Source: Rhizopus arrhizus
Taxonomy: Eukaryota > Mucoromycota > Mucoromycetes > Mucorales > Rhizopodaceae
DNA: 64,000 bases
Assembly: GCA_024220505.1 (NCBI GenBank)
Contig: JAKZZE010000020.1
Span: forward strand, 62,001 to 126,000
Reading direction: 5' to 3'
Under the pieces are notes generated by a model. That model was not told the origin of the DNA, ran no database searches, and was given only the letters and a program-made list of their open reading frames with translations. The position numbers and the translations under genes were made by a program. Below are positions 1 through 64,000 of the stretch, piece after piece; position 1 is the first letter of the stretch, and each line of letters begins with the position of its first letter.

Positions 1-3000
1 CATACTCATGTCATCAAAACTTGAGGCAGGTTCCCAGGTATCATATTCTGGAGGATAACCTTTCCATCTTACTAGGTATTTATAATTACTAGTGTTATTT
101 CCTTTATGTTGGATAATTGCCTGCACATCGTACTGTTGTTGGTCAGCGCGATTATTAACAACGTTGTCTGTAGAGATGAGTTTGATGTGCGAGGTAGGTA
201 CGTCGCGCGATAATAGTGTACCTGTTTTATCCGTCAAAATGTAGCTACCATTTTTTGTGACTCCATGTACGACAAAGGGGCCCTCGTACCTTGGGTCAGT
301 TTTACTATTTCTATTCACATTTTTTATCATAACTTCGCTATTATTAGGAAATTGTTGATGTACAATGCGGTGTTTCTTTGTAAAATACTCGTTGTCAGTT
401 CTTTGAGTAGTCATAATACGGTTACGTATAGCAGGGATTACTATGTTGTTCATATTGTCTAATTTATTTTCTAGTGCTTTAGCATACTGCTGACTAGAGT
501 TAGGTATTGAGGATTGTGTATTGGAATAATCCTGGAATTCATTTGGTTGTCTATTATACATAAGCACAAATGGTCTGGAATGGTGTAATCTAGAATATTT
601 GCAATTCATAGCATATTGAATACTAGGAAGGAAAAGATTCCACTCGTCTTTCTTGCCTTGTAATCTTTTAACAAGAGCTCGTTTGGCTATTCCGACAAAC
701 GATTCGTTAGTCGAATTTCCCAATGGGTTATAAGGCAGTGAAAGTCTATGGTCAATACCACAGGTTTCCATTAATGAATTAAATATTTCATTAGTGAATT
801 CTGTACCGTTATCTGAACTAAGCTTTTTGGGCCAACCAAAAGTGCAAAAGATATCTCTAAGTTCATTAGCTATGGATACTGCAGTTTTATCCATTAATGG
901 TCTTAGAATTGTAAATCTTGTGAAGAGATCAACTAGGACTAAAATGAAATTATGTCCTTCTGTTGATGTAATGTTCAGGGTACCGAGGTCAATACAGACG
1001 TGATCAAAAGGACCATCTGGTAGAATACTACGGGGAGGGTGATACCCGTGTTTGCCAATATTAAATTGTTGACATTCAGGACAATTGGATACTAGCTGCA
1101 ATGCATCTTTTTTAATATTAATCCAGTGCAAATTATCATTGTGGATTGTCTTTACAATAGCATCAGCCCCAAAGTGTCCAAGTAGATGTGCCTTTAATAA
1201 TAGGTTATGACGTTCCTCTTCTGGTGGTGTCATGTAGTCTACTAGCTGTACAGCTCTTTGTTTTATGTTTGTACTGTTGTCTGTAGTACGTTTACTCTGT
1301 GACTTTGTATTTTTATTTTTTATGGAAAGTTGCTGAGGATTATTATCTCCCCCCAGTCTTTTTTCCGTATCGTCTGAAAAAAGACGAGAAAGTGAATCCG
1401 GCAACACATTTTCAATTCCTGGACGATGGATTACTTTGAATGTATAGTTGAAAATAGTTTCGAACCAATTCAGCATCATGGGATTAGGAATGTTTTGTGT
1501 GCCAAGATAGACCAAACTTTTATGATCAGTATACAGCGTGAATTGAGATCCATACAACCACTTGTGAAATCTTTCAAAAAGATAACAGATGGCTAACAGC
1601 TCTCGTTTAGTTGTCGAGTAGTTCATTTCTGACTTCGACAGTGCTCTTGCTGCGAATCCAATATAGCGAGTTTTATCGTCAATAATTTGATAAAGTACAC
1701 CGCCAATTCCTGTGTTGCTAGCATCTGTAGCTAGCTGTAATTCATGACGCATGTCAGGTATAGACAGAACAGGAGCATTAGATAAGGCTGTTTGTATATT
1801 TCGAAAAGCCTGTAGGTATTTGTCAGTCCAAATGTGTTCCAATGAACCTTCGTTACGTAGTTTATCTAACGGTGCGGTCATGGTAGAGAAATTTGGGAGA
1901 TGACTTCGAAAATAATTAGCGAGGCCTAGAAAGCGTTGTATATCTTTTCCAGTCTTTGGTATTGGCCATGCTAAAGCATTTGCAACCTTTCTGCTATCCA
2001 ATGAGAGACTATTGTGACTAATAGTGAACCCTAGGATGTTTACCGAAGTTTGCATAAAGTGACATTTATCAATGTTAAGAATAAATTTAGCTGATGTAAG
2101 TCGTTCGATGACAGTATTTACGCATTTGATATGTTCCTCAATATCGGGTCCAGTACCGATAGTTAAATCATCAATGAAACATGTAACGTATGGCAAGTCA
2201 TGTAAGAGGGTAGTTAGCACACGTTGGAAATGATTTGGTATAGGGGTCAAACCGAATGGTGCTCTACAGAATTGATATTGTTGACCGTTAAATGTAAAAG
2301 CTGTAAGGGCTCTATGCTCATCAGCTAGAGGTAACCGATGAAAAGCTTGTTTGAGGTCAAGTACTGTGAATAGTGTCGCAGCACTCATTTTTTGATGCAA
2401 CTCAGCTATCAATGGTAATTGAAAGCGGTCGGTACGATCTTTTATGAGTATTGCATTGATATGTCTGGGGTCTATACACACCCGTACATCGTCACTATAA
2501 TTACCATTAGCATCCTTTTTACGTACAGTCAACAAAGGAGAGTTAAATGCAGTATTAGGAGGAGCTATTTCAATTACACCATCTGCTAACCATTTATCAA
2601 CCTGTTCTTGTACTTTAGGCTGGATTGACAGTGCAATAGGATACTGTCGTCTATAAGTGGTTTTACCTGGTTCAGTTTCCAAGCGAACTATCGCTTCAGG
2701 TAGAGGACATGCAGACGTGCTAGGGATCTTAGCATTGGCGCTCAAATATGGCTGTAATGCGTCCATAAGTTGTTCACGCTGTTGGTGAGTACCAGCGGGT
2801 GACTTATTAGGTTTGATAGGTGAAGGGTCTATTGGATCAGGTATTGTAGAGATATTAGGACTATCCCACGTAACAGCTAAACCTGTCAAGTTAATGTTTA
2901 ACTTAGGCATAAGATCTGTACCAATACAAATAGGTATATCCTTATCAAACTTAAAAATTTCAAATTCATGTAAGACATTGATTCCGTTATAAAATACTTT

Positions 3001-4743
3001 TATTTGATCTGTAATAGCAGTTCTAGATACCAAGGTATCCAAACTAGCTAATTGTAATTTTCCTGAAACAGGAAAAGTTCTAACGTTTATAATTTTTGCT
3101 AGGTCAGGAGAGATCGTAGAAGTATTACACCCAGTATCAACCAAAGCCCAAGTACGGACATTTTCTATAGTGATGGGTACAAAAAAGGAATCAGTACGTT
3201 TGTTATTAAAACTGTGAAGTTTTGTATTAAACGGTTGCAACTTACATAATGATGAGTAGTAGTGGATGTCCTTGACGGCTTCATCGTCAAGATCCTGTTC
3301 TTCATCGTGGCTTTGTTGGTTGGCAGGGTTGTATTTAGAAGCATTTGTACCCATTGCTTTATCTTCACTGCCAGTCAACTGAAGTGAGCGGAATGCCCTG
3401 GTTATGGTAGGTGCAGTAGAGGAGGAGGAGGCAGAACCAGCAGAAAGAGGTTGATTCCTTTTAGGGCAAACATTTAAATGCTCCCTAGTAAAAGGAGCGT
3501 TGCATTTAAAGCAACGCTTACTAGATGTCTCTTTGTTCATACTGTTAGCAATTCCAAGTTCCTGAGCCTTTTTACAACGATCTGTTGTGTGGTTGCACTT
3601 TCCATGGATGATACAAGTCCTTCCATCCGTACGGTGGTTTCTTTTATGAATACCACTGGGAGGGTTCAACCCGTTGACTTGAGAGGGTTGGTTATTGAAT
3701 TTTTTAGTTGACATATGGGGCAAGGTCTGTTGTTTCGTATGAAACTTTCTTGCGATACTAGAAAGGAGGTTTATGTCATTCTTTGCCTCCTGATCAAGAC
3801 TGACGATGGCCATGTTGACATGATTTTGGAGGCTACTAGTGAGGGAGTTCACAAACAAAATAGCCAAAAAATCGTCAGCTACGGGAGTGGCTTCACGCTT
3901 GAGCTTCAAGAAGCGGTCAGTGTATTTTTCCACAGATTCATCAGGTTGCATGCTGATGGTTAACAGCTCTCTTGAGGCGTGGGCTTGAGCCTCAGTGGAT
4001 TCGATGCCATATTTCAAGGTTAATTGTTCCTTGAATATGGTCCAAGATAAATTCTTCTTTACCCGTAATTCATCATACCAAGAACGCTGAGTATGGGTAA
4101 GGGAGAAAGGGATGAGGCGCTGCCAATGCACCTGTACATCCAAGCGGTACGCAAAGAGTATATCCTCAAAACGTCGGATACAGTCAGCAATGTCTTTAAA
4201 GACGGGCAATGCTGAGTTCTCTACATTACCAGTGTACTGAAACAAAGGTAAGTTTTGAGGAACCACCGTAGGTTGACTGTTAGAACCGTTAATGGCAGAG
4301 CCATTGGTCTGTATAGTCAAGTTATTAGCCAATTTTGCTTGCAAGTCCAACAAGGAGGCCAAGATGGTAGACTTGGTCGTGTATTCACGGGAAAGGTTAG
4401 CCAGTTGCTTTCCTGAAAGCTCTTGACCTGTGATAGCCGCAGCAATTTGTTCTACCTGTTTCGTCAAAGTCTGGACGGTAGCCGTCAAATTACGACTACC
4501 CGAGACCTGAGAAGGTGGTGCTGCGCCACTGCCCTTGACACCAGCGAGTGGAGAGGCCATAGCCCTGGGTTCAACTTCTTCCATCTCTATATCTTCTGTA
4601 ATAGAGTTTGGAGATCCAGTAAGAGGAAGTTCAATCCCATTAACCATGGAGGGCTTTTCAAGTCTAGGACCAATGAAAGCAGGGTCACTTTCAGAAAGAA
4701 GGGTTTCTTCGTTGTAAGCCAAAAGATTAGAGTTGATAGACAT
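1..4743 (-). CDS. Ty3/Gypsy chromovirus Gag-Pol polyprotein (element A), C-terminus off the left edge
   Basis: I read the minus frame from the ATG at 4743 to base 1 and found no stop: 1581 codons, still open. Visible order: Gag; zinc knuckles C-X2-H-X4-H-X4-C and C-X2-C-X7-H-X3-C (about 3660-3460); aspartic protease WALVDTG (about 3130-3150); reverse transcriptase with FIDD as the catalytic box (about 2170-2180); RNase H with ATDAS, TKRELLAI and YTDHKSL; integrase with an HHCC finger and a D,D,E core (CIDLG, SSDNGTEF, NPLGNSTNESF); and a chromodomain ending WEPASSFDD at the left edge. Gag and Pol lie in one frame, as in Tf1/sushi-type chromoviruses. Encoding the whole polyprotein without damage suggests recent insertion and possible activity. 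The domains match element C in order, so both belong to one broad family. The stop codon and 3' LTR lie outside the window. Confidence 0.93.
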   Translation of the reverse strand, partial: MSINSNLLAYNEETLLSESDPAFIGPRLEKPSMVNGIELPLTGSPNSITEDIEMEEVEPRAMASPLAGVKGSGAAPPSQVSGSRNLTATVQTLTKQVEQIAAAITGQELSGKQLANLSREYTTKSTILASLLDLQAKLANNLTIQTNGSAINGSNSQPTVVPQNLPLFQYTGNVENSALPVFKDIADCIRRFEDILFAYRLDVQVHWQRLIPFSLTHTQRSWYDELRVKKNLSWTIFKEQLTLKYGIESTEAQAHASRELLTISMQPDESVEKYTDRFLKLKREATPVADDFLAILFVNSLTSSLQNHVNMAIVSLDQEAKNDINLLSSIARKFHTKQQTLPHMSTKKFNNQPSQVNGLNPPSGIHKRNHRTDGRTCIIHGKCNHTTDRCKKAQELGIANSMNKETSSKRCFKCNAPFTREHLNVCPKRNQPLSAGSASSSSTAPTITRAFRSLQLTGSEDKAMGTNASKYNPANQQSHDEEQDLDDEAVKDIHYYSSLCKLQPFNTKLHSFNNKRTDSFFVPITIENVRTWALVDTGCNTSTISPDLAKIINVRTFPVSGKLQLASLDTLVSRTAITDQIKVFYNGINVLHEFEIFKFDKDIPICIGTDLMPKLNINLTGLAVTWDSPNISTIPDPIDPSPIKPNKSPAGTHQQREQLMDALQPYLSANAKIPSTSACPLPEAIVRLETEPGKTTYRRQYPIALSIQPKVQEQVDKWLADGVIEIAPPNTAFNSPLLTVRKKDANGNYSDDVRVCIDPRHINAILIKDRTDRFQLPLIAELHQKMSAATLFTVLDLKQAFHRLPLADEHRALTAFTFNGQQYQFCRAPFGLTPIPNHFQRVLTTLLHDLPYVTCFIDDLTIGTGPDIEEHIKCVNTVIERLTSAKFILNIDKCHFMQTSVNILGFTISHNSLSLDSRKVANALAWPIPKTGKDIQRFLGLANYFRSHLPNFSTMTAPLDKLRNEGSLEHIWTDKYLQAFRNIQTALSNAPVLSIPDMRHELQLATDASNTGIGGVLYQIIDDKTRYIGFAARALSKSEMNYSTTKRELLAICYLFERFHKWLYGSQFTLYTDHKSLVYLGTQNIPNPMMLNWFETIFNYTFKVIHRPGIENVLPDSLSRLFSDDTEKRLGGDNNPQQLSIKNKNTKSQSKRTTDNSTNIKQRAVQLVDYMTPPEEERHNLLLKAHLLGHFGADAIVKTIHNDNLHWINIKKDALQLVSNCPECQQFNIGKHGYHPPRSILPDGPFDHVCIDLGTLNITSTEGHNFILVLVDLFTRFTILRPLMDKTAVSIANELRDIFCTFGWPKKLSSDNGTEFTNEIFNSLMETCGIDHRLSLPYNPLGNSTNESFVGIAKRALVKRLQGKKDEWNLFLPSIQYAMNCKYSRLHHSRPFVLMYNRQPNEFQDYSNTQSSIPNSSQQYAKALENKLDNMNNIVIPAIRNRIMTTQRTDNEYFTKKHRIVHQQFPNNSEVMIKNVNRNSKTDPRYEGPFVVHGVTKNGSYILTDKTGTLLSRDVPTSHIKLISTDNVVNNRADQQQYDVQAIIQHKGNNTSNYKYLVRWKGYPPEYDTWEPASSFDDMSM

Positions 4744-4794
4744 GTTTGAGAATAGCGTAGTAATAATAGAGTAAAGAGAATTCGTCAAAAAAAA

Positions 4795-5147
4795 TGATTT
4801 ATCCAAGAATAGAAAGGAACAAGAGAGGACGAGACTCGATAAAGAGATTGTTTTATTTAATAAGAAAATGATACTCTATTTATACTTTTCATACACGGAT
4901 AATATTTCATGTTATGGATTAATAATTAATGAGTATGATATAACTGATGACAAATAGATAATGGTTACGTGTTCTTCCATTGTTATCTTTGTCATCATAA
5001 GCATTTATCCATAGAATACTCGTATATGATTGACTGTGATTTAGTTCCTGGATTTAATATAATTTAACCGTGCAATTACGCAGCATCTTATCCTTAATGA
5101 AGATTATCCGAATTAACCTGTAGCCTATCTATTGGATATATTTTACA
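4795..5147 (-). repeat. Putative 5' LTR of element A
   Basis: The 3' end (minus strand) is placed at TTGGATAAATCA because element C has the similar LTR end CTTGGCAAAACA, and both are followed by a T-run and G(A/T)(C/G)GAATTC. A TATA box (AGTATAAATAG, about 4872-4882) and a polyadenylation-type AATAAA (about 4860) fit U3 and R. The 5' boundary at TGTAAAATAT is a guess from the TGT consensus. The partner LTR is off the window, so boundaries cannot be checked here. No tRNA-type primer site starting TGG is visible between 4744 and 4794. Confidence 0.5.
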
Positions 5148-5180
5148 TGTAGCTTATTAATACTGTTTTCATATCGAGTT

Positions 5181-7880
5181 ATGAATGATGGATACATCAC
5201 TGAGTTGTCCTCTGATAAGGGTAAGCAGACAGTAACCCAAAAGCGACAAAGAAAAGAACAACAACCTGTACCTATACAACAGCCAGTGCAGGATTACCAA
5301 CAGATTCTGATGCAGCAACGACAACAACAACCAAACCAACAATACATGCAGCAATTACGTCAAAATGCGTCAAACCCTACCCCGCAACAACTGCATAACT
5401 CAATGGTTGAACCAATAATTGTTGATCCGCCTGTTCAAAAAAATATAAAAGCGAAAAAGAAAAGAGCACCCGCTCGAAGATTGGAAGTGGACGTACCCAG
5501 TGTTGACATTTGGGAAATTTTAAAAGGAAAAAATGCTGACGTCAGTTGTGCTCAACTGTTAGCGATGAACAAAGTTGTAGCCAAGGATCTCATTGATGGG
5601 ATAAGGGGGATGCATGGTCGAAAGCAGAACGTGCGCCAAGTCAACATGGCAAGACCTGCCCCAGATGTACTAACTCTAGACTCTTATGATTATAGTGATG
5701 ATGAAATGGAAGATGGTGCTTTTGAAGAAGATGAAGATGGTGACGATGAAGATGACGCTCAAGTGTCAGATTGTTCTTTTGGTGATGAAGTTTCATCTTG
5801 TATTGCCAATACTGGTTCGAATGTAGAAGAAAGTGAATTCGATGGTGATAGTGGTGATGATGCAGACACCGAATTTGAATACTCCTATGACTATAGGGAA
5901 ATGAGTAAAAGTGAGCCGCTCACTGTTAAGGTGATCATACATGACAAGGAGTTGTCAGCAATAGTCGACACTGGTGCTGCTATTTCTGTGATGAGTGAAG
6001 CCTTGGTGAAAAAGTTGGATCTGAAAACCAACGATGATACTGTATCCATACAATTATTGGACGGTACGAACAGTAAGCCTGGTGGTGTGGTGCCGAATGT
6101 TCCGGTTCGTATAGGTGGTAAATTACGAACAGAGCATTTTGCTATACAAAAAGGAAGAAAAGATGAGCTACTTATCTTGGGTATGACATGGTTGAAAAAT
6201 TATGGGATCATACCTGATCCTGAAAGTGGTACGGTGACAGTGCCCTATGGTAGGAGGGTTGACTACAAAGGTGCGGTGGTGAGGGAGGCAGGACAGGTGG
6301 TCTTGACTACCCAACGTGGTACTGATGATGTGGTGGAAGGTCAACGAGACAGGTGGGTCTCTCGACCTGTGTACAGTTTGAATCTGGCAGAAGGGGCGCA
6401 CAGTGCGCCAGAACCAATGGCTGTCAGTAATTGTTATGATGGTGAAAGTTCACTTTCTGGGTCTGAGGACGAGGGTGAGAAATGGGAGATATGTGATATG
6501 ACTGGTACACCGAAAGAAGTAGAAGAAATAGTTCTGAGGAACAAAAACTGCTTTGTGGAGGTGTCTGGGTTGGGTCGTGTAGTTGGTGTCGAACACCATA
6601 TCCGCTTGAAGACTGATGAACCAATTCGTTGCAAGCCATATCGACTGACCTGGGAAGAAGAGAAGGTTCTGAAAGAAGAGTTGGAAAAATTGCTAGATCA
6701 AGGGTTAATTGAGAAATCGGATGGTCTATACGCTTCACCTATTTTGTTTGTACAGAAGAAGGATGGAAGCAAAAGGTTGTGCATAGATTACAGAAAGGTC
6801 AATGCTATAACGGTCAAGGATGCGTATCCACTACCTTTTATTGATGAATTACTGGATGCGGTAGGTGGTGCCAAAGTATTCAGTACGTTGGATGCTGCTA
6901 GTGGGTATTGGCAAGTGACAATGGCTAAAGACTCTGTGGACAAGACTGGATTTGTTACCAAATTTGGTACTTTCAAGTGGAAGGTCTTACCTTTTGGTCT
7001 CACAACGGCTCCTAGTACTTATCAACGTATGATGGTGAACATTTTGGGTGAATTGATCGGTGACTGTGCTTATGTATTCATTGATGATATTATCATTTTC
7101 TCTGAGACGGTGGAACAACATGTGCTTGATCTGCAAAGAGTGTTTGACAAGTGTGAAGCTGCTGGTCTAAAATTGAAAGGTGCTAAGTGTCGTTTTGGTG
7201 TATCAGGTGTGGAGTACTTGGGTCATCAAATCACTAAAGATGGATTGTTACCAACGGATAAGAATGTAAAAAAAATTATGGATATGCCTGCTCCTACTAC
7301 AAGTGATGAAGTTCGTTCGTTCTTGGGTCTAGTCGGATATTATAGGAGATTCATAGCTAATTTTGCTGATACTGCTCATCCGTTGACATCGTTGATCAAG
7401 AAAGGTGCTGTATTTGATTGGAACCAAGATTGTAAAGCTGCTTTCGATTCCTTGAAGAATAGTTTAGTAACGCCACCTTTATTGGATTACCCTGATCGTG
7501 ATCAAGTGCAAATTTTGACTACGGATGCCAGTGGTAAAGGTTTGGGTGCTATCCTATCACAATCGCCTGATGGTACTGGTGAAAACGAAAGGATAATCGG
7601 TTATGCGTCAAGAACTGTACGAGGTCCAGAGGTGAGATACCCACCAACACACTTGGAAGCACTGGGTGTTATATGGGCAGTACAACATTTCCGACATTAT
7701 CTGGCCGGGAGACGTTTCATATTGTATACTGATCATTCTGCTTTACAATTTATATTCAATAACCCGAAACCTGCTCCTAAACTAGCAAGATGGGCTGCTG
7801 CCATGATGGAATATGATTTTGATACCAGGTATAGAAGGGGTGAGGAGAATCCTGCTGACGCTTTGTCGCGTTTGGTATGA
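5181..7880 (+). CDS. Ty3/Gypsy Pol: protease, reverse transcriptase, RNase H (element B, 5'-truncated)
   Basis: An 899-residue frame. The N-terminus is Gln-rich (about residues 25-75), followed by a basic and acidic linker. A retropepsin motif IVDTGAAIS lies near residue 262. Reverse transcriptase follows (LCIDYRKVNAIT, LPFGLTTAPSTYQ, YVFIDDIIIFS near residue 635), then RNase H (LTTDASGKGLGAIL, ILYTDHSAL), ending PADALSRLV. No Gag capsid or CCHC knuckle is visible. The frame is open upstream only to a stop at 5121, inside the junction with element A, so the Gag part has probably been lost or displaced. Integrase is not in this frame; it follows after a 236-base spacer. The RT differs clearly from those of elements A and C, so this is another Gypsy lineage. 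Confidence 0.9.
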   Translation: MNDGYITELSSDKGKQTVTQKRQRKEQQPVPIQQPVQDYQQILMQQRQQQPNQQYMQQLRQNASNPTPQQLHNSMVEPIIVDPPVQKNIKAKKKRAPARRLEVDVPSVDIWEILKGKNADVSCAQLLAMNKVVAKDLIDGIRGMHGRKQNVRQVNMARPAPDVLTLDSYDYSDDEMEDGAFEEDEDGDDEDDAQVSDCSFGDEVSSCIANTGSNVEESEFDGDSGDDADTEFEYSYDYREMSKSEPLTVKVIIHDKELSAIVDTGAAISVMSEALVKKLDLKTNDDTVSIQLLDGTNSKPGGVVPNVPVRIGGKLRTEHFAIQKGRKDELLILGMTWLKNYGIIPDPESGTVTVPYGRRVDYKGAVVREAGQVVLTTQRGTDDVVEGQRDRWVSRPVYSLNLAEGAHSAPEPMAVSNCYDGESSLSGSEDEGEKWEICDMTGTPKEVEEIVLRNKNCFVEVSGLGRVVGVEHHIRLKTDEPIRCKPYRLTWEEEKVLKEELEKLLDQGLIEKSDGLYASPILFVQKKDGSKRLCIDYRKVNAITVKDAYPLPFIDELLDAVGGAKVFSTLDAASGYWQVTMAKDSVDKTGFVTKFGTFKWKVLPFGLTTAPSTYQRMMVNILGELIGDCAYVFIDDIIIFSETVEQHVLDLQRVFDKCEAAGLKLKGAKCRFGVSGVEYLGHQITKDGLLPTDKNVKKIMDMPAPTTSDEVRSFLGLVGYYRRFIANFADTAHPLTSLIKKGAVFDWNQDCKAAFDSLKNSLVTPPLLDYPDRDQVQILTTDASGKGLGAILSQSPDGTGENERIIGYASRTVRGPEVRYPPTHLEALGVIWAVQHFRHYLAGRRFILYTDHSALQFIFNNPKPAPKLARWAAAMMEYDFDTRYRRGEENPADALSRLV

Positions 7881-8130
7881 TTTCAAAAAAAAATATAGAA
7901 TCACAGGAGGTTGGGTGGGTAGTGACTATAAAAGAATAAAACAAAAAAAAAAGAGAATAAAAAGATAAAACAAAAAAAAAAAAAAAAAGGGAATAAGAGA
8001 ATAAACTAAAAAAAAAAGGAATAAAAGAATAAAACAAAAAAAAATGATGATAGTGAGACAAAAAAAAAAAAAATATTATTGAACAAATTATCTGAGGGTG
8101 GGAGGTCGGCATGTAAATGAAAAAAAAAAA
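7881..8130 (+). repeat. A-rich spacer between RT and integrase frames of element B
   Basis: Purine-rich sequence with repeated runs of 8-18 A separated by short GAGAATAAAA-like words. It separates the RNase H stop (7878-7880) from the integrase frame, which lies in a different phase. It could be a slippage-expanded tract that broke a once-continuous Pol frame, or a programmed frameshift or reinitiation region. Nothing in it encodes a recognisable domain. Confidence 0.6.
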
Positions 8131-8212
8131 AAAAAAAAAAAAATCAATCAAGACTATATTATTATTTGTATTATTATCGTGTGTATCATCAATATCAAGA
8201 AAAATTACTGCT

Positions 8213-9547
8213 ATGGAATTATCGTTATATATCGCTATCAATAACTACCTTGTCTCACGTAAGTACCCTGAAGGTGATGGTCATGACCTAAACTCGAAGG
8301 CGAAACGGCGTATAAGAGATCAATCAAGCAAATGTGTCGCGATCGATGGTATATTGTACAAGAAACAAGCTGATGGAAGTCCTGGGGTGGAGATTTTGAA
8401 CACAGGTAATATATTCGAAGTGGTGCAACAATTACACAACGAAGGTCACTTTGGTGTATTGAATACCTGGAGAAGATTAAGAATTCAGTATGATGCTCCT
8501 GGACTGTATGAATTTGTGAAAGAATTTGTTGCTGGATGCGAAGCATGTCAGAAAAGAGCGAAACGACAACGTATCAAGACTGTTCAAGCCAACCCGATTC
8601 CTACACCTAATGCTCCATTTTTTATGATTGGTTGTGATGCTATAGGACCTGTGGTGGAATCGAAGACTGGTAACAAGAATATTTTGGTAGCGGTGGATTA
8701 TTTGACTAGATGGCCTGTGGTAGCTGCTGTGCCGGATATAACTGCTGAAACGGTGTCTTGGTTTTTATTCCATTGTGTGGTGAAAGATTTTGGTGTGCCT
8801 AGTTACATTTTGACTGATAGAGGTTCGAATTTTCTATCTGATCATGTAGCGTTTTTCTTGAAACGTATGGGTTGTAGACATTTGACGACCACGGCTTATC
8901 GACCGCAGACGAATGGTCTGTGTGAGCGAATGAATCAAACTGTGGTGCAAGCCTTATCAAAGATCATTGCTACTAGTGAAGACAATCGTGATTGGGATGA
9001 ATACTTAGATGAAACAATTCTTGCGGTGAGGACGATGCCTAACGAGACGACCAAGTTTACTCCTTCGATGCTCCTTTTTGGATATGAAATGAGGACTCCG
9101 AGTAATTGGCCTGCTCCAAGGAAAGATTACGTACAAGGCGAAATAGTATTAGAAGTAGAAAGTCGCATCCGCGTGATTACTGGATTGATGAATGAATTCC
9201 GTGCAGAAGCGAAGGAAAGAAGTGGCTTGATGCAACAAAGAAGAAAGAAGCATTATGATGAGAAGATTACCCCTAGAAGATACGAGCTTGGAGATAAAGT
9301 GCTGTATAGAGATAAGGTGAAGGATAACAAGTTTTCATACTGCTGGATTGGCCCATTTATGGTGGTACGTGTCAATGTTCATGGAACTTACTGGTTGGAT
9401 GGTGCTGGAGGAAAGAAAGTGATGGGTGCAGTCAATGGTGATGAATTGAAACCCTGGAAAGATCATGTGAGGTTGAAACCTGATGTAGCTGTTAGTGGTG
9501 CGTACGAACAGTATAGAAGATTTTATGAAGAACGAAGAACGATCTGA
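8213..9547 (+). CDS. Ty3/Gypsy integrase (element B)
   Basis: The open frame begins at 8117 inside an A-run, but the first convincing residues are MELSLYIAINNYLVSRKYP at 8213. An HHCC zinc finger (HNEGHFGVLNTW ... CEACQKR, about residues 75-120) precedes the integrase core. The catalytic triad is visible as CDAIGPV, LTDRGSNF and NGLCERMNQ. The C-terminal segment has a GPF/Y-like motif (CWIGPFMVVRV, about 9342-9374) and no chromodomain. The core has no internal stops. It follows the RT/RNase H frame in Pol order but in another phase. A polypurine tract and probable 3' LTR come directly afterwards, so this is the natural end of the element. Confidence 0.88.
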   Translation: MELSLYIAINNYLVSRKYPEGDGHDLNSKAKRRIRDQSSKCVAIDGILYKKQADGSPGVEILNTGNIFEVVQQLHNEGHFGVLNTWRRLRIQYDAPGLYEFVKEFVAGCEACQKRAKRQRIKTVQANPIPTPNAPFFMIGCDAIGPVVESKTGNKNILVAVDYLTRWPVVAAVPDITAETVSWFLFHCVVKDFGVPSYILTDRGSNFLSDHVAFFLKRMGCRHLTTTAYRPQTNGLCERMNQTVVQALSKIIATSEDNRDWDEYLDETILAVRTMPNETTKFTPSMLLFGYEMRTPSNWPAPRKDYVQGEIVLEVESRIRVITGLMNEFRAEAKERSGLMQQRRKKHYDEKITPRRYELGDKVLYRDKVKDNKFSYCWIGPFMVVRVNVHGTYWLDGAGGKKVMGAVNGDELKPWKDHVRLKPDVAVSGAYEQYRRFYEERRTI

Positions 9548-9579
9548 TGGTGGTATGTCGGCTTCAACACTACTCAAGG

Positions 9580-9593
9580 CTGGAAGGGGGGCA
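9580..9593 (+). other. Polypurine tract of element B
   Basis: CTGGAAGGGGGGCA sits just after the integrase stop and just before a TG-starting sequence. This is where an LTR element primes plus-strand DNA synthesis. Confidence 0.6.
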
Positions 9594-10094
9594 TGAGAAA
9601 TGGTATAGTAGGTGGAGTGCGCCTTTGCGTAGATGCTGCCGACGTCATCAAAAAGCTGAGTAGAAGAGGTGTGCTTAAAGGTGTGCTGAATTGAGAAGAG
9701 AATTTTCAACTTTTTTTAATCTTAATTTTTATTCAAAAACTTTATTTTTCATAAAACAAAACCTTAATTCCATTTTTGGGTTATTGTAACAAACAAATAC
9801 TTATTGTCTCGATCCTTTGTGTTCACGTTCAATTAAATTTATATATAATCTTTATTGTATATTTTAACTGAACAATCCCTAAATACTACGTTTATTCTAT
9901 TACGACTCGTGAAGAATCTGTTGACTTAATCTGAAGGAAGAGATTATTTTTGACGAATATACTACAATAATATACTCAGAAGGAATTGGTGGAATTATTG
10001 CTATATTCAAATCAATCACTACGTGTAGCAGTAGAGCAACAAATATATATATCGAAACCAGTAATATTATAACACCCAAGTACCAATTGTCTCA
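9594..10094 (+). repeat. Putative 3' LTR of element B
   Basis: The start is fixed by the polypurine tract (TGAGAAATGG). The end is proposed at ...TTGTCTCA, giving TGAGA/TCTCA terminal inverted repeats and a 501-bp LTR. A TTTATATATAA box lies inside. No second copy exists in the window for comparison, so the right boundary is tentative. Confidence 0.4.
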
Positions 10095-10940
10095 TGTTTG
10101 ATACTCTCCGGGGTGATTATGATTGTAAACTCGAGTTTTGTGGCCACTGCAAATAATCGTTCCAATTAGGTACTGGATTGCGCAAGATTGCTCTTCTTTT
10201 GGGTAACGGATTGTTATTTTTTTTCCTGAAAAAAATTAAATCTTGCTGTATTGATCATTTTCGAATTTTGAAAAAAGATTTAGATGCGAAAAAAATAAAG
10301 AAATTTAACGATGTTATTATTTTATTTGTTGGGTAAATATTCATGGAGTTATTCACATTTTTAAAAAAATGTCTTTTTACAAATGATCTTTTTTTTGGAA
10401 AGCGTATTTCTCTCCATTGTTTAAAGGCCGATATTTTCTTTTTTTATTTTTGAGGACAAAATGCGGAAAACAAAAGCACAATGTGATTATTTTGATCAAA
10501 AGAATACATATTTGGAAGGCAGTCTGTGATCTTTAGCTTAGTTCATTTGAAGCGTGTAACAGAACGTAACAAAATAGTTGCGTTTGGAAAAAAAAAAAAA
10601 GAAGCTGAAAAATTAAAAGTAAAAAAAAAAAGACAAAGTTAAAGAAAAAGACTGTGTAAAAAAAAAAAAGAATATAGCAATAAAAGGTTCCTTATTCAAA
10701 TGAAAACAATAATTTAACAGCAAATATACTTTATAGAAATGTAAATGTTCTTGCATTATAACAAAAGAATACATGTGTATTCTAAAAAGAATAAAAAAAT
10801 AAAGAAGCTCTGCTCACATTTTGTTGCAAGGCAGTTATAATTAACAAATACAAGCACAATTTTTTTTGTTTTCAAGTAAATAGATTGCTTTATTATTTTT
10901 TATGACAAATAATACAAGAGAATATATATTTTTAAGCTAT
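10095..10940. other. AT-rich noncoding stretch between elements B and C
   Basis: Many A and T homopolymers and no frame with recognisable protein similarity. I see no RNA gene or convincing repeat here. Confidence 0.5.
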
Positions 10941-11363
10941 TGTTGTATCCACACAACTAGTAAAGTGAACATTCATGGATAAACGAGAGATCTCTGCAAT
11001 AGCCAACTTTGCCCTGTTGTCTCTATCGGCGTTCCCACGACTATATCGGAACCTGATTATAACAACGGCAGTTCAATCCAACTTTATTCGATAATTATCG
11101 TTAGATCAATAATTTATCTACTTCATTGTCCCTTGATTTGTCAAGAAGACAGTGGCTATTGATTATCTACTATCTTTCCTTTATCTTCCCATCCTTCCCA
11201 CATTATTCTTTTAACCGATCAATTGAAATAGCGGTAAAGATCCAGACATCCAAAAAGTATAAATAGCCTCAAATGTTTTTATTAATAAAGCAACATATAA
11301 TCTTTAGTTTCACAACTATTGTCTTTTTAGTTTTTGTCTCTTATTTTAACACTTGGCAAAACA
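10941..11363 (+). repeat. 5' LTR of element C
   Basis: 423 bp, starting TGTTG and ending CAAAACA. A TATA box (TATAAATAG) lies at 11259-11267 and an AATAAAGC polyadenylation-type signal at about 11285. It matches the 3' LTR at 18386-18810 with scattered substitutions. Confidence 0.93.
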
Positions 11364-11435
11364 TTTTTTTTTGTGAATTCTTTATTGACTTTATTTTTAA
11401 AGCAACCCTTTTTTATTACTACCTACCTTACCAAT

Positions 11436-11780
11436 ATGTCAAACACAAATGACTTCAACTCTGCTGCTGCTGGTTCTTCCAGTAGTAATGCCAAAACTTA
11501 TCCTGATAACGCTCGTCGTATGTCAGATGTTTCTACTTTATCTTCAGAGGCAGAGTCCTCTGGAATGACCACTTCCGCAGTTTCTTCTGGTTCTCTTGAG
11601 CCTAGAATCGCAGCCCCATCCATCCACTCTTCCATTGAGGAGTTGGATTCCACCATCATCGGTGCCACCCAAGTTATTCTTAACTTGTCTGTTCGTCTCC
11701 TTTCTACGACTCCTGAGTCAGAGGAAGACAACATGGTGCGCGCTAAGTACGAAGCCTGTTCCAAGGATCTGGAGAGACTA
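11436..11780 (+). pseudogene. Gag N-terminus of element C, cut by a Tc1 insertion
   Basis: The frame starts MSNTNDFNSAAAG; an upstream ATG-like codon at 11334 lies in the LTR and is unlikely to be used. It is Ser-rich at first, then helical and charged up to LERL. The last codon CTA contains the TA target (11779-11780) of the inserted transposon. Reading resumes in the same phase at 13438 (VHTRDLLQ). The uninterrupted element would therefore have had one continuous frame. Confidence 0.85.
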
Positions 11781-12016
11781 CAGTGACTCCCAAAACTGTC
11801 CCAATGTTTTGTAATTCTGTCTTTCACTGTCATTGGTGCTGTTGCTGTTTGCATAAAACATGACTTGTTGTACCTCATTTGAAAGCTACGGTAGCATAGA
11901 TTTAAGTGGTACAAGTTACATTTCAATTGATGTCGCACTGGCGGAGATAAAACATATACAAAACGAGCGGTGCATTGGGACAGTTTTGGGAGCATATTGA
12001 AAAAATCGGAATCTCT
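11781..12016 (+). repeat. Left 236-bp terminal inverted repeat of the Tc1 element
   Basis: Reverse complement of 13200-13435 with no mismatch seen. It carries the 20-bp putative transposase-binding word at both ends, in opposite orientations. Confidence 0.95.
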
Positions 12017-12030
12017 TTATTTATTTATTA

Positions 12031-13179
12031 TTAATAGTCTGTCCAACGTCCTTTGTTCTGAATACACTTTTGTATAAGTTGTGGCATACTTTCTATAACT
12101 TTTTGACACTCTTCCGGCTTCATAAGGTCGTACCAAACCTTAGTCACACGTTCATAAAGCTCGTTCATGCCTTTTGGTGCAGTTTCATAGTCATTAAGTC
12201 TCCTTTTCAACAATGACCACATATTTTCGATAGGGTTTAAGTCTGGAGATTGTGCTGGCCATTGTAAAACAGTATAAGATTGTTTTTGAAGGTACTCCTT
12301 TACTACTTTTGATGTATGCTTAGGGTCGTTGTCATGCTGGAAAATCACCTGGTGACGTTCGAAGCCTAATCTATTGACACCATACTCAATTGTACGCTTC
12401 AGTTCATCCTCCAAAATCTCTTTATACAATTCTTTGTCCATATTACCATTGATTTTGCACATCCAACCGACTCCAGCATAGGTAATAGCACTCCACAACA
12501 TAATACTGCCTCCACCATGTTTAACAGACATCTTCACATGATGGGATTTTAGGCTTTCCCCTGATCGAATCCATGCCCAGATGCGTCCATCCGAATTAAA
12601 TCTATTGATTTTTGTTTCGTCTGACCAAATAACACGTTTCCAGTCATCTACCGTCCAGTCCTTGTGAGCAACGCACCAAGAAAGTCTGTTGCGGATATTC
12701 TTCGCGCTGAGCAATGGCTTCTTTGGCTTCTCAATCGCACCTAAGCCTGCCTTCCGAAGGGCTCTACGAACTGTTTCGACACCTACTTTCGTTCCAATAT
12801 CGTTTTCAAGACATTCTGTAACCTTCACAGCACTTAGAACACGATTTTTGGTGACCTGGTGTACACAGTAACGTTCATCAGCTGCAGACAACACCTTGCG
12901 TCGATCCCCCTTTGATTTTATAACACCAGTGCAATGGGTTTTTCGGAGTCTCCCAACCGTACTCTTGCTTAAACCAGTCAATTCTTCCACCTCCCGAAGC
13001 GACTTACCTTGTTGAAGGAGAGAAACAGCTTGAAATACCATACCTTGGGGGACTTGTTTCATATTGAGATTTAATGAGCGAGTTACAGCAGAGTAGGAGC
13101 TTAAAACTTCAGCAAAATATAATTTGGACATCAGATACGTTTGCGACGCTAATATATGCAGTTTGGTGATTGTATGCAA
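12031..13179 (-). CDS. Tc1-family DD34E transposase
   Basis: Intact 382-residue frame. M40 (13062, MKQVPQGMVF) is a likely alternative start, giving 343 residues, the usual Tc1 size. It has paired helix-turn-helix DNA-binding regions (SLREVEELTGLSKSTVGRL, then a second around AVKVTECLENDIG). The catalytic motifs are VIWSDETKI, FQHDNDPKHTSK and PDLNPIENMW. The second Asp and the Glu are separated by 34 residues, the classic DD34E spacing. The product would cut at TA sites, bind the flanking inverted repeats and move the element by cut-and-paste. No inactivating change is visible. Confidence 0.95.
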   Translation of the reverse strand: MHTITKLHILASQTYLMSKLYFAEVLSSYSAVTRSLNLNMKQVPQGMVFQAVSLLQQGKSLREVEELTGLSKSTVGRLRKTHCTGVIKSKGDRRKVLSAADERYCVHQVTKNRVLSAVKVTECLENDIGTKVGVETVRRALRKAGLGAIEKPKKPLLSAKNIRNRLSWCVAHKDWTVDDWKRVIWSDETKINRFNSDGRIWAWIRSGESLKSHHVKMSVKHGGGSIMLWSAITYAGVGWMCKINGNMDKELYKEILEDELKRTIEYGVNRLGFERHQVIFQHDNDPKHTSKVVKEYLQKQSYTVLQWPAQSPDLNPIENMWSLLKRRLNDYETAPKGMNELYERVTKVWYDLMKPEECQKVIESMPQLIQKCIQNKGRWTDY

Positions 13180-13199
13180 GTTGTGGGTGGATATTTTGT

Positions 13200-13435
13200 A
13201 GAGATTCCGATTTTTTCAATATGCTCCCAAAACTGTCCCAATGCACCGCTCGTTTTGTATATGTTTTATCTCCGCCAGTGCGACATCAATTGAAATGTAA
13301 CTTGTACCACTTAAATCTATGCTACCGTAGCTTTCAAATGAGGTACAACAAGTCATGTTTTATGCAAACAGCAACAGCACCAATGACAGTGAAAGACAGA
13401 ATTACAAAACATTGGGACAGTTTTGGGAGTCACTG
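13200..13435 (+). repeat. Right 236-bp terminal inverted repeat of the Tc1 element
   Basis: Mirror copy of 11781-12016. It begins 20 bases upstream of the longest transposase frame and presumably contains its promoter. Confidence 0.95.
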
Positions 13436-13437
13436 TA

Positions 13438-16400
13438 GTTCATACTAGAGACCTCCTCCAGCGAGCCATGAACCATGCTGTTCCTACCGCTTGGACTGCT
13501 TCACCTAAGGTTGCTCCTGCAGCCTTGAATGTTGTACCTCCAAACCTACCCCTCATGCAGTGGAAGGGTGCGGTCTTTGACCCATCTGCCCCTGTCTCTG
13601 TGGATGTCAAGCACTGCTTGAAAAAATTTCAGGGCGTAATGTTCGCACATGGTCTTGATCTTGATCAGCACTGGCTTCGTCTTCTCCCTCCTTGCTTGTC
13701 ATCGAGTCAACGTACTTGGCTTGATGAGTACCAAGAAAAAGAGGATGTCCATACGTGGAGTCAGTTCAAAAAGGCTTTTACTAGCCATTATGGTGTTGGA
13801 TCGGCTGAAGAAAAAGCCACGTCTACAACGGAGTTGTTACGCATCTCCATGACTGCTGCTGAAACTGTTGACCAGTACGTTGAACGTTTCAACAACCTCC
13901 GTCGCTTGGCACAGATCCAAGATCGCTGCGTCTTGACTCGTTGCTTTCTGATCGGTCTTCAGGCCGATATCTACAAGAAGGTGATCGTGTCCTTAGCCAA
14001 CTGTACGGACGCACAAAAAGAATCGGTCGACTACGTTGTCAAGTTGGCCAAGACCTTGTACCATTCACTGTACAAAGTTCGTAGAGTGGCTAACGCTGCT
14101 CACACTCCTGCTGGCCCTTCAATGGTCAATGACTCTTCTTCTTCTTCTTCTTCTGGTCGAAAGAAATCTTCTGCTTTTGTCTCTGGTTCTGCTGTTCGTT
14201 CTGCACCTTATCCGCAGGCTTCTAGGAAGTATTGCAGATTCCACAAGACCACCACCCATAGCAATGATGAATGTCGTGCTATGAAGAAAGCTTCCTCTTC
14301 TTCTCCGTCTTCGGGTTCAACCCAAGATGATGTCTCCTCTGGTTCTGCTGCCTCTCAGTGGAATCCAAGAAACCAACCTTCCGGTTTGGGACGTCCGTGC
14401 CGCTCTTGTGGTGCTGACAACTGGCGTCCTGGTCACCGATGCAAAGGAAAGGGCCGTTCAACCGGTTCCTTGGCTGACGACTCTGCCGGATCTTCTCACA
14501 TGTTCCGAGCAATGAGTCGATCCCCTGCTTCTTCCTTGCCTTCCGTTGCCTCTTCTGGTAACGATGTTTCTGTTTCTGTTGGTTCTTCTGCCACTGCTGC
14601 TTCGAGTAGTAGTGATGCTTCTCCCGGTCGCAAGACTGATGCTGCTGATCCCGTTGTTCCTGTTCCCGATTCGTCGGATGATATGGACATTGATGTTGCG
14701 GAAGCCCTTACTGTGGCTGAAGCTGCTCAGGCCTGTAAGTACATTACACATCACATCTTTTCTAAAGCGCCTTCAAACACTAATACGCTTTATGTTCCTA
14801 TTATTATAGAGCACATCAAAACATGGGCCATGATTGATACCGGTTCGTCTTTTTCGTGTGTGTCTCCTTCGTTCTGTTCGACACTTGGTTTAGTTCCAAC
14901 ACCTAATCCAGGATCGATCAAATTAGGACATAATAGTTCAAGTACTGTAAGCCGGTTAGGCATAATAAATCTTACTGTTTATTATAACCAAATCCGTTTG
15001 TCATATGAATTTGAAGTGTTTGATTTTAGCAGTGATGTTCCCATTTGTTTAGGACTTGATATTTTGCCTAAACTAAGAATAGGTTTAACAGGATTAGCCA
15101 CTTCTTGGTTAAATTCTAATATTCCTAAAATACCTGATCCAGTTAACCCTGATGATTATAAGCCAAATGAAACTCCTGTTGGCACTATGCAGGAAAGACA
15201 ACGTTTGATGAGCACTATTCAACCTTTGTTAGATGCTAATACGAGTATCCCCATGTCTTCTCATTGTAATTTACCTGGTGCTATCATCACTCTTGATACT
15301 GAACCCAATGCCTTTGCTTATCGAAGACAACCCGATATTGCTATTGCTAATAGAAAGATCATGGAAGACCAAATTCAAACTTGGTTGGATGATTGTGTCA
15401 TTGAACCTGCTCCTTCCAATACTCGCTTCAATAACCCTATTTTTCTTGTTGGAAAAAAGGATGTCAACGGATTATACACTAAGAAAAGAGCAGTTATTGA
15501 TCCACGTCTGCTTAACCAACTTGTAAAGAATGTTGATAGAATGCCTTTACCTCTAATCAGCGATCTTCATCAACGTATGGGTTCTGCTACTATATTCACT
15601 ACCTTCGACATACGAGCATGCTTTCATCGTTTTCTTATCCAAGAATCTGATAGACCCAAAACTGCATTTACTCATCCATTTACTGGTATGCAGTATCAAT
15701 TTCGTCATTGTCCTTTTGGCTTGACAAGTACCGGTAACATTGTACAGCGTGTTCTTACAAATTTGTTCGCAGATCTTCCTTACACTGCACTCTATATTGA
15801 TGATCTATGTGTCTTCAGCTCTGGTGACATGAATCAACATATTGAGTATGTCCGTGAAGTGTTGAAACGTCTTACTGCTGCAAATTTAATCATTAATGTT
15901 GAAAAGACGCATTTTGCACAAAGTTGTGTAAATATTCTCGGATGGACTATTGGTAACAATGGTTCTCTAATCCCTGATCAACGTAAACTGACAAATATAC
16001 ATTCTTGGCCCACACCTAAAACTGGTAGACAAGTCATGAGTTTTCTTGGGTTTGCAAACTATTTCCGTAATAGTTTACCAATGTTTTCTCGCTTGACTGC
16101 TCCACTTGACCGGTTGCGATCTCTTAATTCTTTAAAAGGAATTTGGAATGAAACCCATGAATGCAGTTTTCGTAACATTAAGGATGCCTTAGTGAATGCC
16201 CCAGTCATTCACATCCCTGACCTTAAGTACCCATTCTACGTTGCAACAGATGCTAGTGCTTATGGTATCGGCGGTGTCGTTTATCAAGTCATCGACCAAG
16301 ACATTAAATATAACGCCTTTGCTGCAAGATCTCTTTCCCCTACCGAACGTCGTTATCATACAAACAAACGAGAGCTGTTAGCGATTGTATTCATGTTTGA

Positions 16401-18159
16401 GAGATATAATAAATGATTATACAATCGTCATTTTACCTTGACAACTGATCATAAAGCCTTGATTTATATCAAGAAGCAAGTTGTTCCAAATGCTGCCATG
16501 CTTGTTTGGTTTGAAACAATTTTCGAATATTCATTTGATATTGTTCATTGTCCTGGCATTAAGAATATTATCCCAGACGCACTTAGTCGTTTATTCCCAG
16601 ATGACAATAAACTGGAGGGGGGTAACAATGTCAACAATGTTGCCATCTACAATATCCGTGGTAAAGAAAAAGAAAAAAGAAAACCAACTTTTAAAGAAAA
16701 ATCTAAAAGTTATGAAACACAAACATATGCAATCACTTCTGCAACATCATCATCATCATCAAAACCCTTATTGCATCGCGCTTTGCAATATGAAGATTAT
16801 ATCACACCTCCTCCTGAGGAAAGAAAAGATATAATATTGAAGGCTCACTTATTAGGTCATTACGGAATTAAAGCCATAGAACAAACCATTCATGGTGATA
16901 ATCTCCACTGGACTAATTTACGTCAAGATATTCAGGATGTCATATCCAAGTGTCATGAATGCAAAATGTTTAACTTTGCCAAAACAGGTTATCATCCCCC
17001 TAGAAGCATCCTACCTGACGGACCTCTAGATCATTGGGTTATGGACCTCGGCACTTTTAATATAACATCTACGAGCGGAAATAATTTCCTTCTTGTCATG
17101 GTTGATTTATTTTCTCGCTTTACTATCTTGAAAGCCATTCCTGATAAACAAGCTCTTACTATTGCCAAACAGCTTGTTGATATCTTCTGTACATTCGGCT
17201 GGCCTAAGGTCATCGCTAGTGATAACGGAAAAGAGTTTACTGCTACCATCGTTACTGAACTTATTAATAACAGTGGTATCGATAAGAGAGTGTCTAACCC
17301 TTTTAATCCCCTTGGTAACTCAGTCAATGAAGCATTTGTAGGAATTGCTAAAAAGACTATCGTTAAACAGTTACAAGGAAGAAAAGAAGATTGGGATCTA
17401 TATGTACCTGCAACCCAATATGCTATGAATCTGAAATATTCCAGACTTCATAAGAGTAGACCATACACAGTAATCTTCAATAAAGTACCAAATGATATGA
17501 AAGATTATTCTCATATTAAATCCACTCTTAGAAGTGATGCTGTAGATTCTAAAGCAATAGAAAACAGACTTAAATATGCTACCGAAGTTGTTATCCCTGC
17601 TCTGGCTAAACGCATTAAAGAAACTCAGGATGTAGACAATGCATATTTTATGAAAACAAACAAAATTGTTCATACACCGTTTCCACTCCATAGTGAAGTC
17701 ATGATTAAAAATGTGAACAAGGAAAACAAAACTGATCCGCATTATGAAGGACCCTTTTATATAAGTGGAATGACAACTAATGGCAGTTACATATTAGTTG
17801 ATAAACAAAATAACCTCTTATCAAGAGATGTACCCACTTCACACTTAAAACTTATTGCATTACCCAGTAATAAAAGTGCAGAATCAATCGATGGCCAACA
17901 TTATGAGATTCAAGCAATTATACAACACAAAGGAACTCCAGGTAATTACCAGTATCTTGTTCATTGGAAAGGATACGATGATCCTACAGATTACACTTGG
18001 GAACCTACTTCTAGCTTCGATGATCGATCTTCAATTGAAACATATTGGGCTCGTCGTCAAGCAGGTAACAATACTGCTGTCTCAAAGAAAGCAAGACTAC
18101 CTAAACGTACCGTTCCTACTCGTGATCATCACAGTAGAAGCAAGAGATCAAGACGTTAA
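13438..18159 (+). pseudogene. Gag-Pol of element C: Gag, protease, RT, RNase H (TGA), integrase, chromodomain
   Basis: Continues Gag after the Tc1 insertion. Gag has a C-X2-H-X4-H-X4-C finger (CRFHKTTTHSNDEC, about 14233-14275) and a C-X2-C...H-X-C knuckle near 14398-14440. Protease has MIDTGSSFS (about 14830). RT has ALYIDDLCVFSSG (about 15790). RNase H has ATDASAYGIGGV, then an in-frame TGA at 16414-16416 where element A has Trp (FHKWLYG). The same phase resumes with TTDHKAL. Integrase follows with an HHCC finger and the triad MDLGTF, ASDNGKEF and NSVNEAF. A C-terminal chromodomain reads YLVHWKGYDDPTDYTWEP (about 17950-18005) and may steer integration to heterochromatin. Only two lesions, the Tc1 element and one nonsense codon, stop this copy from encoding a full polyprotein. 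Confidence 0.92.
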
Positions 18160-18385
18160 ATTGTCTAAGTAGTTCACCGTCTTTTTCCCTAAGACAATTT
18201 TTCCTAAAGAAGGTTTTTTTACTATCAGGTTTTTATGACAACTTACTACTACGATCTATCCTTAATTATACTATGTCTATTTATCTACCCTATGATCATT
18301 ACCGCACTTATTGTGTATGACCTTTGCTCATTTCTGAATCTTCACTTTTCCTTTTTACCGTTTGCTTCAAACTAGAAGGGGGCAA
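18160..18385 (+). other. 3' leader and polypurine tract of element C
   Basis: Noncoding stretch after the Pol stop. It ends in AGAAGGGGGCAA (18374-18385), a polypurine tract directly before the TG of the 3' LTR. Confidence 0.75.
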
Positions 18386-18810
18386 TGTTGTATCCACACA
18401 ACTAGTAAAGTGAACATTCATGGATAAACGAGAGATCTCCGCAATAGCCAACTCTGCCCTGTTGTCCCTATCGGCGTTCCCACGACTATATCGGAACCTG
18501 ATTACAACAACGGCAGTTCAATCCAATCTTATTCGATAATTATCGTTAGATCAATAATTTATCTACTTCATTGTCCCTTGATTCGTCAAGAAGACAGTGT
18601 CTATTGATTATACATTATCTTTCCTTTATATTCTCATCCTTCCCATATCATTCTTTTAACCGATCAATTGAAATAGCGGTAAAGACCCAGACATCCAAAA
18701 AGCATAAATAATCTCAAATGGTTTTTTTTAATAAAGCAATATATAATCTTTAGTTTCACAACTATTGTCTTTTTTAGTTTTTGTCTCTTATTTTAATACT
18801 TGGCAAAACA
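18386..18810 (+). repeat. 3' LTR of element C
   Basis: 425 bp, TGTTG...CAAAACA. Compared with the 5' LTR, the TATA box has changed to CATAAATA, and about 20-25 other differences are spread over its length. Confidence 0.93.
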
Positions 18811-19605
18811 AAGGCAATCAACCTTAAAATCAAATCTTACAAACAAAATTTACATCTATTCATCTCATAAACCTACAAAACATCACTAAATTAACAGTAA
18901 AAAAATACAAAAAAATCATAACCATATAATATCCTCTTTATCCTTTTACTTTTTGATTAACTTCAATTTTGACAAAACTTCAATTTTATTTTTAAACTTT
19001 ACTTACAATAAAAGAATATCTTTAAGGATCTACATATAAAATCTTTCTGATCCCTTACAAATATGACAAGTCAAGTCCTTTGAAGTCAAATTGTCTTCAT
19101 CATATCAATTTTAGTTTCTCTTAAAAGAAAACTCTTTACAACTTTTTACTGTTTAATCTACAATAAAAGATCTGGTAGTCACTTACTGCAAGCAAACCAA
19201 ATTTACAAACTTTAACACAAATCTTTGATCGCAATTTCTTGTATACCTTAAAGAAAAATCAAATTTACCTCTAAAAGCTTAAGGCTATATATCAAAAAAA
19301 AAAAAGATTACATTATAGTAGTGAAAGAAGGCAAACAAAAACCTTTTTTGTACCTCGCCAGTTAGAAAATGAACTTTCGTGTAACAACCTGTTTGAAAAC
19401 GGAGTATCAGCCCTTGCTTAAATACTCTCATATACGATTAAAGAGTAATTTTTATTTTAAATTTAAGATAACCCAATTGAGCACATAATTACTTCTGGGA
19501 TTGAATTGCCCGGGTCAGATCAAAGAGAGGATAAAAGAGTGCTAAAAACCTTTTTGATAGTCAAAAAGGAAAAAGGGAAGGGAAGGGAAGAGGTAGAAAA
19601 GAGCT
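18811..19605. other. Noncoding stretch downstream of element C
   Basis: No coding frame found. From 19423 it contains the boundary word TACTCTCATATACGATTA and later CCCGGGTCAG, both of which recur at 20428 and about 20508. The right part is therefore the 3' flank of the first tandem repeat-family gene. Confidence 0.5.
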
Positions 19606-20363
19606 CTAGATCTTGTCTAGGAGAGGGTTGTGATAGTTGTGAGGGGGAGCGAGATCAAAAGACTCCAAGAAATTGAGGTCTATGAGTCCAGATTGGAGAA
19701 AGTAGTTAGTGACAGCGTTGTAAAGAGGAGCCTTGAGACGGCGGAAAGCAGAACCAAGTCGTTGGAGGAATACATGACGAGCAAGTTTAGTTTTTCTTTC
19801 AATGGATTCATTGAGAAGTGTAGGATCACGAATGATGGAGGGGCTCAGAGGGTCAAAGTCGTCACGAATAGTGATTTTGTATTTGTACAGCTGAAAACGG
19901 AGCTCAGATTCGAAACCGGTATGGATAAGGAAGCTGACCACATTTCGATCTGAATATTGAATATCCAGAATGCGGCGTGTGTTAATGTGCAACTCATGAA
20001 GGTTAGCACGGAGTTGATGGATGGGGAGGCGACGGTGAATGGGAACGTAAATAAACGTGAAGCTGGAAGGAGCAGTAGGAGAGGAAAATTGTCGAGCAAT
20101 GGCAGCTAAACTGTGTTTGGGTTTGGGATTCGGAAGCTTAGATACCTTGGTTGTGGGAGGAGCAGCATCATTGCTGGGGGAGCGTGGACGTTTGGAGGAG
20201 GGGGAGTAGATTCAGAAGGAGGATTGGAGTTTGCAGTTGGTGTGGGTTCAGAGGATACTTGCTTCCGCAAAGAAGCGTTTTCCTGTTGCAACTGGTGTAT
20301 CTTGGCATTAGCGATTGCGAGTTCATTTTGTAATCGTTGAATGGTTTGAAGGTGGGTGGACAT
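19606..20363 (-). pseudogene. Repeat-family coiled-coil protein, copy 1 (one frameshift)
   Basis: The N-terminal frame (20363-20106) starts MSTHLQTIQRLQNELAIANA, a heptad-rich coiled coil, then a Pro/Ser linker. The C-terminal half lies in another phase (from about 20210 to the stop at 19606) and includes FTFIYVPIHRRLPIHQL, INTRRILDIQYSDRNVVSFL and DDFDPLSPS. The switch falls in a C-rich Pro run, consistent with one small indel. Apart from that frameshift it aligns along its length with the intact neighbour at 20643-21422. The conserved block (R-I-L-D-I-x-Y-x-x-R-x-x-V-x-x-L-I-H) resembles a nucleic-acid-binding segment seen in repeat-associated ORF1/Gag-like proteins. That comparison is from memory and is an inference. 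Confidence 0.65.
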
Positions 20364-20642
20364 GATGGGTTATTTCCTTAAAAGGAAAAAAAATTATCAA
20401 AAGTGTTGGGGAAGCGAAAGAGATCTCTACTCTCATATACGATTAAACAAGTTTTATTTATTTATTAAACCCAAGTGGGCACGTAGTATTTTTATACTAA
20501 TTTTTCCCGGGTCAGTTCAAAGAGTGAAAGAAGTATCCAAAAACCCCTCTGGGATTGAGGGTAAAAAAGTTATAGTTTGAAAAAAGGGGACAGAGAAATG
20601 GATCTCAGAAAGAGAAGCTACTGAGAAAACAGTAAGTAGAGC

Positions 20643-21422
20643 TCATGTGTTTTTGTCGGGAAAGAGCTCAGGAAAGTCGCCACGATCTATATATCCTCTG
20701 TTAGCGAAGAAATTGGCTACAGCCCGCTTGATAGAGCCTCTAAGGTGGTCGAGAGCACGAAGGATATGACACAGAAACAGGCCACGTGCGGCGCACGTCC
20801 TGTCCGCTTCGTCCCAGTCGTCGTATTTAGGATCACGAAGGTTTGAGGGATCTAAAGGATCATAATCATCTTGAACGGGGATCTCAAATTTCTTTAATAG
20901 CGAACGGAGCTCAGTTTCGTAATCATTATGAATTAGAAGGGCAACAAGGTCGCGATCAGGGTAATGAATGTTGAGGATACGCCTGGTGTTAATATTCAGT
21001 TGTCGCAGACGAGAGCGTATTTGACCTATAGGAAGGCGGCGGCGTATAGGCAGGTATAGGAACTTGTAGCCATGGTTGGTCGAGCGAACACTGAAGGTGC
21101 CAGCAGCAGCCATTTGACTAGGAAGGGGCGTGGAAGCTTTAAGCTTGGCAGCTTTCTGAGGAGGAGAAGAACCTAAATTGGAAGGCGAAGGACGTTTCTG
21201 AGGAGACTTGGGTTGCGATGAGGTTTCGGATGCTAGTGAGGGAGACGTAAGTGGAGGAGATATCGGTGGAGAGGAGACTAAAGTGGAAGCGGGTTTCTTA
21301 GAAGCAACGGCATTGGATGCATGAGCTAATCGCTCAAGGAGGGAAGCGTTTTGTTGCTTGAGTCGGGTGATTTCAGCCTTAGCTGCAGCGAGTTCTGCTT
21401 GTAGCTGCTTTACAGTTGGCAT
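20643..21422 (-). CDS. Repeat-family coiled-coil protein, copy 2 (intact)
   Basis: 259 residues. Residues 1-35 form a leucine-rich coiled coil (QLQAELAAAKAEITRLKQQN). Residues 40-105 are low-complexity Ser/Pro/Lys, and the rest is a compact domain with FLYLPIRRRLPIGQIRSRL, NTRRILNIHYPDRDLVALL and QDDYDPLDPSNLRDP. No membrane segment or signal peptide is present. It is paralogous to copy 1 downstream, in the same orientation, with shared flanks. No reverse transcriptase follows it, so if this is a LINE-like ORF1, the ORF2 is missing. The alternative is a host gene family expanded with repeats. The function is unknown. Confidence 0.7.
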   Translation of the reverse strand: MPTVKQLQAELAAAKAEITRLKQQNASLLERLAHASNAVASKKPASTLVSSPPISPPLTSPSLASETSSQPKSPQKRPSPSNLGSSPPQKAAKLKASTPLPSQMAAAGTFSVRSTNHGYKFLYLPIRRRLPIGQIRSRLRQLNINTRRILNIHYPDRDLVALLIHNDYETELRSLLKKFEIPVQDDYDPLDPSNLRDPKYDDWDEADRTCAARGLFLCHILRALDHLRGSIKRAVANFFANRGYIDRGDFPELFPDKNT

Positions 21423-21513
21423 GGATCAAGTCTGTTGTAGTGGATAGCTTTCCAAATAAGGCAAGAATCTATGGAAAGTGATGGAAAGCGGAAAAAGAGC
21501 TTACTCTCATATA

Positions 21514-21613
21514 CACTATTTTCAGAAATTAAAGTCGCATTTTGTAAAGTTTTATAATACAATTTATATGTCATTGCGACAAGTTACGACGACTTTAATT
21601 TCTGGAAATAGTG
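21514..21613. mobile_element. 100-bp MITE with TA duplication
   Basis: Inverted repeats of 24 bp with one mismatch, starting CACTATTTTCAGAAATTAAA (21514-21537 and 21590-21613), flanked by TA at 21512-21513 and 21614-21615. It has no coding capacity. This is the form of a Tc1/mariner-derived MITE. It interrupts the third copy of the boundary word. Confidence 0.75.
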
Positions 21614-21717
21614 TATTATCCCTATTTTTAAAACTTCACTTCAGTATCTTGTATTATTTGTATCGTTTTTTATTTTATTTTATAAGCCAATGAAATCATC
21701 AAGCATTCAATTGAAAC

Positions 21718-22187
21718 TGTTTTGCCAGATAAAAAATGTATGCCAAAAACTAAAAAGTAAAAAGACAATAGTTGTGAAACTAAAGATTATATATATATGA
21801 CTTTATTAATAAAAACAATTAAAACTATTTATACTTTTTGAATATTTGAAACTTTACCATTATTTCAATTGATTGTTTAAAAGAATAACATGGGAAAACA
21901 AAGAAAAGATGGTGGATAAAAGTTAGCCGCTGTCTTCTTGACGAATCAAGAAACAATGAAGTAGATAAATTATTGATCAAACAATTATTACCGAATAGAA
22001 TTACATTGAACTGTCATTCCTGAAACCAGATCCCGATATAGTCATTAGAACATCGATAGGAACAAGAGGACAAAGATCGCTGGTGCAGAAGCTTCACATT
22101 AATTGATAGAGATCTGGTTGGACTATAATTTCGAAGTACCTAATTTTATCCATGAACGTTCATTTTATTAGTTGTGTGGGTACAACA
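21718..22187 (-). repeat. Decayed solo LTR of the element C family
   Basis: Reverse-orientation match to the element C LTR: it starts TGTTTTGCCA, contains GACAATAGTTGTGAAACTAA and a weakened TATA region, and ends GTACAACA. Divergence is much higher than between the two element C LTRs. There is no internal region and no matching flanking duplication, so this is an old solo LTR. Confidence 0.8.
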
Positions 22188-22343
22188 ATGTTAAATGAAA
22201 AAGGGTAAAATTCGCTAGGTGTTTATTAATAAAATAACTTATTTTTTAAGAATACAAAGCATTATACTTGCATCCTAATTTTATGTGTATTGCATAAATG
22301 GAAAATGAAGTCTGCTTAATTGTTATTAGTATTTATGTTATTT

Positions 22344-22383
<40 letters not shown>

Positions 22384-22867
22384 AATAAAAAAACTCACTG
22401 TATCTTTTAAATTTGATTCAAATCGAGTTTAAAATACGTTAGCAATTGAAAAACCAAAGAGAAAAGGAAGCAATTATGATACTTAGAATATTTATATTTT
22501 GAAAGTAACTGATTAAGTTCAAGTTCATTACTCTTTTGCACTTGCATTTGGTAAGCATGTTTAAAAAGAATATAAAATCAATATCATTGGGTGATAGACT
22601 TTAATACTTTTATCCTTGACTTTTTATTATTTGAAAAAGTAGTATGCTGTCTGATTTAGGATAAAAAAGAATTCGCTCTGTTGAAATGCAGAGAATATAT
22701 TCTCGTTTGAACCTTTAATCTCATTGGTAAAAAGACAGGTAATACAAATTCACTACTATAAATGGCTACTTCGTATAGACATCACATCATATAAATATGA
22801 CAAAATGGATATAAAAAGGGCTTAGGAACCTATTTTTCTTTCAATTTAATACAATTCAGTTTTACAA
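22188..22867. other. Intergenic region with a T-run/A-run palindrome and the promoter of the next gene
   Basis: A T26/A23-type tract near 22341-22385 could fold back on itself. A TATA box lies at 22810-22816 (TATAAAA), about 52 bases before the next ATG. No other feature was recognised. Confidence 0.5.
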
Positions 22868-23185
22868 ATGAAAACTCTTTTACTTTTCTTACTATTAATT
22901 CAAGCTGTGATGAATTTACCTGCTTCAGAAACATGTAAACAAGATGAACAATTTAAGGCAAAGGACTTGTGTAATATTTGTACTTGTACAGAGGATGGAT
23001 TGAAAGCAGATGCAGATTGTACCAAATTGATTTGTCTGTTCAATAAAGATCGTAGTGGTGCTCAATGCACACCGTATACATCATTCCCAGCTAAGTCCTC
23101 AACATTTGTATGCTTTTGTCCTGAAAGTGGTGTCAAGGCTGAGGCTGGCTGTCTTATGCTGGATTATGACGAACCCATTGAATAA
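22868..23185 (+). CDS. Secreted cysteine-rich protein, pacifastin-like
   Basis: 105 residues. Residues 1-17 (MKTLLLFLLLIQAVMNL) are a clear signal peptide. The mature part has one almost canonical pacifastin spacing: C-X11-C-N-x-C-x-C-X3-G-X6-C-T-X3-C (CKQDEQF... through CTKLIC). A degenerate second unit (FVCFCPESGVKAEAGC) lacks the CN pair and the last Cys. Pacifastin domains are small serine-protease inhibitors known mainly from arthropods. A secreted protease-inhibitor role, perhaps in host or competitor interactions, is inference. The gene has no introns, its own TATA box, and convergent COQ4 as neighbour. It could instead be an unrelated Cys-rich effector with a similar pattern. Confidence 0.75.
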   Translation: MKTLLLFLLLIQAVMNLPASETCKQDEQFKAKDLCNICTCTEDGLKADADCTKLICLFNKDRSGAQCTPYTSFPAKSSTFVCFCPESGVKAEAGCLMLDYDEPIE

Positions 23186-23234
23186 CAATAATAATAAATT
23201 TTTTGTAAATACATGTTATACTTTTTTATTATTA

Positions 23235-24177
23235 TTATTTAGAGGGAGGTAATATGATACCAAGATTCCTTCTAAACTCATCAAGTGGTGTATAAAAATG
23301 ATGTTCAAAATAAATAGTCATCAGTGGTTTACATGAAGCACCACATTGTACTGCCCAAGGTACATAATCTACATAGAGCCTTCTACGTTCATTCCATGTG
23401 AGCCTTAATGGACCAAAAAGAGAGGCAAGCATAGTCATCGGAAGACCTGTTTGTACCCATTCAAACCATTTTAATGCAATCTCTTCTTCTACTGTAACGC
23501 CGAGCCCTGTTAATGTATGAAAAAAATCGTGAATTTGTCGATATCGGTTCATCACGTATGCTAATTCCTCATCATTCACAAATTGTACCTAGCAGCTAAT
23601 ATCAGTATACATGCATATATTGTAGTAAGCTATTTGGTACATTGGAGCGAGTATCAGGAGTGACGCCTTCACTTTCAAGCCAATGGACATAAGCATAACC
23701 AAAGGTATTGGGTGCACAATTCTTTTTTAACGTATCAAAGTCAATCGAAGTTGTACTAATCACTGGACGCTCTCGTAATATACGACGTCCATCTTTTGAT
23801 TGTAACATTTGATCCCTCATTTTGGTTAAAAATAAATGGCCTGTTGTTTCTCCCAAAGTAGCCACCATATCTTATACATATTAGTATTCTCCGTACACAT
23901 ATTAATACAGCCATTACCTCCTCTCAGTGGGTTCTTCAAGGCAGCAATAGCGGAACCAACCGTTAAAACAGTTCTTTCAATACCAGAAATAGGAATATGT
24001 GTATCATACAACTTGTTCTTTTCTATCATGCTGATGCTTAGAATCAACAATAAATAAAATGTTTTATAAATTACCATTTGAAGCAATTGATGAAGTCAGT
24101 GATCGAGACAATATATAAAAACCAGGTCGTTTTAAAAGAGACTTGATGTTTGTGGATAAATGGTGAGCTCGTTGCAT
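23235..24177 (-). CDS. COQ4: Ubiquinone biosynthesis protein COQ4
   Basis: Spliced from four exons: 24177-24075, 24022-23918, 23870-23641 and 23588-23235. All junctions are GT-AG, phases agree, and the product is 263 residues. The first exon encodes a basic, Ser/Leu-rich mitochondrial presequence (MQRAHHLSTNIKSLLKR). Family hallmarks are TVGSAIAAL, LGETTGHLF, GRRILRERP, the zinc motif HDFFHTLTG...E (HDXXH-X11-E), ALKWFEWVQTGLPM and FGPLRL. COQ4 organises the coenzyme Q synthome on the matrix face of the inner membrane and is linked to head-group decarboxylation. It is divergent from RTR1, with 131 bases between the starts. The length is typical. Confidence 0.95.
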
Positions 24178-24308
24178 AAGAAAAAAACAAAAGGAAGATA
24201 GTCCTTTCCGGGGTGTCACTTTATTTATAATCCTCCAACCGTCACTTTTGTATATTTTTTTTCTTTCTTTTTTCTTTATTGTTCAAGAAAACTGCGCTTT
24301 GATTACAA

Positions 24309-25954
24309 ATGCAAAAAACAACTATTAGAAGAAAAAGACCGCTTCCAAAGAAATCATTGACACCTAAACAAAATTTAATTAAAGAAAGTGCAGTTCAACG
24401 TCAAAAGATTGAAAAACTTGTCTTTATATGGCAGGAAAAGCTTTTTTCTCAACCAACTGTCCCACACTTGACCCTCCAAAAAGCCGTGACATACCTTCAA
24501 CCAAGAACCTTTGCAGAAGTGGTAGAAGAACGTGTTGTACAGGCTTGGTGTGGTTATCCTTTATGTAGCAAGGCACCTCAAACAATTCAACAAAAATATA
24601 AAATCTCACTTTCTCAAAGAAAGGTCTTTGATACAACAGAATTGACAAATTATTGCTCAGAAAGTTGTTTTAGAAAGTCGAAATATTATACCTTGCAGTT
24701 ATCTGAAGAGCCTGTTTGGTTTCGTGACCTGCATCAGCCCTCTAATGCCCATATTATCTCATTGGAAGAGGATTTTGAGTAAGTAAAGAGAGTAGTATAT
24801 ATGTGCTACATACTCATTCGATTATACATAGGGAGGCTGTGAATGAACGAAGGAAATCATTAAAGGCAGGAAGGACAAATCAAGACATCAAACAAGATTA
24901 TGTACAACAACTGATTGGAAATGTACCAAAAAATGTATCAGAGAATAATGTACTTGAAATTGTTGAAAAGACTACTGTAAATGTTCCCAGTGCACCTCAG
25001 GTTACATCATTTGATACACTTGAAGGCTATAAGATTGAGATAAAGAATGATGGGAAGCTTCCTACAACAATGGTATTGAAAAAGAAGAAGGAAGACAACC
25101 AATCGGAACTAAACGTACAACAAGATCAAGAGAAAGAAATAGTAGTGGATACAGCTAATGAGGATGACATATTTAATACAATGATGATGCTTAAGGATAT
25201 GAATTTGGATAAAGAACCTATCAATGGCAGCAGTAGCAAAGACAAAAGTAGCAAAATGGCGCCTAGTAATAGTAACAGCAATAAACCATTGCCTAACAAT
25301 GAGAACCATAACAAAAATACTCAAGCATTACCCACAGAAAATATAAAATTGGCTAGCCAAGATGAGAACATACAACAAGTACAGACAAAACCACTACCCA
25401 AGAAGAAAAAGAAAAAGGGACCCGAGCTATCTTTATTTGGTACTATTTGGACTATGCTGGATCATATGACAACAAAAGCAACAAGGATATATTTGAATGA
25501 CTTGGAAAAACATCAAAGACGATTAAATGTCATGCTACTATTGCAGCAAGAGAATCGCTCACTAGACGAAACAAGTCTTTTAAGAGGACAAATATTTAGT
25601 GAGCGTATTCTTGAAACGTAAATATTAATTATAATAATAGTAATAATGTACTCATCCAATATATAATGTAGATATTACGTTATTCGTGCACAAATTGGCA
25701 TAAAAGATAACATGGAAGATGACATTGTAAACATTATCAAGACATTTAGACTTTCTGATGCTTCTATGGTAGCACTTGATCCTGCACAGTGCTACATGTT
25801 GACATTAGTGATTGTCAAGTCATTATCAGATATTACGATTGCAAAGGATTGTACATCATGGAGAGCACCATTTGAAGATTGTTGTAAAGCAATTGAGCAA
25901 TCTTTAGATATGGTGGATGCATGTGTTCGTGTATTAAAAGTTGCAAGTATATAA
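24309..25954 (+). CDS. RTR1: RNA polymerase II CTD phosphatase Rtr1/RPAP2
   Basis: Three exons (24309-24778, 24832-25617, 25672-25954) join in phase to 512 residues. The N-terminal zinc domain has CGYPLCSKAP, KYKISLSQRKVFDTTEL and YCSESCFRKSKYY, the Rtr1/RPAP2 signature with its four Cys ligands, followed by EEPVWFRD. The middle (exon 2) is low-complexity Asn/Lys-rich with a basic KKKKKK stretch. The C-terminal helical part (RLSDASMVALDPAQCYMLTLV) resembles the longer RPAP2-type proteins rather than short yeast Rtr1. The family dephosphorylates Ser5 of the Pol II C-terminal repeats and helps import Pol II. Confidence 0.9.
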
Positions 25955-26350
25955 TAAATAAGTATCTGTACTACGTACCCATTGTTATATGCGCATAAAA
26001 AAGTAAATTTTAAGAGAAAATGAAATTAATGAACTAGGGGAAAAAAATGATATTCTTTTATATAGCTTTAAGTTTATAATAATAAGATGAGAATATGTTT
26101 ATCCAAGAAAAAAAGAAGTACATGTGTTTATTTGCTGAAGAATATATAATAAAGAATAAATAAAGTAAGATGTCATTCTTTTGCGTTAAATATGATTTTG
26201 TATTTTGTAATTATGAATTGAATTTTTATTATTATGCAAAAAGAAAAGAAAACCAGGCTTTTTTTTTAAGAAAACTAAGTGAATTGAAAACAGTTTCAAT
26301 CCATTTTTACTTGTTCTCTCTCTCTCTCTCTCTTGCTTCCACTTTTATAT
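25955..26350. other. Intergenic region
   Basis: AT-rich, with a CT repeat (about 26317-26332) just before the next start. Nothing else recognised. Confidence 0.5.
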
Positions 26351-26866
26351 ATGGAAACAGATCGATCCAAGTTAGTAGATGATGCCATTTACAAAACAAG
26401 GATACCTAATATCATCATTATTCTATCGTCAATCTATATTTGTTCGTATTCTATTCTGTTAATAAAGATAATCTTTCGTAAACAACAACAAAGAATAGAT
26501 CAAATGGAGAAGCAGCGTCTAAGAGATTATTGGGAAAGGTCAACTATTCAACATCAGTCAAATGATGCTATTGCTGATAATCAAGAAAAGGGTCTCATCG
26601 CTTATCCTTCATCCACTTATCAGCCATCTAATTCATCCATGACCTTGCAGAACACCACTAGTTGTAATAGTAGTAGTAGTAACACTAGTGGCAGCAGCAC
26701 TAGTAGTATTCAGCATGATAATAGGCAATTAGTGAAGTTTTGGTCTAAAAAGAAAACAAGTAAAAGATTGAGTTTGGTATGGCATTGGAGTGTATCCATG
26801 GGTTACTGCGAATATGATCACGGTAAAGAATTAAACGAATTAATTAAAAAGTTGACAAAAGAATAA
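26351..26866 (+). CDS. Small single-pass membrane protein, unknown function
   Basis: The ATG at 26351 (METDRSK) is preferred over one 18 bases upstream because it follows the CT-rich leader directly. That gives 171 residues. One strong hydrophobic segment (IPNIIIILSSIYICSYSILLIKIIF, about residues 17-41) is followed by a basic, helical stretch, then a Ser/Asn/Thr-rich tract (about residues 85-130) and a basic C-terminus. It is probably a tail facing the cytosol, anchored near the N-terminus. I do not recognise the family. It converges with CK2 beta, 12 bases between stops. Confidence 0.6.
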   Translation: METDRSKLVDDAIYKTRIPNIIIILSSIYICSYSILLIKIIFRKQQQRIDQMEKQRLRDYWERSTIQHQSNDAIADNQEKGLIAYPSSTYQPSNSSMTLQNTTSCNSSSSNTSGSSTSSIQHDNRQLVKFWSKKKTSKRLSLVWHWSVSMGYCEYDHGKELNELIKKLTKE

Positions 26867-26878
26867 AGTGCGTCTATA

Positions 26879-27876
26879 TTAAAAAAAGCGTCGAAATAAG
26901 CTATTAAAGCTAGTGGATTCTTTTTGACCTGGTAGACTACTCGTTTCCTTTGCGCTATTGTTATCCACCGCCTGCAATGGAGCTACTGGCTACAAATATA
27001 CAATATTGAGTCTTAATATCATTTGTTTCTATATCCCCCTGTACCTTGTCCAAGTCTTCTTCTTCTTCGTCATCAAATTCAACAAACTCTTCTGATCTCA
27101 TTCGTAACCATTGCATTTGTGGACCTGACCTTGAACTATCATGTACTCGAAATCCAAAGATACGTGGTTGATATATATAAGGCTTGATCTTTGGTAATAA
27201 ATCTGGATATGTTTCAAATAATAAATGAGGAAAGGTTGTACCAAAATGAGCTCCTATTTATTATATTAGCTTCTTTTCCTTTCTCTCTTTTTTTATTACC
27301 ATCAATGGCTTGTAATATGGATGTTGGAGGACAATAAAGATCAAGACAAGAAGGACAATAAAGTCGAACACTTTCTTTTCCAATTTCATCATACCGACCA
27401 CAAGGAATTACTGGACATTTGTAACAATACACCCTTGGACAAACCCCAAAGTGCTCATTTGAATATCTTTGTGCCATTACTCTAAGTCCATTACGGGTGA
27501 GTAGGTAGCGTTGATGAATAAGTCCATAAAGTAAGATGGCATAACGTTCAATCACATTCGGATCTACCCATGTCTTCTTTTCTTGTTCTTCTTGTTCTGT
27601 TTCAATATCTAAAATCATGTCAATTGCTTCCTGATAATAAGGTACAAGAGTTGACAGCCCGGTTAAGTTGAAGTCGTCCTCAATGAATTCCTCAGGTACT
27701 TCAATATAGAATTCATGACCAGCTAATGAACAAAACCAACTTATCCAACTTTGAAGAGAGCTATCTGAATCTTCATCGTCTGCTCTTTACGTAAGTAACC
27801 ATAGTGTTTTTTATTGTTTTGTTTTACCATCATAAAAGAATTCTTCTTCATTTTCTGTCGTTGCTGTTATATTCAT
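26879..27876 (-). CDS. Casein kinase II regulatory subunit beta
   Basis: Four exons: 27876-27828, 27779-27300, 27253-27045 and 26989-26879, giving 282 residues. The core reads SWISWFCSLAGHEFY, LYGLIHQRYLLTRNGL, then the zinc ribbon (FGVCPRVYCYKCPVIPCG ... RLYCPSCLDLY) that makes the beta dimer, and AHFGTTFPHLLF. The acidic loop appears as FDDEEEEDLD near the C-terminus. The subunit stabilises and targets CK2 holoenzyme. The last intron (27044-26990) is optional: reading through it ends at a TAA after GGGG, giving a slightly shorter tail. The upstream gene is divergent, with 312 bases between starts. Confidence 0.93.
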
Positions 27877-28188
27877 CGACAGCAATTGTTATTATTGTTG
27901 CTCAAAGAAAAAAAAAAAGATAAAAAAAAATACTCTAGCTTACATTTTTCACACATAAAAAAGTCCTCTTTTCTATCACTCTTTTTATTCACCCCCTTTA
28001 TTTTTCGTTAGTTGCTAGGATACGGGTTCAATAAACTTAGCTACTTTATCATTGAAACTGTAAGTTTATAAGTATACATTTTATTTGATATATAATGTGA
28101 GTTTCAAATAGAGAGGAGGGGCTTTTTGTACCTTTTTTGTCCGCCTTTCTCTCTCTCTCTCTTTTTTTTTTTTTTTTTAATCAATATC

Positions 28189-29265
28189 ATGGTTGAAAAA
28201 GTAGTTGGCATTGATGTTTCTTGTCAAACTGAATTCAATGAACAAGAATTATCGAACGAAAAGCTAGTCAAATATAGAAAAATGAAAAGAAAATTAGTTA
28301 ATCTTATTCGTGTAAGTTGCAGAAAAACTTTTTTATGAATCATGTACTTACCGCTATAATAGAAAAAAAAAGAACTAAAAGGTTTATTGAATGCTTCTCA
28401 ACGTAGAAAACTCGCTTTATCTGAAAAAAAGAGGTACAACTAAGTAAAGAAAACAATATGCTCATATATTGAATAGTAAAAGTCGCGTCAGAAATACAAC
28501 AGCAACAACAGATGATCCTATGGATATTTCAGAAGACGAAAATGAGGATAAAGAAGAAATAGGAGGAGGTGAGGATGAAGAAGAAGGCGATAGCTCAGAA
28601 GGAGAAGAGGATAATTCAGAAGATGAAGCGTGTAATAAATAAAGCGTAATATAATATTATGAACTAATTGTGAATATAGCAAGGAAGAAACGGCGTAGAT
28701 ATGCTAAAAAGCGACATAGTATTCCAAGAGCGGAAGATGGATCGATCCAATTACCAGTACAAATAGCATCATTAAAAGTAATTGATTTGGGTAGAATTGA
28801 GTATGAACGGCCTTCATTTCATAATGAAAGATATATTTTTCCAATTGGTTATACAGCTGAAAGGTAAGTAGAAGTGGTATGGTCATTACATAATCATAAT
28901 CATTATTATATATAGAACATATATGAGTATGGTTGACCCTTCAAATCAAACAGTTTATACTTGCAAAGTAGAAGATAGTTCTGATGGTCCACTGGTAAAA
29001 TATTCTTTACTCTACGCATTATTTATTTATCAACACATTGTAGTTTACACTTTGGTCTGCTGATGCACCTGATCAATGTCTAAGCGCAAAGACAGCCACA
29101 GGAGTATGGGCTTTGGTTATAAAAAAAGTCAATGAAGTCAGACAAAAGGATTCAAGTAATGCTATTTCTGGACCAGAATATTATGGCTTTTCAAATCCTT
29201 TAGTTCGGGAAATGATTGAAGAATTGCCTAATGTGGATAAATGTACAAAATATAAGAAAAACTAA
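28189..29265 (+). CDS. FYRN/FYRC-domain nuclear protein
   Basis: Six exons (28189-28311, 28363-28433, 28477-28629, 28684-28863, 28916-28994, 29044-29265) join in phase to 275 residues. An N-terminal basic helical segment (LVKYRKMKRKLVNLIR) is followed by a long acidic Glu/Asp run, a basic patch (KKRRRYAKKR), FYRN (GRIEYERPSFHNERYIFPIGY) and FYRC (FTLWSADAPDQC ... GPEYYGFSNPLVREMIEELP). FYR domains are found in trithorax/MLL methyltransferases and in TBRG1. This protein lacks SET and PHD and is closer to the TBRG1 layout. The role is presumably in chromatin; the partner is unknown. A foldback element begins 19 bases after the stop. Confidence 0.88.
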
Positions 29266-29283
29266 AAAAAAAAGTGCTCTGTA

Positions 29284-29588
29284 CGCCTTTTCTCAAAAAA
29301 AACATCGCAGCTGTAGCATTTGCTATGTCACGTTTATGAAAAAACAATGTCGTATCTTTTAGAAAAGTACTATTTTTTAAGAGAATAGTGTCTCATACCG
29401 TACTAACAGTGCCAATTGGCGGTTTTACATAATTCAACTAGCCTGTTCATAGCGAAATTTTCTAGTGTTTCCTAGTTCCTCACTCTAAAATGTCTTGATC
29501 TTTATGAATTTTTTTTTTAACTCATTCTATTCTGAGCTCCATCTTCGCTTATAAATATATATACATATATAATTTAGATTATGATCAT
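29284..29588 (+). repeat. Left 305-bp inverted repeat of the foldback element
   Basis: Reads CGCCTTTTCTCAAAAAAAAC at its outer end. Identical, by eye, to the reverse complement of 30361-30665. Confidence 0.9.
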
Positions 29589-29602
29589 TTCTTACTAAAC
29601 GC

Positions 29603-29721
29603 TGAGCCTTTTTCTCGGATATGCTTGAATATCTATCTAAAGAAAAGAAAATATGCTTAGTAGCAGTCGATTTTGCAGGGTTTACTACAAATCCTAGTAC
29701 TAAAAATTACTGCAGTAAGTG

Positions 29722-29769
<48 letters not shown>

Positions 29770-30211
29770 TGGTCAGAATAAAGCAATTATCTAACCGTCT
29801 TTCATAGAAACAATACGAACATTAACAGAATTATTATTGATAACGTGAAATTCCGATGGTATGGCTTTTGATTACTTGAGAAAATATAGCAAAACCTTTG
29901 CTGGGTTATCGCAATAGCATATTTCAATGCTCTTCATGTGGTCAATTGCTTTGGTTAGCTCAGCTGTAGTAGTTTTATTGTACAATTAGTCATAACTTAT
30001 ATTGTATTTCAAAATCTTATTTCGTTAACAAAGTGCTTATGTTACTTGCCCCATTGCTACAAAATACATCCATTATTCTATACAAAATACTCATTCAATT
30101 TTATTTAATAAAGCAGCAGCCAATTATCAAATATTAGCCTTTCAATCAGATCATTCGTCTACTCATACATTTACTTGTCTAGCCCTCGCTTATCAATTAT
30201 TGTAAGTCCTA
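29603..30211 (+). pseudogene. Exon-like fragments inside the foldback element
   Basis: An ACTAAAC branch-like word and AG acceptor (about 29595-29604) precede a frame reading MLEYLSKEKKICLVAVDFAG (from 29621), which ends at a GTAAGT donor before a pure A-run of about 50. Later come a short frame with CSSCGQ (about 29930-29945) and another reading NKAAANYQILAFQSDHSSTH (about 30108-30167) that ends at TTGTAAGT. The parts look like pieces of a spliced gene without recognisable start or end. I do not know the parent gene. Confidence 0.35.
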
Positions 30212-30360
30212 ATTCTCGTGCGTTTCGTTCAAGCCCGCTCTTGTCCTTTAATATTTGTTTTATCTACGGTTCTAGTGCTTGCCCAATTTTTTATCTCCTC
30301 TCTGGCTTGAAATACAACTCACTACATGGCTCATAATATACTACCTGTTCTTGTGTCATG

Positions 30361-30665
30361 ATGATCATAATCTAAATTATATATGTATATATATTTATAA
30401 GCGAAGATGGAGCTCAGAATAGAATGAGTTAAAAAAAAAATTCATAAAGATCAAGACATTTTAGAGTGAGGAACTAGGAAACACTAGAAAATTTCGCTAT
30501 GAACAGGCTAGTTGAATTATGTAAAACCGCCAATTGGCACTGTTAGTACGGTATGAGACACTATTCTCTTAAAAAATAGTACTTTTCTAAAAGATACGAC
30601 ATTGTTTTTTCATAAACGTGACATAGCAAATGCTACAGCTGCGATGTTTTTTTTGAGAAAAGGCG
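30361..30665 (+). repeat. Right 305-bp inverted repeat of the foldback element
   Basis: Mirror copy of 29284-29588. Its outer end is 111 bp from the bZIP start codon. Confidence 0.9.
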
Positions 30666-30776
30666 TACAACTAAAATAAACTTTTGTTGTGTAAGCAAAT
30701 GATGTCAATGTCAATGCGCTCCTCCTTTATATAAAGCACATTTCGTTTCTTTCTTCTTTTTTATCCTTTTATTTTA

Positions 30777-31124
30777 ATGAACATGGAATATTCTAGAAAG
30801 CGTATGTCTATTGATGCTATTATTGAAAAAGACTTGTTGCCTTTATCACCACCCACTTCTTATTCGAGTCGATCTCCATCACCAGAATATTCAGAGAGAA
30901 AAAGATCAATGTCTGCAGAAGAAAGAAGATATAGAAATAAGCTTGCATCAGCTAAATATCGCGCTAAAAAGCAAGCAAATATGAGAAACATGTCAGATAC
31001 AGTGACTCAATTGATGACAACCAATTATCAGCTTTCTTGTGAACTGGCTAAAATGAAGCAAGAAAATGAAATACTACGTACAATGTACGAAAGAGTTATA
31101 TCACAAAACCAAATGTATTATTAA
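30777..31124 (+). CDS. Small bZIP transcription factor
   Basis: 115 residues, no intron. The basic region is RRYRNKLASAKYRAKKQ (N-x-x-A-S-x-x-Y-R, the fungal bZIP contact pattern), followed by a leucine-zipper-like helix of heptads to the C-terminus (MSDTVTQLMTTNYQLSCELA ... ENEILRTMYERV). The N-terminus is a short Ser/Pro-rich segment with possible phosphorylation sites (SPPTSYSSRSPSPE). There is almost no room for an activation domain, so it may act as a heterodimer partner or repressor. The target is unknown. The foldback element ends 111 bases before the start. Confidence 0.85.
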   Translation: MNMEYSRKRMSIDAIIEKDLLPLSPPTSYSSRSPSPEYSERKRSMSAEERRYRNKLASAKYRAKKQANMRNMSDTVTQLMTTNYQLSCELAKMKQENEILRTMYERVISQNQMYY

Positions 31125-31312
31125 GCTTATTCTTTCACATTAACATCATTATTATATGTAAATACTTTTCTTTTGTAAATCACCTTTTTGTCACGTATAC
31201 ACAAATAATAAAAATCTATTCTAATCCAAATAAAGAAAATACATGTTTTAAACTCTTTCTTTTTTTTTCTATTTTTTATATTCTTTTTTTTTTCTTTTTT
31301 ACTGTGATCAAA

Positions 31313-33069
31313 ATGGGTAGAAAACCTATAACGACAAAAAGTAAAGTGATGAGTTTAGCAATGTCAAGTAAAGAAAGCGATGAGCAAGTGGTGGATGAAA
31401 CTATCTTTCAAGAATTATGTACTGCGGCAAAGGAAGGAGATATTGAAAAAGTAGAAAGTTTAGTGAATCATTTTAATGCACCTATTAATATTGTAGATGA
31501 ATGGCAATGTTCACCTCTTTATTGGGCTTGTAAATAATTACTGCTTAATTTATGATGATTGAAAATTATGATAGGTTTATGTGGTCATTATGCTGTTGTC
31601 AAATTTTTATTAGAAAATGGAGCACAGTGCGACAGGAATACATTTCAAGGGTAAAGGTGATTAGTAAGATTACAAGAGTACTAAATTTTTAAATAGTGAA
31701 AGATGCTTATATGGTGCATTAAACAGTGACATTAGAAACCTGTTGCTAAGTTACAAATTAACCAAAGCAATTGATGAAAATCAACCTTATTTACTATTTT
31801 TATCCAACTTGCTTGAAAATCACAATCATCATGATTTAACCTTTTTAACATTATTGGGTGATAAACAACATGAGTTTCATGTACACAAATTCATTTTAGC
31901 AGCAAGGTCTTCATTCTTTGCAAAAAATTTATTAAATCGTTGGAGAGGACAATCTTGTGTGAAGTTTCAAAAGAACATGATTCATCCAATCTCTTTGTTA
32001 TCCATCTTGCGATATATTTATACAGGCTATGTTGATCATGATTTGGATAAAGATATTGTAGAAAATATGGTTTTTGCTACCAAACACTTGGAACTCACAC
32101 ATTTACATCAATTACTTTTAAAACAAGAAGATGATAATGCCTTGAGATCACATACTAAACAAGAGATTACAATCTTACGTAATGATTTTGAACAATTTTA
32201 TAACGATTTAATCAAATTATCTATTGTTGCTCAACCCAATGACGATCATACATCTTGGAGGATGCTGTCCCGATGGTTAACGGATAAAAGTGACATGAAA
32301 CAACCCGATGCTTTATTTACCGATATTGCCCTCAGATTACACAATAACATCATCTTTCCATGTCACAAAGCTTATTTATGTCGGTCAGAATTCTTCAATA
32401 CGATGCTGAATGGTCCATTTGGTGAACAAGAGGCAGGTTGTGTTACTATTCGATATCCCGACCAAGATCTCGAATTGTCCTTGATTGAAGTATTTGACGT
32501 AGATGCTGATATCTTTGGTCTTTATGTATTACAATTTCTATATACAGACAAGTGCACAATTCCACCTGAGGATGCCTATGATGTTTTAATTGTAGCAGAC
32601 ATGTTATTAATAGATAGACTGAAAGCGATTGCAGCGATTGCAATTACCAATCAAGAAGAGCCAGTGGTTGATATTTATGAACTCATACAAACAGCAATTG
32701 AATTAGAAGTAGAAAGAGTAGAGCAGTATTGTATAAAGTATTTTGCTGATCATTTAGATGAATACATTAAACAACCTGAATTTTTAAATCTTATTAAAAT
32801 GAGTGCTCAATCTATAAAGAGAAGAGAAGAAACAGGTAATGAATTGGTAATGATGATTAATACTGACATCTTTATTAGATTCTATTCCATTTATTGATGA
32901 CTTAAGATACTTTTTAAGTAAAAAATATTTTATTGCCGATGAAGATTTAAATGAGTCAGGAAGAGTGAATGAAGAATATCAAGACACTTGGACAGAAATG
33001 GAATCCTTGTATAATCAAAAATTAGAAATATTGGATCAACTTTTAGAATCATTAGGTTTAGAAGCATAA
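31313..33069 (+). CDS. Ankyrin-repeat and BTB/POZ protein, ABTB1-like
   Basis: Four exons (31313-31529, 31575-31650, 31697-32835, 32879-33069) give 540 residues. Ankyrin repeats occupy about residues 22-97 (LCTAAKEGDIEKVESLV, WQCSPLYWAC, HYAVVKFLLENGA). BTB domain 1 begins at HHDLTFLTLLGDKQHEFHVH, and BTB domain 2 begins at DIALRLHNNIIFPCHKAYL with FDVDADIFGLYVLQFLY. The C-terminus is helical. The order ankyrin-BTB-BTB is that of human ABTB1/BPOZ. BTB proteins of this kind commonly act as Cullin-3 substrate adaptors; that role here is inference. Confidence 0.9.
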
Positions 33070-33499
33070 ACCTTGTTGAATGCATCAAGGAACCTATTTT
33101 AAATAAACCGCAAGATAGTTTCAGAATTATAACAAATGGTGCATCATAGCTTACTTTATTAAATAACAAGAAATCATGCCTGGGATAATTTCCAAAAGTA
33201 CCCAATCCTTTCTCTCATATCGTCATCCTTTGTCTTTTTTGATATGAATTTAATGTGACCAAAAGAAGAAACATGAGTCTATTGCTCTGTCGTTGATCAT
33301 ATAGACAGTAAAAAAGGCTTTTGATGTAGTAAGATGCCCTTTATTTTTATTTTCTAATGTTTTAGGCATAGAATGAAATAGACTTGATTATCTAATAAAG
33401 ATCCTATTCTATCTGTACACAATCCTTTTTTGTCCTTCAGGTAGCTAATGAAATGCTGATTTTGAGTTATAAAGTGTGAATTTTTTTTTTTATTAAATT

Positions 33500-33555
<56 letters not shown>

Positions 33556-34351
33556 TAAATATAACACACATCTTTTGTTGTAATTTTGTATTACATTAAG
33601 CTACTCCACACGGACAAATAATTCCTATTCAACTGTCACAGTCAAGTTTAAATGACGTGACAAAGTTTTAACATATAAAAAAAGAAACAATCGTGGTTTT
33701 ATACAATTCCGATGATAATGGTTACTATTCTCTTTTGATTGTCTTTCGGAGATTTATGCGAGAATTAACAGAATGCTATTTATCTATTTGTACATATTAA
33801 TCTGAATGACTTTATGATTTTTAGGTTATAAAGTGAAATACAAGCAACCTCTATCTTTAACGAATGAATACATTCAATGATTTAGATAAAGGCATAAAAC
33901 ATTTATTATTTTGCTTTTAAATAGAATGAAGAATATTTAATTGTTGGTGTGCTTCTTTTGAATTATTACGTGTTTAAGCAAAGATGTTGAAGCATCATAA
34001 ATAAAACAGGTGGTCAGATATTTTCAGTTTTGTTTATTCCTGTATCAGCCGTGATTTTTGTTTGCTCTCCAAAAAGAAAACCTTGCTCCGATATATAATG
34101 TGGGGTCTCCACTCTTTTTCATTCGAATGAATGATAGTGACTTATAATACCCTATCAATTCTTTTCTATAATTTTCCTTTTCTCTTTTTCTTTTTTTATT
34201 CTTCTTTCTGCTGTACCAGACCATAGACAGAAATCACCCCACATTGAAAAAAAAGGATCATGTGAAATTGACAGAAGGAGTTTAAATAAAGGGCTATAAT
34301 AAACCTGCTTAGACCGTGCCTTGTTTTTTTTTTTCATTTTTCTTATTCAAC
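33070..34351. other. Intergenic region with a long A-tract
   Basis: Contains a T-run and an A-run of about 50 bases (33481-33550). I see no gene, tRNA-like fold or mobile element. The last 20 bases are a T-rich leader directly before the IF1 start codon. Confidence 0.5.
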
Positions 34352-34663
34352 ATGTTTACAAAAACTATTCGAAAATCATTACCACTGTCTCGTTCAATCT
34401 ATAGGCGGTTTACTTCATATCAAACGGGAAGTGAAGGTGCTACTGCAAGCACTGGATCTTTTGGTCAAAAGGAAAAGGCGATTGAAAATCAATGGGCCCG
34501 TGCTCATGTAAAATAAAAACATAATTTATTTATCGATTTGCTTAACATGAATCTATAGGATGCAGATAAAATAAAGATGTTGCGAAAGGCATTATCAAAT
34601 CAAGAAAAGGCAACTGCTTCTTTAAAAAAAGATCTTGAAACTCTGGAAAAACGTAATTCATAA
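34352..34663 (+). CDS. Mitochondrial F1-ATPase inhibitor IF1
   Basis: Two exons (34352-34507, 34559-34663) give 86 residues. Residues 1-24 form a basic mitochondrial presequence (MFTKTIRKSLPLSRSIYRRF). The mature part has the IF1 core GSFGQKEKAIENQWARAHDA, followed by a coiled-coil helix (KIKMLRKALSNQEKATASLK). IF1 binds F1 at low matrix pH and blocks ATP hydrolysis by reversed ATP synthase. The length is typical. It converges with SUB2, 31 bases between stops. Confidence 0.92.
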
Positions 34664-34694
34664 TAAACAACTTCTTTATTAAAATATACACTGT

Positions 34695-36047
34695 TTAAGA
34701 AGTCATATAAGTATTGATGTCAATATCTTCTGGAAGTGGTGAAATGTTGACTTCGAATCTACTTTGAACGTCATTCAGCACTTCAGTATCATTTTCATCT
34801 GATACAAAGGTAATACCAAGACCTTTGGTACCAAAACGACCAGCACGACCCACTCTGTGTAAATAAGAATCAGCACCATCAGGCATGTCATAGTTAATGA
34901 CAATATTAACGCGTTCAATATCAATACCACGACCAAAGATATCAGTGGCAACCATAATACGCTTTTCGAATTCCTTGAATGATTTATATCTCTTAATACG
35001 TTCATCTTGAGTCATTTGAGAGTGAATACAAATACTAGGGAAATTACAATCCGACAAAATTCTATTCAATTCGTTTGCACGAGACACAGAGCGAACAAAA
35101 ATACAGACTTGGTTGAATTCAAGTGAATCCAAAAGGTCATTCAACTTGCGGTTCTTTTCTTTTTCTTCTAATTTAATATAAAATTGTTGAAGACCGTGAA
35201 GGGTCAATTTGGCTTCATCGTCTACATAGATTTCAAGAGGGTTCTGCATAAATCGTTTACAAACAGGTCGCATTTCTTTAGCTAATGTAGCTGAGAACAT
35301 CATCACTTGTTTATGATGAGGTGTAGAACGGAAAATATCTTGAACGTCACGACGCATATCTAATTGTTCCAACATCTTGTCACATTCATCCAATACAAAG
35401 TGTTTAATCGTACTAAGCGAAATATGTCTTTCACGCACCAAGGCCAAGACACGACCAGGTGTACCAACAAGGATATGTGGGCATTTGTTCTTGTCTTTTA
35501 AAATTTCAATATCCTTTGTGATAGGCACACCACCATAGAATACTTCAGTACGAATATCAGGTAGATATTTAGAGAAACGAGCATATTCATTCTTGATTTG
35601 GAAAGCTAATTCACGTGTATGACAAAGAACAACAACAGATACATCACCATCAATGGGTTCAATTTGTTGAAGGGTAGCCAATACGAATACAGCGGTCTTA
35701 CCCATACCAGACTTGGCTTGACAAAGCACATCCATACCAAGAATAGCTTGTGGAATACATTCTTGCTGAACTTGAAGATTGTCAAACAAAGATCATAAAA
35801 AGCACGACTTTTTACCTTCTGAAGGATGTTCAAAACCACAATCAACTATACTTCGTAAAAGTTCTGGCTTCAACAAGAAATCACGGAAGCCAGTAGAGTG
35901 AATACCAACATAAGAACCTTTCTTGTCCTTTTTATCCTCTTCTTCCCTAATTTCTTCTACTTTAGTTGAAACAGGCTTCTGATCAAGCGTATGTTCATCT
36001 TCTTCTTCATAATCAATAAGATCGTCAGCGTGATCAACAGAAGCCAT
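34695..36047 (-). CDS. SUB2: DEAD-box RNA helicase SUB2/UAP56
   Basis: Two exons (36047-35816, 35770-34695) give 435 residues. The N-terminus is acidic ([10 protein letters not shown]) and is followed by the Q-motif region [15 protein letters not shown] and GFEHPSE. Helicase motifs are AKSGMGKTA (Walker A), LDECDKML (the DECD variant diagnostic for Sub2/UAP56), FSATL, and the C-terminal [13 protein letters not shown]. It acts in spliceosome assembly and in mRNA export with TREX. The length matches yeast Sub2 (446) and human UAP56 (428). No lesion. Confidence 0.97.
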
Positions 36048-36205
36048 TCTTTCCTTTATACAAATTAACAGGCATTAATTAAACACGTTCTTTTTACTAC
36101 CTTTTTAATATAAATGAATGAAAAAAAAAAGTAGGGAGAAAGAGAAATCGACTCGAAATCAAATTGCATGACGTAGTAGGTCACATGAATATCGGAGTAC
36201 AATTT

Positions 36206-37247
36206 CTATGCTGAGGAACAGGCAGTTGGCGGATCGACACCTTGAGACCAAACAAAGGAACCTAGAATGACAAACACAAAACACTGAGCAATCACAATTG
36301 AACTTGATCCATAAATATAACTATCCAATAAGCTTAATGTATTCAATTCGACCTAAAATTCATTTTTAAATTTTATTAGTATTGCAAGTAAAATCGCTTA
36401 CCATAAATGTTGAAATAGTCGTCAAACATCCACAAAAACCATCTGCTAATGCTTGCAATATGTCACAGTTTATAACTGTTAGTGAAACAGCACCGGATTG
36501 AAGGAGAACAATAACAGATAATATAATAGTACCAATTATATTGGCAACAAAGGTTCCCATAAAAAACTTATCAAAGAATGATGCATTATAAAAAGACAAG
36601 ATCCATCGTAGTAATGCACCTGCAGGTGCAAATACACACGCTAGCGCTAGTTCTGTGCGAGTAAAGATCGCTGCCATCAAAACACCAATCCAAGAAAGTA
36701 ATCCTAAAAGAATAACTCCATAATCTTGACTATATAAATAACTCGTTGTGAAACCGCGAGGGGTGACTTTGATCTCGGGCACATTACATCTTTTGATTAG
36801 CAATTTTCCTACATGTTGACCAAACAAGAGACTTTGCCAAGACATTGCCATTGTCACCAAAAAGACAGACAGAGCAGCTAAGATATTTTTACCTCGAGTA
36901 TGAGGATGGGCATCATAATTGGCAAACTCCTTAAATATTTGTAATTGCCATGAAGAAAATGTTGTAATTGATCCACACAAACCAGTTGACAATGCAGCAT
37001 GTAAAGGATAATACCTTATTTACTCATAAATTTACGTACTTTTTCTTTTTGTTTTTTTTTACCACTTGAATAGTAATGGCTTGTTAATGACTACAATGCC
37101 CATTATAAAACACCCAACCCACTGAGCATAAACAAGACCAAAAACAGGAGAGCCAGGGTATGTTTCTAAGCGAGTCAAAGCAATTCTTACAAGTACACCA
37201 GCAATTGAAAAGGGTATTAATTGCTGCAATAACATATTTATTCTCAT
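36206..37247 (-). CDS. FEX1: Fluoride export protein FEX (CrcB family, two-repeat)
   Basis: Three exons (37247-37063, 37014-36402, 36352-36206) give 314 residues. Two CrcB-like halves are visible. The first has PVFGLVYAQWVGCFIMGIVV and GLCGSITTFSSWQLQIF; the second has FAPAGALLRWILS, FMGTFVANIIGTIIL and GFCGCLTTISTFM. The T-T-F/S-T-F motifs line the fluoride pore in this family. About nine hydrophobic segments fit a plasma-membrane channel that lets fluoride out of the cell. The start is the only ATG in phase before the first membrane segment. An 18-bp perfect palindrome lies about 156 bases upstream. Confidence 0.95.
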
Positions 37248-37402
37248 TGATAACCAGTATCTTGTTATTGCCGTCTATCATTGAATTGAATAAAAAAAAG
37301 TTTTTAAAATGTTTAAAAAATGAAACGCGGGTTTATAATTAAGAGATTTATACATCCAAAAAATAAAATAGATTGTAAAAATAGCTATAATACGCTACAG
37401 GT

Positions 37403-37420
37403 TAATACCAATTGGTATTA
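37403..37420. promoter_or_regulatory. 18-bp perfect palindrome upstream of FEX
   Basis: TAATACCAATTGGTATTA reads identically on both strands, 156 bases before the FEX start. It could be a dimeric regulator site; AT-richness makes chance possible. Confidence 0.3.
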
Positions 37421-37556
37421 TTTGTATAAGTAAATACAGTGCCTTTGTACATTATTTGGATTATTTTTTATGGATGAAAATTTTAACTCATCAAACAGTA
37501 TAAGGGTTGAGTGATGCAAGTGCATGAAACAGTGACTTATAAAAATACAAAAGATA

Positions 37557-37884
37557 TCAACGTGGATGATTGTAAGCAGATAGTTTCAATATTTCCTTCT
37601 GGATTTGATTGATGGCAATTTCGTCCAAGACAGGTGTCTGTTCAGCCAATTGTTGCCAGTGGGCTTTCCACATGAATAGGAAAACTGTAGCAAAAAAATT
37701 ATATATCGTAAACTTATCATGGTAATGTAAGGTGCAATACTTGGATAGTATACTTTAGTTGGATAATTGAATAAAATAAAACTTATCTTCTAGCAAAGTT
37801 GATCCTTACTTTTGGAAAATGAGGTAGGAAACCCAGTATAATGAGCACAGTATACATTGTCACTTGGGAAAATTGAATGTCCAT
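37557..37884 (-). CDS. Possible small two-helix membrane protein
   Basis: Two exons fit (37884-37810, 37739-37557): GTAAGG donor, AAG acceptor, phase kept, 85 residues. Exon 1 is a hydrophobic helix (MYTVLIILGFLPHF). Exon 2 begins with another (YNFFATVFLFMWKAHW) and ends in an amphipathic tail (VLDEIAINQIQKEILKLSAY). I do not recognise it. The intron choice is uncertain and an upstream exon cannot be excluded. Confidence 0.3.
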
Positions 37885-38096
37885 TACTAAAAGATAAATT
37901 TCACTTTGCCAAAAATAATTGTCTCAAAGTAAGATCTATTTGTTTATTTATGCCAAGAAAATTGATCTTTTTGAATAGGGAAAATGTTATAATAGGTTAA
38001 AGCAAATTAGCTAGAAAAATGATATAAACTTCTTCAGATTTTAAAACCGATTAGCTTCTTTTCATTTTTGTTTCAAAGCTTTGCAACGACAAATAC

Positions 38097-38099
<3 letters not shown>

Positions 38100-38128
<29 letters not shown>

Positions 38129-39290
38129 GATGGGCAGAAAAATGTCTACAACGGACAAGGAATAAAAGCTTTTGACCTTATGGAGGATATTCTAACGCAG
38201 ATCACAGCTCCTAATATTATCCTAGAAACTATTACCTCTCAAAGCTCCTATTTAGAAGCTCGCAAGTCTATTGAAGAAAAAATTGAGAAGAAAAGCAATG
38301 ATATAACCAAAAGCTGTTACCAAACCAAAATCAAAGCGGGCTACTTACAATAATTATAACGATAAGACAGGAGAGGTGTTTATAGATCGAATGTTAGAAG
38401 GTGCTGAGGAAGAAGAAGAATAGTCTGATTTGCAAAGGAGGTTGGCATTGAATCTCGTACTGCTCGACGATGATGGGAGCATTACCGAAGAAACAAATGA
38501 AGTGCCATATAAACTTTTAGAAAAGAACGCTGGTCGTAAACGCTCCTTCACATTTGAACACGAGTAATGCATTCGAAATCTACTTGACAAGGATCATCAG
38601 CTTTACATTTAAGGTATTATTGATAGTTTGTGTAAACAGTTTATGTGCTTTTCTATCTTTAAGATGCAACTTAATAATCACTTGAGGAACAACATGCTAA
38701 CGACAATCAAAAAAGCCTACATTTGAACCCAAATTTAGAAACTCTGCTGGCAATTTACAAACAAGATACGAATGATTCATGGAATGGAAAGACTCTGATT
38801 TAGATTTCACAAAAAAAAAAAACTGTATTTTTATTGACGAAGCTGGATTTCATACTAATTTGAGGAATGATTGGGCAAGATCTGGCATTGGAACACTTGC
38901 TATAGTCAAAACACCAAAAACTAAAGCCCCATTACATACAATCATTGGTGCTACATACGTATCTAAAGGAACAACAATCGCACACTTTATCAAATTCATT
39001 AATGGTCTGCTTGATATCATGAATTTTAATGAAAACTTAAAGACAAGTTACTTGGTGATAGATAATTGCACTATCTATAAATCAAAACCGATGATCAAGA
39101 AGATTGAAAGTCGTGGTTTTATGGCAATGTATCTGTCCCTATATTCACCCAAATTAAATCCAATTGAACAATTCTGAGCAATCGTTAAAGGAAGATTGAA
39201 GCATCGCAGGTTGTTAACTGAGGAGGCTTGTAATGAAATACCTGCTGAAAATTTGTTAAATTTCGCTAGCCATACTTGACGATAAACCAT
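38100..39290 (+). pseudogene. Decayed DDE (IS630/Tc1-like) transposase
   Basis: The best part is 38779-39270: MEWKDSDLDFTKKKNCIFID with EAGF (first Asp), YLVIDNCTIY (second Asp) and SPKLNPIEQF (Glu). A TGA at 39175-39177 replaces the Trp expected after EQF, and the frame continues AIVKGRLKHRRLLTEEA. Further upstream, in other phases, are ITEETNEVPYKLLEKNAGRK (about 38470) and FEPKFRNSAGNLQTRY (about 38730), which look like the N-terminal half after frameshifts. It is a DDE element family different from the intact Tc1 copy at 11781. No inverted repeats were found. Confidence 0.7.
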
Positions 39291-39559
39291 TCATTGTTGT
39301 AATAAAACCCATTCTAAATATTTTAGTTATCTAAACAAACATTCATTGGCATAATGAGTATTAAGCACTCGCCTGCTTAAGTCAATCTATTCGATTATTT
39401 GCAAAGATAGCTTTTATTTACAATAGATTGACCGATGCACTTAGAAGTTTCAGATTCGACAAAAAAAGTTTATGATTTTGGGGATATTTCACTCAAATTA
39501 CCTATGTTCTGTTACACTGTCCGAGCTACAAACAATGCTCACAACATATAAATGCGCTT

Positions 39560-40960
39560 ATTATTGATCAGTTACGTACTTGAAAGAGATAGAGAATGCC
39601 ATTTTTTTTTGGGATACTAACTTCTCAAAAAAGATTCTGTTGTCTATTTTCAAAATAGTGTTATTAGTAGATAGAATCTTGAAAAAAAAAAAGAAGACCT
39701 TACCATAAAATCTCATGCCAAATTTTTTTTTTGGCATGAGAAGGATACGCATCCATTACATTGATCATCATGCTGTAAAGTTTTATGATATCGCGTCGTT
39801 CTTTCTCTACAGCAGTAGCGTCATTTGCTCCACCAGAAAATTCAATAAAGACTGGGGATATTCTACAATCATCCCATTTTGTTTTACTCGAAGCATAATA
39901 TTCTCTTTCAAGCCATCCCAATTCAATAACATCATTGTCAGCTAGGAGCAACTGATTAATAATTAAGATCCTTGTATATGCAGCTGCAGTTCTTTCAAGA
40001 GTCTTGTTATTCAAAGGATTATTTGGCGACTCCATCAAATTCAAGCTAGATATTGTGTTAATAACTTAAATAGCAACGTGAAATAGTGTATTAATAGGTT
40101 TCTTACAAATGCTTCACAGTGTTTTCAATAAATCCAGCATCATAATTAACAATTGAATCATGGTCTTGCTTGTATTCATGCTTGTACAAAGTGTTTCTTA
40201 GAGTTCTTCAGGAGAGATTTTTAGTTGACTTAATAGCTTCAATAAGCCCACTTGCAGCTTCTGTAATTTCTGCCTCCTCAACGTTGACCAATAAAATAAT
40301 GTTATTGTACTCATCTTTTGTTGCATAGGCTTTCAATGTTTCTTGTACAGATTCTGATGACAGATCGACAATATTCAATTGACCAGCTCTAGTAATTTTA
40401 TATGTAAAAATTCAATTAGAATATTAATCAGTAATAAAAACATGACTACGATTTACTGGTCAGACGCTAAATTAATGGCTTGAGATAGCGTTTTTATTAT
40501 TCCATCATTCTCATCGTTGGATGCGTCAGAAGATGATTGAGAGGAGCCAAAAATCTAATTATATAATGATGTTAATATTAAAGAAATAGTGGGCGCTTGT
40601 TATTATTTCTTTCATCTTTTGCTTTTTCTATAACATTTTGATTTATAAGTTTCTGTATGGAAGACGTTGTGGTACGAGATTCATTATTAATATCCGCTTT
40701 CAAATCTTGGTTCTTACGGTTCTCCCAATACTCTGTGTATTCCTTTCCAAAGTCAGGACTTTTAATATGTTGATACTATGATATAAAAAAAGGAGGTTAA
40801 TAGTTAAAAATAAGTTTATAATTTAGTATATACATACATTAAAAGTAATTTCAGCAGTACGAGCAGCATGAGCCACTTTGTTGCTTTGCTTTTTTGAAGA
40901 GTCAAAAGTAAATCCTTGTAATTAATATCTGTAGCTTCTTAAAGCTGTAATATTGGGGTT
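39560..40960 (-). pseudogene. Decayed gene of a repeat-associated family with an FIEFSGG motif
   Basis: Minus-strand exon-like pieces in order: FTFDSSKKQSNKVAHAARTA (about 40900); an N/D/S-rich stretch (about 40550-40750); TLYKHEYKQDHDSIVNYDAG (about 40150); the longest piece, from 40044, with LGWLEREYYASSKTKWDD, ISPVFIEFSGGANDATAVEK and IIKLYSMM; then FYGKVFFFFFKILSTNNTIL in a shifted phase (about 39700). A 10-A run inside a hairpin at 39711-39741 marks the frameshift. The conserved (V)FIEFSGG...K pattern could be a PD-(D/E)XK-like nuclease core; this is inference. I recall similar dispersed families from Mucorales genomes. Confidence 0.5.
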
Positions 40961-41654
40961 GTTTGTGGTCGATTAAAGTTGAAAATAAAGTGGACATAGG
41001 TAACTTGATAATTGATGAGTCTCTTGAGCCTCTTTATTAAGTGAAGACGGAAGAAAGGGTCCATTAAATAAAAACTACGTCTTATTTTATGAAATTGACA
41101 ACCTTAAAGCCAGAGTTGAACAAGTCAAATGACTAAAATTGCTAGTATGTACTGATGACTATATAACACATAGTATTACATAAAGATAGTTTTAAATTAT
41201 ACAGCATGGAGACCTTGAGTAATCTCACGCAACATTTAATTATTTAATAAGAAAAATACGACAAAAGGTGATGTTAATCATACAATGATATATTATTAAT
41301 TTAGCTCATGTGTTAATCACTAACTTTTCTGGATATTTTGTTTAACTCATCGCTCGTATCTGTGGAGCTATCAAAACTAAAAAAAATGTACAAGCATTTT
41401 TTATCCAAAAACTTTTGACATGTGGACCACCGCCTAATTATGCCAGTTGAGAATTGCTGGTGGGATTAGTCAATTCAATTATTCCACTTTTTGACAAGCT
41501 AAAAAGGGATAAGTTGACGAGTAAGTGGAATATAGATTTATCCAATTTCTTACGTATACTTACTAGGTATAATCAGTCGGAGTAATAATTTCAGTTGCTA
41601 TAAAAAAATATAAAATCCTTTTTAGTATTCTCTTTTCTTCTTTGCTTTATTAAA
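40961..41654. other. Intergenic region
   Basis: AT-rich with no recognised coding frame or repeat. The last 80 bases hold a T/C-rich leader to the next start. Confidence 0.4.
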
Positions 41655-42308
41655 ATGAATGAAAAATACGTTATTAGAGAAGCTAAAGATGAAGATGTGT
41701 CCCAAATACATGAAATATTTAATGAACGTATCGTCAACTCAACTTGTATATTTGTATATGACACAGTATCCATTGAAAACAGATCTGCTTGGTTTCATGA
41801 CTTGAAATCAAAAGGTTATCCTGTCATTGTAGCTGCAGAAAAAGAATCCGACAAAGCCATTGCTTATGCTTGTCTCGGTCAATTCAGACCCCATCCTGCT
41901 TATGTTTTGTAAGAATATCGAAGAAAGATTTTTCTTAAAAGCTCATACATAATTGATGATTATACTAGAACAACCGAGATTTCACTTTATATTCATCAAG
42001 AACATCAACGTAGAGGATTAGGGGCACTTTTGCTTCAGGAAATGTTACGAATTGGCAGAGAAATGAATTTCCGTAGTATTATTGCAGGTATTACAGCCGA
42101 GAATGAAGGATCAGTTGTGTTATTTTCAAAGTTCAAGTTTCAGAATATGGGTCTCGCTCATGATGTAGGCTATAAATTCGGTAGATTTTTGGACGTTGTG
42201 TTTATGGAATATTTGACAGATGCTCAAGTCACATTAAAGGAGGGCGAACATCCTTCTTTTAGGCGATTCCCTCGAGGTCAATATGTTTACGGACAAAGTT
42301 TATTTTAA
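41655..42308 (+). CDS. GNAT acetyltransferase, phosphinothricin-type
   Basis: Two exons (41655-41908, 41969-42308) give 197 residues. The opening YVIREAKDEDVSQIHEIFNE and later AYACLGQFRPHPAY are followed by the acetyl-CoA loop QEHQRRGLGALLL (Q/R-x-x-G-x-G/A). The motif IIAGITAENEGSVVLFSKFKF is typical of the PAT/MddA branch (aminoacyl and phosphinothricin N-acetyltransferases). The usual substrate is the alpha-amino group of a small amino-acid analogue; the actual substrate here is unknown. No targeting signal. It converges with the AIG1-type GTPase, whose stop directly abuts this one. Confidence 0.88.
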
Positions 42309-43240
42309 TTATTGCATTTGACAGGCATTGGAGACAGAAGACCAAGCATCCTTAATACTATCAGCAATAAAATTGGATTTTTGCTCTTCATTGGGAATAT
42401 TCATGATTTGTCTCAACCAATTACAAGTGAATCTTTTACCACTGTTTCTTGATTCGCACATGCCAACTGCAAAATATAATTCACGTATGTGTCTTTGCGT
42501 ATAACTACTGACTTTTACGTTTTGAGTGGATGTGAAAATAACTGAAGGTTGAAAACTTTTTGGTAGCTTATAGATTCTTCTAATTTCTGCAACAAATCCA
42601 TCTATCAACAATAGCATTTAATGTTTGCTACTCATTGTTTTATTTATTTAACTTACCATCACTTGCTGTAACAGCATCCATATTATCCTCTAAATCATCA
42701 CGAAATTCTTCATCAACATGTGTAAAAACGATGATAACAAAATTCCAAAATTCTTTTCCAAGTAATTGATGAAATAAAATAAGCATATTTTGGGTATATG
42801 CATCTAATCTATTAATAACAGATTATTATTATTGTATAATGTTATATTATAATACCTTATATCGTTTATATTAAATACCAAGAAAAATGCGCTTACTCCA
42901 TATTGAAGAGACTTGAAATACTTAGTCATTTCAATAATCACTTGACGATCATGAACATTGGAATCTATTAAGCCTGGTGTATCAATCAAATGACAATACT
43001 GTAAAGAGGATGCAAATTTCCATTCCTTTGTTATCCCTTGAACTTGTTGTGTAGTAAGCTTATAAAGGGTTAAAAAAAAATAAGGGGTAAAATGATAATA
43101 GTATACTTTACTTCTACTCCATTTCCAGTTTCAAATGTATATTCACCACTAATTGCATTTAATAAACTTGACTTTCCTGTACCAATAGCACCCAAAGCAG
43201 AAACAACGTATGTTTCTTTATCTTCTTCTATTGCCAACAT
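42309..43240 (-). CDS. AIG1/IMAP-type GTPase
   Basis: Four exons (43240-43112, 43058-42856, 42808-42657, 42601-42309) give 258 residues. The P-loop is GAIGTGKSSLLN (residues 17-28), then LTTQQVQGITKEW as switch region, the DxxG box IDTPGLID, and a G4-like THVDEE. The hydrophobic AFFLVFNIND motif is typical of the AIG1 family. The C-terminus is a helical, Cys-containing segment without a membrane anchor. AIG1/GIMAP GTPases oligomerise on membranes in plants and vertebrates; fungal roles are not established. The stop codon is immediately next to that of the GNAT gene on the other strand. Confidence 0.88.
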
Positions 43241-44435
43241 GTTAAAAAAACTTTTTTATTGCTGGATTAAAAAAAAAACAAGAAAATGATCATCCATGTC
43301 GTACACTGAGTAGGTTATTGGGGTCAGTTTACTATACAGATTGTATTCTATATTTGTCTAGCCTTCTTGGAACATTTACCAGGATTTGAGGTAAGAATAT
43401 GATTGCCACAAAGTAGTTTATGCATATTTATTCACTTTTTTTTTTTTTTTTTTTATAAATGGTTATTCATATTGCAAGTCATTTTATATAGATATTCAAA
43501 AGAAGAGAATATTTTGACACGAGAAAAGAGTTTTAGAAAGACTCGGTGCTATTCCCGACGAATGTTTATTCTTTTTGTTTAATGTAGCATCCATGTTCTA
43601 TTGTTGATTTCTTATGCTTAAACAAGATATAAATAGAATATACGTAAAGAAGCAGTCTATGGTTATATTGCACTAATGTAATGTCTCTATTCTGGGGATG
43701 AGGATGTCACGTTTGTTTTGTATAGTCTACCTTTCAAATAGCGCTAGATTTGAATCCTTGAACTAGTTCAATACTAATCCAATAAACACTTCTTTGAGGT
43801 ACCTGAGTCGTTTATCTGGTTGATTGTGCCCTTAAATTCAGGAACACCTCCTGCTTTTTATTACTATTTGAACAAAGCTATAATTGTATTGTTGTAGATG
43901 TTATTAATAACTAAGGATACGGATAGTTGGTTATAAGTTAACAATTCTACTGCATAAATAGGAACCATTGATCAAAAATAAAGTAACCTCTGCTATTAAT
44001 TTGCCTCTTGATTCCTAAAACGTTCATAGTGACTACTTGACATACTTTCCAAAATTGAATACCACGCTATAAATAGCAAAATACGTCTTAACGAACTTTT
44101 AGGGGTTTTTGTACTGCTGAACACCCAGTTTTCTGTGATTTCGTTTTTGTATACAACTTCTATAAGGAGAAATATTTGACGTAATATATTAAGAAATAAA
44201 ATAAAACGAGATAAAGAATAAACGCGTCTATGGGTGCATACATAATGCAGATTGATTTATTTTTCTACTAACATCAAATTGTGTGTGGCAAAAAAAAAGT
44301 TCTCTATTTATTAATAGAATAAATTAGGATTTCGAATGTGAATGTCTTGTAGATAATGACGATTTTTTAAGCCATGCTGAGTTGGCTATGCATTTTTCTC
44401 TTTTTCTCTCTTTCCATTTTTTTACTCTTTACAGA
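43241..44435. other. Intergenic region
   Basis: AT-rich with a T18 run near 43438. No coding frame or repeat was recognised. The last part has a CT/T-rich leader before the PH-domain gene. Confidence 0.4.
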
Positions 44436-45365
44436 ATGATGACAACAACAAGAAATCGCTACCTACTATCAAATCGTCAAATAGAAGAATTACCAGTCAA
44501 TGCTCCTGTTTTTGAAGGATATCTTTACCTTAAAAAATCAGACGATAAATGGGTTTGGAGATTATTTAGGTTTGATGGATCGTCTTTAATTTGCTTATCT
44601 ACAAAGAAAATCAAGCCTCCTTCTTCATCAGCTATAAATTCACTTCTTTTGACCACACAAAAAGATAAATCTTCAAGGTTATTAAGTAATTTATGTAAAG
44701 AACCCAGTTGCTATCAGCTACCCAAATGGACGCTTCATTTGTCTGACATTTCAGCCATTACTATTTTAAGATGTAATCAAAGGAAGCTGTTTATAAAGCG
44801 CAAGTCCAAGACTTTTTGTATTCGATCTATTCATGGTCAGTGCTATATAATGAAAGCTCGAACACTGGATGACTTAGAAAAATGGATATTTGTGCTTTGT
44901 AAATTCTGGAATTTGACATCATCATCACCCGATAATAATACTGTTCCACAGGATACTCGCTGCCACGGCTCCGTTTCTTCAAACCATAAAATGAATTGGC
45001 GAGAAGGTCTCACACATGCATTCTTACCAACAGAAAAAGTATTACAAATACAAGATTGGTTAAATTCTATACGACAAAACTCTACATCAACCAAAAGTCC
45101 AAACCAATTAATAAGGAAAAGGGCATTGAGACTTAAGCGTACAGAGTCATCTAATATGCATAGAAACAGCAAAAGAAAAGGTTGCTCACTCACTCGACAT
45201 AATTCATTATTCTTTGATTTCTTTCAAGATGTAAATACAGACGATTTAGAAGTCGATAATGATTACACTTACTCTTCCTTAACCTATCATACTTCTATAC
45301 GTGGACATTCTGTTAAGCTAATCAAGAATGAACCCATCACACCTGTTTGTTATGCAACAAAATAA
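44436..45365 (+). CDS. PH-domain protein
   Basis: The start MMTTTRNRYLL at 44436 is preferred over an upstream ATG at 44382, whose extra residues are a translated CT/T-rich leader. That gives 309 residues. A single PH-like domain spans about residues 24-155: APVFEGYLYLKKSDDKWVWR, LFRFDGSSLICLSTKK, an insertion, SDISAITILRC, and ARTLDDLEKWIFVLCKFW with the closing Trp helix. The C-terminal part is basic and Ser-rich without a further known domain. It is probably a phosphoinositide- or protein-binding adaptor. It converges with SEC11, 60 bases between stops. Confidence 0.75.
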   Translation: MMTTTRNRYLLSNRQIEELPVNAPVFEGYLYLKKSDDKWVWRLFRFDGSSLICLSTKKIKPPSSSAINSLLLTTQKDKSSRLLSNLCKEPSCYQLPKWTLHLSDISAITILRCNQRKLFIKRKSKTFCIRSIHGQCYIMKARTLDDLEKWIFVLCKFWNLTSSSPDNNTVPQDTRCHGSVSSNHKMNWREGLTHAFLPTEKVLQIQDWLNSIRQNSTSTKSPNQLIRKRALRLKRTESSNMHRNSKRKGCSLTRHNSLFFDFFQDVNTDDLEVDNDYTYSSLTYHTSIRGHSVKLIKNEPITPVCYATK

Positions 45366-45425
45366 TATTGATAATAAACCTCATCTTTCTCTCTCTCTCT
45401 TCCTCACTTTTTTTTTTTTTAATGT

Positions 45426-46153
45426 TTACTCTCTGTGAATAAGAACAAATAAACCAAGTACTGCTAATATCGCATATTTCATCCAAGCATAATCGTTCAT
45501 TAAAATGGTTACCATACCAACGTAAGGCAAAAGCTATATAAATCCTAATTTAAAACAAGTCATGTAGTATAAATAAATATGCATACCCTTTCACTTTGCC
45601 AACAATATGTTCCTTATTGATCCACATTTGGCCTCTATCATATAATACACGATCATCTCGATGGTTGTTATCTCCCTTTGTTAAAATAAACTCTTTTCCA
45701 CTTTCACTATATGCAAATATAGTAAGTAATTGTATACGTGTTGTTATTATACTTTACTCTTCATGAATCTTTAATACTCTGTGTACAATCGGAATACTTC
45801 TTCCGGGTAATTTGAAAACACAAATATCATTAATAGCCACATGTTCATTTCTTGGTAACGTAAGAAGTAACAAATCACCACGATGGAAAGCAGGTTCCAT
45901 ACTCCCACTTTAATAATCTTTTAGTTTTTGCAGTCTTTATAATTGAACACGTTTACCTTAATACAACAACGATGGGACTTTCATTATTGGTAATGACAGA
46001 CAATCCTTTCCAAACCATCAAAGTAGTCGCACCAATCGTCAAGATGTTCAAGATTTGTAACGCGACCTAAACGCCTTTTTAGTATCTATAGAAAACCTTT
46101 ATATATATTCTCTTTACTTGTCGCATGTTCATCCTACGAAGTTCACCAAACAT
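45426..46153 (-). CDS. SEC11: Signal peptidase complex catalytic subunit SEC11
   Basis: Exons 46153-46118, 46066-45957, 45907-45758, 45706 to about 45607, and the last from about 45528 to 45426. The signature is complete: [11 protein letters not shown], a membrane anchor ([13 protein letters not shown]), the catalytic Ser box [26 protein letters not shown] with the catalytic His, [10 protein letters not shown], and the C-terminal helix [17 protein letters not shown]. It cleaves signal peptides in the ER lumen. The last junction is odd: the expected KVKG-LLPYVG product needs a break one base off GT-AG. A canonical GTGAAA donor instead keeps phase but skips three residues (VKG). Confidence 0.94.
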
Positions 46154-46373
46154 TTTATATGCAAGTTAACAAAAACGTAGAAAATAAAATAAAAATAAAA
46201 TTTGGATTAAATTTAATAGGTTGACACGTCATTCTCAGCCATTGGATGCACACACTGTATTGTGTACCTGAATAATACTAAGCATAAGAAAATAAAATGA
46301 AGTGTTGCTTAAAAGAAACTAGAATGAAAGAAAGGCAAAGAAGGTGAAGGAACTTGTATGAAGGTTATGAAAA

Positions 46374-46410
<37 letters not shown>

Positions 46411-47244
46411 CAATAGATCATATTACTTTTGTTTAAAACAGATGGATCTGACTTTAGACCTATATCTCATGAACCTGGTATTTCTTTCCTTTACGATTGA
46501 GTCATAGCAATCAGTAGACTGTAACTATACAACACAAAAAAAAATCAAATATGGAAACAAGCATTATTCTTTCTCTTTTTGAATGTATTTCTTAAAAGGG
46601 TCCTTTCTATCATCGATTGGAAATAACTTTAATCTATTATTCAATTGCAGTAGGAAAAAAAGTAATAAAAAGCCGACGCTTTGGTGTTCTGTGTAAAAGG
46701 AATGAAACCGAAATGTTGAACACAGAGTATGTTGATGTGATTAACGTTCCGCTTCGTAACTTTAGTCTTTTCCAAATTCAATAGAATTCAATGTGATTTT
46801 TTACCTTTTGCTCAAGTTGCACAAACGATTTCGCCTTCAAAATATTCATTTATCCGAGAAAGAGAAAAAGTAAGTCCCCATGACTTTGCCTTGTATCTGG
46901 ATTGCTTAAAAAGTAATTACCCTCTTTCAACTTTTATTTATTCATTAATCTATTATTATACATTTCTCTACCTTTTTATTTTTTTTTATTTTTGACCAGA
47001 AAATAAGCAAGTATCTCTCTACAAAATTACATGTACGTTATTAGTCATTTGTCTTTTTCTTGCAAAAATGCTATTTTTTTTTTTTCTGATACATGTACTT
47101 GTGTTACTGCTCATTGTTTGGTAAAATTAATGTGTAACAAGAAAATATAGAAAATATCCGTCGTTTTTTTTTATTTTATTTTTTTTTATTTTTATTTTTT
47201 TTTTTTCCTCTCTTCTTTTCTCTCTTTCTTTTCTCTATCTATTT
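46154..47244. other. Intergenic region between divergent SEC11 and methyltransferase genes
   Basis: Holds an A-tract (46375-46407) and a T-rich/CT-rich stretch (about 47160-47240) before the methyltransferase start. A spliced small gene cannot be ruled out, but I found no supported frame. Confidence 0.4.
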
Positions 47245-48362
47245 ATGGGTAATCAATTATCAACAAGGAAAAAATACCAACAAGAGAAAAGTAGCAGTAA
47301 AAGTTTTTCATCACAAACAGACAGCAGTCATGTTTCAACTATTTGTCAACCAAAGTTACCGATAGAATATATTTTTCCACATAATGATGCAGAAGTTACT
47401 CGTTTACATGGACAACATTATCTATTTAAGCATTTATTTCAAGGAAATTATTTTGCTCCAATTGAACCTATTTTAAAAAATGATAGTAAAGTGTTGGATG
47501 TTGGTTGTGGTCCTCATGCTATATGGATGATAGGTATTCACTATAAAATATACATGGTATATTATAAATAGATACTAATAATATATAATAGACATGGCGA
47601 TCGATTTTCCAGAATGTCAATTTTATGGTTTTGATGTTGCAGAACCCATCAGTCTAAATGAAGTTGAAAAATTGCATAAACCAGATAATTGTTTTATAGA
47701 AAGAGCAGATGTATTTGATGGATTCAGCTATGAACCAAATACATTTGATTTTGTTCATCAGAGATTAATGTATAATGTATATCCTCATGATAAGATACCT
47801 TGGATGCTTCAAGAAATATTGCGTGTCACTAAACCAAATGGATGGATTGAACTTGTAGAACCCGATCTTAATCCTAAAAGAGCTGGTCCCCTTTTCACAA
47901 CGCTCATGAAAGCAGGTGCATAAATACAATTATTACTTTTGTAAATACTAAATGTAATAATGATTTATTAGTAAATCAACTTGTACAAAGTAGGCTAGGA
48001 AAACCATTTCAGGGAAAGGACCTTGTGAATCATATGGTTGAAGCTGGCCTTAGAGAAATTAAATCTGACTATGGTTCACTTCCTTGTTGTTGGGGAGGGT
48101 ACATTGGGAAGTTGATGTATGAGGTAATTAGATGACATTATTACTATAGTCTTTATTTCTTAATTATTATTTATAGGATTTGTTGATCGTATTTCAACAT
48201 TATGGCCCACATATACATGAATATTTAGACCCAGGAAGTGAATTTGATAGAGAAAAATATGAAACTATGATAGATACCGCATTTGATGAATGTGCAGAAT
48301 ACCAAACTTTTATAAACATTCGCTGGGCTTATGGAAAGAAGGTTGTATCTTCTGCTGCATAG
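47245..48362 (+). CDS. SAM-dependent class I methyltransferase
   Basis: Four exons (47245-47533, 47592-47915, 47972-48123, 48177-48362) give 316 residues. After a Ser/Gln-rich start come NDAEVTRLHGQHYLFKHLF and motif I VLDVGCGPHAIWMI, which binds S-adenosylmethionine. Then FYGFDVAEP, RADVFDGFSYEPNTFDFVHQ, and the post-motif LQEILRVTKPNGWIELVEP. This arrangement is that of fungal LaeA/TAM-type small-molecule or regulator methyltransferases. No membrane segment. The substrate cannot be told from sequence alone. Confidence 0.88.
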
Positions 48363-49363
48363 AAATAGACTTAACTGTAGATAAAATCACTTAATCCTTT
48401 TTAAAGTCCCTATGTTATGGGATGAATTCAATAATGATATTAATTTACTGAGAATAGCACATGTATAATTCATGCAAGTTTAAAGACGTTTTATAAATAT
48501 TTGAAGTCGAGCATTGATATAAAAGAAAAGGAGGATTGCGATAATAAGCTTTTCTTTTATTCATTCATAATATGGCTGAAAATTATATTCACAGTACAAT
48601 GTAAATCAACATCATGTTTATCATTTGCTAGGCATTCGGTGCATGAGGAAATAACCTCAATAAAAAAATGTACAAATATACCCTTTTAGTAAAGCTTTAC
48701 AAAACACAAACATTATTTTCCGAGTATCAACATTCTAGGTTAACATTGATCTACTTTTTAGAGAGTGGCTGTGTTGTTTTTCATTGCTTACAAATAACAT
48801 TTAATAGTTATCAGTTACACTAATGAAATCTTATATACAATTAAATAAATATTTCTTAGTAGTAGTAAAAGATTCACATCTAATAAAGAGTTGTAAATCT
48901 TTTTTTTTTTTTTTTACACACTGTTAATATTTGCTTTCTTGTTGTACTGAAGTTGTTATTACATGCGCGGTATTACTCAATTGAAGTGCGGATATAAGAA
49001 AATTATTTTATTAAATATATATTCATCACAGTATACACAAAGAATAAATCTGGTTGAATTAATTCAATAAAAAACGATACATAGATCATATTTAAAATAA
49101 AAATGATGATAGTATAAGAAAGGACCTTCATACAGTGGGGCTGGTAAATTTTGTCGGTTTAAAGAAAATAAACTTCATTTAGCAAAAAAACAAATGTCAT
49201 TTCCAGAAAAATAAATGTTACTAACCTAAATGAGAATTTCGTTTAGTACATTTATTGTTGTCGCTTTGTACTTGTTTTAATGCAATACCTGTATTAAATG
49301 ACCAAAGCGATAACCTTGGTGAATTTTTTATGATTTTCCTACTTTTGTTCTACTTAAAGATGA
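48363..49363. other. Intergenic region, no gene seen
   Basis: AT-rich with short frames only. It is the 3' flank of the decayed TnpB-like gene. Confidence 0.4.
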
Positions 49364-50110
49364 TCAGTCTAAAAGATATTTTCTGGTAAAAAGGCTAGGG
49401 CGTTCGCCAGTCTTTCTCAAACTATTTAGGATCTTGAGAAATTTCAATACGGCTGCTTGATCACGATTCTAAAGTCTTCTTTTTATTCCTGTGATTTGTT
49501 GTTTAAGGCATGAGAGGCTCTTACACCTAATACTGCATTAGTTACCAAGAATTAATCTTGTTTTTTTCTCTCTTTGGATTACCTCAGCAAACCATTACAT
49601 AGCATGTCTGGCTTCTTTTTCCGTTGGTAAGGGCGAAGATTTGGCACAGTTTTGAATTTTTCTAATTCATTTTCACAGGTTGGACAACGAGAAGGTGTTT
49701 TGTATTCATCGATTAAGTAGACAGCAAACCCGTTCTTCTTTAACATCCTGATTAACCCCTTGTTTCTTGTCGGTTCTTGATATTAGGGGCGAATCAACCT
49801 CCAAAAACTAAGACAGCATCTTGACCAAACTTTGCTTTTAAGCTACGCACCAATTTTTGATCATTCTGGTCAAAGAAGAGTTTACTTGAAAACTTCAATT
49901 TTCGAAGATAAAAGTTATAGCTTTTCTAATGCTGTACATTACCCATAATAAAATAAAACCTTTTCTATCGTCACATTTGTCTTTAAATCCAAAATATCAC
50001 TAATAAATATTATACAGTGACCAGTTATAGTACCTTTTGGCTTTTCTTTTCTTGGAGTAGTATCAGGAGCAGCCTTGCTTTTCTTACCATCCTAAGTCTT
50101 TCTTATCTTA
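49364..50110 (-). pseudogene. Decayed TnpB/Fanzor-like RuvC nuclease (C-terminal half)
   Basis: Minus-strand pieces in the order of an OrfB/TnpB C-terminus: FGQDAVLVFGG then a TGA where Trp is expected (about 49800); after a frameshift LIRMLKKNGFAVYLIDEYKT (about 49730); the zinc-ribbon half CPTCENELEKF (about 49690), LRPYQRKKKP and LCNGLLR (about 49600). Last come a TAG in place of Trp and NRDQAAVLKFLKILNSLRKT (about 49440-49385), ending at a TGA (49366-49364). The D-E-Y-x-T, CxxC and N-R-D elements are the RuvC and TNB zinc-ribbon signature of TnpB, Cas12f and Fanzor proteins. At least two nonsense codons and one frameshift make it a relic. The N-terminus and any guide-RNA region were not identified. 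Confidence 0.65.
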
Positions 50111-50920
50111 GATGGTGCTTTGGGTACTCGTATACTTGTATATATATATAGCTCCTATGACTGAAGCGGCTCTAATAACTAAATACAAAAATGTTTTCAT
50201 TATAGGAGCTGTAATAGTAACTTCTTTTCACTTAGTTACTCACGCTCTACTTGATTCCAACTTAATGTTGAAGCTACTTTATTTAAAATTAATAATAATG
50301 AAATAAAGAAGGGAAAATTAAAAAGAGCATGAGATGATGATCAACTTATTAAAGGAACGTATCTATCAAAATTTAGCAGTGCCAAGCATGAAATTAAAAG
50401 ATGATGTGAGCTTGGGTGCATTACACTTCAATTTCATCAATTCTAGAATTGTGTCGGTGTCAACAGAGTCTTTAGGCCGAACTCTTACAAGTTACAATAT
50501 TACTCATATCCAAAACTTTTTGATTTGTGGTGTGAAATATATATTAAATTGATGCAAGTACTTTCGATTTAAATGGTATAATATGATAGAGTCATATAAA
50601 ATGGTATAAATGACACTGACAAATAATTACATCTGGACGTGATCAGTGATACTTTGGTGACAGTTAAGCACTTTAGGGGCTTTCTTATAAATTTCTTCCA
50701 CTGGGATGATGTGCATGGATATGTTAATGTAACATAAGAGCGCTTGATACAGTTTTTGTCGGAATATGTGACTCCAAATGAACATTCAATTTTAATAAAG
50801 GATCATTTCATCATCAGTTATTCGACGCTAAAGAAAGTTTAAAATGCTCTGATATCAAGTTAAACAGTTAGACAGACATACTATCTACACGCAATGCCAT
50901 CGATCTATTCAAAATCATCA
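50111..50920. other. Degenerate stretch between two transposase relics
   Basis: Only short broken frames. It may hold the lost N-terminal part of the TnpB-like gene. An AGCTCCTAT/ATAGGAGCT inverted pair brackets 50151-50211. Confidence 0.35.
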
Positions 50921-51570
50921 TTCAAGCCAGCATTGGGGCTTGCTGATGAAGATGGGTCAATTTGACTACCGACAGTGGCGCAAGCAATACATTTTGTTAG
51001 AAAAGCATGCTTGGATTGCGCTCTTGCTCATAGATACTGGGTTGTTAGTATTTGAATAGAAGTTCTTTAAAGATTCATCGCATAATTATAGCTATAAAGC
51101 AGAGAAGCGAAAGCGTTGTGGCATGGATTTGTATTACTTTTTGTAGAACTAGATGTATGCGAGATGACTGCGCTGGATTTCATTTATTTCTCAAAACTTT
51201 ATAACGTCAATAGTCATTCACAGTTGGAAAACAACTATCTCACTTTTTAACTTGATAATGAATCCAGTTGCACCATCAAAATAACAATAGTTTGTCACAA
51301 AGAGGAAGCATAGCACCCAATGCTTCCTTGATCCTCTCAACCGGCTGACCCGAAGCTAATCAAGTATGCGTGGAAACATTTGAAGTTGAAGTTAGCCCTA
51401 TATGAATAAAGAACAAGAGGTGTACATGAACTATAGAAAAGAATTAAAGTTAAATAGAAAGTGTTTGGTGAGAAAAAAAAGACTGTGAATGTTTTGACAA
51501 TCTGGCAATCAGACTTCAAGTTGCTTTTAATCTTCCCCTTTTTTAAAATGATCATTACTCAAGGTATGTC
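50921..51570 (+). pseudogene. Tc1/mariner transposase relic
   Basis: The C-terminal part is recognisable despite stops: LTF then LDNESSCTIKITIV (the QDNAPxH region, about 51250), SSQPADPKLIKYAWKHLKLK (corresponding to SPDLNPIE-x-x-W-H-x-LK), LALYE, then RTRGVHEL and a TAG where Trp is expected. The tail continues CFDNLAIRLQVAF and KNDHYSRYV. No inverted repeats or start were found. It is far more decayed than the copy at 11781. Confidence 0.55.
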
Positions 51571-54225
51571 GAACAATCTTTTAAATTACACAACTATTAA
51601 TTCGTCATAACAGTATCTTCCAGCGTATATATATGCCAATGAATTATTTGTCTTTATTTATAGTCCAATAGCTTTCTACGATATAATCATGTTATATTTA
51701 AAAAATCATAATACATGTGCTTAAACTGGTCTTAAATAATTATAAAAAAGCTGCCTTCAATAACATATGATTTAGATGAATTCTATTTAATAAATATATC
51801 TCTTGTGCTCTACAAATTACCATTATATAGCAATTAAGCATTATTAAAACCCAATGTTGTGAGCATATGGAAATTTAGACTTATTAATATACATACCTTA
51901 CCAAAATGGATTGGTAAATAAAGAGCAAATACTTGTAATGAATTATGTACAGCTCTGCATAATAACCTGTAGCATTTAACTGTCTGTATAGTACATGCAT
52001 TAATGACTATATTATGAAAGATATACAAGCTTTGAGCATGTGTCATTTAATAAAATTTATTACTTATTTTGGCTCTTTTTAAATTATTATTCTTTATTAT
52101 CATTTTGTAAACAAATAATTTTTCAATTTGTTAAAATAATCAATATGACATTTACAACTGCTCCGACAAGTACGTTTTTATATTTCACTTAGCGTATTTT
52201 ATATGTTATTTGAAAAGCACATTAACAGATGGTCTTTAGCAATAAGCCCTTTATATATCCTGTCGTCGAAAAGTTATTGACTTGATTTGTAACTTCACAT
52301 TCATGGTAATATATATTGGCTTCATGTTTGATTTTTTTTTTCTTTCTTCCCTGTTTTCACTTTTACTATATCTCTTTTATTCAGTATAACCAGCCTGGTA
52401 ACAGTTGAAAAATAATTCTTTTAGTGTATTCCATTTGTTTCAAACATTTTAGTTCACGTCATTAAAATTTTAAATACATATGCCTCAATATATATTCCAT
52501 ATATAAAAGATTTTTGTCTACATCCCATCAATTCTATATCTGGCTAATAAAGCAAGCAACTATGCTTTTTCTTTAATTTTTCTATATTCAGTATCACATA
52601 GTACGTGATTTAGAAAATAGTGTCACTTTGTATTACAGTTTTTGGGATTGCTTTGTTCCAATTTATAAATCCAGTTTCACTCGTTTTTCCAGTGTTCCTG
52701 AATTGCGAGCTGAGAATCTTTTAGGCAATGGCATCAGAAAAAAGCTAGAGTTTTACAGAGAAATTGGAGCTTTTATCTTGAGTTAATGTTTGGCAAATAT
52801 ATACAAAGTGTATAGTTCAAAAACAAATTTAGCAGAAAGTGTTAGAATATTGAGAGATATGCTTTCTCGCTGTGTGCATTTAGTCAAAATTTTTATATAT
52901 GAATTTCTCCCAAGATATAATCATGAGGTTGTAGCGTTTATCTTAAAGGAGCGAATGAGCATATATTTATAAATACTAAGGTAGCCCAAAGCTTACTTTG
53001 CAATGAAGCTCGCTTCCCCCTATTATTTGATTTGTCAACATATGATTTTTATGATTCATGAAATAAAAGATATATACTATTTGACTAACTCATACCAAGT
53101 TTATGATTCACTTTGCTAACGATTAATTTGAGATAGTTTTCTATTGGCTGGAACATTTATGAAGGAAAAATACGTAAAAAGCTATTATAACAATAAAATG
53201 AAGTGTAATATAAATTAATTTTGCTTTGAATGCTAGTTATTCAAACATATATGAAGCCTATGGAGCTGATAGCTATGTATCACAAACGAGAAAGTTATTT
53301 TATTCATAGAAAAAGAAAACAGAGGATTGGTGTAAGTAACTTTTATAATGAAATTATTGCTAAAATTAATTGGAAGTAATGTACTTTAGTAACATGTCAA
53401 AAAATAGCTCAGCAGAAGCGAATGGTTCATAGTTCGTTATCTTATCTTGACAAGTCGCCTCATTTACGTAAAATAATCCAATCCCACAATCTTTTCGTAT
53501 TTAACCAAGCAATTGCAGGGAAAAAAAGGAGAGTACTAGACATAAACCGAATACTTTTCATGTAAGGATGAATCATCCCAAGTTATCAAGAAAATCCTCG
53601 AATTTTGAATATCAAATCTCTCCCCCCTTTTTTTTTTATCTTGGTAAAAGTAGTCTATATCTAAATGTTAAGGAGATATTTACGATGGCATTTATGTGTT
53701 AGAGCCTCCATTTATAAGCAAACTGAATGTTGTCAAAGCTTTATACTATTAAATTAAAAGCTTCTTTGAGGTGACTAAAGTAGCTTTAGCTTATATAAAG
53801 TTATAGTTTACTCTGTAATAAATTAAGCCACTAGCGTATGCATACCATACTGTCTTTAAAATTTTGTCTTTATTTTATGCGTCATATATTATTTTATACT
53901 CTTTTCCCATTCTCTGCTTACTATCATTATCTTCATAAAGTATATACTATAAATAGTACTGTAGTGAGTATCTTAGTCGTTTCATCTTTTGTTTTTTACT
54001 TTTACAAATAAAACAATTTTCGCCAATTTATGGTTACGTTTTTTTTTCCTTATTTAGAATTAACGAGGTTTAAATTTAAGAGAAAAAACGCTTACGACTC
54101 ATTTTACCAACAAAGGAAAATGCAAACGAATGTATTATAACCCAATATTTATCCTATAAAAGCTAATATAAAAGCCATTTAATATAGTTAGTTTTCATTA
54201 AATAAAAACCAAAAGTAAAACAAGA
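51571..54225. other. Gene-poor AT-rich region
   Basis: No supported gene over 2.6 kb. The only readable stretch is about 52640-52972 on the plus strand (SVPELRAENLLGNGIRKKLE, one stop, then NLAESVRILRDMLSRCVHLV), possibly a decayed gene of unknown family. The last 100 bases contain AT-rich promoter-like sequence for the alcohol dehydrogenase gene. Confidence 0.4.
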
Positions 54226-55328
54226 ATGACCGATAGTAACACTTTTAATGCATGGGTTTGCGAAGGTAAAGGTAAACCTCTCGTTGAGATGCAGCTTCCA
54301 TTGAAGCCCTGGGATGAAGACAGCGTTGAATTAAAGATCACACACTGTGGTATCTGTGCTAGTGATGTTCATACTTTAGGTAAAAGCAACAATAGACATA
54401 TTAGTCCTGTTCGAACATTGAGCATTATTCTCTTATAGACTCTGGTTGGTTCCCTACAGATTATCCATGTGTTGTTGGGCACGAAATTGCTGGTGTTGTT
54501 ACTAGAGTAGGAAAGAACGTAAATAAACTGAAGGTGGGCGATCGTGCTGGTCTTGGTCCTTTATGTGGTGCATGTAAAAGTTGCACAAATTGCGACATAA
54601 ACAAGGAAAACCTCTGCGCAGGAATGGTTACGACATATGCTAGCTATTGGCCAACGGGTGATAAGACATACGGAGGTTATGCTGATAAGTGGCGTGGGGA
54701 TCAGCTCTATGTGTGCAGAATCCCAGATAATATGACAAATGAAAATGCTTCCACTTTTCTTTGTGCTGGTGTGACAACGTATGCTCCTTTAAAACGATGG
54801 AATGTTGGTTCTGGTTCTGTTGTTGGTGTTTTGGGCCTTGGAGGCCTTGGTCACTTTGGTGTCATGTTTGCAAAGGCCATGGGTGCCACTGTCATTGCTT
54901 TGTCCTCAAGCGACAGAAAGCGCGATGCTGCTTTTGAACTTGGTTGTGATGATTATGTTGTTACTAGTGATGTCGAAGCAATGAAAAAATACGATAACAA
55001 GTTAACTCACATCCTCTGTACTGGTGTTGGCGAAGACTTTACTTGGGAGCCTTACCTTAGTCTTCTGAATTCCGATGGCATATTCATCAATGTAAATGGT
55101 CCCGAGTTCTCGTACCCACCAGTTCCTTTGTTTTTTCTACTAACGAAACAAATTGTAATTGTCGGATCTGCAAGTGGTCCTCCTTCAGTTGCTGAAGAAA
55201 TGCTTCAATTTGCTGCTGATCATAATATCAATGCTTGGTATAAGAAGTATTCCATGAAAGATGTTAACAAGGCTATTGAGGACTTTAGGGCTGGACTTCC
55301 CAGATTCAGATTTGTGCTCGAAAATTAG
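54226..55328 (+). CDS. Zinc-dependent NADP alcohol dehydrogenase (ADH6/CAD type)
   Basis: Two exons (54226-54379, 54439-55328) give 347 residues. The catalytic zinc ligands are in CGICASDVH and GHEIAGVV. The structural zinc lobe is CGACKSCTNCDINKENLC. The coenzyme fold has VLGLGGLGHFGVMFAKAMG, and SSDRKRDAA after strand 2 suits NADPH. It belongs to the cinnamyl/medium-chain family of broad aldehyde reductases (yeast Adh6/Adh7). The cytosolic role is aldehyde detoxification or fusel-alcohol formation, by family. No lesion. The isolated position gives no pathway hint. Confidence 0.93.
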
Positions 55329-57104
55329 ATGATGAACAATAAACTCCTTTTTAAATTCTATTTTTGCGATTTTAATGATATTTTATAAAACAAAAAAGAG
55401 AGTACACCAACTGTTGATAGATTGAATTTACAAAACTAAAAATATCCAGTTAGCTAAAGGAAGTGAAGACCTTAGTTATAAGCTAAGCTTTGTTTAATTT
55501 GCTGAGGACCCTCATACAAACTAAAATTGTTTATTTCATTAAGCAAAATGTCTTGATCAAATACTCGAAGTGTAGCTTTATTAAACAATGAAAAAAAGGC
55601 GGACCAAAAAGTAGCGGTATAATGTACTATCAGAGAAAGATGACGTTTATTATTCATTGATTTTTTCTTTTTAATTCAAATCAATAGGGTAAGAAATCTT
55701 TTTCCAATATCAATGTCTTTTTGAATCAAATTTTATAAGACGGAAACCTCTCGACATAAAATTTAAGTTGCATATCTGTTTCACAGCATTTTTTTTCTAT
55801 TCACTTGAATAGACAATGCATTTTTCTATGGGAACGATAAAGGTGATGCTATTGATGAGAATCGCAATGAATTAATCAAGCTTATTCTGACAAAGCTCAT
55901 CAGATAATGTATTTTTGCTTTCAAATGTTATTTACATAAATTTGTGTTTTTTGGAACCCATCAATTGAGGTTTAGAGGTTGTATATAATTGTGTCTGTAG
56001 CCTAGTGACTTTGATTCTTCTATAAAGTGATTTGTTTACAATTGAATTTGTCCAACGTACACAATGGATCAAACCATTGATTATATCAATGATCCCATAA
56101 AAGTGTCTATTCCTACATCAAATCTTACTAATCAGATTGTTGTGCCTTTTCTATTGTTATAGCAACAAAAATGCAGGACAATTTTTATTTTGATTCTCTC
56201 TCTCCATTTCTTTATTTTTCGGTTTTGTCTGTACATAATGAGTTTCATCGCTTACTTGACAAGATTTTGGACTTTTGTGATTCTTTTATAGCTGCTTTAA
56301 TTAAAAAAATAAAATAAAAAAATAATCGCTTAATTTCAAATCAAAGTTTTATTATGGTAGTATGCGCTTAAAGTGTGCGCGTGTTTTAAAAAAAGATTTT
56401 TATGCAATGCTTCAATTATATCAAGTGAATAATAATAAAAAGAATGAAAAAGAATGTTCATTAATAATACAAGTTAAATATAAGCTTACAAAAATTCAAT
56501 TAGATGACGTGCTTTTTATCAAAATTGACACTATATATTTAATATAATAATGCTTCAAGTCATAGAAAATTTACATGCTTGTAGACAAAGTTCATTATAA
56601 AAATTTGGTTTCAAAACAAAACAGTAAGCTATAATCTACATCATCACAATTTTACTACGTGTTTTACCTTCATTTGCCTGTGTAACAATAGTGAGATGTT
56701 AATGTCCATATAAAATATTATTTACATGTCAAACAATAATTATATAACCTCTGCCAAAAGGTTTCCCATTCAATATTGTCCATCCCAGTATGTTGCTTTA
56801 TTACTCTTTGAATTATACTTGCCGTTTTATTCAAAATAACGCATTTACACAGAAAAACTTGTTTATATTTGATTGGCCATGACTTCGGCCTAGATCTCTA
56901 TCATTTACATGTTGTACAAGCTTTCATTCATTCTATTGGATAACTCAAGTAAATTTATGCTTTGATGAACAAATCCACACAAAAGGACTGTTATTTTCAC
57001 ATGAACTATCCTCTTTTTTTTATACCAAAAGTTCCTGACAAAACAAGCCTTCTTTCTCTTTTTCCCTTTTTTTTTCCTTTATAAAAAAAAAGCATAAATA
57101 AAAG
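55329..57104. other. Intergenic region
   Basis: AT-rich, no supported gene, tRNA or repeat. The part before 57105 has T-rich and CTTT-rich runs like other leaders in this window. Confidence 0.4.
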
Positions 57105-60100
57105 ATGGAGCCAGAGCTACGTCATAGAGATAAAAGTACATCAAGAGTAAGTGAAGAATCCAACTCAACAGAGGAATACAATGGAAACATCAAGAAGAAC
57201 ATGAAGTGTTCCTATGGAAAGACACCTAATGGGACAGGTAAAAAAAAAAAAATTACTGCAAGGAAAAAATCACTCAATCTTGTTTAGTGTTCCGTGTACC
57301 TGTTACTCGTGAAATGATTACTACCTTATTGAACCCTACTTTTAAAAAGAGCGTCTTTGACTGGATTACCTTAGGTTCTATGACCATTGAAATTGCTTTA
57401 TTTTTTTTGCTGCCTTTATGGACAAAACGTATTCTATTCACATTCATATTTTTCTTTTGGCGCCTATCTTATAATGTTGGATTGGGTCTACTGCTCAAGA
57501 ACCAAAGCGATAACCGTGGACTTGTTCGACTTGCGAAAAAATACAAGATCTTTGATTCTAAGGCAAATCCAAAAGCCTACCATTTTCTTCAACGTCAACT
57601 GAGTATGAAAATGGGCGACGATTATGATTTTGCAGTAAATGATGAAACACACACAAATATTGCAGTAAAAAAACAGATACTCACCTTTTTTTTGTAGACT
57701 ATGCCTATTGAATATAACACTTGGATGCTGTACAGGCAATTGGTTGATCTGATCTTGATGAATGATTTCACGAGCTACATGTGTTTTGCTTTCTCTTGGT
57801 TCAATACTGCCCCTCAATCTTCCATCTTTTTAGGAAACACTCTAAGATGGTGTGGTGGTATATTCTTGATTTTGTTCAATATCTGGGTTAAAATTGATGC
57901 TCAGAGAGTAGTTAAAGATTTTGCTTGGTGTAGGTTTATCTTATTTTAACAAACAAAAAAATGTTATTAAAGCTCTTGGTATAGATTGGGGAGATTTCTT
58001 TTTCTTGATTGAACAATCCTTGACATTTGATGGTGTCTTTGAAATGGCACCCCACCCAATGTATTCCATTGGCTATTTTGGCTATTATGGTATTTCGCTT
58101 TTATGCGCTAGTTACACAGTCTTGTTTGTTAGTATTGCTGCACATGCTCTTCAATTTGCTTTCCTTATCTTTGTAGAGACTCCTCGTAAGTTCATGTTTC
58201 ATTCATTGTAAAATTGTGTATATATACTAAAGTCCCTTTTTCTAAAGATATCGAGAAAACCTACAATCCTCCTGCTGCTATCAAACGACAGCCAGCTACA
58301 GACAACCTAGGCTGTGATACCATAGTTCCCAAAGCAACTCGTGAACATTATGCAAATTATTTCCGCAGGGACTTGGTTGTTTTTAGAAATTTTGACCTCT
58401 TTAGGACAACAGATCTTGTTTCCGCCATTGTTATTCTTTATGGTATTCTTATCCCACTCCTTGTTCCCGGAAAACTCGGTCTCATTATTTCTATTGCACA
58501 AGCCTTTGTCTGGCGTTTGGTTCACTCCTTGGGTATTGGTGCTTTACTTCAAGCACAATCAAATAACAAATTCTTGACTCGTCATTATATCAAATGGGGA
58601 GGTACAGTACAAGAAGCCTTTCAAAATTGGAAAAGGTAAATACTATCTTTTTTATTCAGTCATTTTTTTTTTTATATCTGTTCATCTTTATAGTTTGTTC
58701 AATCTCACTTTGACCATGACTTATGTTACATTCTTCATTGCTTGTTGGAAAACATATAATCTTCCTGATAATTGGGCATATGGAACTACGTTGCTTAGAC
58801 ATACGCTTGGCTTGATATTCATTTCTCTTCATATTTGGACCTCTGTTTCTATATTTGAGGCACTAGGTGATTTCGGTTGGTTTTATGGCGACTTTTTCTT
58901 GGATGAATATCCTTCAGAGTTATTATACACAGGAATTTATAGGTAAGAGAAAGTAATGTAAAGAAGTGCATTTAATAACCATAATTTACCAAAGATTTTT
59001 AAATAACCCTGAAAAAATCATCGGTCAAGCTGCTTTCTGGGGAATGACATTAATTGCTAATAATGGCACTATTTTTGGATTGGCCATCTTTTCTCAAGTC
59101 TGTAACATATTATTCCTTCATTATGTTGAAAGGTAAGCTTCCTCTTTTACAATAGAGATGTGTGTGTTTAATATTACTTTTTTCTTAGTCCTCATATGCG
59201 AAAGTTATATGGCGATCAAATCCGTAAGGAAGCAGGACTCACAAAGACGTTAAAATCTGCTGCTATTGCACTTCCCAAATCAATCCCAGACAAACTCCAA
59301 CAAGAGATTGGCAAGATCATTCGTGAAAATCAAGATAGCACCAAGAGTATCGAACGTCTTGTAAAAGAAGCTGTTGAAAAGGTAGAAAAGGCTGTGGAAG
59401 AAACAAAGGGTGCAGTGGGCGACATGATGGGCGCAGCTCGTCCTCGTCTGCAAGAAGTGCTTGAGGAAACCAAGCAATTATTAGAAGTCTCGCGTGCACG
59501 CGTTATACCTTTTACAACAAAAGATCTTGATATGTATGATCTATCTCAGTACTCTCTTAAAGTCGTAGAAAAAGATAGCTATGAAGTAGGTGAATCGATT
59601 AAGATAGAGTGGAATGCACCTGAAAATCATGGCCCTCAAGATTGGGTTGGCATATACAGAGTAGGCGCCAATAAAAGCAAACACATCACAAACATAAGCT
59701 CTCGAGGGTTCTGGCATTGGACCAATGCTGCTCCCGGTTCAACAAATGGAGAGATTACTTTTCCACCTGAAACACCTTTGAAAACTAATGGTGTTATTAA
59801 ATTCAATGGACCTCAACTGCCGTGGAAGGTAGGAACATACGAGTTTCGATACCATCACGATAATAAACATAATGTGATGGCTGTTTCTGCTCCATTCAAA
59901 ATCAATGCACCTACTACACCTCCTTCATTTGATATAGAAACGACAGAAAAGACTGTATTGAAATTCATTCAGAATGCGCTAGGGAACAATGCAGATGTTA
60001 TGCCTCATACGCCTCAAGAAGAATTTGTCGGAATGGGTGAAAATGAATGCAAGCGCTTAGTAGATTGCATCCAACTTGTTTATCATGTCGAATTTGCCTG

Positions 60101-60321
60101 GGAAGTTGTACTCGCTGACAAATGTGCTGCAAGTCTTGCTAAAAGGGTAAGCTATTTTTTATAAACACCACTTGTTGCTCATAATGCTTTTGATATAGAT
60201 ACTTGATGCAAAAGAAGCTCTTTTACCCTTCAATTCAGGCACCCAGAAACCACTTTCTCCCACTAAAATAGCTTTAAACTCAAATGCATGTAGTGCACCT
60301 TTGGTAACTAAAAGCCATTAA
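57105..60321 (+). CDS. CHO2: Phosphatidylethanolamine N-methyltransferase CHO2
   Basis: Nine exons: 57105-57237, 57288-57634, 57698-57929, 57985-58185, 58248-58635, 58694-58942, 58995-59132, 59189-60146 and 60199-60321. All are GT-AG, phases agree, and the product is 922 residues. Two PEMT-like membrane halves are seen: the first with [20 protein letters not shown] (AdoMet-binding H-P-M-Y), the second with [19 protein letters not shown]. About ten hydrophobic segments lie before a coiled coil (about 59300-59490) and a soluble C-terminal beta domain ([20 protein letters not shown]). CHO2 methylates PE to mono-methyl-PE in the ER, the first step of de novo phosphatidylcholine synthesis. The size is typical of fungal Cho2. 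Confidence 0.94.
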
Positions 60322-60497
60322 CAGCCCCACACATGTCTTTGATAAGAAAACTGTATAAAACAAGTACATATACTTCATGTAATTTAATTATTTTTATCTG
60401 CTACCTTTAGTAAATATTAAGCAACTTTGGAATAAAAGAGTTGTATACACATATTTTACTTTTTTTATTTTTTTCAAAATAATTTTGCATTGCAAAA

Positions 60498-63400
60498 TTA
60501 AAGAGTTGTCCATCCTCCGATATCATAATTAGCTTCAATTTGTCTTGCAACGTAAATTGGGATATTATGCTGTAACCATAGCTTACGAATTTCTCCGTAT
60601 CTTTTAAGATTCAAGTATTGTGGTCTTCCATGTCTAAAGTATGGATTAATATATACAAGAATTATCAGAAAATAAATGTTTGCTTACCTCAGTCCTTGAT
60701 CTACTTCTCCATGAGGGTCAAGATACGGTGCATTCATAAACCAGCCATTTCCGTTATGTAACAGTATCATCACACATCTTTTAACTGACAAAAATATACC
60801 AATTTCACCACCGCATCTACAATATATACATCAGGAACAGGTACATTTTTTTTTTTTTAGAAAAACTTACTCTGCAGTGTGAAGATTACATTCACCTTCT
60901 TCCTCTTCTGCACAACAAAAACTTTGGGCACAGACAAATGTGCCACAGAACAAGCATAGAGCAGGATCACTGGGAACTGTGCCGCACTTATGACATACAC
61001 GACGCATGCTTTCGTCAAACAGACGATCTAGTCTTTTGGGTAAGGCTATAAGATACAAAGGTGTGGGCAAATCAAGAGGGATGCTCAAAAGACGTTCTGC
61101 TGTCAGCGAAAGCTGTCCTTCCTGTACATGTAATCTATGTTCAGATTCATGAATATGCTGTGCGCACCAATGATGCAATAATGATTCAGTCATATGTGAA
61201 GGTTGCAAAAAGTCGGCAAAGCTTGGTAACTGTAAGATGCTCAACAGACGATCAAATTCTGTAGTACTTTCAAATTCGCTGGATAGAGTATTAGGAATTA
61301 TGAGGCCGAATCTAATAACCATCAGTATCAAAGTTCGACGGAGGAAAGGAAGAACAAAGAATTTCAAAAGAGTGCAAAAAGAAGCGTCATCTCCAAATTT
61401 TTTAAATGTAGCATGTGCTTCTTCTGGTGTAAACCGCAGCTTGTTCATCAGCGAATAAGCAAATGTTTTAGCTACTGCTATATGTTGAGATGGTTCGCTT
61501 GTGGCAGGGTGGAATTCATCAGGCACCTGTCGGATCACCCGAGAAAGTCTGTTTTGAATCAAACCTACTGCTGTTTTGGCCATTTCTGCTAAAAGCATCG
61601 TACGGACAAATGGAAATATATCAGCTTGAGTGACGACAGTTAAATGAAGTGACAGTTCTGTAAGGATCATGAATGGATCGTCTTCCAATAAAGGCGCATT
61701 ATCGTAAAGAACAATCTTTTCTCTGCCAGGATGATTCACAATGTTGACAACATCATCCACATTTACTTCAAAAATCTGTCGCATTCGACCCAGTGCAAGC
61801 ATGCTTACTCGCGCTAGTGTCATTGAAGAATTTGATTTTGCTTCTGGGGTTAAAGGACACATGATTGTAGTATATGCCAATATTGTATCGCTCATGATTC
61901 TAAGTAGCATCTGTGTCTGAGAGGGTATTTGATCAAAGACAGTGTTTGTTCTGATGTTTTCCTCTGATGCAGAATGCTTGGAACCACGAGCAGCAATTTC
62001 TAAACTTGAGATGGTATAGCCCATAATTCCCCAAAGCATATCCACATTTTTAGCAGAAGTAGACATCTCTCTTTCGTGATCGTCTGTACATATTTCTTGA
62101 TAAATAATTCCCAGGACATCCAGGAGACGGTTGTATGATTTTTTAATATAGGGTATGCTAGGTACGACTGTTGTATGTAGGGTCTCATTTTCAAAGGGAC
62201 CCAATTTTCCATCTGGCAATGGATGTGATCCACCACTCAAAGAATTTTGCAGCAGCATATCATTCTCTGGGTCCATTTCACCTTCCAAACCCGACTCTGC
62301 AACCGTATTTGATGTCATTGGGTCAGTTGCACCCGTATTGGCTGGAGGCGGTCTAGGAACTCGTACAATTCCTAAAGGAGGCCAGTCAGGACGCTCTATA
62401 GCACCAGGATGAGCAGATCTAGTCGTATTCACCTGCTGTTCTCCGCCATGCACAGGTAAGGTTGGTAAAAGCTGAGCCATAACATCTTTCATACGGCTCG
62501 TGCTACTACTGCTTTTCTTGTTTTGAGCTACTCGCCAAGCTATACCAATCGCTTTCTTCAACTTGTTCACTATATGATTCACATCGCTTTTGTAAAATGT
62601 GGAAAAGTCGGATTCGTGTGCTTTGGAAAGAACACCTGGGAAAGACTCTTTCTTTCCTTTCCAAAAGACAGGCAATAGCACATTACCTAAAGATTTACAA
62701 AGCGGACACATGAATTCCTTGCGCGATCTATTTTCAGGATGGTTGCGAGTTAACTGAGCAGAGTGTCTGGAGTCAATGGAGCTACAGTAGACCTCAAAAC
62801 ACTTGATGTGCATAAGATGTCCACAGGTAGAAGAGTAAAGGCCAGTTTTATGTAATTGGGCTGGAAAGCCGGGGATGCCAGTTGCTTCGTCTTGTAAGCA
62901 TTGTTGATCTTCCCAATGCACGTCAAGACTTGGTCCCATAGTGTATATATTGTTATAGAATGAGTCATCATCCATAGGCGTTTCCCGCAGTATGTTTGAA
63001 GTTTGGATAAGTCCCAAAAGACCATAAGGTAAAGAGCGCTCATTGACATCTTCTTGACATACAATACAGGTGCCAGTAGGATAAGAGCAAAATCGATGTA
63101 AACTTTCTATATCTGATGATTCATCAGCTTTTTGATTTGAGTCATTGACATCAACTTCGGCAATTTCTTCTTCTTCATAAAGATCTTCATTCTGCTGCAT
63201 GAACTGTGATTGCGCTTGAGCAAATTGTGCCATAATTTTTAACTGTCTCTCCTTTGCAGCAAGCTTCTTCTTTTCTAATTCGGACAGTCCTGAAGCTCCC
63301 TGTTCCTTTTTTTGAGCATTTCCTAGCAATAACTCTTCTTGCTTGGATCTCCAGTTTTGAACGACTTGCTGAGTCTTTGTTGACCCCTTGTCTAAAAGTG

Positions 63401-64000
63401 CTTGGAATACCCAATCAAGTCGGCTTTTGATTTCACTAAAGTTTTCATCGTTGTAGAGTAAGATCATCACGTCAAACAGTGTTACTTCACGTGTAGTCTC
63501 CACATCCGCTTCCCTATATGTCACTTTGAAGTATTTATCGCATACATAGTGATAGAACCCGTCTTCACTGCCATTTTGGTTATTGTTTTTATCAGTAAGG
63601 GCCAACAGTATAAGATAAAGTGTTTGGTCCAAAATAGTATCACTCTTATGATTATCTCCTATACGAACATTCCACATAGCATAGGTAAGCATTTGAATAA
63701 ACAAGGTAGAGTGCATAAACTGTCCAATATATTTAAAGGGACCATCATTAATTTTTGTTGTATGTGGCAAAACAAAAAAGTCGTCTTCCTTTTTATCAGG
63801 ATTTGCCTTTTTCCATCTCAATTTCAAAACATTCTCTGCTTCTTCTCGGTTATTTCTGCTGTAATGCCAAAAGTAGGTATCCACTTCTTTAAAGAATTCT
63901 TCCTTGAGTTCATATAAGCCGTGGTCGTTGACGCCTTCAGGCTTTCTGAACTTTGCTACATCAAGTAATATGCTGTCAAATTCAGGGTGTTCAGTAATTC
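60498..64000 (-). CDS. UBR1: E3 ubiquitin ligase UBR1, 3' part
   Basis: Open at the right edge. The large exon runs from beyond 64000 to 60871, then exons 60816-60688 and 60633-60498 (stop 60500-60498). Visible are VDTYFWHYSRNNREEAE, a helical region, and a RING-H2-type domain: CIVCQEDVNE (about 63070) through CGHLMHIKCFEVYC and FMCPLCKSLGN (about 62700). The C-terminal UBR-autoinhibitory domain has CHKCGTVPSDPALCLFCGTFVC (about 60990), then GEIGIFLSVKRCVMILLHNG and RYGEIRKLW. UBR1 recognises N-degrons and ubiquitinates their carriers with an E2. The N-terminal UBR box lies outside the window. It converges with CHO2. Confidence 0.94.

Follow-up and report, generated by a model that had tools for sequence, protein, structure and literature searches.

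A 1.4-kb unit with identical inverted arms in Rhizopus arrhizus, probably a decayed copy of a dispersed two-gene element family

Between an FYR gene and a bZIP gene of Rhizopus arrhizus lies a 1.4-kb unit with identical inverted arms and a decayed interior. We consider it likely that this unit is an internally deleted, decayed and non-autonomous copy of a dispersed family with the layout arm, B, A, reversed B, arm, and that its arms were made identical at a later time, most likely by conversion. The unit was examined within a window (the whole 64-kb stretch of DNA that was analysed) and against the rest of the genome.

Results

Exact inverted arms of the unit

The left and right arms were complementary at 309 of 309 bases and were separated by a 772-bp spacer. 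An earlier reading of the letters alone (the sequence-only reading) had described base-for-base arms of 305 bp, which is the portion inside the outer TGTA/TACA of what turned out to be a maximal exact match of 309 bp. The neighbours, edges and arms of the unit are the following:

29044..29265, plus strand: last exon of the FYR gene, the left neighbour (reading frame; FYRC domain, E 8e-21)
29282..29283, no strand: TA bordering the unit on the left (target-site TA); no other duplication of length 2-12 directly adjoins it
29280..29588, plus strand: left inverted arm (309 bp), complementary to its right counterpart at 100% of positions; outer end TA followed by CGCCTTTTCTC
29550, plus strand: TATAAA in the left arm
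29581-29583, plus strand: ATG near the inner end of the left arm
30361..30669, minus strand: right inverted arm, 309 bp, 100% complementary to the left arm
30399, minus strand: TATAAA in the right arm, upstream of the gene B start
30666..30667, no strand: TA bordering the unit on the right, the counterpart of the TA on the left
30783..31124, plus strand: bZIP gene, the right neighbour (bZIP_2, E 3.1e-9)

A chance origin of the 309-bp match is excluded because the next longest exact inverted pairs in the 64 kb are the 240-bp arms of a Tc1 element (11777-13439), in second place, and a pair of only 36 bp in third. Perfect identity of the arms could also stem from an assembly artefact in the form of a false palindrome, but this is very unlikely, given that the unit is only 1.4 kb long, that the 50.3-Mb genome comes in 41 contigs (which suggests long reads), and that the sequences next to the inner and outer edges are not the same on the two sides.

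The window arm had no DNA-level match to any other locus of the same genome. A 305-bp arm query against the source genome (50,257,186 bases) returned only the two window arms, and a 31-bp arm end at up to three mismatches found no genomic place besides these two, with the uniqueness seen in both queries bounded by the sensitivity of the search. A 16-bp arm end at up to two mismatches yielded 20 matches (two of them the window arms) versus 23 for a reversed control, and hence no excess. Four of the matches in this search read TTTGCGCCTTTTCTCA.

The unit had initially been called a foldback element. Like Foldback elements (FB, Tetris, Galileo), it devotes a large share of its length to inverted arms; unlike them, it has no repeated 10-mer in its 309-bp arm. 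Subrepeats in the arms are the mark of FB elements, and with no tandem subrepeats present the FB type was rejected and the Foldback label is not supported.

Insertion between the FYR and bZIP genes

The distances to the neighbouring genes in the sequence-only reading were right: the FYR stop codon lies at 29263-29265, the element spans 29284..30665 and the first bZIP ATG is at 30777, while the start codon common to the window and its paralogue is the one at 30783. A 113-aa bZIP query was 100% identical over its full length to a Rhizopus arrhizus protein. Searching the genome with the FYR flank revealed a single diverged paralogue on contig C22, with 72% identity. There, too, a bZIP gene comes after an FYR gene, 104 bases separate the stop from the start, and the 1.4-kb unit is absent. 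When window positions 26001-33500 were compared with this C22 locus, neither arm matched there, and the joined window flanks aligned with the paralogue across the junction. The paralogous site without the unit therefore identifies the unit in the window as an insertion, with the junction placed only to about 10 bp because the paralogue is old (72-78% identical). This same site supports an insertion that would postdate the duplication of the FYR-bZIP pair. An ancient whole-genome duplication is reported for Rhizopus in the accessible text of PMC2699053, and the pair formed by the window and C22 loci would fit with such an event.

The outer edges of the unit read TG-TA-CGCC ... GGCG-TA-CA. Of all duplication lengths from 2 to 12 tried at these edges, TA alone adjoined the unit, although the palindromic edge (TGTAC/GTACA) would also allow a duplication of GTAC. 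A Mutator-type (MULE) origin was rejected on this account, as no target-site duplication of 8-11 bp was present.

According to the sequence-only reading, the unit must affect both neighbours. This was only partly right. The 3′ region of the FYR gene must now lie in the element, and its transcript would have to end within the left arm or beyond. On the other flank, a block conserved in the C22 paralogue (30677-30735) and the TATAAA within it (30730) stay on the bZIP side, and the proximal bZIP promoter therefore looks intact. The conserved block also carries TGATGTCA, which we take to resemble a bZIP-binding site (putative).

Remnants of two genes in the interior

The spacer and the inner edge of the right arm contained the following features, for which family HMMs were built from 13 copies of B, nine of A exon 3 and seven of A exon 4:

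29589..29617, plus strand: what is left of intron 2 of gene A, including branch-site-like TTACTAAAC (identified by its place ahead of exon 3 in a comparison with three relatives)
29618..29714, plus strand: gene A exon 3, decayed (family HMM match 29618-29698, i-Evalue 1.7e-11)
29715..29720, plus strand: donor GTAAGT of gene A exon 3 (sequence)
29809..29850, plus strand: weak candidate for the beginning of gene A exon 4 (HMM i-Evalue no better than 1.2, but in a suitable place and orientation)
29845..29994, minus strand: middle part of gene B with stop codons inside (family HMM i-Evalue 1.7e-13)
30061..30328, minus strand: dispersed 250-270-bp repeat within gene B, after about the tenth B codon (edges approximate)
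30339..30368, minus strand: first ten codons of gene B, MIIMTQEQVV (start codon 30366-30368, inside the right arm)

The runner-up scores in the six frames of the window were 0.087 for the exon 3 HMM and 0.9 for the B HMM. The splice-like signals that had been read in the interior are present, namely the branch-site-like motif next to the inner end of the left arm and the GTAAGT donor, while the acceptor of exon 3 reads GG in the window versus AG in the three relatives compared. A run of 46 A (29722-29767) lies right behind this donor.

A profile of B beginnings, made from nine beginnings (seven loci and two proteins) with the window copy and non-aligning beginnings left out, was run over the six frames of the 64 kb, and MIIMTQEQVV was the only ten-residue stretch above a threshold that we had set ourselves, this stretch having already been spotted by eye. 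The B start codon thus lies inside the right arm and, by identity, the same ATG is carried by the left arm, where it is directly abutted by the remnant of A intron 2. Because the left arm holds the B ATG and then switches to A intron 2, a deletion of the left B and of A exons 1-2 is inferred, with its junction presumably at this point.

The description of an exon-like interior without a recognisable transposase was borne out, in that the interior matched the A/B family and yielded no Pfam family above cut-off. Specifically, none of eight interior frames reached the Pfam cut-off (zf-A20, at E 0.012, stayed below it), no transposase was recognised in the reading frames of the unit, and at gathering scores none of the known RNA families matched the window. 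Similar stretches of 10-12 bp, seen by eye, flank the nested repeat and may be its target duplication.

The A/B family elsewhere in the genome

The 37-aa minus-strand frame at 29875-29985 matched 24 other places in the genome at E 4.4e-6 to 0.18 (12 at 0.01 or better and the other 12 above 0.01), bringing gene B to 25 genomic matches with the window included. Those of the loci that were read showed a recurring four-exon gene A together with a small gene B directed toward it. Searching the genome with A exon 2 gave 98 matches at E 0.01 or below, some of which share one locus. The two genes are closely linked, since 18 of the 24 other B matches have an A exon-2 match no more than 1.5 kb away, where about 0.14 would be expected by a rough calculation with all 98 A matches; the count itself omitted the window B and used the 19 A rows on B-bearing contigs plus one unmatchable dummy row (C9:0). 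All but one of the linked B matches (17/18) point at A, with 11 pairs on opposite strands and seven on the same strand. The window copy has its A exon 3 and B HMM matches in the order and orientation of these relatives, with B on the opposite strand and convergent.

Ten A/B loci were chosen from the B matches and fetched, two of them (L070 and L071) because two B copies were already visible. Inverted arms flanked A in four of the ten (L070, L071, L077 and L078), and the layout arm, B, A, reversed B, arm was found in three, the fuller relatives; the remaining six had no long inverted pair around A within the fetched stretch. In L070, L071 and L077 the arms reach inward to a DPTEP-like motif of B, ending at or just after it (around codons 46-49), so that the two B genes share their first half via the arms and differ in their tails. 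Two kinds of tail behind a common first half are what would be expected from a left and a right B. Among recorded proteins (P0001-P0005), the B tails were of two kinds, ...KKKNRGKA-like or ...KFGKDG-like. The arms of L078 measure only about 95-116 bp, and its B lies outside them.

The arms of L070 and L077 share only 35 bp of B coding sequence, no other likeness was found among the arms of the four loci, and the window arm matched none of them. Because the arms of different loci are dissimilar, the window arm is tied to the A/B family only through the B start and the layout. Between the C4 and C37 copies (L068 versus L069), the segment that holds A exon 4 and B changes its orientation with respect to A exons 2-3, as though it had been flipped.

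These results do not bear out the Pack-type gene capture proposed by the sequence-only reading. Exons and splice signals inside inverted arms are what a Pack-type element with captured host-gene exons would hold, but the exons of the unit come from its own dispersed family (98 A and 25 B matches), in which the start of B lies within the arms, and an 8-11-bp target duplication is lacking, making such an element highly improbable. A captured host gene was rejected as well, the interior belonging to the dispersed A/B family.

A-like proteins are on record from Apophysomyces, Benjaminiella, Lichtheimia, Hesseltinella, Circinella and Rhizopus. Those of other Mucorales (P0006-P0022) share 73-94% identity with the C4 copy, measured over 49-100% of the query, and many A copies inside the same genome reach only 35-50% identity with it. 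Based on these identities, which are higher across the Mucorales than within the genome, horizontal transfer or strong constraint is possible.

A predicted serine-recombinase fold in relatives of A

A Mucorales relative of the gene A product was modelled with a serine-recombinase fold, and the fold of the resolvase catalytic domain was recovered in this prediction. Serine recombinases carry a YxRxS nucleophile motif. Nine of ten A exon-2 copies read Y-x-R-K followed by Ser (8) or Thr (1), and the tenth, from L078, is truncated there; this exon is missing from the window copy. Resolvases also have a DRxxR arginine motif, which was absent from all nine A exon-3 copies (9/9), where the sequence reads [GD]xAGL; this would be the site matching DRxxR. 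Neither A nor B pieces matched a Pfam family above cut-off, and searching the sequences of solved structures with A gave nothing convincing (best E 0.94).

IS607 is not known to have long arms. A differs from such serine-recombinase elements in reading [GD]xAGL where resolvases have DRxxR. IS607 is named among serine-recombinase mobile elements in the accessible text of PMC3627910.

Old interior, identical arms

The repeat inside gene B belongs to a dispersed 250-270-bp family (L036-L065, 37 matches listed), possibly a SINE. Its copies were aligned from 26 of 30 fetched loci plus the window (L060, L061, L062 and L064 were omitted as short), and among these 27 the window copy was the most diverged, being 28.7% from the consensus (JC 0.36) with a terminal branch of 0.417, an age that would be inflated if the copy came from an old subfamily. 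Even 0.05 changes per site in each arm would predict about 29 differences over the 309 positions, with a probability of about 6e-14 of finding none, and none was observed. Given the decayed interior and the most diverged repeat next to 0/309 arm differences, it therefore seems that the arms were homogenised after the repeat had inserted, unless this repeat is a very poor clock. Judging from the sequence, they were probably made identical after the interior had decayed. The sequence-only reading had left open whether the arms were created recently or kept identical by conversion; the age of the repeat tips this toward conversion, or toward the re-creation of one arm from the other.

A baseline for arm identity was obtained from Tc1 copies in the same genome, comprising the window element and ten of about 30 other near-complete copies (40 of 192 candidates were scored). 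Within a copy, the arms of the 11 elements differed at 0-4 of 238 positions (with two gap columns besides in one element) and showed no difference at all in four of the 11, and between copies the arms had 0-34 mismatches. Since Tc1 arms are near-perfect too, arm identity alone is ordinary here, and its contrast with a decayed interior is the telling part. The Tc1-like element of the window (11777-13439) holds a 394-aa frame (DDE_3, HTH_Tnp_Tc3_2) between its 240-bp perfect arms, and has inserted next to a retrotransposon frame of 1007 aa, which begins at the right end of the Tc1-like element and comprises gag, protease-like, reverse transcriptase and RNase H parts.

The unit might, on these grounds, be an ordinary non-autonomous Tc1/mariner element (a long-armed MITE), a single copy that has moved only recently; youth alone would then explain the identical arms, and the A/B content would be incidental. 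While the TA edges and the long near-identical Tc1 arms common in this genome (11/11 copies with at most four mismatches in 238) agree with this, identical arms do not follow from cut and paste alone, and the age of the interior shows in its stop codons, its lost acceptor and its nested repeat, the most diverged of 27. Moreover, B starts inside the arm, and the arm end occurs without excess (20 matches versus 23 for the reversed control). We therefore regard such a recent move as unlikely.

Another palindrome around A, 11.8 kb long and centred on an A gene with open exons, occupies C4:1690145-1701907 (L091, L070, L090 and L092). Its arms contain a minisatellite with a 12-bp unit, a 450-aa DDE_3 transposase frame with short inverted ends of its own and, by eye, an ORF1-like frame. 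Outside the minisatellite, these arms differ at 25 of 2712 aligned columns, and 24 of the 25 differences fall in the outermost 250, which would suit either a conversion-tract pattern or a recent inverted duplication that ends in older repeats.

A local inverted duplication through foldback repair might likewise have built the window palindrome around an old A/B fragment, as it maybe did at C4. This would agree with arms that vary in content and length from one A/B locus to another (about 95-116 bp at L078, more than 4 kb at C4), and with the unrelated passengers in the C4 arms. At the paralogous site, however, the whole unit including both arms is missing where one arm would be expected, unless it was lost there, and TA is found at both outer edges; a local duplication is thus quite improbable.

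Discussion

Together, these data favour an inserted and later decayed family copy, for which the following history can be proposed. A dispersed element family of Rhizopus and other Mucorales would consist of a four-exon gene A, whose relatives have a serine-recombinase-like fold, between two copies of B, a small gene with its start and probably its promoter inside each arm. Once the FYR-bZIP pair had been duplicated, one such unit would have entered the interval between its two genes at a TA. A Tc1/mariner-type transposase acting in trans is our best guess for its mobilisation, because TA edges suit such transposases and these are abundant in this genome, but the search for the arm end brought up no shared end. 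One deletion would then have taken the left B and A exons 1-2, another would have joined A exon 4 to the remaining B, and the dispersed repeat would have split this B; the resulting anatomy is seen directly, and the deletions and the order of the three events are our reconstruction. Finally, given the contrast in divergence, one arm would have been copied onto the other after the repeat insertion, most likely by gene conversion.

The unit resembles Tc1/mariner (IS630) elements in its TA target and its inverted arms, the Tc1 arms of about 240 bp being near-identical within copies here. It differs from them in that no transposase was found, in its A/B genes, in the gene start inside its arms, and in an arm end that reads CGCC rather than the CAGT of Tc1. 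In the accessible texts, Tc1/mariner is given as the largest group of transposable elements in Mucorales (PMC7928374), and Tc1-MP1 as known from Rhizopodaceae and Mucoraceae (PMC9977792). As far as the accessible text of PMC3627910 goes, the Mutator-type elements ROr-4, PBl-3 and MCi-4 of Mucorales fungi bear Fanzor1 and have 9-bp target duplications. The unit is like these in being an inverted-repeat element of the same fungi without a transposase of its own, and unlike them in having TA only instead of 9 bp, and short A/B proteins without a Pfam family instead of Fanzor1. Among the papers listed from the openly searchable literature, with several lists limited to the best 8-12, we recognised no description of the A/B gene pair, which does not establish its absence from print.

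A more far-reaching reading, which we hold only tentatively and do not expect to be right, is that the A-centred palindromes represent an unrecognised class of fungal mobile element, in which an A of serine-recombinase fold lies between two B genes started from the arms and in which some machinery maintains or rebuilds the arms. This machinery would perhaps be A itself, or arm-to-arm recombination around an A core, and it might even draw in unrelated passengers, as at C4:1690145-1701907.

For the far more probable decayed family copy, the 1.4-kb unit offers a dated contrast between a decayed interior and arms without one difference, through which arm homogenisation becomes directly testable across strains. 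The dispersed A/B pair, in turn, includes an A with a predicted recombinase-like fold but without all of the catalytic residues that are usual for it. Should A act on DNA, it would be an unusual relative of the serine recombinases in a eukaryote; if it does not, its spread inside inverted arms would still need explaining.
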